Of a stretch of DNA of 64,000 nt, positions 1 to 64,000 are shown piece after piece (the stretch's first letter is position 1; every line of letters starts with the position of its first letter). Under the pieces are notes generated by a model. That model was given only the letters and a program-made list of their open reading frames with translations. It had not been told where the DNA came from and ran no database searches. The position numbers and the translations under genes were made by a program. Source of the DNA: Nonomuraea sp. MG754425 (lineage in GTDB: Bacteria; Actinomycetota; Actinomycetes; Streptosporangiales; Streptosporangiaceae); assembly GCF_021699195.1 (NCBI RefSeq), contig NZ_SSXE01000012.1, forward strand, positions 1 through 64,000, written 5' to 3'.

Positions 1-1071
1 ACCCAGACCCCTGCCCACCCCTGCCAGGGCTGCGGCGCCAGCGTGGCGTTCGCCCCGGGCACGACCGTCCTGCGCTGCCCGTACTGCGGCCTGGAGCAGC
101 CGATCGCCGCGCCCGACCGGCAGATCAGGGAGTTCTCCTACGACGCCTTCCTCGCCGCCAAGCCCCGCGTCCGGTCCCTGGCCCCGAACCAGTTCTGCTG
201 CCCCCGCTGCGGCGCCCGCACCGAGAGCGACGCGCTCTCCGGGGCCTGCCAGTTCTGCGGCACCCCCCTGGTCGCCGACGTGGCGAACGACACCCAGATC
301 GCCCCCGAGGCCGTGCTCCCGTTCGGGATCGACCGGGACGGCGCCAGGCAGGCGCTGCGCGCGTGGGTGAAGAGCCGCTGGTTCGCCCCGAACCGTCTCA
401 AGAAGGTCACCGAGGCGGAGACGATGAAGAGCACGTACCTGCCGCACTGGACGTTCGACGCCCGCACCGTCTCCGACTACACCGGTCAGCGCGGCCAGCA
501 CTACTGGGTGAACACGAGCTACACCGACTCCAACGGCAAGCAGCAGACCCGTCGTGAACGGCGTACTCGCTGGTACCCGGCGAGCGGCAGGGTGGCGCGC
601 GACTTCGACGACCTGCTCACGGCGGCGACGCGGCAGCTCCCGCGGGAGCGGCTGGTCGCGCTGGAGCCCTGGCCGCTGGAGCGCGCGATGCCGTTCGACC
701 CCGCCTACGTGGCCGGGCACCACACCCTGCGGTACGACACCGAGCCGCAGGAGGGCATGGAGCAGGTCAAACGCGTCATGGCCGAGATCATCCAGGTCGA
801 CTGCCGCGGCGACATCGGCGGCGACGAACAACGGGTGCACTCGGTACGCACGACCTACGCGGACGAGACGTTCAAGCTGGTGCTGCTCCCGGTCTGGGTG
901 GGCAGCTACCTGCTGGGCGGGAAGACGTACCAGGTGCTGGTCAACGGGGCGAGCGGCGAGGTCCAGGGCGACCGGCCGTACAGCGTGGTGAAGATCACCC
1001 TGGCGGTGCTGGCCGCGGTGGCGGTGCTCGCGGGGGTCGCGCTCTGGCTTTACCTGGAGAACCGCGCGTAA
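1..1071 (+). CDS. Zinc-ribbon membrane-anchored protein, 5' end outside window
   Basis: The reading frame is open from base 1, so the true start is upstream; 356 residues are visible. The N-terminal part has four CxxC pairs (CQGC, CPYC, CPRC, CQFC in about the first 80 visible residues), which form two zinc-ribbon pairs. A long hydrophilic central region follows, and one hydrophobic segment sits at the very C-terminus (last 25 residues), so the protein is probably tail-anchored with the ribbons in the cytoplasm. Such proteins are often labelled TFIIB-type zinc ribbon or primosomal-N'-like proteins on the ribbons alone; no helicase motifs are present. Its function is unknown. The next gene starts 9 bp downstream on the same strand, so co-transcription is likely. 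Confidence 0.8.
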   Translation, partial: TQTPAHPCQGCGASVAFAPGTTVLRCPYCGLEQPIAAPDRQIREFSYDAFLAAKPRVRSLAPNQFCCPRCGARTESDALSGACQFCGTPLVADVANDTQIAPEAVLPFGIDRDGARQALRAWVKSRWFAPNRLKKVTEAETMKSTYLPHWTFDARTVSDYTGQRGQHYWVNTSYTDSNGKQQTRRERRTRWYPASGRVARDFDDLLTAATRQLPRERLVALEPWPLERAMPFDPAYVAGHHTLRYDTEPQEGMEQVKRVMAEIIQVDCRGDIGGDEQRVHSVRTTYADETFKLVLLPVWVGSYLLGGKTYQVLVNGASGEVQGDRPYSVVKITLAVLAAVAVLAGVALWLYLENRA

Positions 1072-1080
1072 CCTGAGCCA

Positions 1081-2043
1081 ATGCTCCGCCGCTTGCTGCG
1101 CATCGTCCTGGCCCTGGTCGCGCTGGGTTTCCTGGGCTACGGGCTGGCCGCCAACTGGGGCGAGACCACGACCGTGCTGGGCGCGATGTCACCGTGGGCG
1201 GTGCTCGGGTCGTTCGTCGCGGTGCTGGCCGGGCAGTTCTGCATGTTGCTGGCCTGGCGGGAGATCCTGGCGGGGCTCGGCACGCGAGTGCCGGTGCGGA
1301 TCGCCGGGCGGATCATGTTCGTGGGGCAACTCGGGAAGTACATCCCGGGCGCGGTGTGGGCGTACGCGGCGATGATGGAGCTCGGGCGCGATCACGGCAG
1401 CCCGCCGCGGCGCACGTTCGCGACGATCTCCCTGGGGCTGGTGATCAACCTCGGGGTGGCGATCTCGATCGCCGCCGCCACGCTGGGCACGCTGGAGTCG
1501 GTCCGGCAGATCTGGTACGTCGTGCTGCTCGTGCCGGTGATCATCGTGTGCCTGCATCCGAAGGTGCTCACCTGGGGGCTCAACCTGGCGCTGCGCGTCG
1601 CGCGCAGGGAGCCGCTGGAGAGCGTGCTGCCGGGCCGTACGGTGCTGGTCGCGGTGGCCTGGACGGCGCTGGGCTGGCTCATCTACGGCCTGCACATCTG
1701 GCTCGTCGCCAGCCACGCCGACCTGTACGTGATCTCGACCGGGGCCTACGCCTTCGCCTGGGCGATCGGCATCCTGACCGTGGTCGTGCCGGCCGGGGTC
1801 GGGGTCAGGGAGGGCGCTCTCGTGCTCGCGCTCGGGCCGGTCATCGGCACTCCGGCCGCGCTCGCGGTGGGGATCGTGTCGCGGCTGGCGTTCACGCTGG
1901 GCGACGCGGCGGCGGCCGGCATCGCGTTCGTGCTGGGCCGTCAGGCGGCGCCGAGCAGCGCCCCCGCGTACGCCGACCAGAACGGCTCGGGATCGACCGC
2001 CTTGACGCCCGACCGCAACCTCTCGGGCTCGCCGGAGGCGTAG
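1081..2043 (+). CDS. Lysylphosphatidylglycerol synthase-type TM (UPF0104) flippase-like protein
   Basis: This 320-residue polytopic membrane protein has about eight hydrophobic segments. It carries the family hallmarks GQLGKYIPGAVW (about residues 81-92) and PAGVGVREGALVLAL (about 239-253), typical of the LPG_synthase_TM fold (PF03706). There is no cytosolic lysyl-transferase domain, so it is not an MprF; stand-alone members commonly sit with glycosyltransferases and are thought to move lipid-linked substrates. The last 103 bp overlap the 3' end of the convergent GT4 gene, and the residues encoded there (about 287-320) are hydrophilic and low-complexity. The ATG at 1081 gives a normal membrane N-terminus. 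A role in glycolipid transport is inferred from family and context. Confidence 0.85.
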   Translation: MLRRLLRIVLALVALGFLGYGLAANWGETTTVLGAMSPWAVLGSFVAVLAGQFCMLLAWREILAGLGTRVPVRIAGRIMFVGQLGKYIPGAVWAYAAMMELGRDHGSPPRRTFATISLGLVINLGVAISIAAATLGTLESVRQIWYVVLLVPVIIVCLHPKVLTWGLNLALRVARREPLESVLPGRTVLVAVAWTALGWLIYGLHIWLVASHADLYVISTGAYAFAWAIGILTVVVPAGVGVREGALVLALGPVIGTPAALAVGIVSRLAFTLGDAAAAGIAFVLGRQAAPSSAPAYADQNGSGSTALTPDRNLSGSPEA

Positions 2044-3014
2044 AACCGCTCGATCGCCTCGCGCAGCGCCCCGGCGTCGCCCGGCTCGACCAGCAGCCCG
2101 TCGACGCCGTCGGTGACGTGGTCGGCCAGTGCGCCGACGCGGGTGGCGATCACGGGCACGCCGTGCTCGTGCGCGAGCCACACGTTCTGGCTGGCGGTGG
2201 CGTTGCGGTAGGGCAGCACGAGCGCGTCGGCCGCGGCGAACAGCGCCGGCACGTCATCGGCGGCGACGTACCCGGGGCGCAGTTCCACGCGGTCGCCGAT
2301 GCCCAGTTCGCCGATCAGCGCCCGGGTCTCGTCGAGCCCGCCCCAGAACTCGCCGGCGACCGTCAGCCCGATGCCCTCGGGCAGCGCCCGGAGCAGCAGG
2401 TCCAGTCCCTTGTACGGCCGCACCATGCCGAAGAACAGCAGCCTGCGGCGCACCTCCTGGCCGGCGCTCTCCCCGGCCGCGGACGGCAGGTGCGGCGGCA
2501 GCCCCGCCACGCTGACCCGGCTGGACGTGAGCCCCCTGGCCAGCCCGGCCTGCTCCTCGGAGTGTGCCAGCACGCCGTCGACCCGCTTGAGCAGGGCCTT
2601 CATCAGCGGCTCGTCGTACGGCTTGCGCTCGTGCGGCAGCACGTTGTGGCACAGGGCGACGACCGGGGTCCTGCGCCCGATTCCGTACAGGATGCCGAGG
2701 TAGGCGGGCACCTGGATCGGGCTCAGCACCGCCAGCACGACCAGATCGGCCGAGCGCAACCGCCGTCCGGCCGTCACCCAGCCGTCGGGCCGCCGCCAGT
2801 CGAGCCGCCGCGCGGTCTTCGGATAGGGCGTGCCCTCGGGCGCGGAGATCGTCTGCTGCCCGGGGTAGAGGAAGGACGGATACTGCGCCCGCCACGACTC
2901 GATCACCACGTCGTGGCCGAGCGCCGCCAGCCGGTGCGCCAGCTCGGTGGTGTGCTGGGCCCCGCCCCCCTTGTACGGATAGGTCGGGCCGACGATCGCG
3001 ATCCGCAACGTCAC
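1941..3014 (-). CDS. GT4-family glycosyltransferase
   Basis: This 357-residue GT-B fold enzyme begins RIAIVGPTYPYKGGGAQH, the nucleotide-sugar transferase N-domain with a glycine-rich loop. In the C-domain it carries the segments LLFFGMVRPYKGLDLLL, ALVLPYRNATASQ and VIATRVGALADHV, with the GT4 acceptor/donor-site pattern (a glutamate in AHEHGVPVIA rather than the usual EAxAxG). The GTG start at 3014 overlaps the stop of the upstream GT2 gene by 4 nt (GTGA), so the two are translationally coupled. It probably adds a sugar to a lipid-linked intermediate at the inner membrane face; donor and acceptor cannot be read from sequence. Its 3' end overlaps the convergent membrane-protein gene. Confidence 0.88.
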   Translation of the reverse strand: MTLRIAIVGPTYPYKGGGAQHTTELAHRLAALGHDVVIESWRAQYPSFLYPGQQTISAPEGTPYPKTARRLDWRRPDGWVTAGRRLRSADLVVLAVLSPIQVPAYLGILYGIGRRTPVVALCHNVLPHERKPYDEPLMKALLKRVDGVLAHSEEQAGLARGLTSSRVSVAGLPPHLPSAAGESAGQEVRRRLLFFGMVRPYKGLDLLLRALPEGIGLTVAGEFWGGLDETRALIGELGIGDRVELRPGYVAADDVPALFAAADALVLPYRNATASQNVWLAHEHGVPVIATRVGALADHVTDGVDGLLVEPGDAGALREAIERFYASGEPERLRSGVKAVDPEPFWSAYAGALLGAA

Positions 3015-3940
3015 TCTCCCCGCGAGCGCACGATCAGGTCGGCGAGCAGCGCCACCGACCCGATCAACATCCCGGACAGGAAGATCATGACGGTGTTGGC
3101 GGGGAAGTAGAACGGGTGCTGGATCATGTCCCAGACGCCCTTGACGAACCCGATGGCCACCAGCCACAACGCGGGCGGCATGAGCACCTTGAGCGGGTTG
3201 AAGTACATGATCATCCGCAGCACCTGCAGGATGTAGCGGTAGGCGTCGGAGACGAAGCTGAACTTCGACTTGCCCGCCCGCTTGGCGTACTCGGTCTGCA
3301 GGTAGTGCACGTCGTGCTGGTTCGACAGGAACGACAGCGTGATCGTGGTGACGCAGGAGAAGCCGGGGGGCAGCAGCCGCAGGTAGGGCCGGGCCACCGC
3401 CTTGCGGAAGGCGCGCAGGCCGGAGTTGAGGTCGGGGATCTTCTGCCCGGCGAGCATCTCCGCCACCTTGCGGATCACCCACTTGGCCGGGACGCGCAGC
3501 AGCTTGTGCGAGCCCTCCTCGCTGGTGCGGGCCCCGACCACCATGTCGATGGTGGCGTCCTTCTCCAGGATCTGCACCAACTCGGGGATGCGCTCGTTGG
3601 CGTAGGACATGTCGGCGTCGGTCCAGACGACGATCTCGCCCCTGGCCTCCTGCGAGCCGATGCGCCGCACGGTGCCCGCGCCGCCGTTGCGGTGGAAGGC
3701 GCGGATGCGCAGGTGGGGGTAGTCGGGCGCGGCCTGCTTGAGCCTGGACAGGGTCTCGTCGGTCGAGCAGTCGTCCACGGCGACCAGTTCGTAGGTGTAG
3801 CCGCTCGAGTCCATCGCCCTGGTGATGCGCTCCACCTCGTCGAGGACGTGATCCTGCTCGTTGTAGCAGGGCAGGACGATCGTGACGTACGGCGCTTCTT
3901 CCACGGCAATTCCACTCTTGGGGGTCTCAAGCGTGCTCAC
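3011..3940 (-). CDS. GT2 polyprenyl-phosphate glycosyltransferase (DPM1/ArnC-like) with C-terminal TM segments
   Basis: This 309-residue protein has a GT-A domain (about residues 18-230) with VTIVLPCYNEQ, the VAVDDCSTD acidic loop and the metal-binding WTDADMS motif. Two membrane segments follow near the C-terminus (about 250-305). That architecture is typical of enzymes that load a sugar on undecaprenyl or polyprenyl phosphate at the cytoplasmic membrane. The start is GTG at 3940; no better in-frame start precedes the conserved domain. It is coupled (4-nt overlap) to the GT4 gene. The polyprenyl-phosphate-sugar it may make would suit the polytopic GT-C proteins encoded next door, which use such donors. 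The specific sugar is unknown. Confidence 0.85.
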   Translation of the reverse strand: MSTLETPKSGIAVEEAPYVTIVLPCYNEQDHVLDEVERITRAMDSSGYTYELVAVDDCSTDETLSRLKQAAPDYPHLRIRAFHRNGGAGTVRRIGSQEARGEIVVWTDADMSYANERIPELVQILEKDATIDMVVGARTSEEGSHKLLRVPAKWVIRKVAEMLAGQKIPDLNSGLRAFRKAVARPYLRLLPPGFSCVTTITLSFLSNQHDVHYLQTEYAKRAGKSKFSFVSDAYRYILQVLRMIMYFNPLKVLMPPALWLVAIGFVKGVWDMIQHPFYFPANTVMIFLSGMLIGSVALLADLIVRSRGE

Positions 3941-4035
3941 GGGGGTCGAGGTTACTCTGCCCAGCCAAAGGCCGAGTCCACATCAGCCCAGCGGGGGCCC
4001 CGATTCCCGGATCTCTCATACCAGTCTGGCCCATT

Positions 4036-6066
4036 TCACTGCGGGCCCGCGACCGCCATCCACACGTTCATCCGCAGTGACCACGTGCCGTCCGGAGCCT
4101 CGGTGAGCGAGCGCTCGTCCTGGCGGGTGACCAGCTCGATGACCTGCGCAGCCGCCCCGTACGGTGCGACCTGCCCCTCCTCGGCCCCCAGCACGACGGG
4201 CACCCGGCCCGCCGCCCGCACCCGCTCCGCCAGCCGGCGCACCTCGAACTCGGCGGCCAGGTCGGAGCCCTGACGCGCCACCTTCGCCGCCGGCTTCCCG
4301 CACATGCCCCGCACCACCTGCGTGAACCGGTCGCCGGTGACCCGCTCGACGGCCAGCACCGAGGCGTCGGCCGGGAGCTTCGCGCACATCGCCGCGACCG
4401 CCGCCGCCTCCCCCCGCTCGACCGGCGTGAACGCCGTCCCGATCGAGGTCACGGCGGGCGGCACGAGCACGAGCAGCACCGCCGTCGCCATGCCCCACTT
4501 CAGCACGAGCGGCCCGTGCCGGTCGGTGAGCCGGCGCAACCTCGCCAGCCCGTACGCGGCCAGCAGGATCATCCCGGGGATCACGACCGGGACCAGGCGG
4601 CGGGCGGCCCACGGGTGGTCGGGGGTGATCTCGGGCCGCAGCAGCGTCGTGACGGTGGTCCAGCCCACGATCGCGAGCGGCAGCAGCCACTCGAACGACG
4701 AGCCGTCGCGCAGCAGCCTGCGTACGAGCAGGGCGGCGGCGATCGTGGCCAGCACGACGGCGGGGAGGCCGACGTACCAGGCCACCCAGTGCAGGGAGTT
4801 CTCGAAGTAGAGCCGCGTGCCGTCGGCGGGCAGGCCGTTGGCCCGCTGGATCTGCTCGATCATCTCGTACGTGCGGCGGTCGTCCGCGCTCAGCGGGTCG
4901 CGGGTCACGGTCTGCACCCACGGGCGCGCGTACAGGGCCGCCATCAGCAGCACGACCAGCACCGCCCCGGTCCTCGGGGCCCAGCGCGGCAGCCGCACCC
5001 GGGCCAGGACGGGGGCGGCGGCCGTACCGGCCGCGGTGAGCGCGAGCACGACCCCGCCGATGGCCAGCAGCGGCAGCACCGAGCCGGACAGGTACGCCAG
5101 GTACGGACGGGCCAGCAGGTACGCCGCCGCCATCCCGGTCCCGGCCCCGGCCACCAGCCCCAGCAGCAGCGGCGCCCCGACCACGCCCTCCGGCCTGCGC
5201 AACCGCCGCATGGCGAGCAGCAACCCGGCGAACGCCAGTGCCGGCAGCACGTCGCGCAGCCCGTCCACGCGCACCAGGACGGCCAGCCCGAGCACCAGCC
5301 CGGCCAGCAGCGCCCGGCCCCGCTCCCGCCGGGCCAGCGCGTCGTGCGCCAGCGCCAGCCCGCCGAACAGCAGGATCAGCGACGGGATCTCGCTGAACGT
5401 GGTGCGCGAGGTGTAGATGATCGGCAGGCTCACGGCGAAGGCCGTCGCCGCCACCACCGCCCACCGGGCCCCCGCCAGCCGCGCCACCACCCCGGCCACC
5501 GTGAGCACGGCCAGCGCGCCCAGCACGGCCGGCACCAGGTAGGGCACGCCCAGCCAGTAGCCGATCGCGAACAACATCGGCGAGCCCGGCATGAACTGCG
5601 GCGACACCGCCCCGTCCGCGCCGAAGAACCCGACGCTGACGAACTCCAGCGCGGGATCCGGCCCGCCGAACGCCTCGGCCTGGACGGGGATGGGCAGCGA
5701 GCCGTGGCCGGCGATCCAGGCGGCGTACTGGGCGTAGGTGGCGGGATCGCGCCTGACGGCGATCTGCTCGCTGTGCATGATCGCGTTGACCACGCCCGAC
5801 GCGAGGGCCACCCCCAAGACACCGGCGACCTGCCACGTCCGGGCCTCGCCGCGCTCGGCATCGCCCTCGGCCGCGGCGTCGCCGAGCCGCCGGACGCCCG
5901 CCCAGCACAGCAGCGCGGCCAGCGGCACCCCGAGCAGCGCGGCGGGCAGCGGCGCGAACCGGCCGAGCAGCAGCAGCGGCAACCCCGCCAGCAGCCAGCC
6001 CGCCACGGCCAGCGCCGGCAGCACGGACAGCGTGGCGAGCATCCGGCCGGGTCGATCGAGTCCCAT
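4036..6066 (-). CDS. Polytopic membrane protein, GT-C glycosyltransferase-like
   Basis: This 676-residue protein begins MGLDRPGRMLATLSVLPALA and has a dozen or so hydrophobic segments through about residue 490, then a C-terminal soluble domain of roughly 150 residues. An acidic first periplasmic loop and an Arg/Asp-rich segment near the centre (VTRDPLSADDRRTYEM) fit polyprenyl-phosphate-dependent GT-C transferases, but I see no decisive signature. The ATG at 6066 is chosen because upstream codons in this frame read through Pro/Arg-rich non-coding sequence. Its divergent neighbour at 6340 encodes a similar membrane protein, and the polyprenyl-sugar synthase lies downstream. Function is inferred from topology and context only. 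Confidence 0.75.
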   Translation of the reverse strand: MGLDRPGRMLATLSVLPALAVAGWLLAGLPLLLLGRFAPLPAALLGVPLAALLCWAGVRRLGDAAAEGDAERGEARTWQVAGVLGVALASGVVNAIMHSEQIAVRRDPATYAQYAAWIAGHGSLPIPVQAEAFGGPDPALEFVSVGFFGADGAVSPQFMPGSPMLFAIGYWLGVPYLVPAVLGALAVLTVAGVVARLAGARWAVVAATAFAVSLPIIYTSRTTFSEIPSLILLFGGLALAHDALARRERGRALLAGLVLGLAVLVRVDGLRDVLPALAFAGLLLAMRRLRRPEGVVGAPLLLGLVAGAGTGMAAAYLLARPYLAYLSGSVLPLLAIGGVVLALTAAGTAAAPVLARVRLPRWAPRTGAVLVVLLMAALYARPWVQTVTRDPLSADDRRTYEMIEQIQRANGLPADGTRLYFENSLHWVAWYVGLPAVVLATIAAALLVRRLLRDGSSFEWLLPLAIVGWTTVTTLLRPEITPDHPWAARRLVPVVIPGMILLAAYGLARLRRLTDRHGPLVLKWGMATAVLLVLVPPAVTSIGTAFTPVERGEAAAVAAMCAKLPADASVLAVERVTGDRFTQVVRGMCGKPAAKVARQGSDLAAEFEVRRLAERVRAAGRVPVVLGAEEGQVAPYGAAAQVIELVTRQDERSLTEAPDGTWSLRMNVWMAVAGPQ

Positions 6067-6339
6067 CGGAGAGCGAGCGTATCCAACCCCAGGACCCGGC
6101 CGCCCCACCCGCACGCCGCACCGGCCGCGGGAAGGCCGGGGTGACTCCGAAGGAACCGGCCGCCCACGCGCACGCCGGCCGCACCGCACCGCACGAGGAC
6201 AGGGGGCAACCCCGCAAGAACCAGTCCCACCCGCACGCCGGCCCGGCCGCACGAGGGCCGGTCGCCCCACCCGCAAGGCGGCCGACCGGCAGCGCGGCAC
6301 GGGCACGGCGCGCTCGCCGGGGCCGGTAGCGTACGCAAC

Positions 6340-8064
6340 GTGCCGGAAGAAGCGGGTGAACGTGCATTGAGGTCGGAGGCTCGCGAAGGGGAGCCCGCGA
6401 AGACCGACCAGGGCTCGAAAGCTCGCGAAGGAGAACCCGCGAAGACCGACCAAGCCTCGGAAGCTCGCGAAGAGACGCCCGCGAAGACCGACCGAGCCTC
6501 GGAAGCTCGCGAAGAGACGCCCGCGAAGACCGACCGAGCCTCGGAGGCTCGCGAGGAGACGCCCGCCAGGACTGGCCGGGGCCGCCGCCGGCTGCCGCGC
6601 GATCCGCGGCGCTGGGCGCGCCGGCATGTGTGGTTCCTGGCCGTCCTGGCCGTCGGGACGATCCTGCGGGTCCTGGCCATGCTCGGCTACCGCCCGGCCC
6701 TCTGGTTCCCCGACACCTACACCTACGTGGTCACCGTCTTCAGGCCCCGTCCCGACCTCGTGCGCCCGGCCGGCTACTCCATGTTCCTCAAGCTGCTGGA
6801 GCCCCTGCACTCGTTCGGCGTGGTGGCGGCGGCCCAGCACCTGCTCGGCCTGGCCACCGGCGTCCTGGTCTACCTGGCCGCCCGCCGGGTGGCCAGGCGC
6901 GCGCCGAGGTGGGTGGCGACGCTGGCGGCGGCTCCGGTGCTGCTGGACGCGTACCAGATCGAGCTGGAGCACCTGCTCGTCTCGGACACGCTGTTCACGT
7001 TCCTGGTCGTGGCCGCCGTGGCGCTGTGCACGACCCGCCGGACGGGTGCCGTCGCCGCCATCGGCCTGCTGCTGGCCGCCGCGACGCTCACCAGGACGGT
7101 CGGCCAGCCGCTCATCGTGGTGCTGGCCGCCTGGTTCGCGCTGCGCGGCCGGCTCGGCTCGTCGGGCTCGCTGTCGCGCCGGCTCAGGCCCGCCGGCGTG
7201 CTGCTGGCCGCCGCCCTGGTGCCGGTCCTCGCGTACGGGGCCTGGTTCTACGCCACGTACCAGCGGGTCGGCCTGGTCGGCGCGAACGGCGTCTTCATGT
7301 ACGCCCGGACGATGTCCTTCGCCGACTGCGCCGAGATGAACCCGCCGGCCGACCTGCGGGTGCTGTGCGACCCGCGCCCGCCTGAGCGGCGCCCGCCGTC
7401 GCAGGAGTACATCTGGGCCGCGGACTCCCCGCTGGTGCTGCGGCCGGGCATCACGTTCACGAAGGAGAACGACGACCTGGCGGCCAGGTTCGCGACGCTG
7501 GCGATCACCACGCAGCCGCTCGACTACGCCGCCTCCGTGCTGCGCGAGGCGGGCCGCACGTTCACCTGGGACCGGCCGGTCTACCCCGACGCCGAGATCT
7601 ACGGCTATTACCAGTTTCCGGTCACCGAGCCCGGACCACCTGGCCGCTATCCCGCGCAGGTCGGTGCCGACTATGCCAAGCTCTACGAGCAGGGCGCGAT
7701 CGGCACGGAGATCGTGGAGCCCTTCGCCGGATGGTTGCGGGCCTACCAGAACATGGTGCGGCTGCCCGGCCCGGTGCTCCTGGGGATCTTGCTCGTGCCA
7801 CCGGTGGCGGCGTTCGCCCGCAGGCGCGAGGCGGCGCGTCTGGCGGCGGGCCCGGTCTGGCTGGTGCCCTGGTCGGTGGCCGTCGTGCTGCTGATCACAC
7901 CGGCCGCGGCCGCGGAGTTCGACTACCGGTACGTGTTGCCGGCCGTGCCCCTGGCCTGTCTGGCGGCGGCCCAGAGCATCAGGCCCGACCTACTCCGACA
8001 AACCGGTGGCGATCAGAGGGCGAAAGAGTTTGGCAATGATATTCCACCCAATGTCCGGCTCTGA
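6340..8064 (+). CDS. Polytopic GT-C-like membrane protein with repeat N-terminus
   Basis: This 574-residue protein starts at GTG 6340. Residues 14 to about 80 are hydrophilic and consist of five imperfect copies of a 14-residue unit (consensus AREETPAKTDRASE) encoded by a 42-bp tandem repeat. An Arg-rich stretch follows, then about ten hydrophobic segments. The first periplasmic loop contains WFPDTYTYV, resembling the acidic catalytic loop of polyprenyl-phosphate-sugar-dependent GT-C enzymes; that reading is inference. The extension is charged and should lie in the cytoplasm. A start nearer the first membrane helix is possible, but no better ribosome-binding site was evident. Both neighbours are surface-polymer genes. 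Confidence 0.75.
   Translation: MPEEAGERALRSEAREGEPAKTDQGSKAREGEPAKTDQASEAREETPAKTDRASEAREETPAKTDRASEAREETPARTGRGRRRLPRDPRRWARRHVWFLAVLAVGTILRVLAMLGYRPALWFPDTYTYVVTVFRPRPDLVRPAGYSMFLKLLEPLHSFGVVAAAQHLLGLATGVLVYLAARRVARRAPRWVATLAAAPVLLDAYQIELEHLLVSDTLFTFLVVAAVALCTTRRTGAVAAIGLLLAAATLTRTVGQPLIVVLAAWFALRGRLGSSGSLSRRLRPAGVLLAAALVPVLAYGAWFYATYQRVGLVGANGVFMYARTMSFADCAEMNPPADLRVLCDPRPPERRPPSQEYIWAADSPLVLRPGITFTKENDDLAARFATLAITTQPLDYAASVLREAGRTFTWDRPVYPDAEIYGYYQFPVTEPGPPGRYPAQVGADYAKLYEQGAIGTEIVEPFAGWLRAYQNMVRLPGPVLLGILLVPPVAAFARRREAARLAAGPVWLVPWSVAVVLLITPAAAAEFDYRYVLPAVPLACLAAAQSIRPDLLRQTGGDQRAKEFGNDIPPNVRL
6379..6585. repeat. 42-bp in-frame minisatellite, five units
   Basis: Five head-to-tail copies of a 42-bp unit start at 6379, 6421, 6463, 6505 and 6547, each opening with GCTCGCGA. 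Units 3 and 4 are almost identical, units 1 and 2 differ more, and unit 5 is partial. The unit length is a multiple of three, so gain or loss of copies would keep the frame and only change the length of the charged N-terminal region of the membrane protein. Confidence 0.9.
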
Positions 8065-8202
8065 GTATGCTTTCCCGCGGAAACATCACACCCGGGTCAC
8101 GGTCATTCCCCGTGATCATGGCTCGGAGCACGCCGTACGTGACCTAGTCTCGTGGCGCGGAGCGATCAATCCGGCGGCGCAAGGAGTGAGGCTAAGGGCC
8201 GT

Positions 8203-9858
8203 ATGAGTGACTACAGGAGTGGGCCGGTAGTCGATTCCGCGCAGGACCACCGTGCCGCCGCCACGCAGCCGGGCAGCCGGATGGCGCGCAGACAGGCCAC
8301 CGGGGCGACGCCGCCCCCGCCCGACGACCACCCGCCACGCGGCCACCGCTCCGGCGACGGCCCGAACGGCCAGGCCAAGATGCGGGTGCTGGCCTACGTC
8401 AGCATCGGGGTCACCGCGGTGATGGTCGCGGGCGCGCTGACCGCGTACACCGTCTACCGCGACGCCTTCAGCAACATCAACGAGAAGAGCGTCAAGGGCG
8501 ACATCATCAACCCGCGGCCCCCGGAGACGGGCGCGCTCAACGTGCTGCTCGTCGGCTCCGACACGCGGGCGGGCGAGGGCAACGCGAAGTACGGGCAGCA
8601 ACTCGCGCGGCAGGCCGACGCGGGCGGCAAGCGCACCGACACGATCATCCTCATGCACATCTCCCCCGACCGGGACAAGGCCCAGCTCATCAGCTTCCCC
8701 CGCGACTCGCTGGTGCAGATCCCGAAGTGCAAGAACGAGGCCACCAAGCAGGAGATGGCCCCGCGCCGGGACATGATCAACTCGGCGTACAGCTCCGGCG
8801 GCATCGCCTGCACGATGTCCACCATCGAGACCCTCACCGGCATCCGCGTCAACCACTTCGTCGAGGTGGACTTCAGCGGCTTCAAGAACATCGTGGACGC
8901 GCTCGACGGCATCGAGATCTGCCTGAAGACGGGCGTCAACGACAAGGCGTCCAAGCTGGTGCTGCCGGCCGGCAAGAGCCTGCTGGACGGCGAGAAGGCG
9001 CTCGGCTACGTGCGCCTGCGCAAGTACGGCGACGGCAGCGACATCCAGCGCATCAAGCGCCAGCAGATCTTCCTGAGCAAGGTCGTCGCCAAGGCCACCA
9101 GCAGCGAGCTGCTCACCGACGTGGGCCGACTGCGCGACTTCGTGGCGGCGGCGGGCCAGTCGGTCACGATGGACCCCGAGCTGGCCAACGACACCGAGCA
9201 GCTCATCCGGATCGCGATGAGCGCCAAGGAGATGACGGCCAACGGCGTGAAGTTCATCACGGTGCCCTGGGGCCCCGCCCCCGAAGACCCCAACAGGGTG
9301 GTCTGGAAGGAGCCGGACGCCACCGAGCTGTTCACCGCGATCAGGACCGACACCGAGGTCACGGCCGCGACGCCGAGCGCCAGCGCGGGCACCGGCACGA
9401 GCGCCAAGCCGAAGGCCAAGGTCAAGCCGGAGCAGGTCCGGGTCCAGGTGCTCAACGGCACCAAGACCGTGGGCAAGGCCCGCGAGGTCGCCGACGAGCT
9501 GGCCAAGCAGGGCTTCAACGTCGTCGGGCTGGGCAACTTCGAGGCGCCGGGCGGGGTGAGCCTGCCCAAGAGCGAGATCCACTACGCCAAGACGGTCGAG
9601 GCCGCCGCCGACCACGCCGTCGTGCTGGGCGCCTCGGTGCTGCCCAAGCCGCAGGCGGCCTCGGGCAAGGTGGCCGCGACCAACCCGCAGACGTACTCCT
9701 CGACCACCACGGCCGCGGCCGGAGCCGCCCCGAAGGGCACTCCGATCATCCAGCTCGTAGTCGGCGAGGACTTCGACTCGGTCAAGGTCACCAAGCTGCC
9801 CGACAGCGTCCAGCAGAACTCGCTCACCGCGTCCGAGCAGCGGAACGTGTGCACCTGA
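8203..9858 (+). CDS. LytR-CpsA-Psr (LCP) family ligase with LytR_C domain
   Basis: This 551-residue protein has a cytoplasmic N-terminus of about 60 residues, one signal-anchor helix (about 63-84), and an extracellular LCP domain (about 105-290). Catalytic-type residues are visible in LLVGSDTR, ISFPRDS and the GYVRLRKYGDGSDIQRIKRQ block. A C-terminal LytR_C domain (about 405-475, starting QVRVQVLNGTKTVGKA) follows an Ala/Lys-rich linker. LCP proteins transfer undecaprenyl-pyrophosphate-linked glycopolymers onto peptidoglycan on the outer face of the membrane. ATG 8203 is preferred over the upstream in-frame GTG at 8152; an AAGGAG lies about 16 nt upstream, so the choice is not firm. It is one of two LCP genes bracketing the polymer cluster. 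Confidence 0.9.
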   Translation: MSDYRSGPVVDSAQDHRAAATQPGSRMARRQATGATPPPPDDHPPRGHRSGDGPNGQAKMRVLAYVSIGVTAVMVAGALTAYTVYRDAFSNINEKSVKGDIINPRPPETGALNVLLVGSDTRAGEGNAKYGQQLARQADAGGKRTDTIILMHISPDRDKAQLISFPRDSLVQIPKCKNEATKQEMAPRRDMINSAYSSGGIACTMSTIETLTGIRVNHFVEVDFSGFKNIVDALDGIEICLKTGVNDKASKLVLPAGKSLLDGEKALGYVRLRKYGDGSDIQRIKRQQIFLSKVVAKATSSELLTDVGRLRDFVAAAGQSVTMDPELANDTEQLIRIAMSAKEMTANGVKFITVPWGPAPEDPNRVVWKEPDATELFTAIRTDTEVTAATPSASAGTGTSAKPKAKVKPEQVRVQVLNGTKTVGKAREVADELAKQGFNVVGLGNFEAPGGVSLPKSEIHYAKTVEAAADHAVVLGASVLPKPQAASGKVAATNPQTYSSTTTAAAGAAPKGTPIIQLVVGEDFDSVKVTKLPDSVQQNSLTASEQRNVCT

Positions 9859-10034
9859 GGCTCCGAATTCCCTGTGTAACCGGGCGTTCTGCGTCACTGC
9901 AAGAGACAGCGCCCGCGAAGCGGGATAGTGTGTCGTGGGTTGGCGGCGCAGCGCGACACGGAGCCGAAAGGGTGTTCCTGATCCCGTTGTCGTCGCGGTT
10001 CCCCGGCCCCGAGTGAAGCTGAGCGACTCTCCCT

Positions 10035-11267
10035 GTGTCTGACACCAGATCCTCCCCATCGGCCACGCCCCAGCGGAGCCCCGAGGAGCAAGGGCCCGCC
10101 AACACAGGAGCTCGCTGGCCGCTGCCGGAAGAGGCGTTCTGGAGCGAGTCCACCGACCCGCACGGCGCCGCCCCCGGCGACCGCACGGCGCCGCAGGCGG
10201 CGGTGACCGAGGCGCCGAAGTCCGGTGAGCGCGCCCAGGAACGGCAGGAGCCGCAGCCGGAGCCGGCCAAGCAGCGCAAGCGCGATCCGTTCCTCGACAA
10301 CGTCAAGTTCATCCTGATCGCGCTGGTGCCGGTCGGGCACTCGCTGGTGCCGACCCTGGCCGCCGACTCGGCGCGGGCGGCCTACATCTTCATCTACGTC
10401 TTCCACATGCCGCTGTTCGTGGTGGTCAGCGGCTACCTGTCCAGGAATTTCTGGAACTCCAACGCGAAGACCAACAAGCTGGTCGACACGTTCCTCGTGC
10501 CGTACGTGATCGTCGAGGTCGGTTACGCCGCGCTCCGCACCGCCCTCGGGCAGAAGTGGAGCCTGACGATCATCGACCCGGCCTGGCTCAACTGGTACCT
10601 GCTGGCGCTGCTGTTCTGGCGGTTGTCCACGCCGGTGTGGAAGCGGATGAAGTATCCCGTCCCGGTGGCGATCGCCATCTACCTGTTCGCCGGGTTCTCC
10701 CAGATCTCGGGCGACTTCAGCATGGACCGCTTCTTCGGCCTGCTGCCCTTCTTCGTGATCGGCCTGGTGCTGCAGCCCGAGCACTTCGAGCTGCTCAACC
10801 GGCGGTGGATCAAGATCGTGTCGGGGGTCGTCGTGCTCTGCGCGGCGGCCGTGGCGATCCTCATCGCGCCCTGGGCCAAGCTGGGCCCGTTCTACTACAA
10901 GAACAGCTACCAGGACCTCGGCCTGTCCTGGTACATGGGCCTCGGCCTGCGCGTCGGGCTGCTGGTGTGCGCGCTGGCCATGTGCGTCGCCGTGCTGGCG
11001 CTGGTGCCCAGGCGCGAGACGTGGTACACCGACCTCGGCACCCGCACGCTGTACTGCTACCTGCTGCACGGCGTCCCGGTGCTGATCGCCAAGGAGATGG
11101 GCTGGCTGTCGTTCCCGTGGCTGTACGGGCCGCTGGGCGTGCTGGCGATCAGCGCGAGCTGCTTCGCGCTGGCGATCATCCTGTGCCTGCCGGAGACCCG
11201 CACCGTCTTCAAGTGGGTGCTGGAGCCCCGCCTCATCTGGCTCTATCGTCGCCCCTCCCGAAGTTAA
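10035..11267 (+). CDS. Acyltransferase-3 family membrane protein (fucose 4-O-acetylase-like)
   Basis: This 410-residue protein has about 85 hydrophilic residues at the N-terminus and then about ten membrane helices. The first helix contains NVKFILIALVPVGHSL, with the conserved histidine used by the acyltransferase-3 fold (PF01757), and VFHMPLFVVVSGYLSR follows, as in the COG3594 O-acetylase branch. Such enzymes move an acetyl group from cytosolic acetyl-CoA to surface sugars or lipids. The start is GTG at 10035, after a 176-bp intergenic region. Its position between an LCP ligase and a glycosyltransferase suggests it decorates the surface polymer; the substrate is unknown. Confidence 0.87.
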   Translation: MSDTRSSPSATPQRSPEEQGPANTGARWPLPEEAFWSESTDPHGAAPGDRTAPQAAVTEAPKSGERAQERQEPQPEPAKQRKRDPFLDNVKFILIALVPVGHSLVPTLAADSARAAYIFIYVFHMPLFVVVSGYLSRNFWNSNAKTNKLVDTFLVPYVIVEVGYAALRTALGQKWSLTIIDPAWLNWYLLALLFWRLSTPVWKRMKYPVPVAIAIYLFAGFSQISGDFSMDRFFGLLPFFVIGLVLQPEHFELLNRRWIKIVSGVVVLCAAAVAILIAPWAKLGPFYYKNSYQDLGLSWYMGLGLRVGLLVCALAMCVAVLALVPRRETWYTDLGTRTLYCYLLHGVPVLIAKEMGWLSFPWLYGPLGVLAISASCFALAIILCLPETRTVFKWVLEPRLIWLYRRPSRS

Positions 11268-11323
11268 GCAGCCGTTCCACCCGCATTAACGCCTTTGACC
11301 TGGTGAGCGCTCAGCATCGACAC

Positions 11324-12286
11324 ATGCGCGCATGTGTCGCCACGACCGTCCACCATCCCGAGGACGCCCGGATCATGCACCGGCAGATCCGGGCGCTGCT
11401 CGACGCGGGCCACGAGGTGACCTACGTCGCGCCCTTCACCTATTTCAACGTGACCCCCGCCATGGGCCTGACCGCGATCGACGTCGGGCATCTGGCCACG
11501 TCCGGCCGGGCGCGCAGCGCGCTCAGGCGTGGCGTGCGGGGCGCGGACCTGCTGATCGTGCACGAGCAACGGCTGCTGAGCGCCCTGCCCCACCGGCGCC
11601 CCCGGGTCGTCTGGGACGTCCGCGAGCAGGTCACCGCCCGGCGGCTCGCCCGCGCCGAACGGCGTCACCAGGTGATCACGCCGGCCGTGGTCCCGGAGGC
11701 GACCCTGGTGTCGCCCGGTCCTCCGCCTCCCGGGGACACCAGGGTCGTGCACATCGGCCGCCTGTCGGCCAATCGCGGCGTGACCGAGCTGATCGGGCTG
11801 GCCGAGCGGCTGGTGCCGCACGGCGTCCGGCTCGACCTGATCGGCGCCGCGGCCCGCGACGTGCGGCCGCTGCTGCGCGACGCCCAGCGGGTGGGCCTGC
11901 TCGACTGGTTCGGGTACGTGCCGAACCGACACGCCCTGCGGATGGCCGAGGGCGCGCTGGCCGGGCTGTCCCTGGCGGGCGACACGGTGCGGACCGCACC
12001 CACGAAGATCATGGACTACATGGGCAGGGGGCTGCCGGTGATCACCACCCCGCAGGGCGCCTCGCTGGTCGAGAGCGCCGGGTGCGGGCTCGTGGTGCCG
12101 CTGGACGTGGACGCGGTGCTGAACGCCGTCCTGGATCTGAAGGACGACCCGGCGCGGCGGGCGCGGCTCGGCGAGCTGGGGCACGCGCAGGCGCGACTGC
12201 GCCACCACTGGCCGGATCACGCCGCGGAGTTCGTGCGCCGGGCCGAGTCGTGGGCCGGCGTGCGCACGCACGCGCTGGCCGTCTGA
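11324..12286 (+). CDS. GT4-like glycosyltransferase
   Basis: This 320-residue GT-B enzyme begins MRACVATTVHHPEDARI. The second domain shows VVHIGRLSANRGVTELIGLA, a donor-binding loop LRDAQRVGLLDWFGYVPN, and KIMDYMGRGLPVITTPQGA, which holds the GT4-type C-terminal site. It is shorter than most GT4 enzymes (350-400 residues), mainly in the N-domain. ATG 11324 is chosen; GTG 11303 is in frame and would add seven residues. It lies 56 bp after the acyltransferase-3 gene on the same strand and is probably co-transcribed with it. Sugar donor and acceptor cannot be assigned. Confidence 0.85.
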   Translation: MRACVATTVHHPEDARIMHRQIRALLDAGHEVTYVAPFTYFNVTPAMGLTAIDVGHLATSGRARSALRRGVRGADLLIVHEQRLLSALPHRRPRVVWDVREQVTARRLARAERRHQVITPAVVPEATLVSPGPPPPGDTRVVHIGRLSANRGVTELIGLAERLVPHGVRLDLIGAAARDVRPLLRDAQRVGLLDWFGYVPNRHALRMAEGALAGLSLAGDTVRTAPTKIMDYMGRGLPVITTPQGASLVESAGCGLVVPLDVDAVLNAVLDLKDDPARRARLGELGHAQARLRHHWPDHAAEFVRRAESWAGVRTHALAV

Positions 12287-12357
12287 GGACGGTACGGACC
12301 GAAGACGGCACCCGGGCGGGAATGGCCACGCGGCTCGCGGGTTGATGTACTTGGCTC

Positions 12358-13071
12358 ATGGCATCGCATCTGATCCAGGGCCGGACTGTGGGCATGCCCG
12401 TACGGGTGAGGGACGCCGAGGTGTGCAGCGTCCTCTACCCGGTGCGCGCCGACGCCGCCAGGGCGGTGATCGCGTACTCGGGGCTCGACGTGGCCGAGGT
12501 GCTGCCCGGCAAGGCCGTCTGCGTGCTGCTGTTCGTCGACTACCGCGACGGCGACCTCGACACCTACCACGAGTTCGGCATGGCCTTCCTCGTGCGCCCG
12601 CCGGGCTCGTCGGGCTCCATGGGGCCGGCCGAGCTGCGCCGGGCCGGGGTGTTCGTGCACTGGCTGCCGGTCGACCAGCAGTTCACGCTGGAGGCCGGGC
12701 GCACGTTGTGGGGGTTCCCGAAGGAGCTGGCCGACATCGAGTTGCGGCTGTCGTCGCCGTACAAGAGGTGCATCCTGCGCAAGGACGGGCGGCTCGTGCT
12801 CGACCTGCTGATCAAGCCGGGTGTGCCGGTGCCGGGCGGCGCGGCGATGGCGCCGCTCGACGCCTACACGCATCGCGACGGGGTCACGCGGCGTGTCCCC
12901 TGGTCCGTACGCGCCAGGGGAGCCCGGGTCCGGCCCGGCGGCGCGCTGATCCGCCTGGGCAACCATCCCATCGCCAAGGAGCTGAGCGAGCTGGGCCTGC
13001 CCAAGCGGGCGCTGTTCAGCACGACGATCTCGCACGCCGAGATGATCTTCGGCGAGGCCCGCGAGACATGA
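12358..13071 (+). CDS. Acetoacetate decarboxylase-family protein
   Basis: This 237-residue protein matches the ADC superfamily (PF06314) over its full length. The Schiff-base lysine is K122 in WGFPKELADIE, aligning with the PKK active-site region of clostridial acetoacetate decarboxylase. The residue after it is Glu rather than the second Lys that lowers the pKa of the catalytic lysine in true decarboxylases. Members with this change have been linked to aldolase-dehydratase or other non-decarboxylase activities, so the reaction is uncertain. The gene ends in a strong palindrome shared with the convergent GT2 gene. It seems unrelated to the flanking glycosylation genes. Confidence 0.85.
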   Translation: MASHLIQGRTVGMPVRVRDAEVCSVLYPVRADAARAVIAYSGLDVAEVLPGKAVCVLLFVDYRDGDLDTYHEFGMAFLVRPPGSSGSMGPAELRRAGVFVHWLPVDQQFTLEAGRTLWGFPKELADIELRLSSPYKRCILRKDGRLVLDLLIKPGVPVPGGAAMAPLDAYTHRDGVTRRVPWSVRARGARVRPGGALIRLGNHPIAKELSELGLPKRALFSTTISHAEMIFGEARET

Positions 13072-13095
13072 CCGCGGGCCGGACGTCCGGCGCGG
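13072..13095. terminator. Bidirectional stem-loop between convergent genes
   Basis: The 25 bp between the stop of the ADC-family gene (+) and the stop of the GT2 gene (-) are almost entirely one palindrome. The core GCCGGACGTCCGGC is a perfect 14-bp palindrome, extended by CCGC/GCGG arms with one bulged base. There is no T-tract, as is usual in high-GC actinomycetes. Confidence 0.6.
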
Positions 13096-13096
13096 C

Positions 13097-14011
13097 TCAG
13101 ACGATGGGCGGGCGGCCCAGCTTGACCATCCGCCAGGCCGTGCGCCAGGCCATCGGGCGGCGCTCGCCGGCCGAGGTGCGCAGGCCCTCGAAGAAACCGG
13201 AGAACCACGCCTTCAGCGCGCCCATCGCCCCGCGCTCGCGGATCACGGTGAGCACGACCCAGTTGGTCAGGTAGAGCACCGCCAGCGGCCACGGCAGGTT
13301 GCGCCGGGCCAGCCAGACCCGGTTGCGCGCGTTGAGCCGGTGGAACTCGGTGTGCCTGGTCGGCGGCACCTGCGGGTGGTACATCACCGTCTCGGCGTCG
13401 TACTCGATCCGGTAGCCCTCGCCGAGCAGCCGCCAGGCGAGGTCGGTCTCCTCGTGCGCGTAGAAGAACCGCTCGGGAAGACCGCCCACCTGGAGGAAGG
13501 CCGAACGCCTGATCGCCGACGCGCCGCCGAGGAACGTGGTGACCGGCGAGGAGCGCTGCGGGTCGCCGGCGCGCAGGCGCGGCACGTGGCGGCGCTGGCT
13601 GCCGCTCCCCTCGGGGTCCATGATGCGGAAGGAGATCACGGCCAGGTCGGGCTCGGTGGCGAACCGGTCGCGTACGTGCGCCACGACCTTCGGGCTGGCG
13701 TACCAGCCGTCGTCGTCGAGGAACAGCACGACATCGCCCGAGCACTCCTCCACGCCCCGGTTACGGCCGGCGGGGATGCCCGTGTTCTGGTCGAGCCGGA
13801 TCGCTTTCACGACCGCGGCCGACCCCTCGGGTGGCGTCGCCGACACCTGGGGCACGTCGGCACCGTTGCCTACGATCACCACCTCGACGTCGCCGTCGAC
13901 CTGGTTCAGCGCGGACTCGACCGCCCGGTTCAGCTCCGCGACCCGGTTGCCCATGGTGAGGATGACGCACGAGATCTTCAACGCATCACTGTCCTGACGC
14001 GTCGAGAACAC
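13097..14011 (-). CDS. GT2 glycosyltransferase (rhamnosyltransferase-like)
   Basis: This 304-residue protein has a GT-A domain with ISCVILTMGNR, an N-terminal substrate loop ending NTGIPAGRNRGV, the metal motif LFLDDDGWY and the C-terminal acceptor motif FFYAHEETDLAWRL, all typical of GT2 rhamnosyl or galactofuranosyl transferases. A hydrophobic stretch near residue 250 may associate with the membrane. It starts at GTG 14011, with no closer alternative before the domain. It follows the CDP-alcohol transferase gene in the same direction, after a 155-bp gap that may hold its own promoter. It is likely to add a sugar to the polymer built by the neighbouring genes; specificity is not readable. 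Confidence 0.87.
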   Translation of the reverse strand: MFSTRQDSDALKISCVILTMGNRVAELNRAVESALNQVDGDVEVVIVGNGADVPQVSATPPEGSAAVVKAIRLDQNTGIPAGRNRGVEECSGDVVLFLDDDGWYASPKVVAHVRDRFATEPDLAVISFRIMDPEGSGSQRRHVPRLRAGDPQRSSPVTTFLGGASAIRRSAFLQVGGLPERFFYAHEETDLAWRLLGEGYRIEYDAETVMYHPQVPPTRHTEFHRLNARNRVWLARRNLPWPLAVLYLTNWVVLTVIRERGAMGALKAWFSGFFEGLRTSAGERRPMAWRTAWRMVKLGRPPIV

Positions 14012-14166
14012 GAGCGGAGCATTCTTTCATGATCACCGAGTCTGCTGGTCTGCATGGTCTGGAATGGTGAAGCTAAGCGTATCGGAACCCGCAGTGAACC
14101 CCCACCGAACGGCGGACGTCCGATCAATACGACGGACGGGAGGCCCGCTCGGTTCCAGGCCCGAGT

Positions 14167-14934
14167 TCACGCGAGCCGCCTCGACGCCATGATGCTGATC
14201 AGATGCAGCACGGTCTGCAGCGCGGCGGCGGCCAGACAGGCCACCACGAGCACCCGCGTGGCCGTGAGGTCGCCGACGATCAGGTCGATCACCGCGGCCA
14301 CCACGGCGAGCAGCGACAGTTCGATCGGCTGCACGATCCGGTGGAACCGCGTCGCCGCCAGCACCCGCCGCCCCAGCCCAAGCAGCCCGGAGCGGAACTG
14401 CACGGCCGACGCCTCGCTCGAGGCCGCCAGCCCGCCCTTGGCCCTGGCCACCTCCACCAGGTCGCTCTCCGCCTTGATGAGGATGGCGCCGAGCGCGGCG
14501 GCGAAGCCGAACACGGTGTACCAGTCGGGCAGCACGGCCGAGGCCCGCCAGCCCAGCCCGGCCAGCACCGCGGCCTCGGCGAAGTACGCGCCCACCCGGT
14601 CGAGGTAGACGCCGGCCAGGGACGTCTTGCCCGTCCAGCGGGCCAGCTCGCCGTCGGAGCAGTCGAGCAACAGGTAGACCTGGATCAGCAGGGCGGCCAG
14701 CACGGCCGCCCACAGCCCCGGCAGCGCCAGCGCGAAGCCGGCCGCGACCCCCGCCACGGTCATGACCCAGGTGAGCTGGTTGGGCGTGACCGAGGTCTTG
14801 GTGAACAGCCAGGTGACGTAGATCGACAGGCGGCGCATGTAGAGCACGCCCGCCCAGTGCTCGCCGTTCCTGCGCTCCAGATGGCCCGGGGGCTGGGCCA
14901 CCTGCCGCAGCTCAGCTACCGAAGGCCCGGACAT
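14167..14934 (-). CDS. CDP-alcohol phosphotransferase with altered fourth Asp
   Basis: This 255-residue membrane protein belongs to the class I CDP-alcohol phosphatidyltransferase family (PF01066). The signature D-x2-DG-x2-AR-x8-G-x3-D-x3-D is present as DCSDGELAR, then G and D, but the last aspartate (proposed general base in solved structures) is alanine (DRVGA). Four or more further helices follow. Family members transfer a phospho-alcohol from CDP to a hydroxyl acceptor in the membrane. The start overlaps the dehydrogenase gene by 23 nt, indicating coupling. The missing Asp may be a subfamily trait with a different catalytic arrangement, or it may mean reduced activity. Its donor might be the CDP-polyol made by the LicC-like enzyme two genes upstream. 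Confidence 0.85.
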   Translation of the reverse strand: MSGPSVAELRQVAQPPGHLERRNGEHWAGVLYMRRLSIYVTWLFTKTSVTPNQLTWVMTVAGVAAGFALALPGLWAAVLAALLIQVYLLLDCSDGELARWTGKTSLAGVYLDRVGAYFAEAAVLAGLGWRASAVLPDWYTVFGFAAALGAILIKAESDLVEVARAKGGLAASSEASAVQFRSGLLGLGRRVLAATRFHRIVQPIELSLLAVVAAVIDLIVGDLTATRVLVVACLAAAALQTVLHLISIMASRRLA

Positions 14935-15970
14935 AGTCCCCCACCCGATCGCGGATCTCCGAGTCCTGCATGCGCAGGTGCTCCAGGATCGTGTAACGGC
15001 CGGGACGGGTGGCCGGGGCCAGCGCCACGACCTCGGCGAACTGCTCGCTGGTCAGCCCGATGTCGCCGGGCACGACCGGGAGCTGGTGCCTGCGCAGGCA
15101 GTCGACGACCTGCTTGACGCGGGCCGTGTCGTCGCGCAGGAAGAAGCAGAAGGCGGCGCCGATGCCGGCGAGCTCGCCGTGGTTGGAGGTGCCGGGGAAG
15201 AGCTGGTCCACGGCATGAAGGATCTCATGATCGCCACCGCTCGCGGGCCGGGACGACCCGGCGACCACCATCGACATGCCGGACAGGATCAGCGATTCGG
15301 CCAGCACGGTCAGGAACGCGTCGGACTCGATGGAGTCGGAGCGCCCGACGAGCGCCTCGGCGGCCGTGCGCGACATCGAGCAGGCCAGCCCGTCGATGGG
15401 CTCGCCACGCTCGACGTTGCCGAGCTGCCAGTCCTCGATCGCCGACAGGTTGCTGACGACGTCGCCCACACCGGCCCTGACCAGCGACTCGGGCGCGTTG
15501 TGCACGAAGTCGAGGTCGACCAGGATGGCCAGCGGCATCGGCACGCCGAACGAGCCCTTGCCGCCCTCGTAGATCAGTGAGGCGGTGGGCGAGCAGATGC
15601 CGTCGTGGGAGAGGTTGGTGGCCACCGCGACCATGGGGATGCCCGCCAGCGAAGCGGCGTACTTGGTCACGTCGATCGTCTTGCCGCCGCCGACGCCCAC
15701 GACCACCTCATAGGCCGCCTTGCGCAGGTCGGCGCCGAGCGAGACGGCCGCGTCGACCGTCCCGTCGGCCACCCTGAACACCTCTGCCTCGCCCAGCGTG
15801 GGCGCGATGAGGCTCTCGATGTGGTCGCCCTGGCCGAGACCGACGGCGACCGCGACCCTGCCGGAGGTCGCCACCCGGCTGTCGGCCAGCAGGGCGCCGA
15901 GCTGTGCCACCGCGCCGCGCCTGACGTCCATGGTCAGCGGCGCCGGCAGCATCCTCGCTAGAAGCGGCAT
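14912..15970 (-). CDS. sn-Glycerol-1-phosphate dehydrogenase-like (AraM/EgsA family)
   Basis: This 352-residue protein has the iron/zinc-dependent dehydrogenase fold. The NAD(P)-binding loop is GVGGGKTIDVTKY (about residues 93-105), and NLSHDGICSPTAS (about 119-131) is the hallmark of glycerol-1-phosphate dehydrogenases. Metal-ligand histidines appear in GGDHEILHAVD and TSNHGELAGIG, with an upstream Asp. The family reduces dihydroxyacetone phosphate to sn-glycerol-1-phosphate, the archaeal stereoisomer, which is uncommon in bacteria outside AraM/PcrB-type systems. ATG 15970 follows a GAGGGGG ribosome-binding site. It lies 10 bp after the LicC-like gene and overlaps the CDP-alcohol transferase gene, so the three form one transcription unit. 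Another polyol phosphate as product is possible. Confidence 0.85.
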   Translation of the reverse strand: MPLLARMLPAPLTMDVRRGAVAQLGALLADSRVATSGRVAVAVGLGQGDHIESLIAPTLGEAEVFRVADGTVDAAVSLGADLRKAAYEVVVGVGGGKTIDVTKYAASLAGIPMVAVATNLSHDGICSPTASLIYEGGKGSFGVPMPLAILVDLDFVHNAPESLVRAGVGDVVSNLSAIEDWQLGNVERGEPIDGLACSMSRTAAEALVGRSDSIESDAFLTVLAESLILSGMSMVVAGSSRPASGGDHEILHAVDQLFPGTSNHGELAGIGAAFCFFLRDDTARVKQVVDCLRRHQLPVVPGDIGLTSEQFAEVVALAPATRPGRYTILEHLRMQDSEIRDRVGDYVRAFGS

Positions 15971-15980
15971 CCGCGCCCCC

Positions 15981-16715
15981 TCAGTAGTGAACGGCTATGG
16001 CACGGGCCTTGGCCAGGTCGTCGTGGTTGTCCACCTCGACCCAGTCGACCGCTCCGATGGGCGCGGCGTGGATGAGCTCGCCGCGCTCGACCATCTCCTG
16101 GTAACCGTCCTCGTAGTAGAGCTGCGGGTCACGCTCGAACGTGGTCTTGAGCGCGTCGGCCAGCCGCTCGCCCGCGCCCGGCCTGATGAGGGTGGCGCCG
16201 ATGTACTCGCCGTAGGCCGTGGCCGGGTCCATGAGCTTGGTGATGCGGCGCAGCGAGCCCTCGGGCGAGAGGATGACCTTCATCTCCTCGTCGGCGAGCT
16301 GCTTGACGTCGTCGACGGCCAGCAGGATGTCGCTGGTCTCGGGGGCGGACAGCAGCGTCTTCTCGACCGAGACCGGGTGCACGGTGTCACCGTTGACCAG
16401 CAGCGCGCCCTGGGAGAAGTAGTCGCGCGCGCACCACAGGGAGTAGGCGTTGTTCCACTCCTCCGCCTTGTCGTTGTGCACGAGGGTGAGCTTGACGCCG
16501 TGCCGCTCCTCCAGGGCGTCCTTGCGCTCGTGTACGGCCTGCGCCGCGTAACCGACGACGACCACGACCTCCCGCAGGCCCACCTCGGCGAAATTGCGCA
16601 GCGAGATGTCCATGATCGTGGTTTCGCCGTCGACCGGCACGAGCGCCTTGGGCAGCGTGTCGGTGTACGGCCGCAGGCGTCGTCCGGCCCCAGCGGCCAG
16701 AACCATTCCCAGCAA
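15981..16715 (-). CDS. LicC-like sugar-phosphate/phosphocholine cytidylyltransferase family protein
   Basis: This 244-residue nucleotidyltransferase opens MVLAAGAGRRLRPYTDTLPKALVPV, the NTP-transferase loop with its arginine and lysine. Downstream are VVVVGYAAQ, the metal Asp in LLVNGDTVHP, and WVEVDNHDDLAKA near the C-terminus. The order and length match the phosphocholine cytidylyltransferase (LicC) branch; the alcohol phosphate cannot be fixed from sequence. I use TTG 16715 because GAGGAG lies six bases before it; ATG 16706 would remove three residues. It sits directly before the glycerol-1-phosphate dehydrogenase gene, so CDP-glycerol from glycerol-1-phosphate is an attractive but unproved product. 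Confidence 0.85.
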   Translation of the reverse strand: MLGMVLAAGAGRRLRPYTDTLPKALVPVDGETTIMDISLRNFAEVGLREVVVVVGYAAQAVHERKDALEERHGVKLTLVHNDKAEEWNNAYSLWCARDYFSQGALLVNGDTVHPVSVEKTLLSAPETSDILLAVDDVKQLADEEMKVILSPEGSLRRITKLMDPATAYGEYIGATLIRPGAGERLADALKTTFERDPQLYYEDGYQEMVERGELIHAAPIGAVDWVEVDNHDDLAKARAIAVHY

Positions 16716-16791
16716 CGTGCACTCCTCAGTCGAGCATGACTCCGATGGCCAAAGAGTATTCGTCTTTGGACCCCGTGCGGGTAATCCGGCG

Positions 16792-17415
16792 TTAGTCTTG
16801 CGTTCCCATATCGGCCGCTTCGACCCCTGTACGGGGTGCGACGAGCCAGCACGTCAGGCTCTCCCAGCCGAACAGCCCCCACAGGTAGAGCGCGAGCAAC
16901 ACGTAGCCGCCGGTCAGCCAGCCCGACAGCGCGACCAGCGAGACCAGCATCATCCGCCCGTCCCAGCCGAGGCCGGCCGTGGCCAGCCACGGCGGCGGGT
17001 AGACGTGCTGCCGCAACCGGTAGACAAGATCGTAGTGGTGGAAGGCCAGTGCCCCGAGCAAGACGAAGATCACCACGGGGTGCACGCCGTGGGCGAAGCC
17101 GCAGGCCGCGATGAAGGTGTACTCGATGAGCCGCAGGATCGGCGGCACGAGCCAGTCGAGGCGGCCGTCGTGCGGATGGGTGCTGCCGGGGCCGGCCAGC
17201 AGCAGGGTCACGGCGGGCGCGAACACGGCCAGGCCGTCGCTCCCGGCCACGCCGAGCAGCAGCAGCACGCCGGTGACGAACGCGCCGGCGATCACCGGCG
17301 GCAACGGCGGGAGCTGCCCGGCCACGAGCAGGCCCATGGCACGCGAGAGCGGCCCGTCGTCGCGGTAGGCCACGACGGTGCTGCTGGGAACGGGGGTCAT
17401 GTGGACCGAAATCAT
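16792..17415 (-). CDS. Small polytopic membrane protein (DUF5941-like) coupled to CDP-alcohol transferase
   Basis: This 207-residue protein has about five hydrophobic segments and a conserved-looking HHYDLVYRLRQ motif between helices. I recognise it as similar to the region annotated DUF5941 in actinomycetes; this is from memory and not certain. The ATG at 17415 overlaps the stop of the upstream CDP-alcohol phosphotransferase gene by 4 nt (ATGA), so it is translated from the same mRNA and probably works with that enzyme in the membrane. No catalytic motif is visible. The next gene in the same direction (LicC-like) starts 77 bp further on. Confidence 0.72.
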   Translation of the reverse strand: MISVHMTPVPSSTVVAYRDDGPLSRAMGLLVAGQLPPLPPVIAGAFVTGVLLLLGVAGSDGLAVFAPAVTLLLAGPGSTHPHDGRLDWLVPPILRLIEYTFIAACGFAHGVHPVVIFVLLGALAFHHYDLVYRLRQHVYPPPWLATAGLGWDGRMMLVSLVALSGWLTGGYVLLALYLWGLFGWESLTCWLVAPRTGVEAADMGTQD

Positions 17416-18887
17416 CGTGCCGACCTCGCGATCCGCCCGGCGAGCTGGTAGAGGGCCGCCACGCCGCCCCAGCCGAGCAGCGCCAGGAACGTGGCCCTGG
17501 AGCCCCAGATCACGGCGGTGACCGCGATCAGGGCCATGCGCTCCCCTATCGGCAGCACCACGATCTTCTTCAGCCATCGGGCGATCGTGTCGCGTTCGAG
17601 CCGCTGGGAGAGCTTGAGCACGCCTCCGGGGGCGCGGCGCACGTCCTGCGACTCCAGCAGCGAGCGGGCCGGTCGGCCCCACGTCGCGCCGACGCGGGCC
17701 GCGTCGGTCACGGCGCCCACGTACGTGTAGTCGACGGCGTGCCTGACGACCTGCAGCACCATCGCGGCCACCGCCAGGTACCAGATGTCGGCGGCGGCGG
17801 AGCCGAAGGCCAGGCCGACGTAGACGGCGTACTCCTTGAACCGGTCGGACATGCCGTCGGCCCACGCGCCCAGCGGCGAGAACGTGCGCGTGTAGCGGGC
17901 GAGCTGCCCGTCGAGGCAGTCGAGCGCGAACGACAGGATCAGCAGCACCGCCCCGGCCAGCCGCCCGCCCTCGGTGCCCGCCGAGAACCACAGGGCCGCC
18001 AGCAGCGCCAGCCCGGCCGAGATCGCGGTGACCGTGTTGGGGACGAGCTTGAGGCGTACGGCGGGCTTGATCAGGTGGCGGGTCCAGGAGGAGACGAAGA
18101 ACGTGGCGAAGAAGCCGTCGTCCTCCTTGACGGAGGTGTCGAGCCGGACCTTGGCCTCGTCCACCTCCGCCAGCCTGGTCAGGGCGGCGTCGGCGGAGTG
18201 CTGGCCCGCCACCCGGTCGGCGTGCAGCGGCCCGATGCCGGCCGCGCGCACGGCCACCCCGGACCTGACCAGCCCGACCAGCAGCAGATCGACCGCCTCG
18301 ACCGGCGTGACGGGGCCGAGCTTGCCCGCCTCGGCCAGCTCGGCCAGCTCGTCGGCGATGTCGGCCAGCGTGGCCAGGTCGGCCTCGCCCGTCTGCAGCA
18401 CGCCCCTGAAGGTGGCGTTCGCCTCGGGGACGAGGTGGAACGAGCTGCCGGCCGCGACGACCCGGCCGCCCTCGACGCGGGCGGGCGGGCGCAGCGGCCC
18501 GGGGGTCGCGTCGTGCGAGATCAGCGCGGCGCTGCCGTGGGAGGGATGCTCCAGCAGCGCCGCGAGGGCCTCGGTGTGGATCACCAGGTCGGCGGGCAGC
18601 ACGGCCACGGCGCTCGTGGCGGCGCGGGCGATCTTGGCCACGCCGCGCAGGTCGGTCGCGAGGCCGCCGTCGGCCGTCACGACCTGCACCCCGCGTACGG
18701 GCAGCGCGGCGAGTTGTTCGCCGAGGCGGTCGAGCAGCGTGCCGTCGCCGCTGGCCAGCCTGCACGCGGGTGTCGTGGCGAGCAGCACGACCGACGTGGT
18801 CGCGCTGTCGCGGGTCAAAGAGTCGGGCAAAGCTCCGGTCTCCTCCCGGTCGGGGTGGAGCACATGGACTGGGGGGTGCGTAGACAC
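17412..18887 (-). CDS. Nucleotidyltransferase-like / CDP-alcohol phosphotransferase fusion
   Basis: This protein of about 491 residues has an N-terminal region (about 30-260) with a GT-A nucleotidyltransferase pattern (SVVLLATTPACRL, GVQVVTADGG, AVLPADLV) but without the GGxGxR loop and clear metal residues. A CDP-alcohol phosphotransferase domain follows, with a complete D-x2-DG-x2-AR-x8-G-x3-D-x3-D motif (DCLDGQLAR ... GAWADGMSD), and then membrane helices. The order recalls the bifunctional inositol-1-phosphate cytidylyltransferase/DIPP synthases, but the cytidylyltransferase half looks inactive. The start is uncertain: GTG 18926, 18887 and 18863 are all in frame; the first would leave only 15 bp to the divergent gene. 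The product may be a phosphodiester in the membrane. Confidence 0.8.
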   Translation of the reverse strand: MSTHPPVHVLHPDREETGALPDSLTRDSATTSVVLLATTPACRLASGDGTLLDRLGEQLAALPVRGVQVVTADGGLATDLRGVAKIARAATSAVAVLPADLVIHTEALAALLEHPSHGSAALISHDATPGPLRPPARVEGGRVVAAGSSFHLVPEANATFRGVLQTGEADLATLADIADELAELAEAGKLGPVTPVEAVDLLLVGLVRSGVAVRAAGIGPLHADRVAGQHSADAALTRLAEVDEAKVRLDTSVKEDDGFFATFFVSSWTRHLIKPAVRLKLVPNTVTAISAGLALLAALWFSAGTEGGRLAGAVLLILSFALDCLDGQLARYTRTFSPLGAWADGMSDRFKEYAVYVGLAFGSAAADIWYLAVAAMVLQVVRHAVDYTYVGAVTDAARVGATWGRPARSLLESQDVRRAPGGVLKLSQRLERDTIARWLKKIVVLPIGERMALIAVTAVIWGSRATFLALLGWGGVAALYQLAGRIARSAR

Positions 18888-18905
18888 AGCGTAGCGACAG
18901 GTCAA
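18877..18905 (-). promoter_or_regulatory. Candidate sigma-70-type promoter in divergent region
   Basis: Reading leftward, TTGACC (18905-18900) and TACGCA (18882-18877) are separated by 17 bp, close to a vegetative actinomycete promoter. If it is real, transcription would start near 18870 and the fusion gene would start at GTG 18863 with almost no leader. The divergent IspD-like gene starts at 18942. This is a pattern match only. Confidence 0.3.
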
Positions 18906-18941
18906 CGCGATATCACGGAACAGCACCGTTACGCTGCCCCT

Positions 18942-20255
18942 ATGGATTCACGGCTGCGGTCGGTCGGAGTGCTCCTCGCGGGCGGCGTGGGGCAGCGGGT
19001 CGGGCTCGGCGTCCCCAAGCAGCTCATCGAGGTCGCGGGCCGGACGATCATCGAGCATTCGCTCGCCGTGTTCGAGGCCGCGCCCGAGATCGACGAGATC
19101 GTGGTGCTGATGACGCCCGGATACGCCGACCGGGTGCGCGAGATCGTCGCCAGGGGCGAATACCGCAAGGTCAGCCAGGTCGTGGACGGCGGCGCCAGCC
19201 GTACGGAGAGCACGTGGCGGGCGCTCGGGGCGCTCGGCGCGCACGAGTGCAATGTGCTGCTGCACGACGCTGTACGCCCCCTCCTGGAGCCCCGGATCAT
19301 CACGGAGTGTGTCAGGGCGCTGGAGGACCACGAGGCCGTCAACGTGGCGATCCCGAGCTCCGACACGGTCCTGGTGGCGGTCCCCGGAGCCGGCGGCGAG
19401 GTGATCGGCGAGGTGCTCGACCGGGCGCGGCTGCGGCGCAGCCAGACGCCGCAGTGCTTCCGGCTCTCGGTGATCCGGGAGGCGTACCGGCGGGCGATGG
19501 CCGATCCGGGCTTCGCCGGGCTGCCCGCCACCGACGACTGCGGGGTGGTGCTGCGCTACCTGCCCGAGGTGCCGATCCACCTGGTCCCGGGCAGCGAGCG
19601 CAACATCAAGGTGACCCATCCCGGCGACCTGCACATCGCCGACCTGCTCCTGCGGCTGCCCGTGTCCGTGCCGGAGGGCGACAGGGGGGCGCTGGCCGGG
19701 CAGGTGATCGTCGTCCTGGGCGGCGAGGAGGCGCGGCGGCCCGCCGGTATGGCCCCGGGAGGGTCCGAGCTGGCGCGGGAGGCCGCCCGCCACGGCGCGA
19801 CGGTGCACGTCCTGACGCGGGCCGGCGGCGTGCGGGTGGAGGACTTCGACTCCGTGGCCAAGGCGCTGGACGACGTGGGCGGGGCCGACCACGTGGTGCT
19901 CGCGGCGAGTCCTGGCCACCACGGCGACCTGGCGCGGACGGGCGGCGAGACCGTCGCCGACGCGGTCGCCGCCGGGCACCTGGCCGCGCTCAACGTGGCC
20001 CGCGCCGCCCGTCCGCACCTGCGCGGCAGCCTGCTGCTGGAGCTGCCGCCGGGCTCCGGCGCGCTGCACGAGTCCGGCGTCGCCGCCGTGACCGCACTGG
20101 CCCGCGCGCTGGCCCGCGAGTGGGCCGCCGACGGCGTCCGGGTCAACTGCGTCAATACCGGCGCCTCTCCGGCCGTGGTCGCGCAGACCTCGCTGGACAT
20201 CCTCATCTCCGGCCTAACCGGGCACGTCGTAGACGTTCGCGTTGACGGCACTTGA
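18942..20255 (+). CDS. IspD-like cytidylyltransferase / SDR-like fusion (Acs1/TarIJ-type CDP-ribitol synthase candidate)
   Basis: This 437-residue protein has an N-terminal IspD/TarI-like domain (about 1-235) with all key segments: LLAGGVGQRVGLGVPKQLI, ASRTESTWRAL, LLHDAVRPLL, RRSQTPQCFRL and ATDDCGVV. The C-terminal domain (about 240-437) has a short-chain dehydrogenase outline (ending ARALAREWAADGVRVNCVNTGA), but the YxxxK pair is absent (LHESG at that site) and the nucleotide loop is eroded. The layout matches Haemophilus Acs1, which reduces ribulose-5-phosphate and makes CDP-ribitol. Here the cytidylyl half looks active and the reductase half doubtful. The position beside a TagF-like gene argues for polymer synthesis rather than isoprenoid IspD. 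The stop is 26 bp before the next gene. Confidence 0.86.
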   Translation: MDSRLRSVGVLLAGGVGQRVGLGVPKQLIEVAGRTIIEHSLAVFEAAPEIDEIVVLMTPGYADRVREIVARGEYRKVSQVVDGGASRTESTWRALGALGAHECNVLLHDAVRPLLEPRIITECVRALEDHEAVNVAIPSSDTVLVAVPGAGGEVIGEVLDRARLRRSQTPQCFRLSVIREAYRRAMADPGFAGLPATDDCGVVLRYLPEVPIHLVPGSERNIKVTHPGDLHIADLLLRLPVSVPEGDRGALAGQVIVVLGGEEARRPAGMAPGGSELAREAARHGATVHVLTRAGGVRVEDFDSVAKALDDVGGADHVVLAASPGHHGDLARTGGETVADAVAAGHLAALNVARAARPHLRGSLLLELPPGSGALHESGVAAVTALARALAREWAADGVRVNCVNTGASPAVVAQTSLDILISGLTGHVVDVRVDGT

Positions 20256-20281
20256 CCTGGAGGTTGTTACCGTGCGGTCAC

Positions 20282-22018
20282 ATGAGGAGACTCATCGTGA
20301 TCGCGGCGCTGCTCGGCTGCTACCCCCTGCTGCTGGTGACGGCGCTCTGGCCGGCGCCGGTGCTGTTCGGGCTGGTCGCGGTGGCCTCGTACCTCGCCGA
20401 GTACGCCGCCCCGCGCGTCGGCCGGCCGCTGCCCGAGGCGCTCGGCAAGGTGCACCTCGGGATCACGCTGCGCTTCGCCGCCCGCGAGACCATGGCGCTG
20501 CTGCTGGTCGCGCGCACGGCGGGGGCCGACTCGCCGTGGTTCGCGGCGGCGGCGGCCGGGATCCTGGCGATCCACGTGGTCCGGGCCCTGCACGCGGGGC
20601 TGGCGCTGCGGTTGCGTCAGATGCTCGCCAGGATGCCGGTGACCACCCGCAACCTCGACGTCTCCGCGCTGCGCGTCCCGAAGCTGCCGCCGCCCGCGCT
20701 GCGTGACTCGCGCAGCGTGCCCTTCCTCTACCTGGACGCGCTACCGGTGCTCGGGGCCGTCCTCGGCGTCGTCGCCGCCACCGCGGGAGCGGCGCTGGCG
20801 CTGGTCGCGGGCCTGGCGGGGGCGCTCTCGCTCATCCCGTACGTTCGTCGCGCCAGGCCGCTCACCGACCGGGCGCGGGTGCTGGAGATCGTGGGCGAGC
20901 AGGTGGACGCGTACGCCCCCGAGGTCATCCTGTACTTCTCCGGCGCGACCGCCGCCGCCTACCAGGCCAGGATGTGGCTGCCCGTCCTCGAACGCAGCCC
21001 CAGGCGGGCCATCGTCGTGCTGCGCGAGCGCGGCATGGCCAGGCACCTGGAGTCCACGACGCTGCCGATGGTGTGCATCCCGTCGTCGGCCGACCTGATG
21101 AGCTTCCGCGCCCTGACCGGGGCCAAACTGTGCCTGTACGTGGCCAACGTCGGCAGGAACGTGCACATGCTGCGCATCCCGACCCTGCGCAGCGCGTTCC
21201 TCAACCACGGCGACAGCGACAAGGAGGCGTCGTTCAACCCGTTCTCCCGCGTGTACGACGAGGTGTGGGTGGCCGGTCCGGCCGGTCGCGACCGCTACCG
21301 CCGGGCCAAGGTGGGCGTCCGGGACGAGTCCATCCACGAGGTCGGGCGGCCCCAGCTCCAGGGCATCTCGACGGAGGGGCCGGGGCTGCCGTACCGGACC
21401 GTCCTGTACGCGCCCACCTGGGAGGGCTGGAACGACGACCTGTTCCACACCTCGCTGATCACCATGGGCCCGCGTATCGTGCGCGCCCTCCTGGACCACC
21501 GCCCCCCGCTGCGCGTCGTCTACAAGCCGCACCCGCTCACCGGGCACCGCGACAAGAGCGCCGTCCGGGCGCACCGGAGGATCGTCGCCATGATCGAGGC
21601 GGCGGAACTGGCCAGGTCGAAGGCCCGCCACCCCTCCCGCGCCGGCGACTCGGCGCCCCACATCCGGCACCTGGTCGTCGCGGGGCCCACACCGCACCTG
21701 TACGACTGCTTCAACCAGTGCGACCTGCTGATCAGCGACATCTCCAGCGTGGTGGCCGACTTCCTGGCCAGCGAGAAGCCGTACGCCGTGACGAACGTGG
21801 CCGGGCTGCCCGAGGGGGCCTTCCACGAGCGGTACCCGAGCACGGAGGCGGGCGTGCTGCTGGGCGAGGACCTGGCGGGGCTCGCCGGGTTCCTGGACGG
21901 GGAGGACACGATGGGGCGGGCCCGGGTGAAGCTGCGGGCCTACCTGCTGGGGCCGGAGTACCCGGACGCCATGGCCCGTTTCGACGCCGCCGTCGAGCGC
22001 GTCCTCGCCGGTCGGTGA
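20282..22018 (+). CDS. CDP-glycerol/CDP-ribitol glycero(ribitol)phosphotransferase family (TagB/TagF/TarL-like)
   Basis: This 578-residue protein has several hydrophobic segments in the N-terminal half (within about residues 1-200) and a C-terminal Glyphos_transf-type domain (PF04464). The domain shows LYAPTWEGWNDD, VYKPHPLTG and LLISDISSVVADFL, matching the TagF/TarL motifs. Those enzymes transfer polyol-phosphate units from CDP-polyol to a growing teichoic acid on the cytoplasmic face. ATG 20282 is chosen; GGAGG lies 19 nt upstream, which is long, and TTG 20252, overlapping the previous stop, is in frame. It follows the IspD-like/SDR gene in a two-gene operon that could both make and use CDP-ribitol or CDP-glycerol. 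It ends at a bidirectional terminator. Confidence 0.88.
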   Translation: MRRLIVIAALLGCYPLLLVTALWPAPVLFGLVAVASYLAEYAAPRVGRPLPEALGKVHLGITLRFAARETMALLLVARTAGADSPWFAAAAAGILAIHVVRALHAGLALRLRQMLARMPVTTRNLDVSALRVPKLPPPALRDSRSVPFLYLDALPVLGAVLGVVAATAGAALALVAGLAGALSLIPYVRRARPLTDRARVLEIVGEQVDAYAPEVILYFSGATAAAYQARMWLPVLERSPRRAIVVLRERGMARHLESTTLPMVCIPSSADLMSFRALTGAKLCLYVANVGRNVHMLRIPTLRSAFLNHGDSDKEASFNPFSRVYDEVWVAGPAGRDRYRRAKVGVRDESIHEVGRPQLQGISTEGPGLPYRTVLYAPTWEGWNDDLFHTSLITMGPRIVRALLDHRPPLRVVYKPHPLTGHRDKSAVRAHRRIVAMIEAAELARSKARHPSRAGDSAPHIRHLVVAGPTPHLYDCFNQCDLLISDISSVVADFLASEKPYAVTNVAGLPEGAFHERYPSTEAGVLLGEDLAGLAGFLDGEDTMGRARVKLRAYLLGPEYPDAMARFDAAVERVLAGR

Positions 22019-22036
22019 CGAGCGGCCGGGTGTGCG

Positions 22037-22063
22037 GCACCCCGCCGGGGCGCGGCGGGGTGC
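22037..22063. terminator. Bidirectional terminator hairpin
   Basis: A perfect 10-bp inverted repeat (GCACCCCGCC/GGCGGGGTGC) with a 7-nt loop lies between the convergent TagF-like gene (+) and the GT2 gene (-). Confidence 0.7.
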
Positions 22064-22073
22064 ACGGTGGACG

Positions 22074-23090
22074 TCAGCGGGGTGCCCGGGCCAGTTTCCT
22101 GGGGCTGGTCAGGAAGCCCCAGCCCCACGAGCAGTGCATGGTGGCGTACACGACGGGCAGGCGCAGCAGGGCGCCGGCCGACAGCCCGCCGCCGGTCAGC
22201 ACCGAGCCCGCCACGATGGCCAGGGCGTAACCGCCGGGCACGACCAGCGCCGGCGGGAAGAACGGCGACACGACCAGCCCGAGCAGCATGGCCAGCACCG
22301 CGGCGGGCGGCGCGAGGTAGCGCAGGTTGATCGTGCCCTCGTGGGTGCGCGAGACGACCCGCCGCCACCGGCCGTAGTGGAAGTACTGCTTGGCCAGCGC
22401 CTTGACGTTGGGTCGTGGCCGGTAGGAGACCCGCATGCGCGGCTGGAACCACACCAGCCCGCCCGTACGGCGGATGCGGTGGTTCATCTCCCAGTCCTGG
22501 GCGCGCTGGAAGTGCTCGTCGTAGCCGCCCACCCGGTCGAGGGCGGAGCGGCGGAAGACGCCGAGGTAGACGGTGTCGGCCGGCCCGGCGGTGCCCCCGA
22601 CGTGGAACGCGGCGGCGCCCACGCCGATCTTGGACGTCATGGCGCAGGCGACGGCCTGCTCGAAGGGGGTGATCCCTTCGGCGGCCATGATGCCGCCCAC
22701 GTTGTCGGCCCCGGTCTCGGCCAGCGTCTCGACGGCGACGCGCAGGTAGTCGGCGGGCAGCATGGCGTGCCCGTCGACCCTGGCGACGATGTCGTTGCGG
22801 GAGGCGGCGATGGCGGCGTTGAGCGCGTTGGGGGTGCGGCCCGTCGGGTTGGGCACCACCGTCACCCGCCGGTCGGCCGCCGCGATGGCGTCGGCGACCT
22901 CCTGGGTGCGGTCCTGGGACGGACCCACGGCGAGGACGACCTCGATCTCACCGGGGTAGCTCTGGGCGAGGATCATCTCGACGGCCTCGCGAAGGTGCCG
23001 CTCCTCGTTGAGGACCGGCATGACGACGGAGATGGGAGGCCAGGCGCGCGTGTCCGCGGGCGCGTGCGGCGAGTCGGGGAACTGCTTCAT
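22074..23090 (-). CDS. GT2 glycosyltransferase with C-terminal membrane region
   Basis: This 338-residue protein has a GT-A domain with ISVVMPVLNEERHLREA, VLAVGPSQDRT, a modified metal motif VARVDGHAML (Asp-Gly-His in place of DxD) and the acceptor motif RAQDWEMNHRIRR. Hydrophobic helices from about residue 260 to 320 suggest membrane association, as in succinoglycan-type GT2 enzymes. ATG 23090 is chosen; the longer frame to 23171 would run into the start region of the divergent LCP gene. The 79-bp divergent region must hold both promoters. It probably acts on the same surface polymer; the donor is unknown. Confidence 0.86.
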   Translation of the reverse strand: MKQFPDSPHAPADTRAWPPISVVMPVLNEERHLREAVEMILAQSYPGEIEVVLAVGPSQDRTQEVADAIAAADRRVTVVPNPTGRTPNALNAAIAASRNDIVARVDGHAMLPADYLRVAVETLAETGADNVGGIMAAEGITPFEQAVACAMTSKIGVGAAAFHVGGTAGPADTVYLGVFRRSALDRVGGYDEHFQRAQDWEMNHRIRRTGGLVWFQPRMRVSYRPRPNVKALAKQYFHYGRWRRVVSRTHEGTINLRYLAPPAAVLAMLLGLVVSPFFPPALVVPGGYALAIVAGSVLTGGGLSAGALLRLPVVYATMHCSWGWGFLTSPRKLARAPR

Positions 23091-23169
23091 GGCGGGGCTC
23101 ACGCTACTGTACGACCGTGGGAGGAGAGCAATCCAAAGCCGATCCTCCGGGGTGACAAAGGGGGACGGC

Positions 23170-24627
23170 ATGCGCGACCCGGGCGAGGAGGACGGCGGCG
23201 TGCTCGTGGGCGGGGACGCCTACGGCGACGTCAAACTGGCGACGCCCGTCCGCACCCGCAGGCCGCCGCGCAGAAGCGCCCGAGCCCGCCGCCGCAACGT
23301 GCTGGTCGCCGGGTTCCTGTCCACCGGCGTCCTGGTGACCACGGGCGTGGTGTGGGCGACGCCGCGCCAGATCGGCACCGTGGACGCGGGGGTGACCGCG
23401 ACGTCGTCCCGGGGCGCCGAGAACATCCTCATGGTCGGTGTGGACAAGCGCGACGACCTCAGCCGTCAGCAGCAGAACCGCCTCAAGCTGGGGCGCGAGT
23501 CCGGCCAGCGTACCGACACGATGATGGTCATCCATCTGTCGGAGGACCACAAGAAGGTCACGGTGGTCAGCCTGCCGCGCGACACCTGGACGACGATCCC
23601 GGGCAAGGGCGAGCACAAGATCAACGCGGCGTACCAGTTCGGCGGGCCCAAGCTGGCCAGGCAGACCGTGGAGGCGGTCACCGGGCTGGAGATCACCCGT
23701 TACATCGAGGTCAACATCCTGGGCTTCATCGACGTGGTCGACTCCCTCGGCGGGGTCACCGTCTGCACGCCCGTGCCGATCGACGACACCAAGATCGCGC
23801 TCAACCTCGCGGCCGGCACCCACCAGCTCGACGGCGTGCAGGCGCTCGGCTACGCCCGCACCCGCGCCACCGCCCGCTCCGACCTCGACCGCATCGACCG
23901 GCAGCAGCAGGTCATCTCGGCCCTGCTCAACCGGGCGCTGAGCGCCGACACGCTGGCGAACCCGGCCAAGCTGGCCGCCTTCGTCAACTCGACGCTGAGC
24001 ACGGTGAAGGTCGATCCCGACGACGGGCTGCTGGGGCTGGCCACGCAGATGCGGGACGTCTCGCTGGAGGACGTGAAGTTCGCCGAGGTGCCGCTGGCCA
24101 ACGTGGACTTCAAGGCGCCCACGGGCGAGTCCGCCGTGTTGTGGGACAAGCCGGCGGCCCGCGACCTGTTCGCCGGCATCGACGCCGACCGCGATCCGTC
24201 CGCGCCGATGCCGTCCGTTTCGTCGTCGGCTTCGGCCAAGCCGTCCGTCAAGCCGTCCACGGTCCCGCCCGGCGAGGTCACGCTGAAGGTCAAGAACGGC
24301 ACGCTCATCTCGGGCCTGGGGGCGCGGACGAAGGAGGCGCTGGTCGCGTACGGCTTCAAGGTGCCCGGTGAGGCGGGCAACACCTCCAAGCAGGACTACG
24401 AGCAGACCTTCGTCCGTTACGGCGAGGGGTTCGAGGCGCAGGCGAAGGCCGTGGCCGCCGCCGTCCCGGGGGCGGAACTGCGCAAGGTGGAGCTCGACGG
24501 GATCGAGCTGATCCTGGGCAGTGACCAGCCGAAAGTCCGGCAACCGAAGTCCACGGGCACGCCAAGTGCGAAGCCGAGCGTTACACCAACCACTAAAACG
24601 GCAATGCAGAACATATGTAAGAAATGA
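23170..24627 (+). CDS. LytR-CpsA-Psr (LCP) family ligase with LytR_C domain
   Basis: This 485-residue protein has a cytoplasmic tail with an Arg-rich stretch (about 28-42), a signal-anchor helix (about 44-63) and an LCP domain (about 75-260). Diagnostic segments are ILMVGVDKRDD, VSLPRDTW, VVDSLGGVTVCT and YARTRATARSDLDRIDRQQ. A Ser/Pro/Lys linker and a LytR_C-like domain (about 372-455) follow. The start ATG 23170 lies 3-4 bases beyond an AAAGGGGGA ribosome-binding site; GTG 23152 is the alternative. It is the second LCP gene of the locus and probably anchors a glycopolymer to peptidoglycan outside the cell. The C-terminal tail is unusually Thr/Pro/Lys-rich and ends with a cysteine-containing NICKK. 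Confidence 0.9.
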   Translation: MRDPGEEDGGVLVGGDAYGDVKLATPVRTRRPPRRSARARRRNVLVAGFLSTGVLVTTGVVWATPRQIGTVDAGVTATSSRGAENILMVGVDKRDDLSRQQQNRLKLGRESGQRTDTMMVIHLSEDHKKVTVVSLPRDTWTTIPGKGEHKINAAYQFGGPKLARQTVEAVTGLEITRYIEVNILGFIDVVDSLGGVTVCTPVPIDDTKIALNLAAGTHQLDGVQALGYARTRATARSDLDRIDRQQQVISALLNRALSADTLANPAKLAAFVNSTLSTVKVDPDDGLLGLATQMRDVSLEDVKFAEVPLANVDFKAPTGESAVLWDKPAARDLFAGIDADRDPSAPMPSVSSSASAKPSVKPSTVPPGEVTLKVKNGTLISGLGARTKEALVAYGFKVPGEAGNTSKQDYEQTFVRYGEGFEAQAKAVAAAVPGAELRKVELDGIELILGSDQPKVRQPKSTGTPSAKPSVTPTTKTAMQNICKK

Positions 24628-24661
24628 GCATAATTTTCTGCGTGTCGGGCAGGTGAGACCC

Positions 24662-25009
24662 ATGGTGGTCAGGTATTGGCGTGAGGAGCCCTGTACGGTT
24701 CTGCACGTCGTAGGCGACCTCGACGTGGCCGGAGCCCCCAGGCTGCGGGCCGAACTGGAACAGGCGCTGGCCGCCGCCGATCCGCTCAACCTGGTCGTCG
24801 ACCTCACGGAGGTGCCGTTCTGCGACTCCGTCGGGCTCGGCGTGCTGGTGGCCGCGTTCAACCACGTCCGGCGGATGAACGGGCGCATGATTCTGGTGGT
24901 CGCGCCCGGAATGATCCGGCGGCTGCTGACGATCACCCATCTCGATCGGCATTTCGAGACGAGCGACTCGCTCAACGAGGCGCGCCAGGCGTTCGCCGGC
25001 GCCGCCTGA
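24662..25009 (+). CDS. STAS-domain anti-sigma factor antagonist
   Basis: This 115-residue protein is one STAS domain. The phosphorylation site region reads VPFCDSVGLGVLVAAF, with Ser in the conserved position of SpoIIAA-type proteins (usually DSSGLG). Such proteins bind a cognate anti-sigma kinase and free the sigma factor when unphosphorylated. No anti-sigma or sigma gene is nearby, so the partner is encoded elsewhere. ATG 24662 is chosen; GTG 24653 would add three residues. It starts 35 bp after the LCP gene, so it may be expressed from the same transcript, which would link wall assembly to a stress regulator only by position. Confidence 0.88.
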   Translation: MVVRYWREEPCTVLHVVGDLDVAGAPRLRAELEQALAAADPLNLVVDLTEVPFCDSVGLGVLVAAFNHVRRMNGRMILVVAPGMIRRLLTITHLDRHFETSDSLNEARQAFAGAA

Positions 25010-25072
25010 GGAGCCTCGGGGAGCGGCGTCGTCCTCGAGCGCCGTTCGAGTGATGACGGGTCAAATCGGTAA

Positions 25073-25114
25073 GAGGTGTGCGAGAACATGGTCGAGGCAG
25101 CTTGGGCACACCTC
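25073..25114. terminator. Inverted repeat downstream of STAS gene
   Basis: GAGGTGTGC (25073-25081) and GCACACCTC (25106-25114) form a perfect 9-bp stem with a 24-nt loop, between the STAS gene and the GNAT gene. It could terminate the first or act in the leader of the second. Confidence 0.4.
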
Positions 25115-25169
25115 CCCACGACCCGTACGACGTCGCGGGAGAGCCCCCTCACGCGCGGAGGCTTTCACG

Positions 25170-26000
25170 TTGTTCGACCAGTTCCCCGAGCCGGCCCGCT
25201 CCCAGCTCCGCGCCGCCTTCGACGAGGGCAGGACGCGGCCTGAGTGGTGCTTCTCGGAGGGGCCGGCCCGCCTGGCCTACTGGGCGCCCTTCCCCGGCTC
25301 GGAGCCGGCGATCGTCTGGCAGTTCGAGCCCGGCCCCGACCCCGTGGCCGCCGGCGGCCTGCTGCGCCGCAGCCTCGGCGTGATGGGCCTGACCAAGGTG
25401 ATCCACGACATCGCGCTCCAGCGCGGGCTCGATCCCGCCGTCGATCGGGCGGTCGAGCACGAGGCGCTCGTCGAGGCCGGGTTCGCCATGGAGGTGGAGC
25501 GGCTGCTGCTGGAGTGGGTGGCCGGGAGCGACGTCCCCGAGGAGCCGGGCCGGCTGAGCTACCGTCCCGCGCGCGGCATGGCTCCCGCCGAGGTGATCGA
25601 CCTGCTCGTACGCATCTCCGAGGGCTCCCTCGACCACGACACGCGGGTGGAGGTGGCCACGTCGGGCGCGGAGATCGAGGCCCGCTGGATGTACGACGAC
25701 CTGATGAACCGCCGGGCCAAGCCGGACTGGTTCGTCGTCGCGCACCTCGGCGACTCCCCCGTCGGGCTGGTCGCCCCCGACGACCACTCGATCGCCTACA
25801 TCGGTGTGGTGCCCGAGCGGCGCGGGCACGGCTACGTCGACGACCTGCTGGCCCGGGGCACCCGCACGCTCGCCGAGGCGGGCCTGGAGCGGGTGGTGGC
25901 CGCCACGGACGTCGCCAACGTCCCCACCGCGAACGCCTTCACGCGTGCCGGATACTCGGAGATCGGCCGGCTGTTCCGTTATTACTGGAGGGCATCGTGA
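25170..26000 (+). CDS. GNAT-family N-acetyltransferase
   Basis: This protein of about 276 residues has a C-terminal GNAT fold: IAYIGVVPERRGHGYVDDLL contains the acetyl-CoA loop pattern (R/Q-x-x-G-x-G/A), and NVPTANAFTRAGYSEIGRLFRYYW is the family's usual end. The N-terminal half may be a degenerate GNAT repeat. TTG 25170 is chosen because GGAGG lies nine bases upstream; the frame could extend to 25050 without support. Its stop overlaps the GTG of the next gene (GTGA), so the pair is translationally coupled. The substrate is unknown. Confidence 0.8.
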   Translation: MFDQFPEPARSQLRAAFDEGRTRPEWCFSEGPARLAYWAPFPGSEPAIVWQFEPGPDPVAAGGLLRRSLGVMGLTKVIHDIALQRGLDPAVDRAVEHEALVEAGFAMEVERLLLEWVAGSDVPEEPGRLSYRPARGMAPAEVIDLLVRISEGSLDHDTRVEVATSGAEIEARWMYDDLMNRRAKPDWFVVAHLGDSPVGLVAPDDHSIAYIGVVPERRGHGYVDDLLARGTRTLAEAGLERVVAATDVANVPTANAFTRAGYSEIGRLFRYYWRAS

Positions 26001-26836
26001 GACTTGGGGTCATGTTCGACCGGGGCCTGCCGCCCGAACGGCTCGTCCCGTTCGCGAAGGCGCTCGACGAGACGTCCGTGGACGACCTGTGGGTGGTGGA
26101 GGACCTGGGCTGGACGGGCGGCCTCACCTCGGCCGCCACGGCGCTCGCCGTCACCTCGCGGCTGCGCGTCGGCCTCGGCATCGCGCCCGCGCCGCTGCGC
26201 AACCCGATGCTCCTGGCGATGGAGCTGGGCAACCTCGCCCGGCTGCATCCCGGCCGGCTGGCCGCCGGGATCGGGCACGGCGTGCAGGGCTGGATGCGCC
26301 AGGTCGGCGCCGCCGTGCCGTCGCCGCTCACCCTCCTGGAGGAGACGATCACCTCCGTGACCGCGTTGCTGCGCGGCGAGAGCGTCACCCTGCACGGCGG
26401 CTCCGTCCACCTGGACGGCGTGTCGCTGGTGCACCCGCCGGCCGAGCCGCCGCCCGTGCTGGCCGGGGTGAAGGGCCCGCGCTCGCTGGCGCTGTCGGGC
26501 CGCGTGGCGCAGGGCACGATCGTGCCCGAGGGCATCGGCCCCGACCAGTTGCCCGGGATCATCGAGACGATCGGCGCGGGCCCGGACCACGAGCTGGTCG
26601 TGTTCACGTACCTGCGGATCGGGGCCGGCGACGCCGAGGAGACGCGGGCGGCGCTCTCGGGGCAGGCCGGGTTCCTGGAGGTGGCGCCGGAGGACGTGGC
26701 GCTCGTGTCCGGCACCCCCGAGGAGGCGGCGGCGCAGCTCAGGAGCCTGTGGGCGGCCGGGGCCGGCTCGGTGGCGGTGCGGCCGATCGGCGACGACCCG
26801 CTCGACCAGGTGCACGCGCTGCTCGCGGCGCTCTAG
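25997..26836 (+). CDS. LLM-class (F420/flavin-dependent) oxidoreductase
   Basis: This 279-residue TIM-barrel protein of the luciferase-like monooxygenase superfamily shows LGVMFDRGLPPERLVPFAKAL at the N-terminus, the strand VGLGIAPAPLRNPMLLAMEL, and LAAGIGHGVQGWMRQVG with the cofactor-binding glycine loop. In actinomycetes most such proteins use coenzyme F420, but FMN cannot be ruled out. The GTG 25997 start overlaps the GNAT stop by 4 nt with GGAGGG upstream. Coupling to an acetyltransferase suggests a small detoxification or modification unit; the substrate is unknown. Confidence 0.87.
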   Translation: MRLGVMFDRGLPPERLVPFAKALDETSVDDLWVVEDLGWTGGLTSAATALAVTSRLRVGLGIAPAPLRNPMLLAMELGNLARLHPGRLAAGIGHGVQGWMRQVGAAVPSPLTLLEETITSVTALLRGESVTLHGGSVHLDGVSLVHPPAEPPPVLAGVKGPRSLALSGRVAQGTIVPEGIGPDQLPGIIETIGAGPDHELVVFTYLRIGAGDAEETRAALSGQAGFLEVAPEDVALVSGTPEEAAAQLRSLWAAGAGSVAVRPIGDDPLDQVHALLAAL

Positions 26837-26945
26837 CACGCGCTCCGGCAGCCGGGCGGACCGGCCGAACGGCCGATGCGGACGCGGGCCGATTCGGCCG
26901 GACGGTCGATGACCCGGGCGAGCGACTCGGCCACGATCATGAGTC

Positions 26946-27665
26946 ATGAGGCAGATTGCGGCATTGGCGGCATGTGTGGTGCTCGTCGCGACCGGCGGGT
27001 GCGGCGTCGATCTGAAAGCCGACGAGGTGCACGAGGCCCGGTCCTTCCCGTTCGCGGGGGCCGAGCTGAAGATCGACGCCTCCCTGGGCGGCGTCCGTGT
27101 CGTCCAGGGCGGCTCCGGGGCCGTGGGCGTGGAACGGTGGGTGCGCGGCAAGGCGGCCGACGCCCCCGCGTGGTCGTTGCGCGACGGCGTCCTGCGGCTG
27201 AGCGCCGACTGCACCATGGTCTTCGGCGACTGCGGCGCGCGCTACCACGTCAAGGTCCCGCCCGGCGTGCGGCTGTTGATCGACACGGCCGACGGCCTGA
27301 TCCTGACCGGCCTCACCCAGGACGTGGACGCCGTCAGCCGGGACCGCATCCAGGTGACCGGGGCCTCGGGCCGGCTGCGGCTGCGCGGCGACGGCCCGAT
27401 CACGGGCACGGGGCTGAAGTCCGGGTACGTGCGCTGCCGCACCACCGACGGGGCGATCGACGTGGCGTTCAGCGTCCCGCCCGGCACGCTCGACCTGCGC
27501 TCACATGACGGCGGGGTGACGGCGCGGGTGCCCTCGGGCCGGTACGCGGTGACGGCCGCGAGTCAGGACGGCAGCTCGCGTTCCGAGGTCGAGCACGACC
27601 GGAAGAGCAGCCGGAAGATCACGGCCCACAGCACGACGGGCAACGTCCGCATCGTGGCGGACTGA
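26946..27665 (+). CDS. Probable lipoprotein with DUF4097-like beta-helix repeat domain
   Basis: This 239-residue protein has a short Lys/Arg-poor signal peptide (MRQIAALAACVVLVATGGCG) with a plausible lipobox cysteine at residue 19; the residues before it (TGG) are not a perfect lipobox. The rest is rich in beta-strand-like repeats with recurring Asp-Gly turns (IDTADG, TTDGAIDV, SHDGGVT), as in DUF4097/PF13349 putative adhesin-like domains. It would be anchored on the outer face of the membrane. The neighbours give no clue. It ends at a GC-rich convergent region with two short palindromes. Confidence 0.8.
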   Translation: MRQIAALAACVVLVATGGCGVDLKADEVHEARSFPFAGAELKIDASLGGVRVVQGGSGAVGVERWVRGKAADAPAWSLRDGVLRLSADCTMVFGDCGARYHVKVPPGVRLLIDTADGLILTGLTQDVDAVSRDRIQVTGASGRLRLRGDGPITGTGLKSGYVRCRTTDGAIDVAFSVPPGTLDLRSHDGGVTARVPSGRYAVTAASQDGSSRSEVEHDRKSSRKITAHSTTGNVRIVAD

Positions 27666-27694
27666 GGGCGCGGCCCTCCGCGGAGGCGGGTCGG

Positions 27695-27709
27695 CCGCAC
27701 CGCGTGCGG
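27695..27709. terminator. Short GC-rich hairpin in convergent gap
   Basis: CCGCAC-CGC-GTGCGG gives a 6-bp stem just after the lipoprotein gene; a 12-bp palindrome (CCTCCGCGGAGG, 27675-27686) lies just before it. Either may end transcription from either side. Confidence 0.35.
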
Positions 27710-27847
27710 TGAAAGTGGGGGGGCGGGGTGCGATGCCGCTACACGGCGGCCGGGCGGCGGCCGTCCACCGCACCCGCGGTGCCCGTGCCTGTCGGTGCGC
27801 GTCCTCGCCCGTACGTGCCGGGCGGGGCCACCTCAGGCCGGCGTCAC

Positions 27848-28669
27848 CTACTGCCAGATGGCGGCGTACTTGCCGTTCTCCGCGTTGACCTGCACGGGCG
27901 CGAGACCCTTGCCCTTGAGGTCGTTGAAGCGCTTCTGGTAGCCGGAGGCGCTCATGTCCACGTAGTGGGCCCAGGACCGGACGCCGTCCTTGCGCCACAC
28001 GGCCGCGTACGTGCCGTCGGGCGCCACGGAGATCTTGATGGGCCGGAAGCCCTTCTCCTTCTTGGCGTAGAACTCGGCCTCGTGCTGCTTGAAGCTCTTG
28101 CCGTAGGTGTAGTACCAGGCGCCGCCGGTGTTGGCGCTCCACACGGCGGCGTACCGGATGTCGCCCGGGGTGCCGTACGCGTCCACCGAGGTCAGTGCCA
28201 GGCCCTTGCCGAGGGCCTGCTTGTTGGCGGCGGCGAAGCCGTCGGGCGTGAGGTTCGACCTGCTGAGGAACGCGCTGCGCTTCTTCTCGAAGACGGCGGT
28301 GAACACCGGCGAGTCGGCCGGGCCGGTGGCGGAGACGGAGACCGGCTGAAGGCCCCGCCCCATCTCCTTGTCGAACTGCTCCTGGAACTCGGCGGCCGAC
28401 ATGCCCTGCCAGGTGCTCCACTCGGTGGCGGCGCCGTCCTTGACCCAGACGGCCGCGTACCGCTCGCCGTCCGAGACGTTCACCGTGATCGGCCGGTAGC
28501 CCTGCGCCTTGAGCTGCTTCACCCGGGCGACGCTCTGGGTGGCGCTCAGGTTGTGGTAGGCCACCCAGGCGGACGCCTGCGCTCCGGCGGCCGGTGCCGC
28601 CGCCGCCATCGGCACGGCGGCTCCGGCCAGCACGGAGGTGATGATCGCGATTTTCCCTGCGGGTCGCAT
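27848..28669 (-). CDS. Secreted bacterial tandem repeat domain protein (BTRD1-like)
   Basis: This 273-residue protein has a signal peptide (about 1-30, ending PAAGAQA) and then five tandem units of about 48 residues. Each unit has an aromatic-rich segment, a helix, the pattern GxxPxxVxxxxG and the ending YAAVWxxxG (clear at about residues 70, 165, 215 and 270). This matches the Pfam family named bacterial tandem repeat domain 1 (PF17660), which accompanies secreted hydrolases. No catalytic domain is fused here. It is likely extracellular; a binding or inhibitor role is possible. The stop codon sits in the convergent gap with the lipoprotein gene. Confidence 0.82.
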   Translation of the reverse strand: MRPAGKIAIITSVLAGAAVPMAAAAPAAGAQASAWVAYHNLSATQSVARVKQLKAQGYRPITVNVSDGERYAAVWVKDGAATEWSTWQGMSAAEFQEQFDKEMGRGLQPVSVSATGPADSPVFTAVFEKKRSAFLSRSNLTPDGFAAANKQALGKGLALTSVDAYGTPGDIRYAAVWSANTGGAWYYTYGKSFKQHEAEFYAKKEKGFRPIKISVAPDGTYAAVWRKDGVRSWAHYVDMSASGYQKRFNDLKGKGLAPVQVNAENGKYAAIWQ

Positions 28670-28792
28670 GACTCTCCCATGCAGAATTCTTTACTTGGAC
28701 AAGGGATAAGGCACGACCTTAACAGCCCTTACCGACCGTCCGCAGGCACCCTGCCGGGAGAGCGCGTTTCCGTGCGACCCGCTACGAAAGGG

Positions 28793-29929
28793 TCAGCCGA
28801 GCCGCTCGAACGGCGTCGGGGACTGGCCGGTCCAGCGGTAGAGCTGGGCGTGGCCGGTGTGCTTGGAGACGCCGTCCTCGGTGACCTTGCCGGCCTTGGC
28901 CACGTAGTAGCGTCCGCCGCCGAGCGAGACCAGGCCGTACTCGCCGGTGAATTGCCAGCCCCGGACCCCCGTCGCGTCGTCCTGGAGGCCGCCCGGGGCC
29001 AGCGCGAGCAGCTTGCCGCGCTCGGCCTGCGGCTGGCCGGCGATCTCGCCCGTCGTGGGGCGCGCGCCGCCGTCCACCATGAAGAAGGGGTAGTTGGGGA
29101 ACTGCGGCTTCGTGCCCTTGTAGACGGCCAGCATCCAGTTGCCGGTGTGCTCGTCGTACTGGAGGTTCTGCACGCCGTAGGTGGTGTTGCCGGTGCGGGC
29201 GAAGTACTTGCCGTCCACCCGCTCGGGGCCGCTCTTGTGCGGGGCGCTCTCCGTGAGCGGCTTCTCGTACTTCTTCCACTGCTGGATGTCGTACTGGAGC
29301 AGGACCTGGTAGTCGTTGTCCTGGCGGCCGGTGTTGGCGTAGACGCCGTAGGCGACGGTGAGCTTCTTCTTGCCGTGCTTCTTGCCGAACTCGGGGCCGA
29401 AGGAGACGCCGTCGATGCCGCTGCAGCCGTAGCGGTGGTCGGGGGTGTCGCCGACGTTGCCGTCGAACGTGCCGTCCCCGTTCATGTCGGCGGTGTAGTC
29501 GGCCACGACCTCCTTCAGGTACACGGTCTTGACCACGTCGGTGGTCTGCGCGTCCATGTCGGGGCTGGTGATGCGGTCCACATCGAAGATCGCGATGTAG
29601 AACGACTCCTGCTCCTTGTACTCGAGCGAGCCGTAGACGCGGCCGTCCTGGGCGTTGAAGTCGAGGTCGCCCAGGTGGCCGGTGAAGCCCGCCACGGAGC
29701 CGACCAGCTTGCCCTGGAGGTCGGTCTTGACCAGGAGGTTGGTGAAGGAGAAGTACATGAACCCCTTGCGCTGGTCGATGGCCATGCCCTGGACGTGGCC
29801 GGCCGTCCAGGCGCCGCCGTAGATCTCCGGCGGCAGGTCGCGGGGACGGTCGGCGGCGGTGGCCGGGGTGGCGGTGAGGAGGGAGAGCGCGGCGGTGGCG
29901 GCGAGGGTGAGTGTCAGGACCTTGCGCAT
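28793..29929 (-). CDS. Secreted protein of unknown function
   Basis: This 378-residue protein has a classic signal peptide (MRKVLTLTLAATAALSLLTATPATAA). The mature part is rich in Gly, Tyr and Asp, with repeated short strands (GHLGDLDFNAQDGRVYGSL, MAIDQRKGFMYFS) that suggest a beta-propeller, and one Asp-rich loop (DMNGDGTFDG) like a calcium site. I do not recognise the family. It is transcribed in the same direction as the BTRD1-like gene but 123 bp away, and may share regulation. It is probably released to the medium or the wall. Confidence 0.75.
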   Translation of the reverse strand: MRKVLTLTLAATAALSLLTATPATAADRPRDLPPEIYGGAWTAGHVQGMAIDQRKGFMYFSFTNLLVKTDLQGKLVGSVAGFTGHLGDLDFNAQDGRVYGSLEYKEQESFYIAIFDVDRITSPDMDAQTTDVVKTVYLKEVVADYTADMNGDGTFDGNVGDTPDHRYGCSGIDGVSFGPEFGKKHGKKKLTVAYGVYANTGRQDNDYQVLLQYDIQQWKKYEKPLTESAPHKSGPERVDGKYFARTGNTTYGVQNLQYDEHTGNWMLAVYKGTKPQFPNYPFFMVDGGARPTTGEIAGQPQAERGKLLALAPGGLQDDATGVRGWQFTGEYGLVSLGGGRYYVAKAGKVTEDGVSKHTGHAQLYRWTGQSPTPFERLG

Positions 29930-30042
29930 GCTGAAGTACCCGTCTTCGACGTTCGATGATCAAAATCCGACGCTATACCGGCCTTATGCGCATACCTAAC
30001 AAATCCCTGAACTGTCGGTTAAGTGACTACAAACCTCCCTCT

Positions 30043-33000
30043 TCACTCCATAACGGTCGTAATGCGACGGGCCCGGTGCGCGGCCTCAGGGAAGCCGCTC
30101 GCCCGCACCCGGCGCAGCAGGGCGCGCCACCGCTCGTCCCACCCCGACCTGAGGCCGAACTCCTCGGCCAGCGCCGTGGCCAGCAGCGCGCCCACCTGCC
30201 CCTGCTCCGCCAGCCACTCCGCGTGCGGCAGCACCCGCTCCGCGGGCACCTCCTCGGCCGACCTCGCCAGCAGCAGGCCCACGTCCACGGCGGCCAGCAC
30301 TCCGGTGACGAGCCCGAGCACCCGGGCCAGGACGTCACGCGGGACCTCGTCCCAGTCCACGGTGCCGGCCAGCAACTCGGCCGCCAGGTCCGGCGGGAGC
30401 TCGCCGGCCACCCGCGGCACGACGTCCCGCATCGCCTCCCGGTCTTCGCCGTGCGCGAGGCTCAGCCCGTACGCGAGCGTCGCGAGCCGCCGGGCGGCCG
30501 GGCGGTCGCGGTCGGCTCCGGCGTCCGGCTCGGGGGGTGCGGCGGCGAGCGTGCGCACCGCCCGCCGCAGCGCCTCCAGCCCCGCCTCGGAAGCCGCCGC
30601 CGTCACCAGGCCGGAGACGGCGACGCGCCATCCCTCGGTCCGGCGGAGGTCGCAGAGGATCTCGGCCAGCCGCTCCGGCCCGCCCGGCGCGTAGGCGCTC
30701 CAGTGGGACAGCGCGTGGATGGCGAGCAACCGGACCTGCTCCCGCTCGCCATCCGTGGCGGGTTCCGGGCGCGTGGCGGGTTCCGCGCGCGTGGCGGGTT
30801 CCGCGCGCGTGGCGGGTTCCGGGCGTGTGGCGGGTTCCGGGCGTGTGGCGGTGACGATCAGTTCGCCGTACGCCGTCCGCCACTGCTCCGGCAGGCTCAG
30901 CGGGCGCGTCCGCAGCACCGGGGCGGCCAGGTCGCCCGCCGAGGCCACCGCCGCGCGCAGCACCTCCCAGGCCGCGGGCTCGGCGAGCAGTTCCAGGGAC
31001 GCCGACACGACGGCCACCCGTACGTCCTTGTGCCGCTCCTCCCCCGCCCACAGGCGCCGCAGCACCTCCATCGCGCCGGACGCGCGGTGCCGGGCGAGCA
31101 GGCGTACCGCCTCCTTGCGCGCGGTGACCTTGCCGTCCGCCAGCACCGGCGCCAGTGCCCCGGCCAATTCCTCCGGACGCACGAACCGGGCCGCCCGCGC
31201 CGCCGCGTACACCGCCACGTGGGCGTCGTCCCCGCCCGCGTGCGCGAGCAGGGCGGCCAGCACGTCCTGCGGGCGTGCCGTCCACGGCAGCGCGGTCAGC
31301 GCCGCCCGCCGCAACGGGGAGCCCTCCTCCAGGTACGGCCGCAGCAGCTCAGGCTCGGCCGCGGGCACGTCGGCCATCGCCCGGACGGCACCGGCCCGCT
31401 CGTGCACGGGCAGCTTGCCGTTCGAGGCGACCCGTTCCAGCAACCGCAGGTAGGACGCTCGCTGCCGGGCCGTCCACCGCCGCACGGCCGGGCGCGCCGC
31501 GTACCGCACTCTGCGCACGCCCTTGCGCGCGAACCGTCCCACGGGATCCCGCGTGCCCAGCGCCGCCCCGAGCAGATCGGTACGCTGCCACGCCAGCACG
31601 TCGAACACCCTGTCGAGCGCCACCACGGACGGATCCAACTCCAGCAGCCCTGCCACCCGCTCGGCCCGCTCGCGCGGCGGCGCCAGCCAGTACGCGACCG
31701 CCTGGACCGCGTCCGAGTCCGAGACCGCGCTCAGCGCCTGCTCCAGCGCCCGCCGCAGTTCGGGCAGGTCCCACCCGCGCCGGCCGAGCGTGGCGGCGAG
31801 CAGGAAGGCGAGATGGTGCCGGTCGTGCTCGGCCTCCGCCTCCAGGTACGGGGCCAGCCTGCGCACCAGCACGGCCTCCTGGCCGCGCCGCAGCACGGGC
31901 GTGAGCCGGTGGAACGAGGCCACCCCGACCTGGCCGGCCAGCCGCTCGAAGCCGCGCACGGCACAGTCCAGCAGGGCGGGCTCGTCCTGCCGCGCGCCCT
32001 GCTCGAACACGCGGGCGGCCAGGCGGGCCAGGGCCGACCGGGTGCCGTACGAGCAGTCGCGGGCGGCCAGCGCGGCCTCCGCGAGCCCGTCGAGGAAGGG
32101 CACGTGGGCGGCCTGGAACAGTTCGACGGGAATCTCGGCCAGGGCTGTGAGGGCCGCGTGCCGCACCGGGTCCTGCTCGTTGCGCAGGCGTCCGAGGGCG
32201 TCGATCAGCCGGGTGAGGATCTCGGGGTCGCGGGCGCGGCCGGCGCAGGCGATCAGGTTGACGTATCCGTTGGCGCGGTCGCCGGGGTCAGGACGGCGGG
32301 TGGCGGCCCGCAGCACCGACTCGGCCTCGTCGTACGGAAAGAAGGCCGTGACCTCCAGCACCCGCGCCGGGACCTCGGCGACGTACCGCAGCCCGAGCAT
32401 GCGGCGAGCCTCCGCGACGCGGCGGCGGAAGGGCAGGACGGCCAGCAGGCGCCCGGAGTGCACCCACTGGGAGAGGTCGACGCCCTTCATCGTCGCGGTG
32501 AACACCGCGTCCCGGCGGCTGGGCGGCACCGAGCGCAGCAGGTCGATCACCGGGTCGTCGAGGTCGCGCACGGCTCGGCCGATCTCGCCCAGCCGCTCGG
32601 CGGAGAGCACCGCCAGCCGCCGCCGGACGGCCCTGCGCGCGAGCAGCGCCGCGAGCTGCGGCTGCCGGCCGTGGGCCAGGTAGACGGCCAGCGTACGGTC
32701 GGGGTCGGCGTCCAGGAGCAGTGCCGCGCACCGCCAGTGCCTGGGCGTCCAGTGGCGTTCCAGGAGCGTGATCACCCGTTCGGGGGCGTGCCGGGCGGCG
32801 ACCTCGATGCCGGGGGCCACCGACCCCCACCACGGCTGGAGCTGGTGGTGCGGCAGGGCGGCCAGCGTCCGCTCGGCGTGGTCCAACACGATGTGCGGGT
32901 GCCGCCGGGCCAGCGCCGCCCAGTTCGGGACCGCGTACGCGAGGCCGTCCAGCCTGGCGGCGACCGCGCCGGACGGGCACGCCCCCAGCAGGGCCGCCGC

Positions 33001-33414
33001 CTCCCGGTCGCCCCAGCGCTGCCGCACCTCGTCGATCAGGCGCTCGGCCAGCTCACCGCGGCCATGCCGGCTGACGGCGCGGGTGATCGTCCGGCGGTGG
33101 TGCGCGGGGGCGGCGAGGGCGATCCGCAGGACGGCGTCGTCGGAGACGCCGAGTCTCACGGCCTGGACGATCGCGAGCCCGGAGACGTCGGGATCCGGGT
33201 CGGTCATCGCGCGGGTGAGATGGGTGACGTCCCCGGCCGTCGCCGCCAGCCGGACGGCGAGCGCGCGCTCGTACTGCCCGCCCTCGGCCAGCCCCGCCAG
33301 CAACACCGCCAGTTCGGGACGGCCCCGCAGTTCCGTGGCGTGTCCGGCCAGGCGCCGGCAGCGCTGCGCGTGGGACAGCGGCTCCATCTCGTCGAGCAGT
33401 TCCTGAACTCGCAT
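30043..33414 (-). CDS. Large HEAT-repeat protein
   Basis: This 1,123-residue protein is almost all alpha-helical repeat: many segments follow the HEAT pattern (VRHAALTALAEIP, ERAGAVRAMADVP, LRRAALTALPW, ARKEAVRLLARH). No catalytic domain or membrane segment is seen. Near residue 870 a low-complexity insert repeats Thr-Arg-Pro-Glu-Pro-Ala about five times, encoded by an 18-bp tandem repeat. Start ATG 33414 is preferred for the GGGGTGAG ribosome-binding site ahead of it; earlier in-frame starts exist. HEAT proteins act as scaffolds; partners are unknown. It stands alone between a 310-bp upstream region and a secreted-protein gene. Confidence 0.75.
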   Translation of the reverse strand: MRVQELLDEMEPLSHAQRCRRLAGHATELRGRPELAVLLAGLAEGGQYERALAVRLAATAGDVTHLTRAMTDPDPDVSGLAIVQAVRLGVSDDAVLRIALAAPAHHRRTITRAVSRHGRGELAERLIDEVRQRWGDREAAALLGACPSGAVAARLDGLAYAVPNWAALARRHPHIVLDHAERTLAALPHHQLQPWWGSVAPGIEVAARHAPERVITLLERHWTPRHWRCAALLLDADPDRTLAVYLAHGRQPQLAALLARRAVRRRLAVLSAERLGEIGRAVRDLDDPVIDLLRSVPPSRRDAVFTATMKGVDLSQWVHSGRLLAVLPFRRRVAEARRMLGLRYVAEVPARVLEVTAFFPYDEAESVLRAATRRPDPGDRANGYVNLIACAGRARDPEILTRLIDALGRLRNEQDPVRHAALTALAEIPVELFQAAHVPFLDGLAEAALAARDCSYGTRSALARLAARVFEQGARQDEPALLDCAVRGFERLAGQVGVASFHRLTPVLRRGQEAVLVRRLAPYLEAEAEHDRHHLAFLLAATLGRRGWDLPELRRALEQALSAVSDSDAVQAVAYWLAPPRERAERVAGLLELDPSVVALDRVFDVLAWQRTDLLGAALGTRDPVGRFARKGVRRVRYAARPAVRRWTARQRASYLRLLERVASNGKLPVHERAGAVRAMADVPAAEPELLRPYLEEGSPLRRAALTALPWTARPQDVLAALLAHAGGDDAHVAVYAAARAARFVRPEELAGALAPVLADGKVTARKEAVRLLARHRASGAMEVLRRLWAGEERHKDVRVAVVSASLELLAEPAAWEVLRAAVASAGDLAAPVLRTRPLSLPEQWRTAYGELIVTATRPEPATRPEPATRAEPATRAEPATRPEPATDGEREQVRLLAIHALSHWSAYAPGGPERLAEILCDLRRTEGWRVAVSGLVTAAASEAGLEALRRAVRTLAAAPPEPDAGADRDRPAARRLATLAYGLSLAHGEDREAMRDVVPRVAGELPPDLAAELLAGTVDWDEVPRDVLARVLGLVTGVLAAVDVGLLLARSAEEVPAERVLPHAEWLAEQGQVGALLATALAEEFGLRSGWDERWRALLRRVRASGFPEAAHRARRITTVME
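30755..30850. repeat. 18-bp tandem repeat within HEAT-repeat gene
   Basis: Five units of an 18-bp sequence (GTGGCGGGTTCCGGGCGC on the + strand, with one- or two-base changes) begin at 30755, 30773, 30791, 30809 and 30827; a partial sixth ends at 30850. They encode the Thr-Arg-Pro-Glu-Pro-Ala hexapeptide on the - strand. Confidence 0.9.
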
Positions 33415-33724
33415 CAGCTCACCCCGTGTGACATCCATCGAAAAGCGTGCAGACCGATCGCCGTGTTCGCGGGACAGGTTCGCCGCGACGGGATGCCGTC
33501 CGACGCCCGGGGAGATTCCGGGCACGCGGCGGCCAGGACCGGTGGACCTGGAGATCGGACGTGCCGGGAAGGCGAGCCCGTTCGCCGGCGCTCGGCTTCC
33601 TCGTGCCGGGGGTCACCGGCTGGGGCGGTGGCCGCCCTTCCCGTAGATCATGGACGCCATGATGCCCGCGCCCGCGTTTCCCTGTCCACCGTAATTCCGG
33701 TCCGCGCGGGGCTTCGGAGGCGTT
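33415..33724. other. Intergenic region, 310 bp
   Basis: This lies between the HEAT gene start and the end of the VOC gene. The promoter of the HEAT gene should lie at its left end. I see one small hairpin-like element (CCCGGggagatTCCGGG near 33515) and no recognisable gene or RNA. Confidence 0.5.
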
Positions 33725-34129
33725 TCACGAGGCCACGAGTTCCACCTCGAACCCATCCTCATCCTCCAGGTAGGCGGCATAGTGCCGCTCCCCGCCGGCG
33801 AACGGATGCCGCTCGGGGAACATCAACGTCCAGCCGTACTCGGGCGCCTGCCCGGCCAGCGCGTCCACGCGTGCCCGGCTCCCCGCGTGAAAGGCCAGGT
33901 GGTTCAGCCCCGGGCGGCAACGCTCGTGGCGATCGGCGGTGAGGGCGGGCGACTGCTCGACCACGATGTACGTCCCCCCGAGCCGCCAACTCCGCCCCCG
34001 CTCCCAGTCCTGGTAGCCGGAGCAACCCAGTTCCCCCAGCAACCATCCCCAGCTCGTCGTGGCCCGCCGCAGGTCAGGAACCCAGATCTCGACATGGTGC
34101 AACAACCCGGCACCGGGCGCATCACTCAT
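33725..34129 (-). CDS. VOC (glyoxalase/bleomycin resistance) family protein
   Basis: This 134-residue protein is a single VOC domain. LLHHVEIWVPDLRRATTSW at the N-terminus and LNHLAFHAGSRARVDAL in the middle give the repeated beta-alpha-beta-beta-beta pattern, with metal-site His at each start, and the C-terminus ends AAYLEDEDGFEVELVA with the usual Glu. VOC proteins cover isomerases, dioxygenases and antibiotic-binding proteins; the substrate is not readable. The ATG 34129 start is clear. It begins a short run of small genes on the - strand with the two orphan genes upstream of it. Confidence 0.87.
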   Translation of the reverse strand: MSDAPGAGLLHHVEIWVPDLRRATTSWGWLLGELGCSGYQDWERGRSWRLGGTYIVVEQSPALTADRHERCRPGLNHLAFHAGSRARVDALAGQAPEYGWTLMFPERHPFAGGERHYAAYLEDEDGFEVELVAS

Positions 34130-34167
34130 GCGAAAACCCTACGGCTCCCGCCACCCGGCGATGCGCT

Positions 34168-34596
34168 CTACTCCGCGCGTACGGTCACCTCCGCGCGCGA
34201 GGCCCGGAAGTCCAGGCGCAAGGTGAAGGTGTGCAAGGAGAACGAGTCGCCGCCGTCCCAGTCGAACAGGTCGACCTGTCCAGGCGGAGCCTCGGGGGCC
34301 GCGGCCACGCAGTCGTGGCCTTCCTGGTCCTCGTGCCACTCGATGAGCCGGACGTCCTCGAACCGGAAAACCACGACAGGCGTCTTCGACAACTCGGGCG
34401 GAGCCCACTCAGTGCCGTGGTCGAACACCAACTCCAGCACCGGCGGCCTGCCGGGCTGGTACGTCAAGCCTTTGAAGTCGGTGTCGTGCAGGTAGATGTG
34501 GGCGAGATCCTCGGTCCAGAACTCATACAGCCCTCCGTCGGAGGTGACGCCGCGTTCCTTGTCCTTGGTCACGCCGACGAACTCGGTCACTGGCAC
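34168..34596 (-). CDS. Orphan acidic protein
   Basis: This 142-residue protein is not recognised. It is strongly acidic and Trp/Phe-rich, with a beta-rich look (EFVGVTKDKERGVTSDGG, FRFEDVRLIEWHED, FDWDGGDSFSLHTF). There is no membrane segment or known motif. The start is GTG 34596. Acidic small proteins of this type are common among immunity proteins of polymorphic toxins, but no toxin gene is in the window, so that is only a suggestion. It lies 38 bp upstream of the VOC gene on the same strand. Confidence 0.6.
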   Translation of the reverse strand: MPVTEFVGVTKDKERGVTSDGGLYEFWTEDLAHIYLHDTDFKGLTYQPGRPPVLELVFDHGTEWAPPELSKTPVVVFRFEDVRLIEWHEDQEGHDCVAAAPEAPPGQVDLFDWDGGDSFSLHTFTLRLDFRASRAEVTVRAE

Positions 34597-34674
34597 GGGA
34601 AGGAAACCTCTCGCACGCTTTCGGAGCGCCCGAACGGCTGGTGACCGCGGCGCTGACAGGCACCCGGCCGGTGT

Positions 34675-35100
34675 TCAGTCTTCTCCGCTTCGAATCTGAA
34701 CGCATCGAGGGAGGTCCTCGACGCCGCCGCCTTCCGGGATCATGCCCCAGAGGAAGGGGACCAGGTACTGAGGCGGTTCGCCCAGAAGCGTGGTCAGGTC
34801 GTCCTCATCGACGGTCAGGGTGAACGCCGAGCCCGGACTCCACCCCTGTTCGAGAGCGCGCCGGATACATCCGGCGACGAGCCTGGGGCGGATCGTGATC
34901 GTCCGCGCTCCTGCCCAGTTGTCCGGACGGGCACAGGGAAGTGACACCACCAGTACGCTTCCCGGCTCCTCGCCGGCCCGCTCGGCGGAGAAGCTGAGCG
35001 GACTCCAGCCGCTCCCCTGGCAGTAGGCCGGCTTGTGACGGACCCGCCAGCGGAAGGCGACGCCATCTACGGTGATGAGCCGCGAGCCCTTCTTCGGCAT
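34675..35100 (-). CDS. Orphan protein
   Basis: This protein of about 141 residues begins MPKKGSRLITVDGVAFRWRVRHKP. The ATG 35100 follows a GGAGGAG ribosome-binding site nine bases away; TTG 35118 and GTG 35106 are also in frame. The N-terminal part reads as a beta-sandwich and the C-terminal part has helix-like stretches (CIRRALEQGW). I do not recognise a family with confidence. It lies 78 bp upstream of the other orphan gene and the DUF4240 gene is 180-200 bp further upstream, so the three may form a loose cluster on the - strand. Confidence 0.65.
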   Translation of the reverse strand: MPKKGSRLITVDGVAFRWRVRHKPAYCQGSGWSPLSFSAERAGEEPGSVLVVSLPCARPDNWAGARTITIRPRLVAGCIRRALEQGWSPGSAFTLTVDEDDLTTLLGEPPQYLVPFLWGMIPEGGGVEDLPRCVQIRSGED

Positions 35101-35298
35101 CGCCACGAACTCCTCCAAGGTGCAGCCTTCATGGAAGCCCCCGAATCGGCACGCAGCGACCCGAGACGCCCACGAGCGTAACCACCACCCACCCTCACGA
35201 TCGAACCATTAAGCAGCCACACCCGGTGGACCGGGCCCATGCGCTTATCGATCCGGCCGACGCCGGAGATCACAGACTGTTCCGGCAGATGCGGCCCG

Positions 35299-35982
35299 TC
35301 ACGTGGTGAGGCCGTGGTGTCGGGCAAGCCGTGGCAGACGGCGAACGAACTCTGCCTCGTCGCCGAAATCCCATTCCTCGCCGTCGTGCTCCGCGTGGTA
35401 GGTCAGAAAGGGAAACTTGCTGCGAACGCCTCTCGCGCGAACGGCCTCCCACAAGCTGTCCGTTTCGAGGCCGGTCACCCGCTTGTAGGGCTCGAAGACG
35501 ACATAGGCAAAGGACTCGAACTCGGGGTCGTCCTCACTCGGCCACACCTCCCGCCGGATTTCAGTGACCCGCTTCAGCCGGAACTCGCCATTTCGGCCCC
35601 AGGTCGTCCTCTCGTGCGAGAAGGTCTTCGACAACTCGAAGAGGCGCTGAACCTCCGGCAGCTCAAGGATCCGATCAGGACAGTCGGCGACCTTCTCGAA
35701 GGCGTCACGGCCGCGGCTGATCAGCCAGTTCACGAAGTATTCGAAGCCATCGGACGACCCGAATCCGGTGATGGTCCAGAACACCGCGTACATGTCCCAG
35801 GAGCAGGCCCGGTTGGCACACAGCGTGAAGCAGACCTCGAAGTCCACGATCTCCTCGGCGGACCGGCCGGAGAGCTGGTTCTTCAGCCAGGCCACCCGTG
35901 CTTGCCGGGTGCCGGTTTCGCGGGCCGAGCGTTCCACCAGTTCCCAGAAGCCGTCGATGTCCACGAGCTGAGATCCTGGCAC
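35299..35982 (-). CDS. DUF4240 domain-containing protein
   Basis: This 227-residue protein has DIDGFWELVERSARETG near the N-terminus and EEIVDFEVCFTLCANRACSWDMY and GFEYFVNWLISRGRDAFEKV in the middle. Together these match the DUF4240 family (PF14024), whose function is unknown; here about 50 residues extend past the usual C-terminus. The start GTG 35982 follows GGGAGG nine bases upstream. There is no membrane segment. It is 105 bp from the convergently reading terminator of the acyl-CoA dehydrogenase gene and is followed by the small orphan genes. Confidence 0.8.
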   Translation of the reverse strand: MPGSQLVDIDGFWELVERSARETGTRQARVAWLKNQLSGRSAEEIVDFEVCFTLCANRACSWDMYAVFWTITGFGSSDGFEYFVNWLISRGRDAFEKVADCPDRILELPEVQRLFELSKTFSHERTTWGRNGEFRLKRVTEIRREVWPSEDDPEFESFAYVVFEPYKRVTGLETDSLWEAVRARGVRSKFPFLTYHAEHDGEEWDFGDEAEFVRRLPRLARHHGLTT

Positions 35983-36048
35983 CTCACGAGCCTCCCGCCC
36001 AGTGATCACGGAACACCGCTCTTCCGTCCCGCTTGACCGGTACGCGAT

Positions 36049-36079
36049 AACCCGGGGCCCCACCCGATGACCCCGGGTT
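36049..36079 (-). terminator. Terminator hairpin of acyl-CoA dehydrogenase gene
   Basis: AACCCGGGG (36049-36057) and CCCCGGGTT (36071-36079) form a perfect 9-bp stem with a 13-nt loop, 7 bp after the acyl-CoA dehydrogenase stop. Confidence 0.65.
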
Positions 36080-36086
36080 TCTGGAG

Positions 36087-37250
36087 CTACTTGAGGAGCT
36101 GCCGGGCCATCACCATGCGCTGGATCTGGTTGGTGCCCTCGTAGATTTGGGTGATCTTGGCGTCGCGCATCATGCGCTCCACCGGGAAGTCCTTCGTGTA
36201 CCCGTACCCGCCCAGCAACTGCACCGCGTCCGTCGTGATCTCCATGGCCGCGTCGGAGGCCGCGCACTTGGCCGCGCTCGACAGGTACGTCAGGTTCTTC
36301 TGCGGCTCGCCGTGCATCGCCCGGTCCGACTTCGCCGCCGCGTGGTACGTGAGCTGCCGCGCCGCCTCGAGCTTCATCGACATGTCGGCGATCATGAACT
36401 GCAGGCCCTGGAAGTCGGCCACCGGGCGGCCGAACTGCTTGCGCTCCTTGACGTAGCCGATCGCGAAGTCCAGGGCCCCCTGGGCGATGCCGAGCGCCTG
36501 GGCGGCGATGGTGACGCGGGTGTGGTCGAGGGTGGCCAGGGCCGTCTTGAAGCCGGTCCCGGGTGCGCCGATCATGCGGTTCGCCGGGATGCGGACGTCG
36601 TCCAGGATGACCTGCCGGGTGGGCGAGCCCTTGATGCCGAGCTTCTTCTCCTTCGGCCCGAAAGAGACACCCTCGTCGGACTTCTCCACGACGAACGCCG
36701 AGATCCCGCGCGCGCCGGCCGCGGGGTCGGTGACCGCCATCAGCGTGTAGTACTCCGAGACGCCGGCGTTGGTGATCCACATCTTGACGCCGTTGAGCAC
36801 GTACGAGTCCCCGTCGGCCACCGCGCGCGTCTTCATGGCCGCGGCGTCCGAGCCGGCCTCCGGCTCCGACAGCGCGTACGAGAACATCGCCTCCCCCCGC
36901 GCCACCGGCGCCAGGTAGCGGGCCTTGAGCTCCTCCGAGGCCGAGAGCAGGAGCGGGACCGTGCCGAGCTTGTTGACGGCCGGGATGAGGGAGGAGGACG
37001 CGCAGGCGCGGGCCACCTCCTCGATGACGATGACCGTGGCCAGCGCGTCGGCCCCGGCCCCGCCGTACTGCTCGGGCACGTGTACGGCATGCAGGTCGGC
37101 CGCCACGAGCGCCTTGTAGACGTCCCAGGAGAACTCCTCGGTCTCGTCGATCTCGGCGGCGTGCGGCGCGATCTTCTCGTCGGCCAGGGCGCGGACCGTC
37201 TCCCTGAGCATGTCGTGCTCTTCGGCGGGCGCGTAAAGAGGGAAGCTCAT
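36087..37250 (-). CDS. Acyl-CoA dehydrogenase
   Basis: This 387-residue protein is a full-length flavoprotein of the acyl-CoA dehydrogenase family. It has MFSYALSEPEAGSDAAAMKT (FAD-binding), WITNAGVSEYYTLMAV, and IYEGTNQIQR with the catalytic Glu at 371, in the position used by short/medium-chain enzymes. It would oxidise an acyl-CoA to the enoyl-CoA in fatty-acid or branched-chain amino-acid degradation. Start ATG 37250 is standard. The divergent gene (UDP-glucose dehydrogenase) starts 125 bp away. The chain-length preference is not readable. Confidence 0.92.
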   Translation of the reverse strand: MSFPLYAPAEEHDMLRETVRALADEKIAPHAAEIDETEEFSWDVYKALVAADLHAVHVPEQYGGAGADALATVIVIEEVARACASSSLIPAVNKLGTVPLLLSASEELKARYLAPVARGEAMFSYALSEPEAGSDAAAMKTRAVADGDSYVLNGVKMWITNAGVSEYYTLMAVTDPAAGARGISAFVVEKSDEGVSFGPKEKKLGIKGSPTRQVILDDVRIPANRMIGAPGTGFKTALATLDHTRVTIAAQALGIAQGALDFAIGYVKERKQFGRPVADFQGLQFMIADMSMKLEAARQLTYHAAAKSDRAMHGEPQKNLTYLSSAAKCAASDAAMEITTDAVQLLGGYGYTKDFPVERMMRDAKITQIYEGTNQIQRMVMARQLLK

Positions 37251-37375
37251 GGGTCAAATACTAGGACGTCCGACCATCTTGTTACCAGCCGGTACGGTTT
37301 GCGACGATGTGCAGGTGGCACGTAGGAGATAGCGGGGGCCGGTAGCATGCCTGCGCGATCGAAAGGAGCCTCCTC

Positions 37376-38695
37376 GTGCCATATCGCCTCACGGTGATCG
37401 GGACCGGATATCTGGGGATCACCCATGCGGCCTGCATGGCTGATCTCGGGTTCGACGTCCTGGGCCTGGATGTTGACGCCGACAAGATCAACCGGCTCAA
37501 CGCGGGCGAGCTCCCCATCCACGAACCCGGCCTCGAACAGGTCCTCCGCCGCGGCCTCGACTCCGGCCGGCTGCGCTTCACCACCTCCTACGAGGAGGTC
37601 GCCGCCTTCGGCGACGTGCACTTCATCTGCGTCGGCACCCCGCAGAAACGCGGCGAGTACGCCGCGGACGTCACCTACATGGACACGGCCGTCGAAACCC
37701 TCGCCCCCCTCCTCGAGAGCGAGTGCCTGGTGGTGGGCAAGTCCACGGTGCCCGTCGGCACGGCCGAGCGCCTCGCCGAGAAGCTGGCCCGGCTCGCTCC
37801 GGCCGGCGGTGAGGCCGAGCTGGCCTGGAACCCCGAGTTTCTGCGCGAGGGCTTCGCCGTCCACGACACCCTGCACCCCGACCGCATCGTGTTCGGCGTG
37901 CGCAGCGAGCGGGCGGAGAAGATGCTGCGCGAGGTGTACGAGCCGCTGGGCGAGGTGCCGGTCGTGGTGACCGACTTCGCCACGGCGGAGCTGGTCAAGA
38001 CGGCCGCCAACGCGTTCCTGGCCACCAAGATCTCCTTCATCAACGCCATGGCCGAGGTCTGCGAGGCCGCGCACGCCGATGTCGAGCTGCTGTCCGAGGC
38101 TCTGTCGTACGACGACCGCATCGGCGGCCGCTACCTCAACGCCGGGCTCGGCTTCGGCGGCGGCTGCCTGCCCAAGGACATTCGGGCGTTCATGGCGCGG
38201 GCCGGCGAACTGGGCGCCGACCAGGCACTGACGTTCCTGCGCGAGGTGGACGCGATCAACATGCGCCGCCGCGCCCGCATGGTGGACCTGGCCAGGGAGC
38301 TGGCCGGCGGCTCCTTCCACGGGTGCACGGTGGGCGTGCTGGGCGCGGCGTTCAAGCCGAACTCCGACGACATCCGCGACTCCCCCGCGCTCGACGTCGC
38401 CGTCACGATCGGGCACCAGGGCGGGCAGGTCAGCGTGTACGACCCGATCGCGCTCGACAACGCCCGGAAGGCGCATCCCGAGCTGAACTACGGCGTGTCG
38501 GCCATCGAGGCGGTACGCGGGGCACACGTGGTGCTGCTGCTCACGGAGTGGCAGGAGTTCGTCCAGCTCGACCCGGTGGAGCTGGGCGCCGTGGTGGCGA
38601 CCCGCCGCATCGTGGACGGGCGCAACGCGCTCAACGCCGACCTGTGGCGCTCGGCCGGCTGGCAGTACCGCGCGCTGGGCCGTCCCAACCCCTGA
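37376..38695 (+). CDS. ugd: UDP-glucose 6-dehydrogenase
   Basis: This 439-residue enzyme oxidises UDP-glucose to UDP-glucuronate with two NAD. The N-terminal Rossmann motif is VIGTGYLGITHAACMADLG, with STVPVGTAE and WNPEFLREG in the centre and the catalytic Cys264 in LGFGGGCLPKD. The C-terminal domain has VGVLGAAFKPNSDDIRDSP. The GTG 37376 start is preceded by AAAGGAG. UDP-glucuronate could feed the surface polymers of the left half of the window, but the gene is far from that cluster. GDP-mannose dehydrogenase is a less likely alternative; family motifs favour UDP-glucose. Confidence 0.9.
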   Translation: MPYRLTVIGTGYLGITHAACMADLGFDVLGLDVDADKINRLNAGELPIHEPGLEQVLRRGLDSGRLRFTTSYEEVAAFGDVHFICVGTPQKRGEYAADVTYMDTAVETLAPLLESECLVVGKSTVPVGTAERLAEKLARLAPAGGEAELAWNPEFLREGFAVHDTLHPDRIVFGVRSERAEKMLREVYEPLGEVPVVVTDFATAELVKTAANAFLATKISFINAMAEVCEAAHADVELLSEALSYDDRIGGRYLNAGLGFGGGCLPKDIRAFMARAGELGADQALTFLREVDAINMRRRARMVDLARELAGGSFHGCTVGVLGAAFKPNSDDIRDSPALDVAVTIGHQGGQVSVYDPIALDNARKAHPELNYGVSAIEAVRGAHVVLLLTEWQEFVQLDPVELGAVVATRRIVDGRNALNADLWRSAGWQYRALGRPNP

Positions 38696-38701
38696 AGGAC
38701 C

Positions 38702-39589
38702 TCACGGCAGGTGGCGGACCCACTGGGTGACGAGCGGGCGGTAGCCGCGACGTGCCCAGAACGGTGTCGAGAGCGGGTTCGGCAGCGCGTGGTGCAGCGC
38801 CATGATCGACACGCCGTGCGCCGCCGCCGCGTCGTGCGCCACCTCGGTGAGCGCCGCGCCCACGCCCCGGCCGCGTGCCGACGGCTCGACGTACATGACG
38901 CCCAGGTACGCCGTCGGCGTGTCGTTCACGGCGTGCGCGATCCAGCCGGACCGCTCCGGGGGCTCCACGATGACGCACCCGACGGGGTTGCCGTCCGACT
39001 CGGCCAGCCAGCACCAGTTCAGCGGCAGCACCTCGCCCCACACCGACTCCCTGAGCCGCTCCCTCGTGGACGCGCGTACCGTCACCCAGCCGAACTGCGC
39101 GTCGTAGGCCACCAGCCGCTCGTACATCCGCGTCACCACCTCCAGGTCGCCGGCCCCGGCCCGGCGGACGACGAGGCCGGCCGGCGGCTCGGTGACCGGG
39201 CGGACGCGGCGCACGGCCAGCGCGGTCATGGGGGCGAAGCCGCGTAGCGCGAGGGCGCGGACGGGTGCGGTGTCCCGGCTGGGCCAGAGCACGCTCAGGG
39301 CCTGGCCGGGCTCGTCGCGGCGGGGCAGGGCCAGCCACCGGTCGACGAGTTCGCCGAGCGCGGCCTCCGGGTCGGCGCCGGCCACGCGGGCCCTGAGGCG
39401 GTGGACGACGAGCGGGGACCAGCAGGCCGGCAGGGTGTCGGGGTGCAGCCGGTCGGAGGCGGCGAGTCCGATGCCGTCGGCCACTTCGAGCAGTTCCTCG
39501 CCGCGTTTGGCGGTCAGCTCGTCCTGGCCGGCGAGGAGCGGGTCGGCGGCGTACACGCGGGCCGCGTGCTCTTTGATCGGGTCGTCCAT
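38702..39589 (-). CDS. GNAT-family N-acetyltransferase
   Basis: This 295-residue protein has a hydrophilic N-terminal region of about 135 residues and a C-terminal GNAT domain. In the domain, LGVMYVEPSARGRGVGAALTEVA contains the acetyl-CoA binding loop RGRGVG. The end, FWARRGYRPLVTQWVRHLP, is typical of the fold. The N-terminal half may be a second, degenerate acyltransferase domain. The substrate is unknown. It ends 6 bp from the convergent ugd stop, which leaves no room for a separate terminator. Confidence 0.85.
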   Translation of the reverse strand: MDDPIKEHAARVYAADPLLAGQDELTAKRGEELLEVADGIGLAASDRLHPDTLPACWSPLVVHRLRARVAGADPEAALGELVDRWLALPRRDEPGQALSVLWPSRDTAPVRALALRGFAPMTALAVRRVRPVTEPPAGLVVRRAGAGDLEVVTRMYERLVAYDAQFGWVTVRASTRERLRESVWGEVLPLNWCWLAESDGNPVGCVIVEPPERSGWIAHAVNDTPTAYLGVMYVEPSARGRGVGAALTEVAHDAAAAHGVSIMALHHALPNPLSTPFWARRGYRPLVTQWVRHLP

Positions 39590-39657
39590 GGCCGCACCCT
39601 AGCCGCCGTCAACCCCAGGAAAAAGCACTTGACGACCGGCCGCGAACCGGCCGTCTC

Positions 39658-40149
39658 TCACAACCCGGCGGCCTCGGCGCGCAGTTTCTCGCCCTTGGCG
39701 TACGCCTGCTCCGTCAACCGCTCCTGGAACTTCGCCATCTTCTCGCGCAGCCCGGCGTCGGAGGCCGCGAGGATCCGCACGGCCAGCAGCCCCGCGTTGC
39801 GTGCCCCGCCGACGGCCACCGTGGCCACCGGCACGCCGGCCGGCATCTGCACGATCGACAGCAGGGAGTCCATCCCGTCGAGGTACTTCAGCGGCACCGG
39901 CACCCCGATCACCGGCAGCGGCGTCACCGAGGCCAGCATCCCGGGCAGGTGGGCGGCCCCGCCCGCGCCGGCGATGATCACCTGGACGCCGCGGCCGGCC
40001 GCCTGACGGCCGTAGTCGATCATCTCGGTCGGCATGCGGTGCGCCGAGACCACGTCGGCCTCGAACGGCACCCCGAACTCGGCGACGGCCTGCGCGGCGG
40101 CCTTCATGACCGGCCAGTCGGAGTCGCTGCCCATGACGATCCCGATCAT
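39658..40149 (-). CDS. purE: N5-carboxyaminoimidazole ribonucleotide mutase
   Basis: This 163-residue protein converts N5-CAIR to CAIR in purine biosynthesis. It begins [18 protein letters not shown], with the family motif, and the active-site [11 protein letters not shown] follows at about residue 37; [12 protein letters not shown] is the nucleotide-binding loop. Length and motif order match class I PurE. The start ATG 40149 overlaps the PurK stop by 4 nt (ATGA), so the two are coupled and form the usual purK-purE pair. Confidence 0.95.
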
Positions 40150-41294
40150 GTGTACTCCCCGGTCATGAGGTAGACGGCGGCGTGGCGGGCGCGGGCGCGG
40201 ACCTCGTCGAGGTTGGAGCCGAGCGCGGTCACGTGGCCGATCTTGCGGCCGGGACGCACTTCCTTGCCGTAGAAGTGCAGCTTGATGCCGGGGTCGTGGG
40301 CGAGCACGTGCTCGTAGCGCTTGAACAGGTCGGGCTCGTCGCCACCGAGCAGGTTGGCCATGACGACGTGCTGGGCGTTCATCCTGGGCGAGCCGAGCGG
40401 CAGGTCGAGCACGGCCCGCAGGTGCTGCTCGAACTGGGAGGTCGTGGCGCCCTCGATCGTCCAGTGGCCGCTGTTGTGCGGGCGCATGGCCAGCTCGTTG
40501 ACCACCATCCCGGTCTCGGTCTGGAACAGCTCCACCGCCAGCAGCCCGGTCACCCCGAGCTCGTTGGCGATCTTCAGGCCGATGCGCTGGGCCTGCGCGG
40601 ACTGCTCCTGGTCGAGCCCGGGGGCCGGCGCGATGACCTCGACGCAGATGCCGTCCTGCTGCACGGTCTCGACGACCGGGTAGCTCACGCCCTGCCCGTG
40701 CGGCGAGCGGGCGACCAGCACGGCCAGCTCCCGCTCGAACGGCACGAACGCCTCGGCCATGAGCTCGACCCCGGTCGCGAACGCCTCGGCCGCCTCGTCG
40801 GGCGAGCGGCACACCCACACGCCGCGCCCGTCGTAGCCGCCGCGCACCGCCTTCAGCACCACCGGCCAGCCGTGCTCGCCGCCGAAGCGGATGACGTCGT
40901 CGATGGACGCCACCCGCGCCCAGGCGGGGCACGGCGCGCCGATCGCGGTCAGGCGCTCGCGCATGACGGCCTTGTCCTGGGCGTGCACGAGGGCGTCGGC
41001 GCCCGGGTGCACGACGTAGCCGTTGGCGGTCAGCGCCCTGATGTGCTCGGTGGGCACGTGCTCGTGGTCGAACGTGATGGCGTCGCAGCCCTTGGCGAAC
41101 TCGCGGAGGTCACCAAGATCGCGGTAGTCTCCGACGCGCGTGTCGACGATGACCCGGGCGGCGCTCTCCTCGGGGTTGTTGGCCAGCACCCGCAGCTCGA
41201 TGCCGAGCGCGATGGCGGGCGGCTGCGACATCCTGGCCAGCTGACCCGCGCCGACGATGCCGACGACCGGTCCGATGGGGCTGTAGGAACTCAC
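40146..41294 (-). CDS. purK: 5-(carboxyamino)imidazole ribonucleotide synthase
   Basis: This 382-residue ATP-grasp enzyme adds carboxylate to AIR to make N5-CAIR, upstream of PurE. It has [18 protein letters not shown] at the N-terminus, the ATP loop [31 protein letters not shown], and a late block [15 protein letters not shown] (as [17 protein letters not shown]) typical of the family. The start GTG 41294 gives a normal length; longer in-frame extensions lack the domain. It is coupled to purE. A 337-bp divergent region separates it from the GtrA gene. Confidence 0.94.
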
Positions 41295-41631
41295 GGCAGG
41301 TGAGCTTACCCGGACGCTACGACTTTCCCCGCCCCCGCCCCTGGCCGGCGCGGGACGAGGGCTGGACGGCCGTTCCGGGTTGCCCGACGGACGCGAGCCG
41401 CACGACGGCGGCACGATCAAGGCGCGATCCGGCGGGCACGACCGCCCAGCGTTCGCCGCGCCCTCGAACTGTTCGCAGCTTAAAACTTCTGTAATGGATA
41501 TGCCGGGCATAGGGCGCTTTTTCGCAAGACGTCCTTTCTGACGTTTGTTCATCCGTCTGACGCCCGCGCGACACCCCGGCCGGTACGCTGGGTGCGTCCA
41601 TGCGCGACAAGGGAAGGGACCGAGCAGCGAC
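41295..41631. other. Divergent intergenic region, 337 bp
   Basis: This lies between purK (-) and the GtrA-type gene (+). The central part (about 41470-41560) is markedly less GC-rich than the rest, with TTAAAACTTCTGTAATG and a GACGT direct repeat, and probably holds both promoters. I see no gene or RNA. Confidence 0.5.
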
Positions 41632-42117
41632 GTGGAGCTCGCACAACGCCTCTACCAGCGGTTTTCCACCCTTGTGCACGAGCTGGCGAAGTTCGGCAGC
41701 ATCGGGGCCATCGCCTTCGTGCTCGACACGACCATCTACAACGTGCTCCTCCTGGGCTTCGAGTGGGGGCCGCTGACGTCCAAGGTCGTGGCGACCACGA
41801 TCTCGGCGACGTTCGCCTACCTCGGCAACCGGTTCTGGACGTTCCGGCACCGCGAGCAGAGCGGGCTGGGCCGGGAATATTTCCTGTTCTTCCTGCTCAA
41901 CGGCATCGCACTGCTGTTCGGGCTGCTGGTGATCGGCTTCACCAAGTACACCCTCCACCTGAACGACGGCCTCAGCCTCAACATCGCCAACTTCGTCGGC
42001 ATCGGGCTCGGCACGCTGTTCCGCTTCTGGTCCTACAAGAAGTGGGTGTTCCTGGAGGCCACCGACCCCGTCCCGGTCGAACTGCCCCAGGGCGGCGGCG
42101 TCACGCGGGAGCGCTGA
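41632..42117 (+). CDS. GtrA-family membrane protein
   Basis: This 161-residue protein has four membrane helices with the GtrA hallmarks ELAKFGSIGAIAFVLDTTIYNVLL and ISATFAYLGNRFWTFRHRE. The last part, GLGTLFRFWSYKKWVF, is also typical. GtrA proteins are thought to flip polyprenyl-phosphate sugars to the outer face of the membrane. GTG 41632 is chosen; a GGAAGGGA lies about 12 bases upstream, and an upstream extension to 41545 is not supported. No glycosyltransferase is adjacent, but the cell-surface cluster is elsewhere in the window. Confidence 0.88.
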   Translation: MELAQRLYQRFSTLVHELAKFGSIGAIAFVLDTTIYNVLLLGFEWGPLTSKVVATTISATFAYLGNRFWTFRHREQSGLGREYFLFFLLNGIALLFGLLVIGFTKYTLHLNDGLSLNIANFVGIGLGTLFRFWSYKKWVFLEATDPVPVELPQGGGVTRER

Positions 42118-42133
42118 CCGGCCCGTACGCGCT

Positions 42134-43513
42134 TCAGGCGCCCACGAACAGGCCGATCACGGTGGCCGCGGTGCCGACGATCTGCAGCCCGGTGTTGAGG
42201 TTCTCCCTGTTCTGCGACAGGTGCCCGGCCGGCAGCGCCGCCTGAGGCCGCGCGGCGACGCCGAGCGCGGCGTCGATGCTCTGCGCGAGGCTCTGGGCGT
42301 ACTGCTCGCCCGCCGAGGTCTGCTGCAGCCCGCGCAGCGCCGCGTCCGCCTCGATGAGCCTGCCGAGCTGGACGCAGGCGACCCCGTGGACGAACAGCGC
42401 GGCCCTGCGGTCCCGGCCGTTCATCGCCTGGAGGGCGTCGTGCTCGGCGTTGCTCCACCGGCCGGCCCGGAGGTGGAGCAGCGCGCGCACGGACAGCGCG
42501 CGGAAGTCGTGGGGCCTCCTCTCCAGCACCTTCTCCGCCTCCTCCAGGGCGTCGTCGTCCCGGTCGAAGAAGAGCAGCAGCATCGACCGCATGCTCCGGG
42601 CGGCGACGTTGCCCGGCCGCAGGGCGAGGATCTGGTCGGCCGCCGCCAGCGCGTGGTCGTACTCCTCCATGTCGAAGCACGCGGTCAGCTTGATGTCGGC
42701 CAGGCTGATCGCGTCGCTCGACGAGCCGTAGCGCCCGCCGGCCAGCAGCCGGCGCAGGGCGTTCTCCTTGTCGCCCCTGGCGTAGTGGACGACCGCCATG
42801 ACCGCGTACGCCAGGTGGCCGCCCCCGCTGAACTCCATCGCCCTCCTCGCGGCCACCTCCGCGGCGTCCAGGTCACCGGCGTAGGCGCGGGCCAGCGTGA
42901 GCGCGCAACAGGCGAGCACGGATCCCGGGCAGAGCCGGTAGGCCGCGTCGGCGTCGGCGAGGGCGAGCGCGTACCTGCTGTCGTCGCCGTGCAGCAGGCC
43001 ACGGAAGGCGAGCGCGTTCACGTGCTGGGGGAAGCGGGCGAGGATGGCGTTGAGATCCCCCATGACCGCGTCCGGCTGCTCCTCCGCCTCTCTGCAGCCG
43101 GCTCTGGTGAGGCGGAGGTCGGGGTGCACGGGGTGGCGGGCGATGGCCCGGTCCAGCACGTCGAGCGCCTCGCCGGGCATGCCGCACTCGTGGTGCAGCC
43201 GGGCGAACATCAGCGCCGCGTCGGGGCTGTCGGGGGCGTGCCCGGTCAGGGTGTCGAGGGCGTCCCACGCCTCATGGGGGCGGCCCATGTCGATGTTGGC
43301 CAGCCCCAAGGCCGTGATCGCGCTGATCGACGCCGGGTCGCGGTGGACCGCCCGCAGCGCGACGTCGTGCGCGGCGGGGACGTGCCCGTGATCGAGCAGC
43401 ACCTTCGCGCGAACGGCGAGGTTCTCCGCGGACGGATCGCTCTCCACGGCCCGCGCCGAGGCGTGGTAGGCGGCCGCGAGATTTCCGGCAAGGCGTAAGT
43501 CCTCGGGCTTCAT
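42134..43513 (-). CDS. TPR-repeat protein with C-terminal membrane anchor
   Basis: This 459-residue protein has about ten tetratricopeptide-like repeats (helix pairs with A/G at the conserved sites, such as AALMFARLHHECGMPGEALDVLDRAI and RSMLLLFFDRDDDALEEAEKVLERRP). It ends in a hydrophobic GLQIVGTAATVIGLFVGA stretch, so it is probably tail-anchored with repeats in the cytoplasm. Start ATG 43513 has GGGGAG six bases upstream; the longer frame to 43579 is not needed. TPRs mediate protein-protein interaction; partners unknown. It converges on the GtrA gene with a 16-bp gap. Confidence 0.8.
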   Translation of the reverse strand: MKPEDLRLAGNLAAAYHASARAVESDPSAENLAVRAKVLLDHGHVPAAHDVALRAVHRDPASISAITALGLANIDMGRPHEAWDALDTLTGHAPDSPDAALMFARLHHECGMPGEALDVLDRAIARHPVHPDLRLTRAGCREAEEQPDAVMGDLNAILARFPQHVNALAFRGLLHGDDSRYALALADADAAYRLCPGSVLACCALTLARAYAGDLDAAEVAARRAMEFSGGGHLAYAVMAVVHYARGDKENALRRLLAGGRYGSSSDAISLADIKLTACFDMEEYDHALAAADQILALRPGNVAARSMRSMLLLFFDRDDDALEEAEKVLERRPHDFRALSVRALLHLRAGRWSNAEHDALQAMNGRDRRAALFVHGVACVQLGRLIEADAALRGLQQTSAGEQYAQSLAQSIDAALGVAARPQAALPAGHLSQNRENLNTGLQIVGTAATVIGLFVGA

Positions 43514-43678
43514 GCGCTGCTCCCCGCTCCCCGTTCGATATGCGGTATTCGACCACCGCCGAACGCGGCACACAAGCACCTTGACGCGGCATTACCGGCA
43601 AGAGTGAACTCCAAAAGTGAGACTCGTCCGATTCATCCAGCCGACGGCGGCCGGTGCCGAGCGTCGGTCAGGGCGGCG

Positions 43679-44956
43679 TCACGCGGGACCGCTGACCACG
43701 CGGGTCCTGCCGTCGTCCTCGGCCGGCCGCAGGAAGATGGCGAAGGTCGCGGGGCGGCGCCGCACCAGTTCCAGCCGCCCGCCGTCGGCGGCGGCCAGCG
43801 CGCGGGCCAGCGTCAGCCCGAGCCCGGTGCCACCCCCTCCGCTGACGTTCCGGTCGAAGATCTTGGGGGCGATCTCGTCGGCGATGCCGGGGCCCTCGTC
43901 GGCCACCTCGATGACGATGTAGTTGTCGCCGCAGGAGGTGCTGACGGTCACGGCCCCGCCGCCGTGCCGCAGGGAGTTCTCCAGCAGGGAGGCGATGACC
44001 TGGCCGAAGCCGCCGGTGGTGGCCAGCGCCTTCAGTCCGCGGGAGCCGTCGAGCTGCAGCGTGCGGCCCGCGTCGCGGAACACCGGCTCCCACTCGGTGA
44101 TCTGCTGGACGAGCACCTCGTCGATCGAGACCGGCTCGGCCTGGGCGTGCCGCTGGCGGCGGGCCGCGGCCAGCAGCTCGTCGATCACGGCGGTGAGCCG
44201 CTCGGCCTGGACGATCGCCGCCTCGCCCTCCTCCCGGACCACGTCGGGCTCGTTGGAGGAGGCGACGATCTCCTCCAGGCGCATGGTGAGCCCGGTCAGC
44301 GGGGTGCGGAGCTGGTGGGAGGCGTCGGTGGCGAACTCGCGTTCGCGGGTGAGCAGGTCGGAGATACGGGTGGCGCTGCGGTCGAGCACCTGCGCCACAC
44401 GGTCGAGTTCGGGGATGCCGTAGCGGTGTTTGCTCGGGCGCGCGTCTCCCGAGCCCAGCCGTTCGGCGATCTTGGCCAGGTCCTGCAGGGGCAGTGTCAG
44501 GCGGCGTGACTGCACGACGGCCAGACTCACGGCCACCGCGAGGGCGGCTCCGGCCAGGGCCACGATGAGCAGCAGGCGAGCCCGTACGTCCTGCTCGACC
44601 TGATCGCGGTCGCGGCTGATCCGCACGTAGACACCCGTGTTGGTCTGGGCGTCCTCCGTCATGAGGTGACCCGACGGCGGGGGGCTGCCGACGACGGTCA
44701 CCCGCAGGGGGGTTCCGCGCTCCCAGATCTGGATGAACCTGCCTGGGTACTTTTGTTCCAGTTGCTGGGGGTCGAGCGGCGTCTCCTGGACGCGGGCATA
44801 CTCCACCTCTCCCACGAGACGCTTGGCTTCCGCCCCGAGCTCCTGAGCCGCCTCATCGACGATCAGACGGCTGACGACGACGCCCAGGGGGACCCCCAGC
44901 AGCAGGACCGCGATTACCGCGACGACCAGGGTGGAGGAGAGCAGTCGGCGGCGCAT
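43679..44956 (-). CDS. Sensor histidine kinase
   Basis: This 425-residue protein has an N-terminal helix (about 8-29), an extracellular sensor loop to about 125, and a second helix (about 126-147). A HAMP-like region follows, then the H-box FATDASHQLRTPLTGL (phospho-acceptor His near 217). The ATPase domain has GQVIASLLENSLRHGGG (N-box), VADEGPGIAD (G1) and GGGGTGLGLTLAR (G2). It autophosphorylates and passes phosphate to the response regulator encoded 3 bp upstream in the same operon. The loop has no recognised ligand-binding domain. The sensed signal is unknown. Confidence 0.92.
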   Translation of the reverse strand: MRRRLLSSTLVVAVIAVLLLGVPLGVVVSRLIVDEAAQELGAEAKRLVGEVEYARVQETPLDPQQLEQKYPGRFIQIWERGTPLRVTVVGSPPPSGHLMTEDAQTNTGVYVRISRDRDQVEQDVRARLLLIVALAGAALAVAVSLAVVQSRRLTLPLQDLAKIAERLGSGDARPSKHRYGIPELDRVAQVLDRSATRISDLLTREREFATDASHQLRTPLTGLTMRLEEIVASSNEPDVVREEGEAAIVQAERLTAVIDELLAAARRQRHAQAEPVSIDEVLVQQITEWEPVFRDAGRTLQLDGSRGLKALATTGGFGQVIASLLENSLRHGGGAVTVSTSCGDNYIVIEVADEGPGIADEIAPKIFDRNVSGGGGTGLGLTLARALAAADGGRLELVRRRPATFAIFLRPAEDDGRTRVVSGPA

Positions 44957-44959
44957 CCC

Positions 44960-45628
44960 CTACTCGCGCTCGAACCGGAAGCCGACCCCCCGGACGGTCG
45001 TGATGTAGCGCGGCTTGGCCGCGTCGTCACCGAGCTTGCGGCGCAGCCACGAGATGTGCATGTCGAGCGTCTTGGTGGAACCCCACCAGTTGGTGTCCCA
45101 CACCTCGCGCATGATCTGCTCGCGGGTGACGACCTTGCCGGCGTCGCGGACCAGGACGCGGAGCAGGTCGAACTCCTTGGTGGTCAGGTGCAGCTCCTTC
45201 TCCCCCATCCAGGCGCGCCTGGAGTCGGCGTCGATGCGCACACCCTGGACGACCGGCGTCTCGGAGGTGCCGCGGCGCAGCAGTGCCCGGACCCTGGCCA
45301 GCAGTTCGGCCAGCCGGAACGGCTTGGTGACGTAGTCGTCGGCGCCGGCGTCGAGGCCGACGACGGTGTCGACCTCGTCGACGCGGGCGGTGAGTATCAG
45401 AACCGGGGTGCCGTGCCCCTCGGCACGGATCCGGCGGGCCACCTCCAGGCCGTCCATTTCTGGCAGGCCAAGGTCAAGAACGATCAGGTCGATGCCGCCC
45501 GACAGAGCCCTCTCCAGGGCCTGGGGGCCGTCGGGGCTCACCTCGACCTGATAGCCCTCACGGCGCAGCGCACGCGCGAGTGGCTCTGAGATCGAGGTGT
45601 CATCCTCGGCGAGAAGTACGCAGGTCAT
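44960..45628 (-). CDS. OmpR-family response regulator
   Basis: This 222-residue protein has a receiver domain with the acidic pair EDD near residue 9, phospho-Asp52 in IVLDLGLPEMDG and Lys102 in TKPF, and a C-terminal winged-helix DNA-binding domain (LTTKEFDLLRVLV ... KTLDMHISWLRRKLGD ... YITTVRGVGFRF). It acts as the partner of the downstream kinase. Three TTGAC repeats (45679-45706) with 11-12 bp spacing lie 51-79 bp upstream of its start and are a candidate self-binding site, since OmpR-family proteins bind such direct repeats. Confidence 0.93.
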   Translation of the reverse strand: MTCVLLAEDDTSISEPLARALRREGYQVEVSPDGPQALERALSGGIDLIVLDLGLPEMDGLEVARRIRAEGHGTPVLILTARVDEVDTVVGLDAGADDYVTKPFRLAELLARVRALLRRGTSETPVVQGVRIDADSRRAWMGEKELHLTTKEFDLLRVLVRDAGKVVTREQIMREVWDTNWWGSTKTLDMHISWLRRKLGDDAAKPRYITTVRGVGFRFERE

Positions 45629-45678
45629 GAACCGATCGTAGGACCTTAGGCGATCGTTTCCCGGGCGCAGCGCGCGGT

Positions 45679-45706
45679 TTGACTCGTCGTTGACCTATCC
45701 ATTGAC
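45679..45706 (-). promoter_or_regulatory. Candidate autoregulatory direct repeats of response regulator
   Basis: TTGAC occurs at 45679, 45690 and 45702 on the + strand (GTCAA toward the gene), spaced 11 and 12 bp, so on one face of the helix. OmpR/PhoP-type regulators bind direct repeats with about 11-bp period. The gene starts 51 bp downstream. Confidence 0.45.
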
Positions 45707-45924
45707 CTGGGCAAACACAGCTAAAATACCGTAGGTCGCGATTAAAGCACCGCGGTTTCGGGGCCGGAATACATCGGATGATCATGCCTGACGGGCGGCG
45801 GCCTCGATCATGGATGGGGGGCGTCGAACCGGCCGGCGTGTTCCGCGGGCGGGTCGCGCAGGAAGCTTCGGCGCTGCGATGGGGGGCACGGGCCTCGTTC
45901 AGGCGATCGCCCGGCGAAGGAGAC

Positions 45925-45946
45925 GGAGGCAGGCCCGGCCGCCTCC
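45925..45946 (-). terminator. Terminator hairpin after bfr
   Basis: GGAGGC (45925-45930) and GCCTCC (45941-45946) form a 6-bp stem with a 10-nt loop 14 bp past the bfr stop; a second CCCC/GGGG stem lies at 45948-45959. Confidence 0.5.
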
Positions 45947-45959
45947 GCCCCTCGCGGGG

Positions 45960-46445
45960 TCAGTCGTCGTTCGACGGCGGCTCGGCGTAGCGGGCCAGGT
46001 AGAGCTGCTCGCCCAGGCTGCGGATCAGCCCGAGCTCCGTCTCCAGGTAGTCGATGTGCTCTTCCTCGTCCTTGAGGATGTCCTCGAAGATGTTGGCCGA
46101 GGTGATGTCGCCCTTCTCACGCATGAGCTGGATCCCGGGACGCAACCGCTGCACCACCGACATCTCCACCTCGAGGTCGGCCTTGAGCTGCTCCTCGACG
46201 GTCTGGCCGATGTGCAGCGTGCCCAGCCGCTGGTAGTTGGGCAGGCCCTCCAGGAAGAGGATGCGATCGGTGAGGCGCTCGGCGTGGCGCATCTCGTCGA
46301 TCGACTCGTAACGCGTGTGCTCGGCGAGCTTCGTGTAACCCCAGTTCTCCTGCATCTTGGAGTGCAGGAAGTACTGGTTGATCGCGGTGAGCTCCGCGGT
46401 CAGTTGTTCGTTGAGCAATTCGATGATCTGCTTGTCGCCCTGCAT
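45960..46445 (-). CDS. bfr: Bacterioferritin
   Basis: This 161-residue four-helix ferritin stores iron as ferric mineral. All the diiron ferroxidase ligands fall at their usual E. coli numbering: E18, E51, H54, E94, E127 and H130. Met52, the heme ligand that marks Bfr as opposed to non-heme ferritin, is in EMRHAERL. Start ATG 46445 follows GGGGAG. It lies 24 bp after bfd, so bfd and bfr are one operon. Upstream iron-box elements would place both under iron control. Confidence 0.96.
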   Translation of the reverse strand: MQGDKQIIELLNEQLTAELTAINQYFLHSKMQENWGYTKLAEHTRYESIDEMRHAERLTDRILFLEGLPNYQRLGTLHIGQTVEEQLKADLEVEMSVVQRLRPGIQLMREKGDITSANIFEDILKDEEEHIDYLETELGLIRSLGEQLYLARYAEPPSNDD

Positions 46446-46469
46446 AACGGGCTCCCCATCGCTATCCGG

Positions 46470-46646
46470 CTATGCGGTCGTCAGTTCTTCAGACCGCTTC
46501 AGGATCGCACAGATCTTCCGTACACAACGGGCACAGTCACCACCGGCACCAGTGGTGTCGCGGATCTGCTTCGCGCTCTTCGCCCCGGAGGCGATGCAGT
46601 CGTGCACCTCATTCTCGGTCACAGCACGACAAACGCACACGTACAT
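46470..46646 (-). CDS. bfd: Bacterioferritin-associated ferredoxin
   Basis: This 58-residue protein is too short for most ORF searches. It begins MYVCVCRAVTENEVHDC and has the [2Fe-2S] ligand pattern C-x-C-x31-C-x2-C at C4, C6, C38 and C41, exactly that of E. coli Bfd, which reduces the mineral core of bacterioferritin and lets iron out. Start ATG 46646; GAGAGG lies 11 bases upstream. It is followed by bfr after 24 bp. Two iron-box matches lie just upstream. Confidence 0.93.
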   Translation of the reverse strand: MYVCVCRAVTENEVHDCIASGAKSAKQIRDTTGAGGDCARCVRKICAILKRSEELTTA

Positions 46647-46681
46647 CCGGGGACTGGCCTCTCACGAAGGGGACGATGCCT

Positions 46682-46700
46682 TTAGGTTAGGCACACCTAA
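46682..46700 (-). promoter_or_regulatory. Iron box (IdeR/DtxR-family operator), strong match
   Basis: TTAGGTTAGGCACACCTAA agrees with the IdeR consensus TTAGGTTAGGCTAACCTAA at 17 of 19 positions. It lies 36-54 bp upstream of the bfd start and probably overlaps the promoter. Confidence 0.85.
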
Positions 46701-46710
46701 GGTAACCCAC

Positions 46711-46729
46711 TTTGGTAAGGCTTGCCTAC
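46711..46729 (-). promoter_or_regulatory. Second, weaker iron box
   Basis: TTTGGTAAGGCTTGCCTAC agrees with the IdeR consensus at about 14 of 19 positions and has its own dyad. Its centre is 29 bp from that of the strong box; tandem boxes are known for IdeR targets. Confidence 0.55.
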
Positions 46730-46762
46730 GTTGGGTGGGTCACATTCGGCTGTCCCCCGCCG

Positions 46763-47383
46763 TCAGTGGCCTCTGGCGATCCACTCCTCCAGGTGCGGGG
46801 CCTCCGCGCCGATCAGGGTCGAATCGCCGTGCCCGGTGTGCACGACCGTCTCCGCCGGCAGCGTCAGGAGCCGGTCCCTGATCGACTCGATGATCGTCCC
46901 GAACGAGCTGAAAGAACGGCCCGTCGCCCCCGGGCCACCCTTGAACAGCGTGTCGCCGCTGAACACGGCCCCCAGCTCGGCGCCGTACACGCAGACCGCG
47001 CCGGGCGAGTGGCCGGGCGTGTGCAGGATCTCCAGGGCGGCGCCGCCGACGGTCAGCTTCTCGCCGTCGGCCAGCGGCTCGTACGTCACCTCAGGCCCGT
47101 ACACCTGCTCCCACAACACCTGGTCGGCCGGGTGCAGCCGGATCGGCGCCCCGGTACGGGCGGCCAGGTCGCGGGCGGCGTTGATGTGGTCGTTGTGCGC
47201 GTGCGTGCAGACGATGGCCCGCACCGCGCGCCCGCCCACCCGCTCGGCGATCGGCGCGGCGTCGTGAGCGGCGTCGATCACCACGACCTCACGGGCGTCG
47301 CCGACCAGCCAGACGTTGTTGTCGACGTCCCAGGTGCCGCCGTCCAGCGAGAACGTGCCCGAGGTGATGACCCGGTCGATCAT
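46763..47383 (-). CDS. MBL-fold hydrolase (glyoxalase II-like)
   Basis: This 206-residue metallo-beta-lactamase fold protein has the dinuclear zinc site THAHNDH (H61, H63, D65, H66), then H125 (TPGHSPG), D144 (FSGDTLF) and H185 (HTGHGD). Glyoxalase II members hydrolyse thioesters; next to the mycothiol-dependent formaldehyde dehydrogenase it may hydrolyse S-formylmycothiol, but that is inference. The ATG 47383 start has GGAGG just before it. It lies 70 bp after the dehydrogenase gene on the same strand, so they are likely co-transcribed. Confidence 0.9.
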   Translation of the reverse strand: MIDRVITSGTFSLDGGTWDVDNNVWLVGDAREVVVIDAAHDAAPIAERVGGRAVRAIVCTHAHNDHINAARDLAARTGAPIRLHPADQVLWEQVYGPEVTYEPLADGEKLTVGGAALEILHTPGHSPGAVCVYGAELGAVFSGDTLFKGGPGATGRSFSSFGTIIESIRDRLLTLPAETVVHTGHGDSTLIGAEAPHLEEWIARGH

Positions 47384-47453
47384 TGCCCTGCCTCCTGACC
47401 GGGCCGGGCCCGGTGAACGCCGTGATGGATGTCCTCGCCGTGCCGCGGAGCCG

Positions 47454-48548
47454 TCACAGCACCACCACCGAGCGCAGCACCTCTCCGCGGTGCATCTTGC
47501 CGAACGCCTCCTCGACCTGGTCGAGCGCGATCGTCTCGGACACGAACTTGTCCAGCGGCAGCCGGTTCTGCAGGAACAGGTCGATCAGCATCGGGAAGTC
47601 GCGGCTCGGCAGGCAGTCGCCGTACCAGGACGACTTGAGCGCGCCGCCGCGGCCGAACACGTCGAGCAGCGGCAGGTCGATGCGCATCTCGGGGGTCGGC
47701 ACGCCGACCAGGACGACCGTGCCGGCCAGGTCGCGGGCGTAGAACGCCTGCTCGTACGTCTCCGGGCGGCCGACCGCCTCGATCACCACGTCGGCGCCGT
47801 TGCCGCCGGTCAGGTCGCGGATCGCCTCGACCGGGTCGTTCGCGCGGGAGTTGACCGTGTGCGTGGCGCCGAAGTCGCGGGCCCACTCCAGCTTGCGGTC
47901 GTCCACGTCCACCGCGATGATCTTGGAGGCGCCGGCCAGCGAGGCGCCCAGGATGGCCGCGTCGCCGACGCCGCCGCAGCCGATGACCGCCACGCTGTCG
48001 CCGCGGGTCACGCCGCCGGTGTTGACCGCCGCGCCGATGCCGGCCATCACGCCGCACCCCAGCAGGCCCGCGACCTGCGCCGGAGCCTCGGCCGAGACCT
48101 TGGTGCACTGGCCGGCCGCGACCAGCGTCTTCTCCAGGAACGCGCCGATGCCGAGCGCGGGCGACAGCTCGGTGCCGTCCTTGAGCGTCATCTTCTGCTT
48201 GGCGTTGTGGGTGGCGAAGCAGTACCACGGGCGGCCACGCAGGCAGGCCCGGCACTGACCGCACACCGCGCGCCAGTTGAGGATGACGTAGTCGCCGGGC
48301 GCCAGGCCGGTGACGCCCGCGCCGACCGCCTCGACGACGCCCGCCGCCTCGTGCCCCAGCAGGAACGGGTAGTCATCGCTGATCCCGCCCTCCCGATAGT
48401 GCAGGTCGGTGTGGCACACGCCGCACGCCTGCACGTTCACCACGGCCTCACCCGGACCTGGGTCCGGCACGAGCACCGTTTCGAGAGAGACTTCCTGACC
48501 CTTGCCCCGGGCGACGACGCCCTGCACTTCGTACGGCATGCCAGTCAT
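47454..48548 (-). CDS. mscR: Mycothiol-dependent formaldehyde/S-nitrosomycothiol dehydrogenase (class III ADH type)
   Basis: This 364-residue zinc alcohol dehydrogenase has catalytic-zinc ligands C45 (GVCHTD), H66 (LGHEAAG) and C165 (LLGCGV), structural-zinc cysteines C96, C99, C102 and C110, and the Rossmann loop GCGGVGDAA. Actinomycete enzymes of this type oxidise S-hydroxymethylmycothiol or reduce S-nitrosomycothiol. Start ATG 48548 lies 6 bp after the cyclase stop, so the two are in one operon. The following MBL gene fits S-formylmycothiol removal. The symbol rests on family and context. Confidence 0.88.
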
Positions 48549-48554
48549 CTTGTG

Positions 48555-49526
48555 TCAGGAGGATGATCTCCGCAAGACATACGGCTGCACCACGCCGAGG
48601 CCCCTCGCCGGACGGCGTCTGAGCTTGTGCAACGCGTACGGCCCCCGGGAGATCCCGCCGGCCAGCTCGCCGTCCACCAGGATCGTGCCGGGACGGGCGA
48701 TGGCCGTGAGCCGGGCGGCCAGGTTGACAGTCGTGCCGAAGACGTCGCCCATCATCGGCACCACCGGGCCGTAAGCCATCCCGATCCGCAGTTCCTCGGT
48801 CTCGACCAGGTCGAGGGCGATGGCCGCGGCCTGCTCCGGGCTCCGGGCGGTGAACAGCACCTCGTCGCCCAGCGTCTTGACCAGCCGGGCCCCGTGGGTG
48901 GCGACCACGTCGGAGGCCCGCGACTCGAACCCCTCCACCAGCCCGGCCAGCTCCTTCTCGGCGAGCTCGCGGCTGCGCCGGGTGAACGACACCAGGTCCG
49001 CGAACCCCACCGCCATCGGCACCCTGGTCGGCACCAGCTCGTCGTTGACGTCGGCGATGGCCAGCAGGCGGGTGCCGGCGGCGGCGAGCTGGGCCCGCCA
49101 GACGTGGATGAGCACGTGCTCGAAGTCGGGCAGCAGCCCCTGGGCGGTGTCGAGCACCGAGGCGAGATCGCGCCCGGACGGCTCGGGCGGCAACATCGTG
49201 CCGATCATGATCTCGGCCTGCCACTGCGCCAGCCTGGCGGTGGTCTGGCCGAGCGCGCGGGCCATCCGGATGACCGTCTGCTCGTCGAGCAGGCCGCCGT
49301 CGAGCATGCGGCGGACCCGGCGCAGCGCGTTGACGTCGGCCTCGGTGAAGGCGACGGCGTCGTCGGCGCGCTGCGCGAAGCCGAGCGCGCGCCAGATGCG
49401 CTCGGCGAGTTCGCGCGGCACGCCGCTCTCGGCGGCGACCTCCGCCCGCGTGTACCGGGGCGGCAGGCCGATCAGCAGTCGCTCGATCTCCTCGGCGCTC
49501 GGGCGTCCGGGACGGGCTTGGCTCAC
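48555..49526 (-). CDS. Class III adenylate cyclase (Rv1264-like)
   Basis: This 323-residue protein has a helical N-terminal regulatory region (about 1-165), as in mycobacterial Rv1264, and a class III catalytic domain. Metal Asp residues are D177 (VGFADLVSFTRRS) and D221 (TLGDEVLF). Adenine-specifying K217 and D261, catalytic N268 and R272 (TTVNLAARL) are all present, so it should make cAMP from ATP. The start is GTG 49526. It sits 6 bp before the mycothiol-dependent dehydrogenase gene and 14 bp after the PH-domain gene. A link between cAMP and formaldehyde stress is possible but only by position. Confidence 0.9.
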   Translation of the reverse strand: MSQARPGRPSAEEIERLLIGLPPRYTRAEVAAESGVPRELAERIWRALGFAQRADDAVAFTEADVNALRRVRRMLDGGLLDEQTVIRMARALGQTTARLAQWQAEIMIGTMLPPEPSGRDLASVLDTAQGLLPDFEHVLIHVWRAQLAAAGTRLLAIADVNDELVPTRVPMAVGFADLVSFTRRSRELAEKELAGLVEGFESRASDVVATHGARLVKTLGDEVLFTARSPEQAAAIALDLVETEELRIGMAYGPVVPMMGDVFGTTVNLAARLTAIARPGTILVDGELAGGISRGPYALHKLRRRPARGLGVVQPYVLRRSSS

Positions 49527-49540
49527 CCGAGGAGGCTACT

Positions 49541-50053
49541 TCAGCGCCCGTCGATCTCGCCGTCGGAGGCGTCCTCGACGAGCCGGAACAGGTCGGTGCG
49601 CACGTCCTGGATCCTCGGGATGTCCTTCAGCACGATCTCGCCCCGGTCACCGGCCGACTCGACCGTCAGCGTGCCGCAGCCGAGCAGCCGCTCGGCGAGG
49701 GTCTGGTCGGAGCTCACCGTGTTGACCTTGGCGATCGGGATCTCGTCGGTCGACTTGTTGAGCACGCCCGTGCTGATCGTGAAGCGGTGGGTGGTGAGCA
49801 CGTAGCCGGTGTTCTTCCACTGCAGGTACGGCACGAACGACCAGATCGTGAGCAGGATGAGCCCGACGACGACCACCGCGATCCTGGCGTAGTTCGCGTA
49901 CTCGAAGTCGCCCGGGATGAAGTACAGGCCCGCGCCCGAGGCGGCGGCGAAGAGGATCAGCGCGACGAAGGGGACGATGAGCCGCTTCCAGTGGGGATGG
50001 AAGGATCGCACGCGACGCTCACCCTGCGTCAGATGATGATCGGGAAGGGTCAT
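49541..50053 (-). CDS. PH-domain (YdbS/bPH2-like) membrane protein
   Basis: This 170-residue protein has two N-terminal helices (about 23-72) and then a bacterial PH domain (about 75-160, TGYVLTTHRFTISTGVLNKSTDEIPIAKVNTV and so on; PF03703). The domain faces the cytoplasm by helix count and is probably a membrane-surface scaffold. ATG 50053 is used; an upstream in-frame ATG would add seven residues. It lies 14 bp before the cyclase gene on the same strand, so they may be co-transcribed. Confidence 0.85.
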   Translation of the reverse strand: MTLPDHHLTQGERRVRSFHPHWKRLIVPFVALILFAAASGAGLYFIPGDFEYANYARIAVVVVGLILLTIWSFVPYLQWKNTGYVLTTHRFTISTGVLNKSTDEIPIAKVNTVSSDQTLAERLLGCGTLTVESAGDRGEIVLKDIPRIQDVRTDLFRLVEDASDGEIDGR

Positions 50054-50145
50054 GGGCAGCAATCGTGCCACCATCCACCCGGCGAGGGCCATTCCCGTGC
50101 CCGTACTGCGACGTTCCCGTATCGCGGCGTTCCGTGTCGCGGTGT

Positions 50146-50967
50146 TCAGCCGACGGCCCGCACGTGCACGACGTCGCCCGCGCTCAGCGTGTGCCGCCGG
50201 CCGCCAGACTCCACCTGGAGGTGCCCGAAGCCGTCCACGCCGATCGCCTGCCCGATCAGCGTCTGGTCGCCGGGCAGCTCGACCCTGACCTGGCGGCCGA
50301 CCGTGGCACTGGCGGCGAGGTAGGCCGAGCGCAGCCCCGACGCCTCCGCGTCGCCCCCGGCCCGCGTCCAGTCGCGGTAGTGGCTCTCGACCTCCCTGAG
50401 CACGGCACGCAGCAGCGGGTCTCGGTCGAGGCAGGCCGCCTCCTCGATGGCCAGTGAGGTGGCCGTCTCGACGGGGAGCTCGTCGGGCCGGAGCGTGACG
50501 TTCATGCCCATGCCGATGACGATGGCGTCGTCGGCCCGCTCGGCCAGCACCCCGGCCAGCTTGCGCTCGCCGATCAGCAGGTCGTTGGGCCATTTGAGGC
50601 GCACGTCGACCTCCGCCAGGCGGCGCACGGCCGAGGCGGCGGCCACGCCGTACAGCAGGGTCAGCCAGCCCTGCCGGACCGCCGGCACGTCCGGCCGCAG
50701 CAGGATCGAGAACGTCAGCCCGGAGCGCGGCGGCGCCGACCAGGCGCGGCCCAGCCGCCCGCGACCGGCCCGCTGCGCCTCCGCGACCAGCACCGTTCCC
50801 TCGGGAGCGCCCTCCTTGGCGGTTCCGGCCAGGTCGGCGTTCGTGGAGCCGGTGGCGTCGACGACGGTGACACCGGTCCACAGCGAGCCCGGACGGACCA
50901 GCGCCCGGTTGAGTGCCGCCTCGGACAGCGGCGGACGGTCGAGGTCGGAGTAGCGTGAGTCGGCCAT
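50146..50967 (-). CDS. birA: Biotin--[acetyl-CoA-carboxylase] ligase
   Basis: This 273-residue biotin-protein ligase has GRGRLGRAWSAPPRSGLTFS as the biotinyl-AMP loop, LKWPNDLLIGERKLAGVLAE, and the C-terminal SH3-like domain (about 220-270). There is no N-terminal winged-helix domain, so it cannot repress bio genes; it is monofunctional. It would biotinylate the carboxylase carrier that works with the beta subunit encoded at 58.1 kb. Start ATG 50967; divergent to fdhD with a 50-bp gap. Confidence 0.93.
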   Translation of the reverse strand: MADSRYSDLDRPPLSEAALNRALVRPGSLWTGVTVVDATGSTNADLAGTAKEGAPEGTVLVAEAQRAGRGRLGRAWSAPPRSGLTFSILLRPDVPAVRQGWLTLLYGVAAASAVRRLAEVDVRLKWPNDLLIGERKLAGVLAERADDAIVIGMGMNVTLRPDELPVETATSLAIEEAACLDRDPLLRAVLREVESHYRDWTRAGGDAEASGLRSAYLAASATVGRQVRVELPGDQTLIGQAIGVDGFGHLQVESGGRRHTLSAGDVVHVRAVG

Positions 50968-51016
50968 CCCCCTATCTTCGCTGATGGCCGGTGCGCGGAA
51001 GAGGCAAGATGAAGGG

Positions 51017-51856
51017 GTGAAGACGCGTCCCGGCCCGAGCACCCGCACCAGGATCACCGAGTTGTCCGGCTCGGCCGTCAGGCAGCGACGCGACGACCTC
51101 GCCACCGAGGAGCCGCTGGAGATCCGCCTCACCGCGCCCGACGGCGCGCGCAAGACGGTGGCGATCACCATGCGCACGCCGGGGCACGACTTCGAGCTGG
51201 CCGCCGGGTTCCTGAACGGCGAGGGCCTGGCGGGGCCGGGTGACATCGCCTCGATCGCGTACTGCACCGACGAGGACCTCCCGCCGGAGGCCCGCTACAA
51301 CACGGTCACGGTGCGCCTGCGCGGCCCTTTGCCCGACCTGCCCGCGCTCGACCGCCATTTCCTCACCTCCAGCGCGTGCGGCGTCTGCGGCTCGGCCAGC
51401 CTCGACGCGCTGCGCGACCGGTGCGCGGCCGTCCCGGCCGGGCGGCTCAGGCTGACCCCGTCGCAGCTCTACGGGCTGCCCGGCGCGTTGCGCGCGGCCC
51501 AGGGCGTGTTCGGCAAGACGGGCGGGCTGCACGCCGCCGGGCTGTTCACGGCCGCCGGCACCCTCACGGCGGCGCGCGAGGACGTGGGCCGCCACAACGC
51601 GGTGGACAAGCTGGTCGGCTGGGCCTCGCTGGGCGGGCGGCTGCCGCTGGCCGAGCACGTGCTCGTGGTGAGCGGGCGGGCCAGCTACGAGATCATGCAG
51701 AAGGCGCTGGCCGCGGGCGTCCCGGTGGTGTGCGCGGTGTCGGCGCCGTCGTCGCTGGCGGTGGAGCTGGCCAGGGAGTTCGGCCTGACGCTGGTGGGTT
51801 TCCTGCGCGAGGAGCGTTGCAACGTGTACGCGGGCGCGGAGCGGATCGCGGTCTGA
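51017..51856 (+). CDS. fdhD: FdhD sulfurtransferase for formate dehydrogenase
   Basis: This 279-residue protein passes sulfur from IscS to the molybdenum cofactor of formate dehydrogenase. The active-site CxxC is C121-C124 (SSACGVCGSASL), and AREDVGRHNAVDKLVGWA and VVSGRASYEIMQKALAAG are diagnostic blocks. GTG 51017 is used; ATG 50984 is in frame and would add eleven residues, 17 bp from the birA start. No formate dehydrogenase gene is in the window, so the client is encoded elsewhere. Confidence 0.94.
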   Translation: MKTRPGPSTRTRITELSGSAVRQRRDDLATEEPLEIRLTAPDGARKTVAITMRTPGHDFELAAGFLNGEGLAGPGDIASIAYCTDEDLPPEARYNTVTVRLRGPLPDLPALDRHFLTSSACGVCGSASLDALRDRCAAVPAGRLRLTPSQLYGLPGALRAAQGVFGKTGGLHAAGLFTAAGTLTAAREDVGRHNAVDKLVGWASLGGRLPLAEHVLVVSGRASYEIMQKALAAGVPVVCAVSAPSSLAVELAREFGLTLVGFLREERCNVYAGAERIAV

Positions 51857-51866
51857 GACCAAGTGT

Positions 51867-51914
51867 GGAATGAATCGTTCCGTTCTGCTATTCTGGAACA
51901 GAACAAAGCGTTCC
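51867..51914 (+). promoter_or_regulatory. Inverted-repeat-rich operator upstream of epoxide hydrolase gene
   Basis: GGAAT-5-GTTCC (51867-51881), TTCTG-3-CAGAA (51891-51903) and GGAAC-10-GTTCC (51895-51914) overlap in 48 bp. A TATTCT (51889-51894) could be a -10 box between them. This looks like a two-site operator for a TetR- or MarR-like repressor, which is not encoded here. Confidence 0.45.
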
Positions 51915-51936
51915 GATCCATTCAAGGAGTTCCGGC

Positions 51937-53019
51937 ATGAGCGCCATCGCCCCCTTCCGCGTCGAGATCCCGCAGAGCGACCTCGACGACCTCCAGGCCC
52001 GGCTCGCCCTGACCCGCTTCGCCGACGAGATCCCCGGCGCCGGCCAGGGCGTCGGCGTCGAGCGGGTCAAGCGCCTGGTCGGCCACTGGCGCGACGGGTT
52101 CGACTGGCGGGCGCTGGAGGCCGGCCTCAACGCGTATCCGCAGTTCACCACCGAGATCGACGGGCAGAACATCCACTTCCTGCACGTCCGCAACGACGAC
52201 CCCGACGCGCTCGCGCTCATCCTCACCCACGGCTGGCCCGGCTCGATCGTCGAGTACCTCAGGGCCGTCGAGCCGCTGTCACGCCACTTCCACCTGGTCA
52301 TCCCGTCGCTGCCCGGCTACGGCTTCTCCGGCCCCACCCGCGAGCTGGGCTGGAACAACCAGCGCATCGCCAGGGCCTGGGCCGAGCTGATGATCCGCCT
52401 CGGCTACGAGCGCTACGGCGCGGTCGGCAACGACGCCGGCTCGATGATCTCCCCCGAAGTCGGCAGGGTCGCCCCGGAGCACGTGGTGGGCGTGCACGTC
52501 ACCCAGCTCTTCTCGTTCCCCTCGGGCGACCCGGCCGAGTTCGCGGACCTGAGCGAGGAGGACCAGGCCGGGCTGGCGGTCCTCGAGCGCTTCTGGAACG
52601 AGATGGGCGCGTTCAACGTGCTGCACTCGCAGCAGCCGCAGACGCTCGCGCACGCCGTCACCGACTCCCCCGCCGGCCTCGTCGGCTGGCTGGCCCAGCT
52701 CTTCGACGAGGACCTCGACGACGAGTTCGTGGTGGCGAACGCGGCCGTGCACTGGTTCACCGGCACGGCTGCCTCGGCGCTCCGGCTCTACTGGGAGAAC
52801 GCGCGTGCCGAGCAGCCCAAGGAGCCGACGACCGTGCCGACGGCGCTGGCCATGGGCGAGGGCGACTTCACCTCGATGCGCCGCTTCGCCGAGCGCGACC
52901 ACACCGGCATCACCTCATGGAAGACGCTGCCGGCCCCGGCCCACGGCCACTACACGGCGCATACCGCCACGGAGGCGCTCACCTCGGACATCATCGAATT
53001 CTTCCGCGACCGCGACTGA
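51937..53019 (+). CDS. Epoxide hydrolase (EHN-type alpha/beta hydrolase)
   Basis: This 360-residue protein has the N-terminal EHN lid region (PF06441, about 5-110) and an alpha/beta core. HGWPGS (98-103) is the oxyanion motif, nucleophile Asp166 is in GNDAGSM, and a catalytic His is probably in APAHGHYTAH near the C-terminus (the usual GGHF is replaced, so assignment is less sure). It opens epoxides to diols. Start ATG 51937 has AAGGAG seven bases upstream. It stands alone behind an inverted-repeat-rich promoter, suggesting substrate-induced control. Confidence 0.9.
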   Translation: MSAIAPFRVEIPQSDLDDLQARLALTRFADEIPGAGQGVGVERVKRLVGHWRDGFDWRALEAGLNAYPQFTTEIDGQNIHFLHVRNDDPDALALILTHGWPGSIVEYLRAVEPLSRHFHLVIPSLPGYGFSGPTRELGWNNQRIARAWAELMIRLGYERYGAVGNDAGSMISPEVGRVAPEHVVGVHVTQLFSFPSGDPAEFADLSEEDQAGLAVLERFWNEMGAFNVLHSQQPQTLAHAVTDSPAGLVGWLAQLFDEDLDDEFVVANAAVHWFTGTAASALRLYWENARAEQPKEPTTVPTALAMGEGDFTSMRRFAERDHTGITSWKTLPAPAHGHYTAHTATEALTSDIIEFFRDRD

Positions 53020-53020
53020 C

Positions 53021-53055
53021 CGGGAGCGGGAGCGGCCCGGCGGCCCCCGCTCCCG
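53021..53055. terminator. Strong bidirectional terminator
   Basis: CGGGAGCGGG (53021-53030) and CCCGCTCCCG (53046-53055) form a perfect 10-bp stem with a 15-nt loop between the convergent epoxide hydrolase and PEP carboxylase genes. Confidence 0.75.
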
Positions 53056-53061
53056 GCGGGC

Positions 53062-55683
<2,622 letters not shown>

Positions 55684-55739
55684 GTTTCGAAGGGTACCGA
55701 GTCGATTCCGGCCGCCGCAGACCGGTCTCGGGTATTGGA

Positions 55740-57311
55740 CTAGACCACTGGTCCGGTGGGTTTCGACACCGCCGCGAGCAGTTCCGGCGTCCGCGCGAAG
55801 CCGATCCGCGCGGCCAGCCGCCGGCCGAGCGTCTCCATCAGCAGCCCGTAGCACGGCGCGAGCACGCACACCCAGGTGAACCCGAGCAGCAGCGGCACCA
55901 CGAACGGCAGCGTCAGCAGCGCGATCCCCATCATGGAGCCCATGGAGGAGGCGAAGGCCACCCCGCCCTGGCCGGGCGCGGCGCCGCTGAAGGCGTTCAT
56001 CCGCTCGGGCATCGTGTACGGCAGCACCACGCTGACCACGGACCCCACGCCGAACCCGATCCCCAGCGCTCCCCACCCCGCCAGCATCGCGGGCAGGATC
56101 GCGGCCGGATGGCCGGTGAGCAGGCCGGTGGCGACCGCGACCACGCCCAGCAGCGGCACCGCGATCAGCGCGCCGGCCAGGTGCCGCCCGGCCAGGTCGG
56201 TGGCCAGGCCGCGCTCGGAGCCGAAGGCGACGGCGTTCATCCACAACGAGCGGCCGTCGACGCCGAACGCGTTGGCCGACTGCATCGCGATCAGCAGCGC
56301 GGCCAGGGAGGTCAGCAGGATGGGCAGCCCGGCCACGCCCCCGCCCGTGCGGGTCAGCGAGAACGACAGCACAACCGTGACCAGGAGCGCGCTGAACCAG
56401 CCCATGCGGTAGCGGGGCTCGCGCCTGATGTACTTCAGCTCCTTGGTCACCACCGCCGCCAGCGGACCGTCGGGCAGGAACCGGTCGGCCAGGCCGCTCT
56501 CCCCGCGTACGGCCGCGGCCTGGGTGGAGGCGTCGGACGTGACCAGGGCGCGGCCGAGCACCTTGATCCACAACCAGGCCAGCAGCACGACGAGCAGCGC
56601 GCCGGACACCACCTCGGCCAGCGCGAGCGCGCCGCCGTCGGCGATGGCGTGGGCCAGCATGCCGGGCGGGGTCCAGCGCAGCACGGCCGCCATCCGGTGC
56701 AGCATGGCGGCCGGGTCGCCGCTCCCGCCGTTCATCAGCAGGTTGGGCAGTTGCGCGAGCAGCACGACGAACAGCGCGGCCAGGGCCAGCGCGTCGCGCC
56801 CGCGCCGGCTGCGCAACGCGCTCGACAGCGCCGTGGTGATCAGCCGGGACGTCACCACGCACAGCGCGAACTGCACCAGCACGGCCGGCACCCCCAGCAG
56901 CCAGCCGCCCGCGCCGGAGGCCAGCCCGACCAGCGCGCCGAACATGACGATCAGCATCGCCGCCGGCCAGACGCCGGTCACGGACGCGGTGAACATGCCG
57001 ATCGCCAGCCGCCGCGTGCCCAGCGGGAACAGCGACAGCTTGGCCGGGTCGAGCGTGTCGTCGAGGCCGAACGCCATCAGCGGCACGACCATCCAGCCGA
57101 ACAGGAAGGCGGAGAAGGCCACGATCACGAGCGAGGAGGCGATGTCCGGGGGCGCCAGCCGCAGCAGGCTCATGAGGAAGAAGCCGAGCGCGGCCAGCCC
57201 GGCGGCGGCGACGAGGGTGAAGACGAAGCCGATCTTGCGCTGCAGGTCGCCGCGCAGGTTGCCGGCCATCAGCCGCAGCTTGAGCTGGGCGAAGAGCACG
57301 ACGGTGGTCAT
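55740..57311 (-). CDS. ABC transporter permease
   Basis: This 523-residue protein has about twelve hydrophobic segments in two sets separated by a cytoplasmic stretch with [16 protein letters not shown]. It is a dimer-in-one permease of the ABC-2 type. It begins at ATG 57311, overlapping the ATPase stop by 4 nt (ATGA). With the ATPase it makes an exporter; the substrate is unknown, perhaps a drug or lipid. It has no gene for a binding protein, as expected for an exporter. Confidence 0.87.
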
Positions 57312-58093
57312 CGCTCGCCTGCCTCGGGCAGCCCGGAGCCGAGCCAGCTCAGGCTCTGCCCGCCCTCCGTGGACGAGCTGCCGACGAGTTCGAGGAACGC
57401 CTGGTTGAGCGAGGGACGATCGCCGCGTACGTCCGCGAGCGGGCCCTGCGCCACGATCTGCCCCGCGCTCATCACCGACACCCAGTCGCACAGCCGCTCG
57501 ACCAGGTCCATCACGTGGCTGGAGAAGATGACCGTGGAGCCGGAGGCGGTGAAGCGCCGCAGCACCTCGGTCAGCGTGTTGGCGCTGACCGGGTCGACGC
57601 CCTCGAACGGCTCGTCGAGGAAGAGCACGGACGGGTTGTGCAGCAGCGCCGCGGCCAGGCCGATCTTCTTGCGCATGCCGGTGGAGTAGTCGACCACGAG
57701 CTTGCCGGCGGCCCCGGTCAGGTCCATCACGGCCAGCAGTTCGTCCGCGCGCTGTTCGACGTCGGCCTTGGGCAGGCCGCGCAGCCTGCCGTTGTAGACG
57801 AGCAGTTCGCGCCCCGACAGCCGTTCGAACAGGCGCAGCCCCTCGGGCAGCACCCCGATGCGCGCCTTGACCTCGATCGGGTCGCGCCAGACGTGGAAGC
57901 CGTCGACCTCGGCGGAGCCGCCGTCGGGCCGCAGCAGGCCGGTGATCATGCTGAGGGTGGTGGTCTTGCCCGCGCCATTGGGGCCGACCAGGCCGGCGAA
58001 GCTCCCGGACGGGACCACGAGGTCCACCCCCGCGACGGCGACCTGCTGCCCGTAGCGCTTGACCAGGCCGTGGGTGCGAACCGCGTCAGACAT
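57308..58093 (-). CDS. ABC transporter ATP-binding protein
   Basis: This 261-residue protein has Walker [10 protein letters not shown] (about 37-45), a signature-like YSTGMRKK (in place of LSGGQ), Walker B VLFLDEP and the H-loop SSHVMD. It powers the permease encoded downstream, with which it is translationally coupled. The changed signature is common among ABC-2 exporters of this type. It starts at ATG 58093, 36 bp from the divergent carboxylase gene. Confidence 0.93.
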
Positions 58094-58129
58094 GGCTCCA
58101 CTCTAGGAGGAGGGGTTAGCCTTGCGCGC

Positions 58130-59716
58130 ATGAGCACTGCGGAGGCGATGCCGGAGAAGCCGGATATTCACACCACCGCTGGAAAGATCGCCGACCTTGA
58201 GCGGCGACTCGACGAGGCCGTGCACGCGGGCTCGGCGGCGGCGGTGGACAAGCAGCACGCCAAGGGCAAGATGACGGCCAGGGAGCGGGTGCTGTCGCTG
58301 CTGGACGAGGGCTCGTTCGTGGAGTTCGACGAGTTCGCCAGGCACCGGTCCACGATGTTCGGGCTCGACGAGCGGCGGCCGTACGGCGACGGCGTCATCA
58401 CCGGCCACGGCACGGTCGACGGCCGGCAGGTGTGCGTGTTCTCCCAGGACGTGACCGTGTTCGGCGGCTCGCTCGGCGAGGTTTACGGCGAGAAGATCGT
58501 CAAGGTGCTGGACCTGGCGATCAAGACCGGCTGCCCGATCATCGGCATCAACGAGGGCGGCGGCGCGCGCATCCAGGAGGGTGTGGTGGCGCTCGGCCTG
58601 TACGCGGAGATCTTCAAGCGCAACGTGCACGCCTCCGGCGTCATCCCGCAGATCTCGCTCATCATGGGCGCGGCGGCCGGCGGCCACGTCTACTCGCCCG
58701 CGCTGACCGACTTCGTGGTGATGGTGGACCAGACGTCCCACATGTTCATCACGGGGCCCGACGTGATCAAGACGGTGACCGGCGAGGAGGTCACGTTCGA
58801 GGAGCTCGGCGGGGCCCACGCGCACAACACCAAGTCGGGCGTGGCCCACTACCAGGCCGCCGACGAGGACGACGCGCTCGAGTACGTCAAGGCGCTGCTG
58901 TCCTACCTGCCGTCGAACAACCTCGACGAGGCCCCGATGTACGAGGCCGCCGCCGACCTCGGTCCCGACCCCGAGCTGGATGAGCTGATCCCCGACTCGC
59001 CGAACCAGCCGTACGACATGCACCAGGTGATCGAGCACGTGCTGGACGACGGGGAGTTTCTGGAGGTCCACGCGCTGTTCGCGCCGAACATCGTGGTCGG
59101 GTACGGCCGGGTGGACGGCCAGCCGGTGGGCGTCGTGGCCAACCAGCCCATGCATTTCGCCGGATGTCTAGATATCAACGCATCCGAGAAGGCTGCCAGA
59201 TTTATTCGAACATGTGATGCCTTTAATATTCCTATCCTGACTTTTGTTGATGTCCCGGGTTTCCTTCCCGGCACCGATCAGGAATGGAACGGAATCATCC
59301 GCCGCGGGGCCAAGCTCCTGTACGCCTACGCCGAGGCCACCGTCCCCTTGATCACGGTCATCACCCGCAAGGCGTACGGCGGCGCGTACGACGTCATGGG
59401 CTCCAAGCACCTCGGCGCGGACGTGAACCTCGCCTGGCCCACCGCGCAGATCGCGGTCATGGGCGCGCAGGGCGCGGTCAACATCCTGCACCGGCGCCGC
59501 CTGGCCACCGCCGCCGACCCCGACGCCGAGCGGGCGCAGCTCGTCACCGAGTACGAGGACACGCTGGCCAACCCGTACATCGCGGCGGAGCGCGGTTATG
59601 TGGACTCGGTGATTCGGCCATCCGAAACCCGGCCGCAAGTCGTCAGGGCGCTGCGGGCGCTGCGGAACAAGCGGGAGACACTGCCGCCCAAGAAGCATGG
59701 GAACATCCCGCTGTGA
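58130..59716 (+). CDS. Acyl-CoA/propionyl-CoA carboxylase beta subunit
   Basis: This 528-residue carboxyltransferase moves CO2 from biotin to acetyl- or propionyl-CoA. Both crotonase-like halves are present ([20 protein letters not shown], and [18 protein letters not shown] with the C-terminal [12 protein letters not shown]). Start ATG 58130; an AGGAGGAGGGG lies about 14 bases upstream. A segment at 59161-59250 uses low-GC codons (AGA, TTT, ATT, AAT, GTT, CTA) unlike the rest, at the conserved [19 protein letters not shown] stretch. The stop overlaps the epsilon gene by 4 nt. Acetyl or propionyl preference is not readable. Confidence 0.93.
59161..59250 (+). other. Low-GC codon island in carboxylase gene
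   Basis: In these 90 bases 37 are G or C (41%), while the surrounding gene is well above 65% by eye. About 25 consecutive codons include CTA, AGA, TTT (three times), ATT (twice), AAT, GTT and ACA, which are otherwise rare here. The protein sequence stays conserved. TTTAATATTCC within it resembles a -10 element. Confidence 0.85.
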
Positions 59717-59916
59717 CCGGCCATCTGCGCATTGTCCAAGGTGACGCCACGCCCGAGGAGATCGCGGCACTGGCGGCCGTCCTCGCGTCCCGGCGCGCCG
59801 AACCGGAGACGCCTCCCCAACCGCCGCGAAGACAAACATGGCGAAACCCAGCTAGAGCTATGCGTAAGCCTGTCGTCCCAGGGAAGTCGGCATGGCGGAT
59901 GAGCGCACTACCCTAG
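59713..59916 (+). CDS. Acyl-CoA carboxylase epsilon subunit
   Basis: This 67-residue protein begins [27 protein letters not shown], the ACC_epsilon (PF13822) signature, and ends [10 protein letters not shown] and SAWRMSALP, as other members do. In streptomycetes and mycobacteria the small epsilon subunit stabilises the alpha-beta complex. The GTG 59713 start overlaps the beta-subunit stop (GTGA), so the two are translated together. The C-terminal codons are less GC-rich (AGA, CGA, ACA), like the preceding island. Confidence 0.9.
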
Positions 59917-60023
59917 ATAGATCCTGGGAATCGGGTGTCAAGTTCCCCGGGAGTTGGGACTATCTAGAGAAAGTAGGCGTATATAGTCGGCCGATCAACT
60001 AACACCGCGGCCTGGAGGACGAC

Positions 60024-60965
60024 ATGGCCATCCCAGACCTCATGCCGCATCCTGTGGCAGCCAAGTACGCCGTCCTAGTGGATGTCGGTTATCTGTACGC
60101 TGCGGCAGGTGAAGTGCTGCTCGGCGCGAAGGAGCGCAAGGAATATCGGGTGGCCGCCGATGAGCTCATCCAGAGTCTACAGAAACATGCAGAGGAACGT
60201 ATTTCCGGCGAACTTCTGCGGATCTATTGGTATGACGCAGCCCGTGACCGCGTGCCCACCGTCGACCAGCGGGTCATCGCTCAGCTTCCCTGGGTCAAGG
60301 TGCGACTCGGCAACCTGAACGCCCGTGGTCAGCAGAAGGGTGTCGACGCGCAGATCCGGAGTGATCTGGAGGCTCTGGCCAGGCATCATGCGGTCACCGA
60401 CACGATCCTGCTGGCCGGTGACGAGGACATGGTCCCGGCGGTCGAGGCGGCACAGGCGTACGGCGTGCGCATCCACCTGTGGGGCGTCGAACCGCCTTAC
60501 GGCACCAACCAGGCCGAACGCCTGGTGTGGGAGTCCGACACCGTCGAAGTGATCAGCGCAGATTTCCTAAGACCGTTTTTCAGCCGTGCTCCGCAACCCG
60601 TTCCGGTCACCCCGCCCGCCGCCGCTCCCTCGCCCGCGCAGGTCTTCGCCGGGCGCGCGCCCGTCAAACCGCACGCCAAACCCGGCCAGGTCGCCAAGCT
60701 GGGGCCGAGCAGACCCCGCGTGGAGGACGTCGGTGAGCACGTGGCCCAGAAGTGGATCCTCACCCGTGGCCGCGACAACATCCGCGACCTCCTGCCGGGG
60801 CCGATCCTGCCGACCGTCATCGACACCGAGTTGCTGATCGAGGCGGAGAAGGAGCTCGGGCACTCGCTGCGGCCCTACCCGGAGGCCCGGGTGTGGCTGC
60901 GTGACGGGTTCTGGGCGCGGGTCTACCGGGAGTTCGACCTCGGGGTCGGGGTCTCCTCCAAGTGA
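60024..60965 (+). CDS. NYN-domain (LabA/DUF88-like) protein with C-terminal OST-HTH-like region
   Basis: This 313-residue protein has an N-terminal PIN-like NYN domain (about 12-195) with acidic residues at D20 (LVDVGYLY), in GVDAQIRSDL and in LLAGDEDMVPAV, a possible metal nuclease site. A Pro/Lys linker (about 200-240) and a C-terminal helical region (about 240-310) follow, which may be a LOTUS/OST-type RNA-binding module, but this is not certain. Such proteins may cut or bind RNA. A TATAGT (59982-59987) may be its -10. The first third uses less GC-rich codons. Confidence 0.8.
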   Translation: MAIPDLMPHPVAAKYAVLVDVGYLYAAAGEVLLGAKERKEYRVAADELIQSLQKHAEERISGELLRIYWYDAARDRVPTVDQRVIAQLPWVKVRLGNLNARGQQKGVDAQIRSDLEALARHHAVTDTILLAGDEDMVPAVEAAQAYGVRIHLWGVEPPYGTNQAERLVWESDTVEVISADFLRPFFSRAPQPVPVTPPAAAPSPAQVFAGRAPVKPHAKPGQVAKLGPSRPRVEDVGEHVAQKWILTRGRDNIRDLLPGPILPTVIDTELLIEAEKELGHSLRPYPEARVWLRDGFWARVYREFDLGVGVSSK

Positions 60966-61073
60966 CCGTCCGCGATCGGGGCGCGGGGTCGCCGCGCCCC
61001 CTGTCCGGGGCCGTCACGGTGATGTCTGATTTCCGCCAGTCGGCCCTCTTGGGTAGGACATACGCTCGGAGGC

Positions 61074-62474
61074 ATGTCACCGCTCGAGCTTGATTTCGAC
61101 TCCTGTTACCGGGCCGTCTCCGCCAGGGACGCCCGGTTCGACGGACGTTTCTACACGGCGGTGACGACGACGCGCATCTACTGCCGTCCGATCTGCCCGG
61201 CGCGCACGCCCGCGTCCCGCAACGTGCGCTTCTACCGGCACGCGGCGTCGGCGGAGGCCGCCGGCTTCCGTCCCTGCAAGCGCTGCCGCCCCGAGCTGTC
61301 GCCCGGCGACCCCGGCTGGGACGCGCGCGGCGACCTCGTCGGACGGGCGCTGCGGCTCATCGACGACGGGGCGGCCGACGACCGGGGCGTGGCTGGGCTG
61401 GCCGAGCGGCTGCACATCACCGAGCGGCACCTGCACCGGCTGTTCGTCGCCGAACTGGGCGTCGGGCCGCTGGCGGTGGCGCGCACGAAACGGCTGCTGC
61501 TGGCCAAGCAGCTCCTGACCGAGACGGGGCTGCCGGTGACCGACGTGGCGTTCGCGGCCGGGTTCGGCAGCGTGCGGCAGTTCAACGCGACGATGCGGGA
61601 GACGTACGGCTTCACGCCGAGCGAGCTGCGCGCCACGGCCGGGCCGCGAGCGGTGGGGGCCGTCACCGAGGCCGCGACGCTGCGGCTGCGGCTGCACCGG
61701 CGCGAGCCGTACGACGCGGACGGCGTCTTCGCCTTCCTCGCCTCCCGCGCGATCCCCGGCCTGGAGGTGGCAGACCGTACGTCGTACGCCAGAACCGTGC
61801 CGGGCGGGACGATCACGCTCACCCCCCAGCGCGACCACATCGCCCTGGACGTGGCCGTGGCCGACACCCGGCAGCTCGCCCGCGTCGTGGCCCGCTGCCG
61901 CCGCCTCCTCGACCTGGACGCCGACCCCGAGGCCATCTCCGAGACCCTCGGCCAGACCTCGCTCGGCCCGCTCGTCGCGGCCCGGCCGGGGCTGCGGGTG
62001 CCGGGGACGTTCGACGGGTTCGAGCTGGCCGTGCGCGCGGTGGTGGGCCAGCAGATCTCGGTGGCCGGCGCGCGTACGCTGCTCGGCCGCGTCGTCGCCA
62101 GGGCCGCCGCGCCGGGGGACCTCTTCCCCGCCCCGGCGCACCTCCTGGAGACCGACCTGACGGGCCTCGGCCTGACCAACCGCCGCATCGACACGCTCAA
62201 GGACCTGGCCGCCCGCCTGGCCGGCGGTCGCATCGACCTGGACGGCGGGCAGGACCCCGCCGAGGCGGTGGCGGCGCTCCTGGAGGTCCGCGGCATCGGG
62301 CCGTGGACCGCCGGCTACATCGCGCTGCGGGCGCTACGCGACCCCGACGCGTGGCCCACCGGCGACCTCGTGCTCAACAAGCGCATGGCCGCCCTGGGCA
62401 TGACCGACGACCACATCGAGCGGTGGCGCCCGTGGCGGGCGTACGCCGCCCTGCACCTCTGGAGTTCCTCATGA
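61074..62474 (+). CDS. Ada-type regulatory domain / AraC HTH / AlkA DNA glycosylase fusion
   Basis: This 466-residue DNA-repair protein has an Ada N-terminal zinc domain with C37, C41, C68 and C71 (C37 is the methyl-phosphotriester acceptor), an AraC-type HTH (about 90-185), and AlkA-type glycosylase regions (about 200-460) with the catalytic Asp431 in PTGDLVLNK. It lacks the Ada C-terminal methyltransferase, which is encoded by the next gene (4-nt overlap, ATGA). This split arrangement is known in actinobacteria. It would both sense and repair alkylation damage and probably controls itself. Confidence 0.92.
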   Translation: MSPLELDFDSCYRAVSARDARFDGRFYTAVTTTRIYCRPICPARTPASRNVRFYRHAASAEAAGFRPCKRCRPELSPGDPGWDARGDLVGRALRLIDDGAADDRGVAGLAERLHITERHLHRLFVAELGVGPLAVARTKRLLLAKQLLTETGLPVTDVAFAAGFGSVRQFNATMRETYGFTPSELRATAGPRAVGAVTEAATLRLRLHRREPYDADGVFAFLASRAIPGLEVADRTSYARTVPGGTITLTPQRDHIALDVAVADTRQLARVVARCRRLLDLDADPEAISETLGQTSLGPLVAARPGLRVPGTFDGFELAVRAVVGQQISVAGARTLLGRVVARAAAPGDLFPAPAHLLETDLTGLGLTNRRIDTLKDLAARLAGGRIDLDGGQDPAEAVAALLEVRGIGPWTAGYIALRALRDPDAWPTGDLVLNKRMAALGMTDDHIERWRPWRAYAALHLWSSS

Positions 62475-62983
62475 TCGCTGCCCAGCTCGTACCGACGCCG
62501 GTGGGCCCGCTGGCCCTGCTGTCCCGCGAGGGAGTGCTCGTCGCCGCCGGCTTCACCCCCGAGCCGAAGGACATGTTCGTCCGGCTCACGCCCGCGCTGC
62601 AGTCCGAAGGGCTGGCGATCGTGGACGACCTCGGGGCCATGACCGAGGCCACCCGCGCCTACTTCGACGGCGACCTGGACGCCCTGGACGCCATCCCGGT
62701 CTCGCAGCCCGGCACGCCCACCCGCAAGCGGCTCCACGCGACGTTGCGCGAGGTGAAGGCCGGGACGACCGTGTCGTACGCGCAGCTCGCCGAGCGGGCG
62801 GGCATGCCCCGGACGGCGGCCAGGGCGGCCGGGTCGGCCTGCGCGCAGAACCTGATCGCACCGTTCGTGCCCTGCCATCGGGTACTGCCGACGACCGGCG
62901 GATATGGCGGGTATTACTACGGCGTTCCGGTGAAAGAGTGGCTTCTTGCCCACGAAAACGGAGGAATCGTCAACGCTTTGTAA
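62471..62983 (+). CDS. ogt: O6-methylguanine-DNA methyltransferase
   Basis: This 170-residue protein takes alkyl groups from O6 of guanine. The acceptor Cys135 is in PCHRV, preceded by the helix-turn-helix-like segment with the arginine finger (AARAAGSACAQN). Length is normal for Ogt. Start ATG 62471 overlaps the stop of the Ada-AlkA gene, so it is coupled to it, and both together form the whole adaptive response unit. Confidence 0.94.
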   Translation: MIAAQLVPTPVGPLALLSREGVLVAAGFTPEPKDMFVRLTPALQSEGLAIVDDLGAMTEATRAYFDGDLDALDAIPVSQPGTPTRKRLHATLREVKAGTTVSYAQLAERAGMPRTAARAAGSACAQNLIAPFVPCHRVLPTTGGYGGYYYGVPVKEWLLAHENGGIVNAL

Positions 62984-63014
62984 TCGCTCGACGACACTCG
63001 GTAATGTGTTCGGC

Positions 63015-63875
63015 ATGTCACCGACATTAGAACATGAGTACCTGATCGAGCTCGTCCGCAACCGTCCCACCCTGGCCACCTCCCTCCTGGCCAGGGTGAC
63101 GGACATCGAGATCCCCTACTTCGACGACGCCCAACTGGGCAACTGCGACTTCACCGACACCGTGCCGGCGGAGTTCCGGGCCGACTCGGTCGTCCTCCTG
63201 ACCCGCGAGGGCAAGCCGGTGGCGGCGGTCGTGCTGGAGGTCCAGCGCGCATTCGACAAGCGCAAGCAATTCACCTGGCCCGTCTACCTGGCCACGCTGC
63301 GCTCGCGCCAGCGGTGCCCCGTGCTGCTGCTCGTCTTCTGCACGGACGGGAACACCGCTTCGGCCTGCCGCGAGCCCATCCACATGGGGCATCCCGGGTG
63401 GGTGCTCCACCCGGCCGTCGCCACTCTTCGCGACGTACCCAAGATCACCGATGTCGAGCAGGCCCGAGCCGAGCCCGAACTCGCCGCACTCTCGGCCATC
63501 GCGTACGGCAGCCTCGGGGGCGACGAGGCGTGGAAGGTGCTCCGGGCCTGGGTAGAGGCCGAGAAGAATCCGCTGGAAGGGCAGGCCAGCTATTCTGCGA
63601 TTGTCCACTACCTGCTGACCAGCCCCGAAGCCGTCCAGATGTTCAAGGAGCTCGAAGTGCCCATCGGCATCCCAGAGGCCATGAGAAACCCGATCATCCG
63701 CGAGGCCGTCGAATACGGCAAGGCCAAGACGCTGCTCATGCTTCTGGACAAGCGCAACATCCACGTCCCGATCGAGGCGCAGGAGCGCATCCTCGCCTGC
63801 ACCGACGAGACGACGCTGGACACCTGGATCGACCGAATCCTCACGATCACCACCGTCGATGAGCTCTTCGACTGA
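63015..63875 (+). CDS. PD-(D/E)XK nuclease-like protein (Rpn/transposase-family-like)
   Basis: This 286-residue protein has an N-terminal segment with the pattern Asp (FRADSVVLL) then LEVQ (VVLEVQRAF), as in PD-(D/E)XK nucleases of the Rpn/PDDEXK_2 group. A helical region follows (about 150-280, with AMRNPIIREAVEYGKAK). ATG 63015 is chosen over ATG-like starts near 62946, which overlap the ogt stop. Many actinomycete genomes carry such genes in number; the role is unclear. No transposon ends are seen. Confidence 0.78.
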   Translation: MSPTLEHEYLIELVRNRPTLATSLLARVTDIEIPYFDDAQLGNCDFTDTVPAEFRADSVVLLTREGKPVAAVVLEVQRAFDKRKQFTWPVYLATLRSRQRCPVLLLVFCTDGNTASACREPIHMGHPGWVLHPAVATLRDVPKITDVEQARAEPELAALSAIAYGSLGGDEAWKVLRAWVEAEKNPLEGQASYSAIVHYLLTSPEAVQMFKELEVPIGIPEAMRNPIIREAVEYGKAKTLLMLLDKRNIHVPIEAQERILACTDETTLDTWIDRILTITTVDELFD

Positions 63876-64000
63876 CAACCACCCGCCCCGCGAACAGCGT
63901 GGGCAGGAGTGGGACACCATCACCTGGATCGAAGCCGCAGCGAGGCATCCCTTCATCTGCGAGTGGATCGAGTTCGGCATCACGCTGGCGGTGGAAAGTC
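63859..64000 (+). CDS. Possible gene running off the window
   Basis: An ATG at 63859 opens a frame of 47 codons with no stop up to the window end, overlapping the previous gene by 17 bp. The translation (EWDTITWIEAAARHPFICEW and so on) has normal codon bias but no recognisable motif, and no ribosome-binding site is clear. It may also be non-coding. Confidence 0.45.
   Translation, partial: MSSSTDNHPPREQRGQEWDTITWIEAAARHPFICEWIEFGITLAVES

Follow-up and report, generated by a model that had tools for sequence, protein, structure and literature searches.

Described routes to activated polyol phosphates

Wall teichoic acid synthesis employs CDP-polyol donors and involves TagD/TagF, TarI/TarJ and LCP proteins, whereas the IspD-SDR CDP-ribitol enzymes of the Bcs1/Acs1 type consist of an IspD domain fused to an SDR domain and have a TagF-like gene adjoining. 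Bacterial glycerol-1-phosphate dehydrogenases (G1PDHs) are known from the AraM–PcrB pathway of Bacillus, as outlined in passages of two papers (PMC8262930, PMC6431249). The archaeal use of CDP-1-glycerol described in the relevant sections of the first of these, published in 2021, is its conversion to glycerophosphoinositol, and the archaeal cytidylyltransferase that forms it is called there as yet unidentified (PMC8262930). The same sections consider it likely that bacteria lack CDP-1-glycerol, and hold that the glycerol-1-phosphate of bacterial surface structures appears to be derived from other donors; they also state that some bacterial glycerol-phosphate cytidylyltransferases take both enantiomers in vitro, so that the CDP-1-glycerol step should be chemically easy (PMC8262930). 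The Archaeoglobus protein AF2299, which carries an N-terminal nucleotidyltransferase-like domain, may belong to the glycerophosphoinositol pathway, to judge from its occurrence in the same organism.

The Nonomuraea cluster considered here would share with the Archaeoglobus pathway glycerol-1-phosphate, activation by CTP and, presumably, an AF2299-like transferase; it differs in being bacterial, in its LicC-type cytidylyltransferase and in its GT2, LCP and DUF5941 neighbours. It has in common with Bacillus a G1PDH of one family; however, its dehydrogenase is coupled to a cytidylyltransferase, and a search for PcrB, the known bacterial user of glycerol-1-phosphate, gave a hit in 0/21 Nonomuraea genomes, the same search being positive in 7/14 controls. 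With PcrB not found, an archaeal-type ether lipid was rejected as the destination of glycerol-1-phosphate in Nonomuraea. In Streptomyces, a syntenic region with araM, tagG, tagH and a CDP-alcohol transferase is noted as teichoic-acid biosynthesis in the part of a paper that covers it (PMC13118837); its core genes are probably shared with the present cluster, and that part of the paper proposes no pathway, stereochemistry or CDP-1-glycerol. A search of the literature found no proposal of a CDP-1-glycerol surface pathway for such a cluster, and in the parts of a multi-omics paper on Planobispora rosea that discuss teichoic acids nothing on the cluster was noticed (PMC8269224).

Layout and conservation of the locus

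The window, a stretch of 64,000 nucleotides from Nonomuraea sp. MG754425, contains the locus at 13097..24627. A profile search recovered all of the families, and the gene order, that an earlier note had named from the sequence alone; GT2b and the LCP gene, which also lie in this range, are listed with them:

13097..14011, minus strand: GT2a, a GT2 glycosyltransferase (PF00535, 63 bits)
14167..14934, minus strand: CDPa, a CDP-alcohol phosphotransferase-like protein (CDP-OH_P_transf, PF01066, 28.5 bits)
14912..15970, minus strand: G1PDH-like Fe-ADH_2 dehydrogenase (PF13685, 106.7 bits)
15981..16715, minus strand: NT, a LicC-like cytidylyltransferase (NTP_transferase, PF00483, 50.3 bits)
16792..17415, minus strand: DUF5941 membrane protein (PF19365, 86 bits)
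17412..18830 (ORF open to 18926), minus strand: CDPb, a degenerate nucleotidyltransferase-like N-terminal domain joined to a CDP-alcohol phosphotransferase with a complete signature
18831..18941, no strand: divergent intergenic region separating both arms, placed by the gene starts
18942..20255, plus strand: IspD-like cytidylyltransferase with a degenerate SDR tail (PF01128, 159.1 bits)
20252..22018, plus strand: TagF-like (Glyphos_transf) protein (PF04464, 28.3 bits, C-terminal part)
22074..23171, minus strand: GT2b, a GT2 glycosyltransferase (PF00535, 78.9 bits)
23008..24627, plus strand: LCP family glycopolymer transferase (PF03816, 163.8 bits)

The dehydrogenase gene overlaps the start of CDPa by 23 bp, and the ATG of the DUF5941 gene, whose start was corrected from the sequence to 17415, overlaps the CDPb stop codon as ATGA. 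CDPb, in an ORF of 17412-18926, likely starts at the TTG at 18830, which is preceded by GGAGGAG. No sigma-70 consensus was detected in the divergent region 18831..18941, nor any consensus promoter or terminator across 12900-24700. Among the window ORFs scanned with Pfam (34 of 44), no exporter gene, tagG or tagH was found. Motif support, which had been claimed for every family, needs correction in three places: the SDR tail lacks its motifs, CDPa lacks the fourth signature aspartate (D4) and, as read by eye, the N-terminal domain of CDPb lacks GxGxR.

Conservation was followed in 80 named loci, the best 80 of 528 relatives as picked by the dehydrogenase, 18 of which end early at contig ends. 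NT adjoins the dehydrogenase in 80/80, homologues of NT, CDPa and GT2a accompany it in 80/80, and GT2b and LCP homologues are present in 72/80 and 69/80, respectively. The gene order is conserved well beyond chance, and the conserved neighbourhood for which the earlier note had called is thereby present (80/80 loci). The tightest gene pair is that of NT and the dehydrogenase, which is retained in loci L057 and L060, where tblastn found no CDPa homologue; no CDP-alcohol transferase was found in L057. The neighbours of the core are GT2 and LCP genes, joined in L057 by GlfT2, Glf and an ABC exporter. No fusion of NT with G1PDH occurs among the 120 matches listed of 4303 homologues above cut-off. 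Families, motifs, gene coupling and conservation are established here at the level of sequence.

A candidate CDP-1-glycerol pathway and its alternatives

We give an even chance to the reading that the minus arm is a CDP-1-glycerol pathway feeding a surface glycan or phosphoglycolipid, whose reactions, acceptor, exporter and final polymer or lipid we infer. In the first step, DHAP would be reduced by the Fe-ADH_2 enzyme to sn-glycerol-1-phosphate. Like EgsA/AraM proteins, the dehydrogenase has an Fe-ADH_2 domain, the G1PDH signature and the D/H/H motifs, which are presumably metal ligands, and it aligns with 4rgq; all four motifs are present in 99 of 100 homologues. The NCBIfam G1PDH model scores 234.5 bits and the glycerol dehydrogenase model 63.2 bits, and this ranking, together with the signature and motifs, bears out the G1P-type family that had been claimed. 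Since 234.5 bits is below the curated cut-off of 413 for the G1PDH equivalog (PRK00843), the enzyme is classed by its sequence as G1PDH-like, outside that equivalog. The missed cut-off would also suit an unlikely alternative, namely that the dehydrogenase reduces another ketose phosphate or is catabolic, and that glycerol-1-phosphate plays no part in what would be an ordinary wall cluster of the teichoic-acid type. Its top PDB match, 3ce9, was deposited as a glycerol dehydrogenase; loci L046 and L047 hold second G1PDH-like copies without NT, amid transport and catabolic-looking genes, so that the family may serve another role; and the teichoic-acid label of the Streptomyces region, in the part of the paper concerned (PMC13118837), points the same way. 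However, the near-invariant signature and motifs argue for a G1PDH, as do the solved G1PDHs 4rgq, 4rfl and 5fb3, which match at 1.1e-39 (4rgq) to 9.3e-37, whereas glycerol dehydrogenase structures other than 3ce9 match at 2.6e-12 or worse.

In the second step of the CDP-1-glycerol pathway, NT would combine CTP with sn-glycerol-1-phosphate to give CDP-1-glycerol, a predicted substrate assignment that rests on gene order. NT resembles LicC-like nucleotidyltransferases in its NTP_transferase domain, its N-terminal LAAGxGRR and its NGDT, two motifs found in 97/98 sequences. Its best PDB match is LicC (1jyk, 58 bits, residues 4-102); among other solved relatives, 4jd0 follows at 46 bits and 6pd1, a phosphonate enzyme, at 37 bits. 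The top NCBIfam model, that of a UDP-glucose enzyme, has a cut-off of 400 and scores 69.3 bits. Given its likeness to LicC, phosphocholine is a candidate substrate.

In the third step, CDPb, assisted by DUF5941 and the signature-defective CDPa, would transfer glycerol-1-phosphate from the cytosolic side of the membrane to an acceptor that is phosphorylated or bound to the membrane; GT2 enzymes would elongate or decorate the product, which export and LCP attachment would bring to the wall. CDPb displays the class I signature D1xxD2G1xxAR...G2xxxD3xxxD4 in the window protein and in 9/9 aligned sequences, and by pattern in 67/75 homologues, with 8 lacking a pattern match. Among structures it matches AF2299 best, a protein reported to hold CDP-glycerol, and both join an N-terminal nucleotidyltransferase-like domain to a membrane domain; the structure model of CDPb is weak (mean pLDDT 55.7, 9 sequences). 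CDPa also matches AF2299 best in the PDB (45.7 bits); at its D4 position, of 96 sequences, 72 have His, 23 have Ala, the residue of the window copy, and 1 has Asp, so that 95/96 copies lack this aspartate of the class I signature. D4 is likely the catalytic base; in MtPIPS, a D-to-N change at this position nearly abolished activity, according to the mutant results in one paper (PMC4634129). Because CDPa is without D4, the two working CDP-alcohol transferases that had been proposed are not supported. DUF5941 is encoded by its own gene here and in-frame with CDPb in L058 and L059; a paralogous CDPb-DUF5941 pair, with CDPb 35% identical, sits elsewhere in the same genome, so this pair is not tied to G1PDH.

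For both CDPa and CDPb, the nearest NCBIfam models are those of DIPPS, AIPS and PIPS, all under cut-off, enzymes which use a phosphorylated acceptor. This, along with LicC, a phosphocholine enzyme, as the closest solved relative of NT, would fit a distinctly unlikely scheme in which glycerol-1-phosphate is itself the acceptor: NT would activate another phosphate-alcohol, of the inositol or choline type; either this or CDP-diacylglycerol would be joined onto glycerol-1-phosphate by a CDP-alcohol transferase, yielding a phosphoglycolipid of archaeal handedness. However, NT and the dehydrogenase stay paired even in L057 and L060, and the small CDP-glycerol suits donor sites of the AF2299 type. 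A cytosolic, Archaeoglobus-like solute or head group of the glycerophosphoinositol type, in place of a surface polymer, is very unlikely: the archaeal precedent and the AF2299-like CDPb, relatives of which use inositol phosphate, fit it, but the constant GT2 and common LCP neighbours, and likewise the galactan and exporter context of L057, point outward.

If the CDP-1-glycerol pathway is real, a large actinomycete group would break the rule of CDP-1-glycerol absence with a dedicated pathway, actinobacterial G1P dehydrogenases cited in lipid-divide arguments would gain a role, and a chiral surface marker is predicted, testable by GlpQ-type stereospecific digestion. A broader statement is tentative and, taken whole, rather doubtful: that CDP-1-glycerol is formed in Nonomuraea, its relatives and probably Streptomyces by a LicC-type enzyme for which this substrate would be new, that an AF2299-like transferase and a conserved partner without the catalytic Asp put glycerol phosphate of archaeal handedness on a glycan or lipid of the surface, and that the adjoining CDP-polyol-type enzyme has replaced canonical IspD in isoprenoid synthesis.

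The IspD-like and TagF-like proteins of the plus arm

The plus arm would be a leftover of a separate CDP-polyol module, the IspD part of which probably also serves isoprenoid synthesis. The SDR tail of the window protein lacks the Gly-rich nucleotide motif and YxxxK, both present in L091, and thus departs from Bcs1-type CDP-ribitol synthases; its top scores, 21.5 bits for adh_short_C2 (cut-off 27) and 18.7 bits for adh_short (cut-off 26.6), compare with 93 and 107.6 bits for the G003 cluster copy. The IspD half best matches IspD 2xwl in the PDB (100 bits), ahead of TarI (86.9), and scores 173.7 bits with the NCBIfam ispD model (cut-off 181.3) and 120.2 bits with that of TarI (cut-off 166). In a tree to which three references were added and from which L118 and L092 were excluded, and in which G318_L081 is a putative cluster copy, so called by label, canonical IspD (support 99/100) and TarI (100/100) form separate groups, with the window protein outside the IspD clade. 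This position lowers its membership of IspD and leaves the MEP role. Since no other strong IspD homologue was found in this genome, where IspF is present, the IspD half may be the isoprenoid (sole MEP) enzyme of the cell, and it separately predicts a non-canonical isoprenoid enzyme in these bacteria. With the SDR motifs gone and the IspD half possibly the MEP enzyme, both in contrast to Bcs1/Acs1-type enzymes, a working IspD/SDR polyol-phosphate enzyme, as the earlier note had it, is not supported in this strain.

The TagF-like protein exceeds the PF04464 cut-off of 22.1 bits in its C-terminal part only. A homologue is present in 29/80 named loci; none was found in the other 51/80 (18/80 loci being cut by contig ends), so TagF lies outside the core of the cluster. 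Features in common with wall teichoic acid synthesis are the predicted CDP-polyol donors, the TagF-like protein and the LCP transferase; the G1PDH-like enzyme sets the cluster apart from it. What stands of the pathway first proposed is the G1PDH-like enzyme locked to NT, with PcrB not found, the AF2299-like CDPb and the GT2/LCP surroundings; two working transferases, a working IspD/SDR in this strain and TagF in the core are not supported. The stronger Glyphos_transf matches of the genome, C446 and C629, were rejected as cluster members, both being located elsewhere. C25 (L065) was likewise rejected as a second IspD and was read by eye as GlmU.

Layout and conservation of the cluster

The cluster, located on contig G000:C14 of an 11.3 Mb draft genome, is real and conserved, and profile searches of the window proteins confirmed each of the families named in the earlier note. 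On the minus strand, transcription runs from CDPb (an AF2299-like CDP-alcohol phosphotransferase) through DUF5941, NT (a LicC-like cytidylyltransferase), the dehydrogenase, and CDPa (a second CDP-alcohol phosphotransferase-like protein) to GT2a. The DUF5941 ATG overlaps the stop codon of CDPb, NT lies 10 bp from the dehydrogenase, and CDPa and the dehydrogenase overlap by 23 bp. The plus arm, comprising an IspD with an SDR-like tail and an overlapping TagF-like gene, diverges across a 111-bp spacer in which no sigma-70 consensus was found.

The window belongs to Nonomuraea, as its closest named homologues lie on contigs of this genus, with dehydrogenase identity up to 97%. The gene is present in 19/19 Nonomuraea genomes, counting the window's own, and in 24/31 genomes across the same survey as a whole. 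Matches of any strength came from 124 of 296 class genomes, those below ~75 bits being probably other Fe-ADH proteins. NT adjoins the dehydrogenase in 18 of the 20 fetched regions, and CDPa is present in 16. The two regions without an adjoining NT (L046 and L047) hold second dehydrogenase copies from genomes that also carry a 90–96% identical one. These second G1PDH-like genes (L046:9538-10581 and L047:9550-10593; 60–61% identical) are surrounded by transport, amidohydrolase, ROK, and enolase-type genes.

Across the top 80 of 528 named relatives, tblastn detected homologues anywhere in the locus for NT, CDPa, and GT2a (80 each), DUF5941 (76), IspD (74), GT2b (72), LCP (69), CDPb (60), an acetoacetate decarboxylase-like gene (46), and TagF (29); because the dehydrogenase was the criterion for choosing loci, these counts are silent on the frequency of NT without it. 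The NT–dehydrogenase gap ranges from -10 to 175 bp in this set. Since 18 of the 80 loci end early at contig ends, some gene absences are not real. The acetoacetate decarboxylase-like gene (window 12358-13071), which adjoins GT2a, has no obvious role in the pathway.

The predicted CDP-1-glycerol pathway

The cluster is best read as a predicted CDP-1-glycerol pathway feeding the cell surface, a reading that we consider about as apt to be wrong as right and for which gene order provides much of the basis. Against NCBIfam, the dehydrogenase scores 234.5 bits with G1PDH, below the equivalog cut-off of 413 bits, and 63.2 bits with glycerol dehydrogenase. Its top PDB match is 3ce9 (1.7e-42), an entry deposited under the name glycerol dehydrogenase; the solved G1PDHs 4rgq, 4rfl, and 5fb3 follow at 1.1e-39 to 9.3e-37, and other glycerol dehydrogenases reach 2.6e-12 or worse. 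In 99/100 homologues, the signature DG[IL]xSP occurs together with all three motifs at metal-ligand positions (GxGD, SGxxHE, and HGE).

The closest solved relative of NT is LicC (58 bits over residues 4-102), followed, in near full-length alignment, by the inositol-phosphate cytidylyltransferase 4jd0 (46 bits) and by 6pd1, a phosphonate enzyme (37 bits). The best NCBIfam model, a UDP-glucose enzyme, scores 69.3 bits, far under its cut-off of 400. Gene order is therefore the basis on which its substrate is predicted.

PcrB, the known bacterial G1P consumer, was found neither in the window's genome nor in any of 21 genomes of the genus. This absence need not extend beyond Nonomuraea, because some Streptomyces pair G1PDH with both archaeal prenyl transferases, according to Coleman et al. 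(PMC6431249). PMC8262930 holds CDP-1-glycerol likely absent from bacteria, describes the Archaeoglobus cytidylyltransferase as as yet unidentified, and shows that bacterial enzymes accept both enantiomers in vitro. In PMC13118837, a Streptomyces region with a CDP-alcohol transferase, GT2, nucleotidyltransferase, tagG, tagH, and araM is assigned to teichoic-acid biosynthesis. Among the papers listed from a literature collection lacking most subscription journals, none has a title or displayed abstract that puts forward the predicted CDP-1-glycerol pathway.

The IspD-like protein of the plus arm

The IspD-like domain (18942-20255) is the only strong IspD homologue (at least 115 bits) found in the window's genome. 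IspF is present on contig C303 (L100), where the gene directly before it reads by eye as CarD-like and no ispD intervenes. Because of the lone strong IspD, the presence of IspF, and the lack of an ispD within this pair, the cluster IspD is predicted probably to serve also as the isoprenoid enzyme. A strong IspD lies ~4–5 kb from G1PDH in 19/19 genus genomes with mapped G1PDH (the mapping leaves out G317 and G318); only G003 has a further one elsewhere, the remaining matches being <=45 bits. Outside the genus, a single strong IspD adjoins G1PDH in G280, G236, G253, G093, G262, and G019; G192 has a second strong IspD, G021 and G117 have an additional canonical IspD, G111, G290, and G181 have canonical IspD only, and G028 and G258 have one IspD distant from G1PDH. 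Nonomuraea and several genera related to it may have replaced canonical IspD.

Canonical IspD and Firmicute TarI form separate groups in the tree, with support of 99/100 and 100/100, respectively; the cluster proteins and IspD-SDR fusions fall between them in an order that is not well supported. Among PDB entries, the window protein scores higher with IspD than TarI (100 and 86.9 bits), and the SDR fusion of L116 higher with TarI (126.2 and 106 bits). Of the 74 named loci with an IspD match, 39 encode a plain IspD (<=265 residues) and 21 keep GGxxGIG in the SDR tail. TagF occurs in 20/21 loci keeping this motif versus 9/53 others (Fisher p 3e-10), a pattern-based association whose p value ignores shared descent and in which the L171 matches are well away from the cluster. 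In the window, TagF is present but the SDR motifs of the IspD-like protein have been lost.

Surface context and other loci

The cluster is flanked by LCP and GT2 genes, and in L057, from a relative, the NT–G1PDH pair occurs together with GlfT2, an ABC exporter, UDP-galactopyranose mutase, and GT2; these neighbors support a surface product without naming its identity. L057:5455-11254 is a galactan-like cluster, with GlfT2 and the exporter beside NT–G1PDH and Glf and GT2 further away; no CDP-alcohol transferase was found in it. No ABC exporter was found among the 34 Pfam-scanned window ORFs (of 44 picked by composition).

Elsewhere in the own genome, a second CDPb–DUF5941 pair (L216:4502-6771, contig C158; CDPb 35% identical) adjoins a putative undecaprenyl diphosphate synthase (read by eye). 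L213:9485-15297 (contig C629), probably a separate wall-polymer locus, carries a complete-signature CDP-alcohol transferase near an 881-residue GT2-Glyphos_transf protein. Within the window, 27848-28669 encodes a BTRD1-repeat protein (185.8 bits) that is polyglycine-hydrolase-like.
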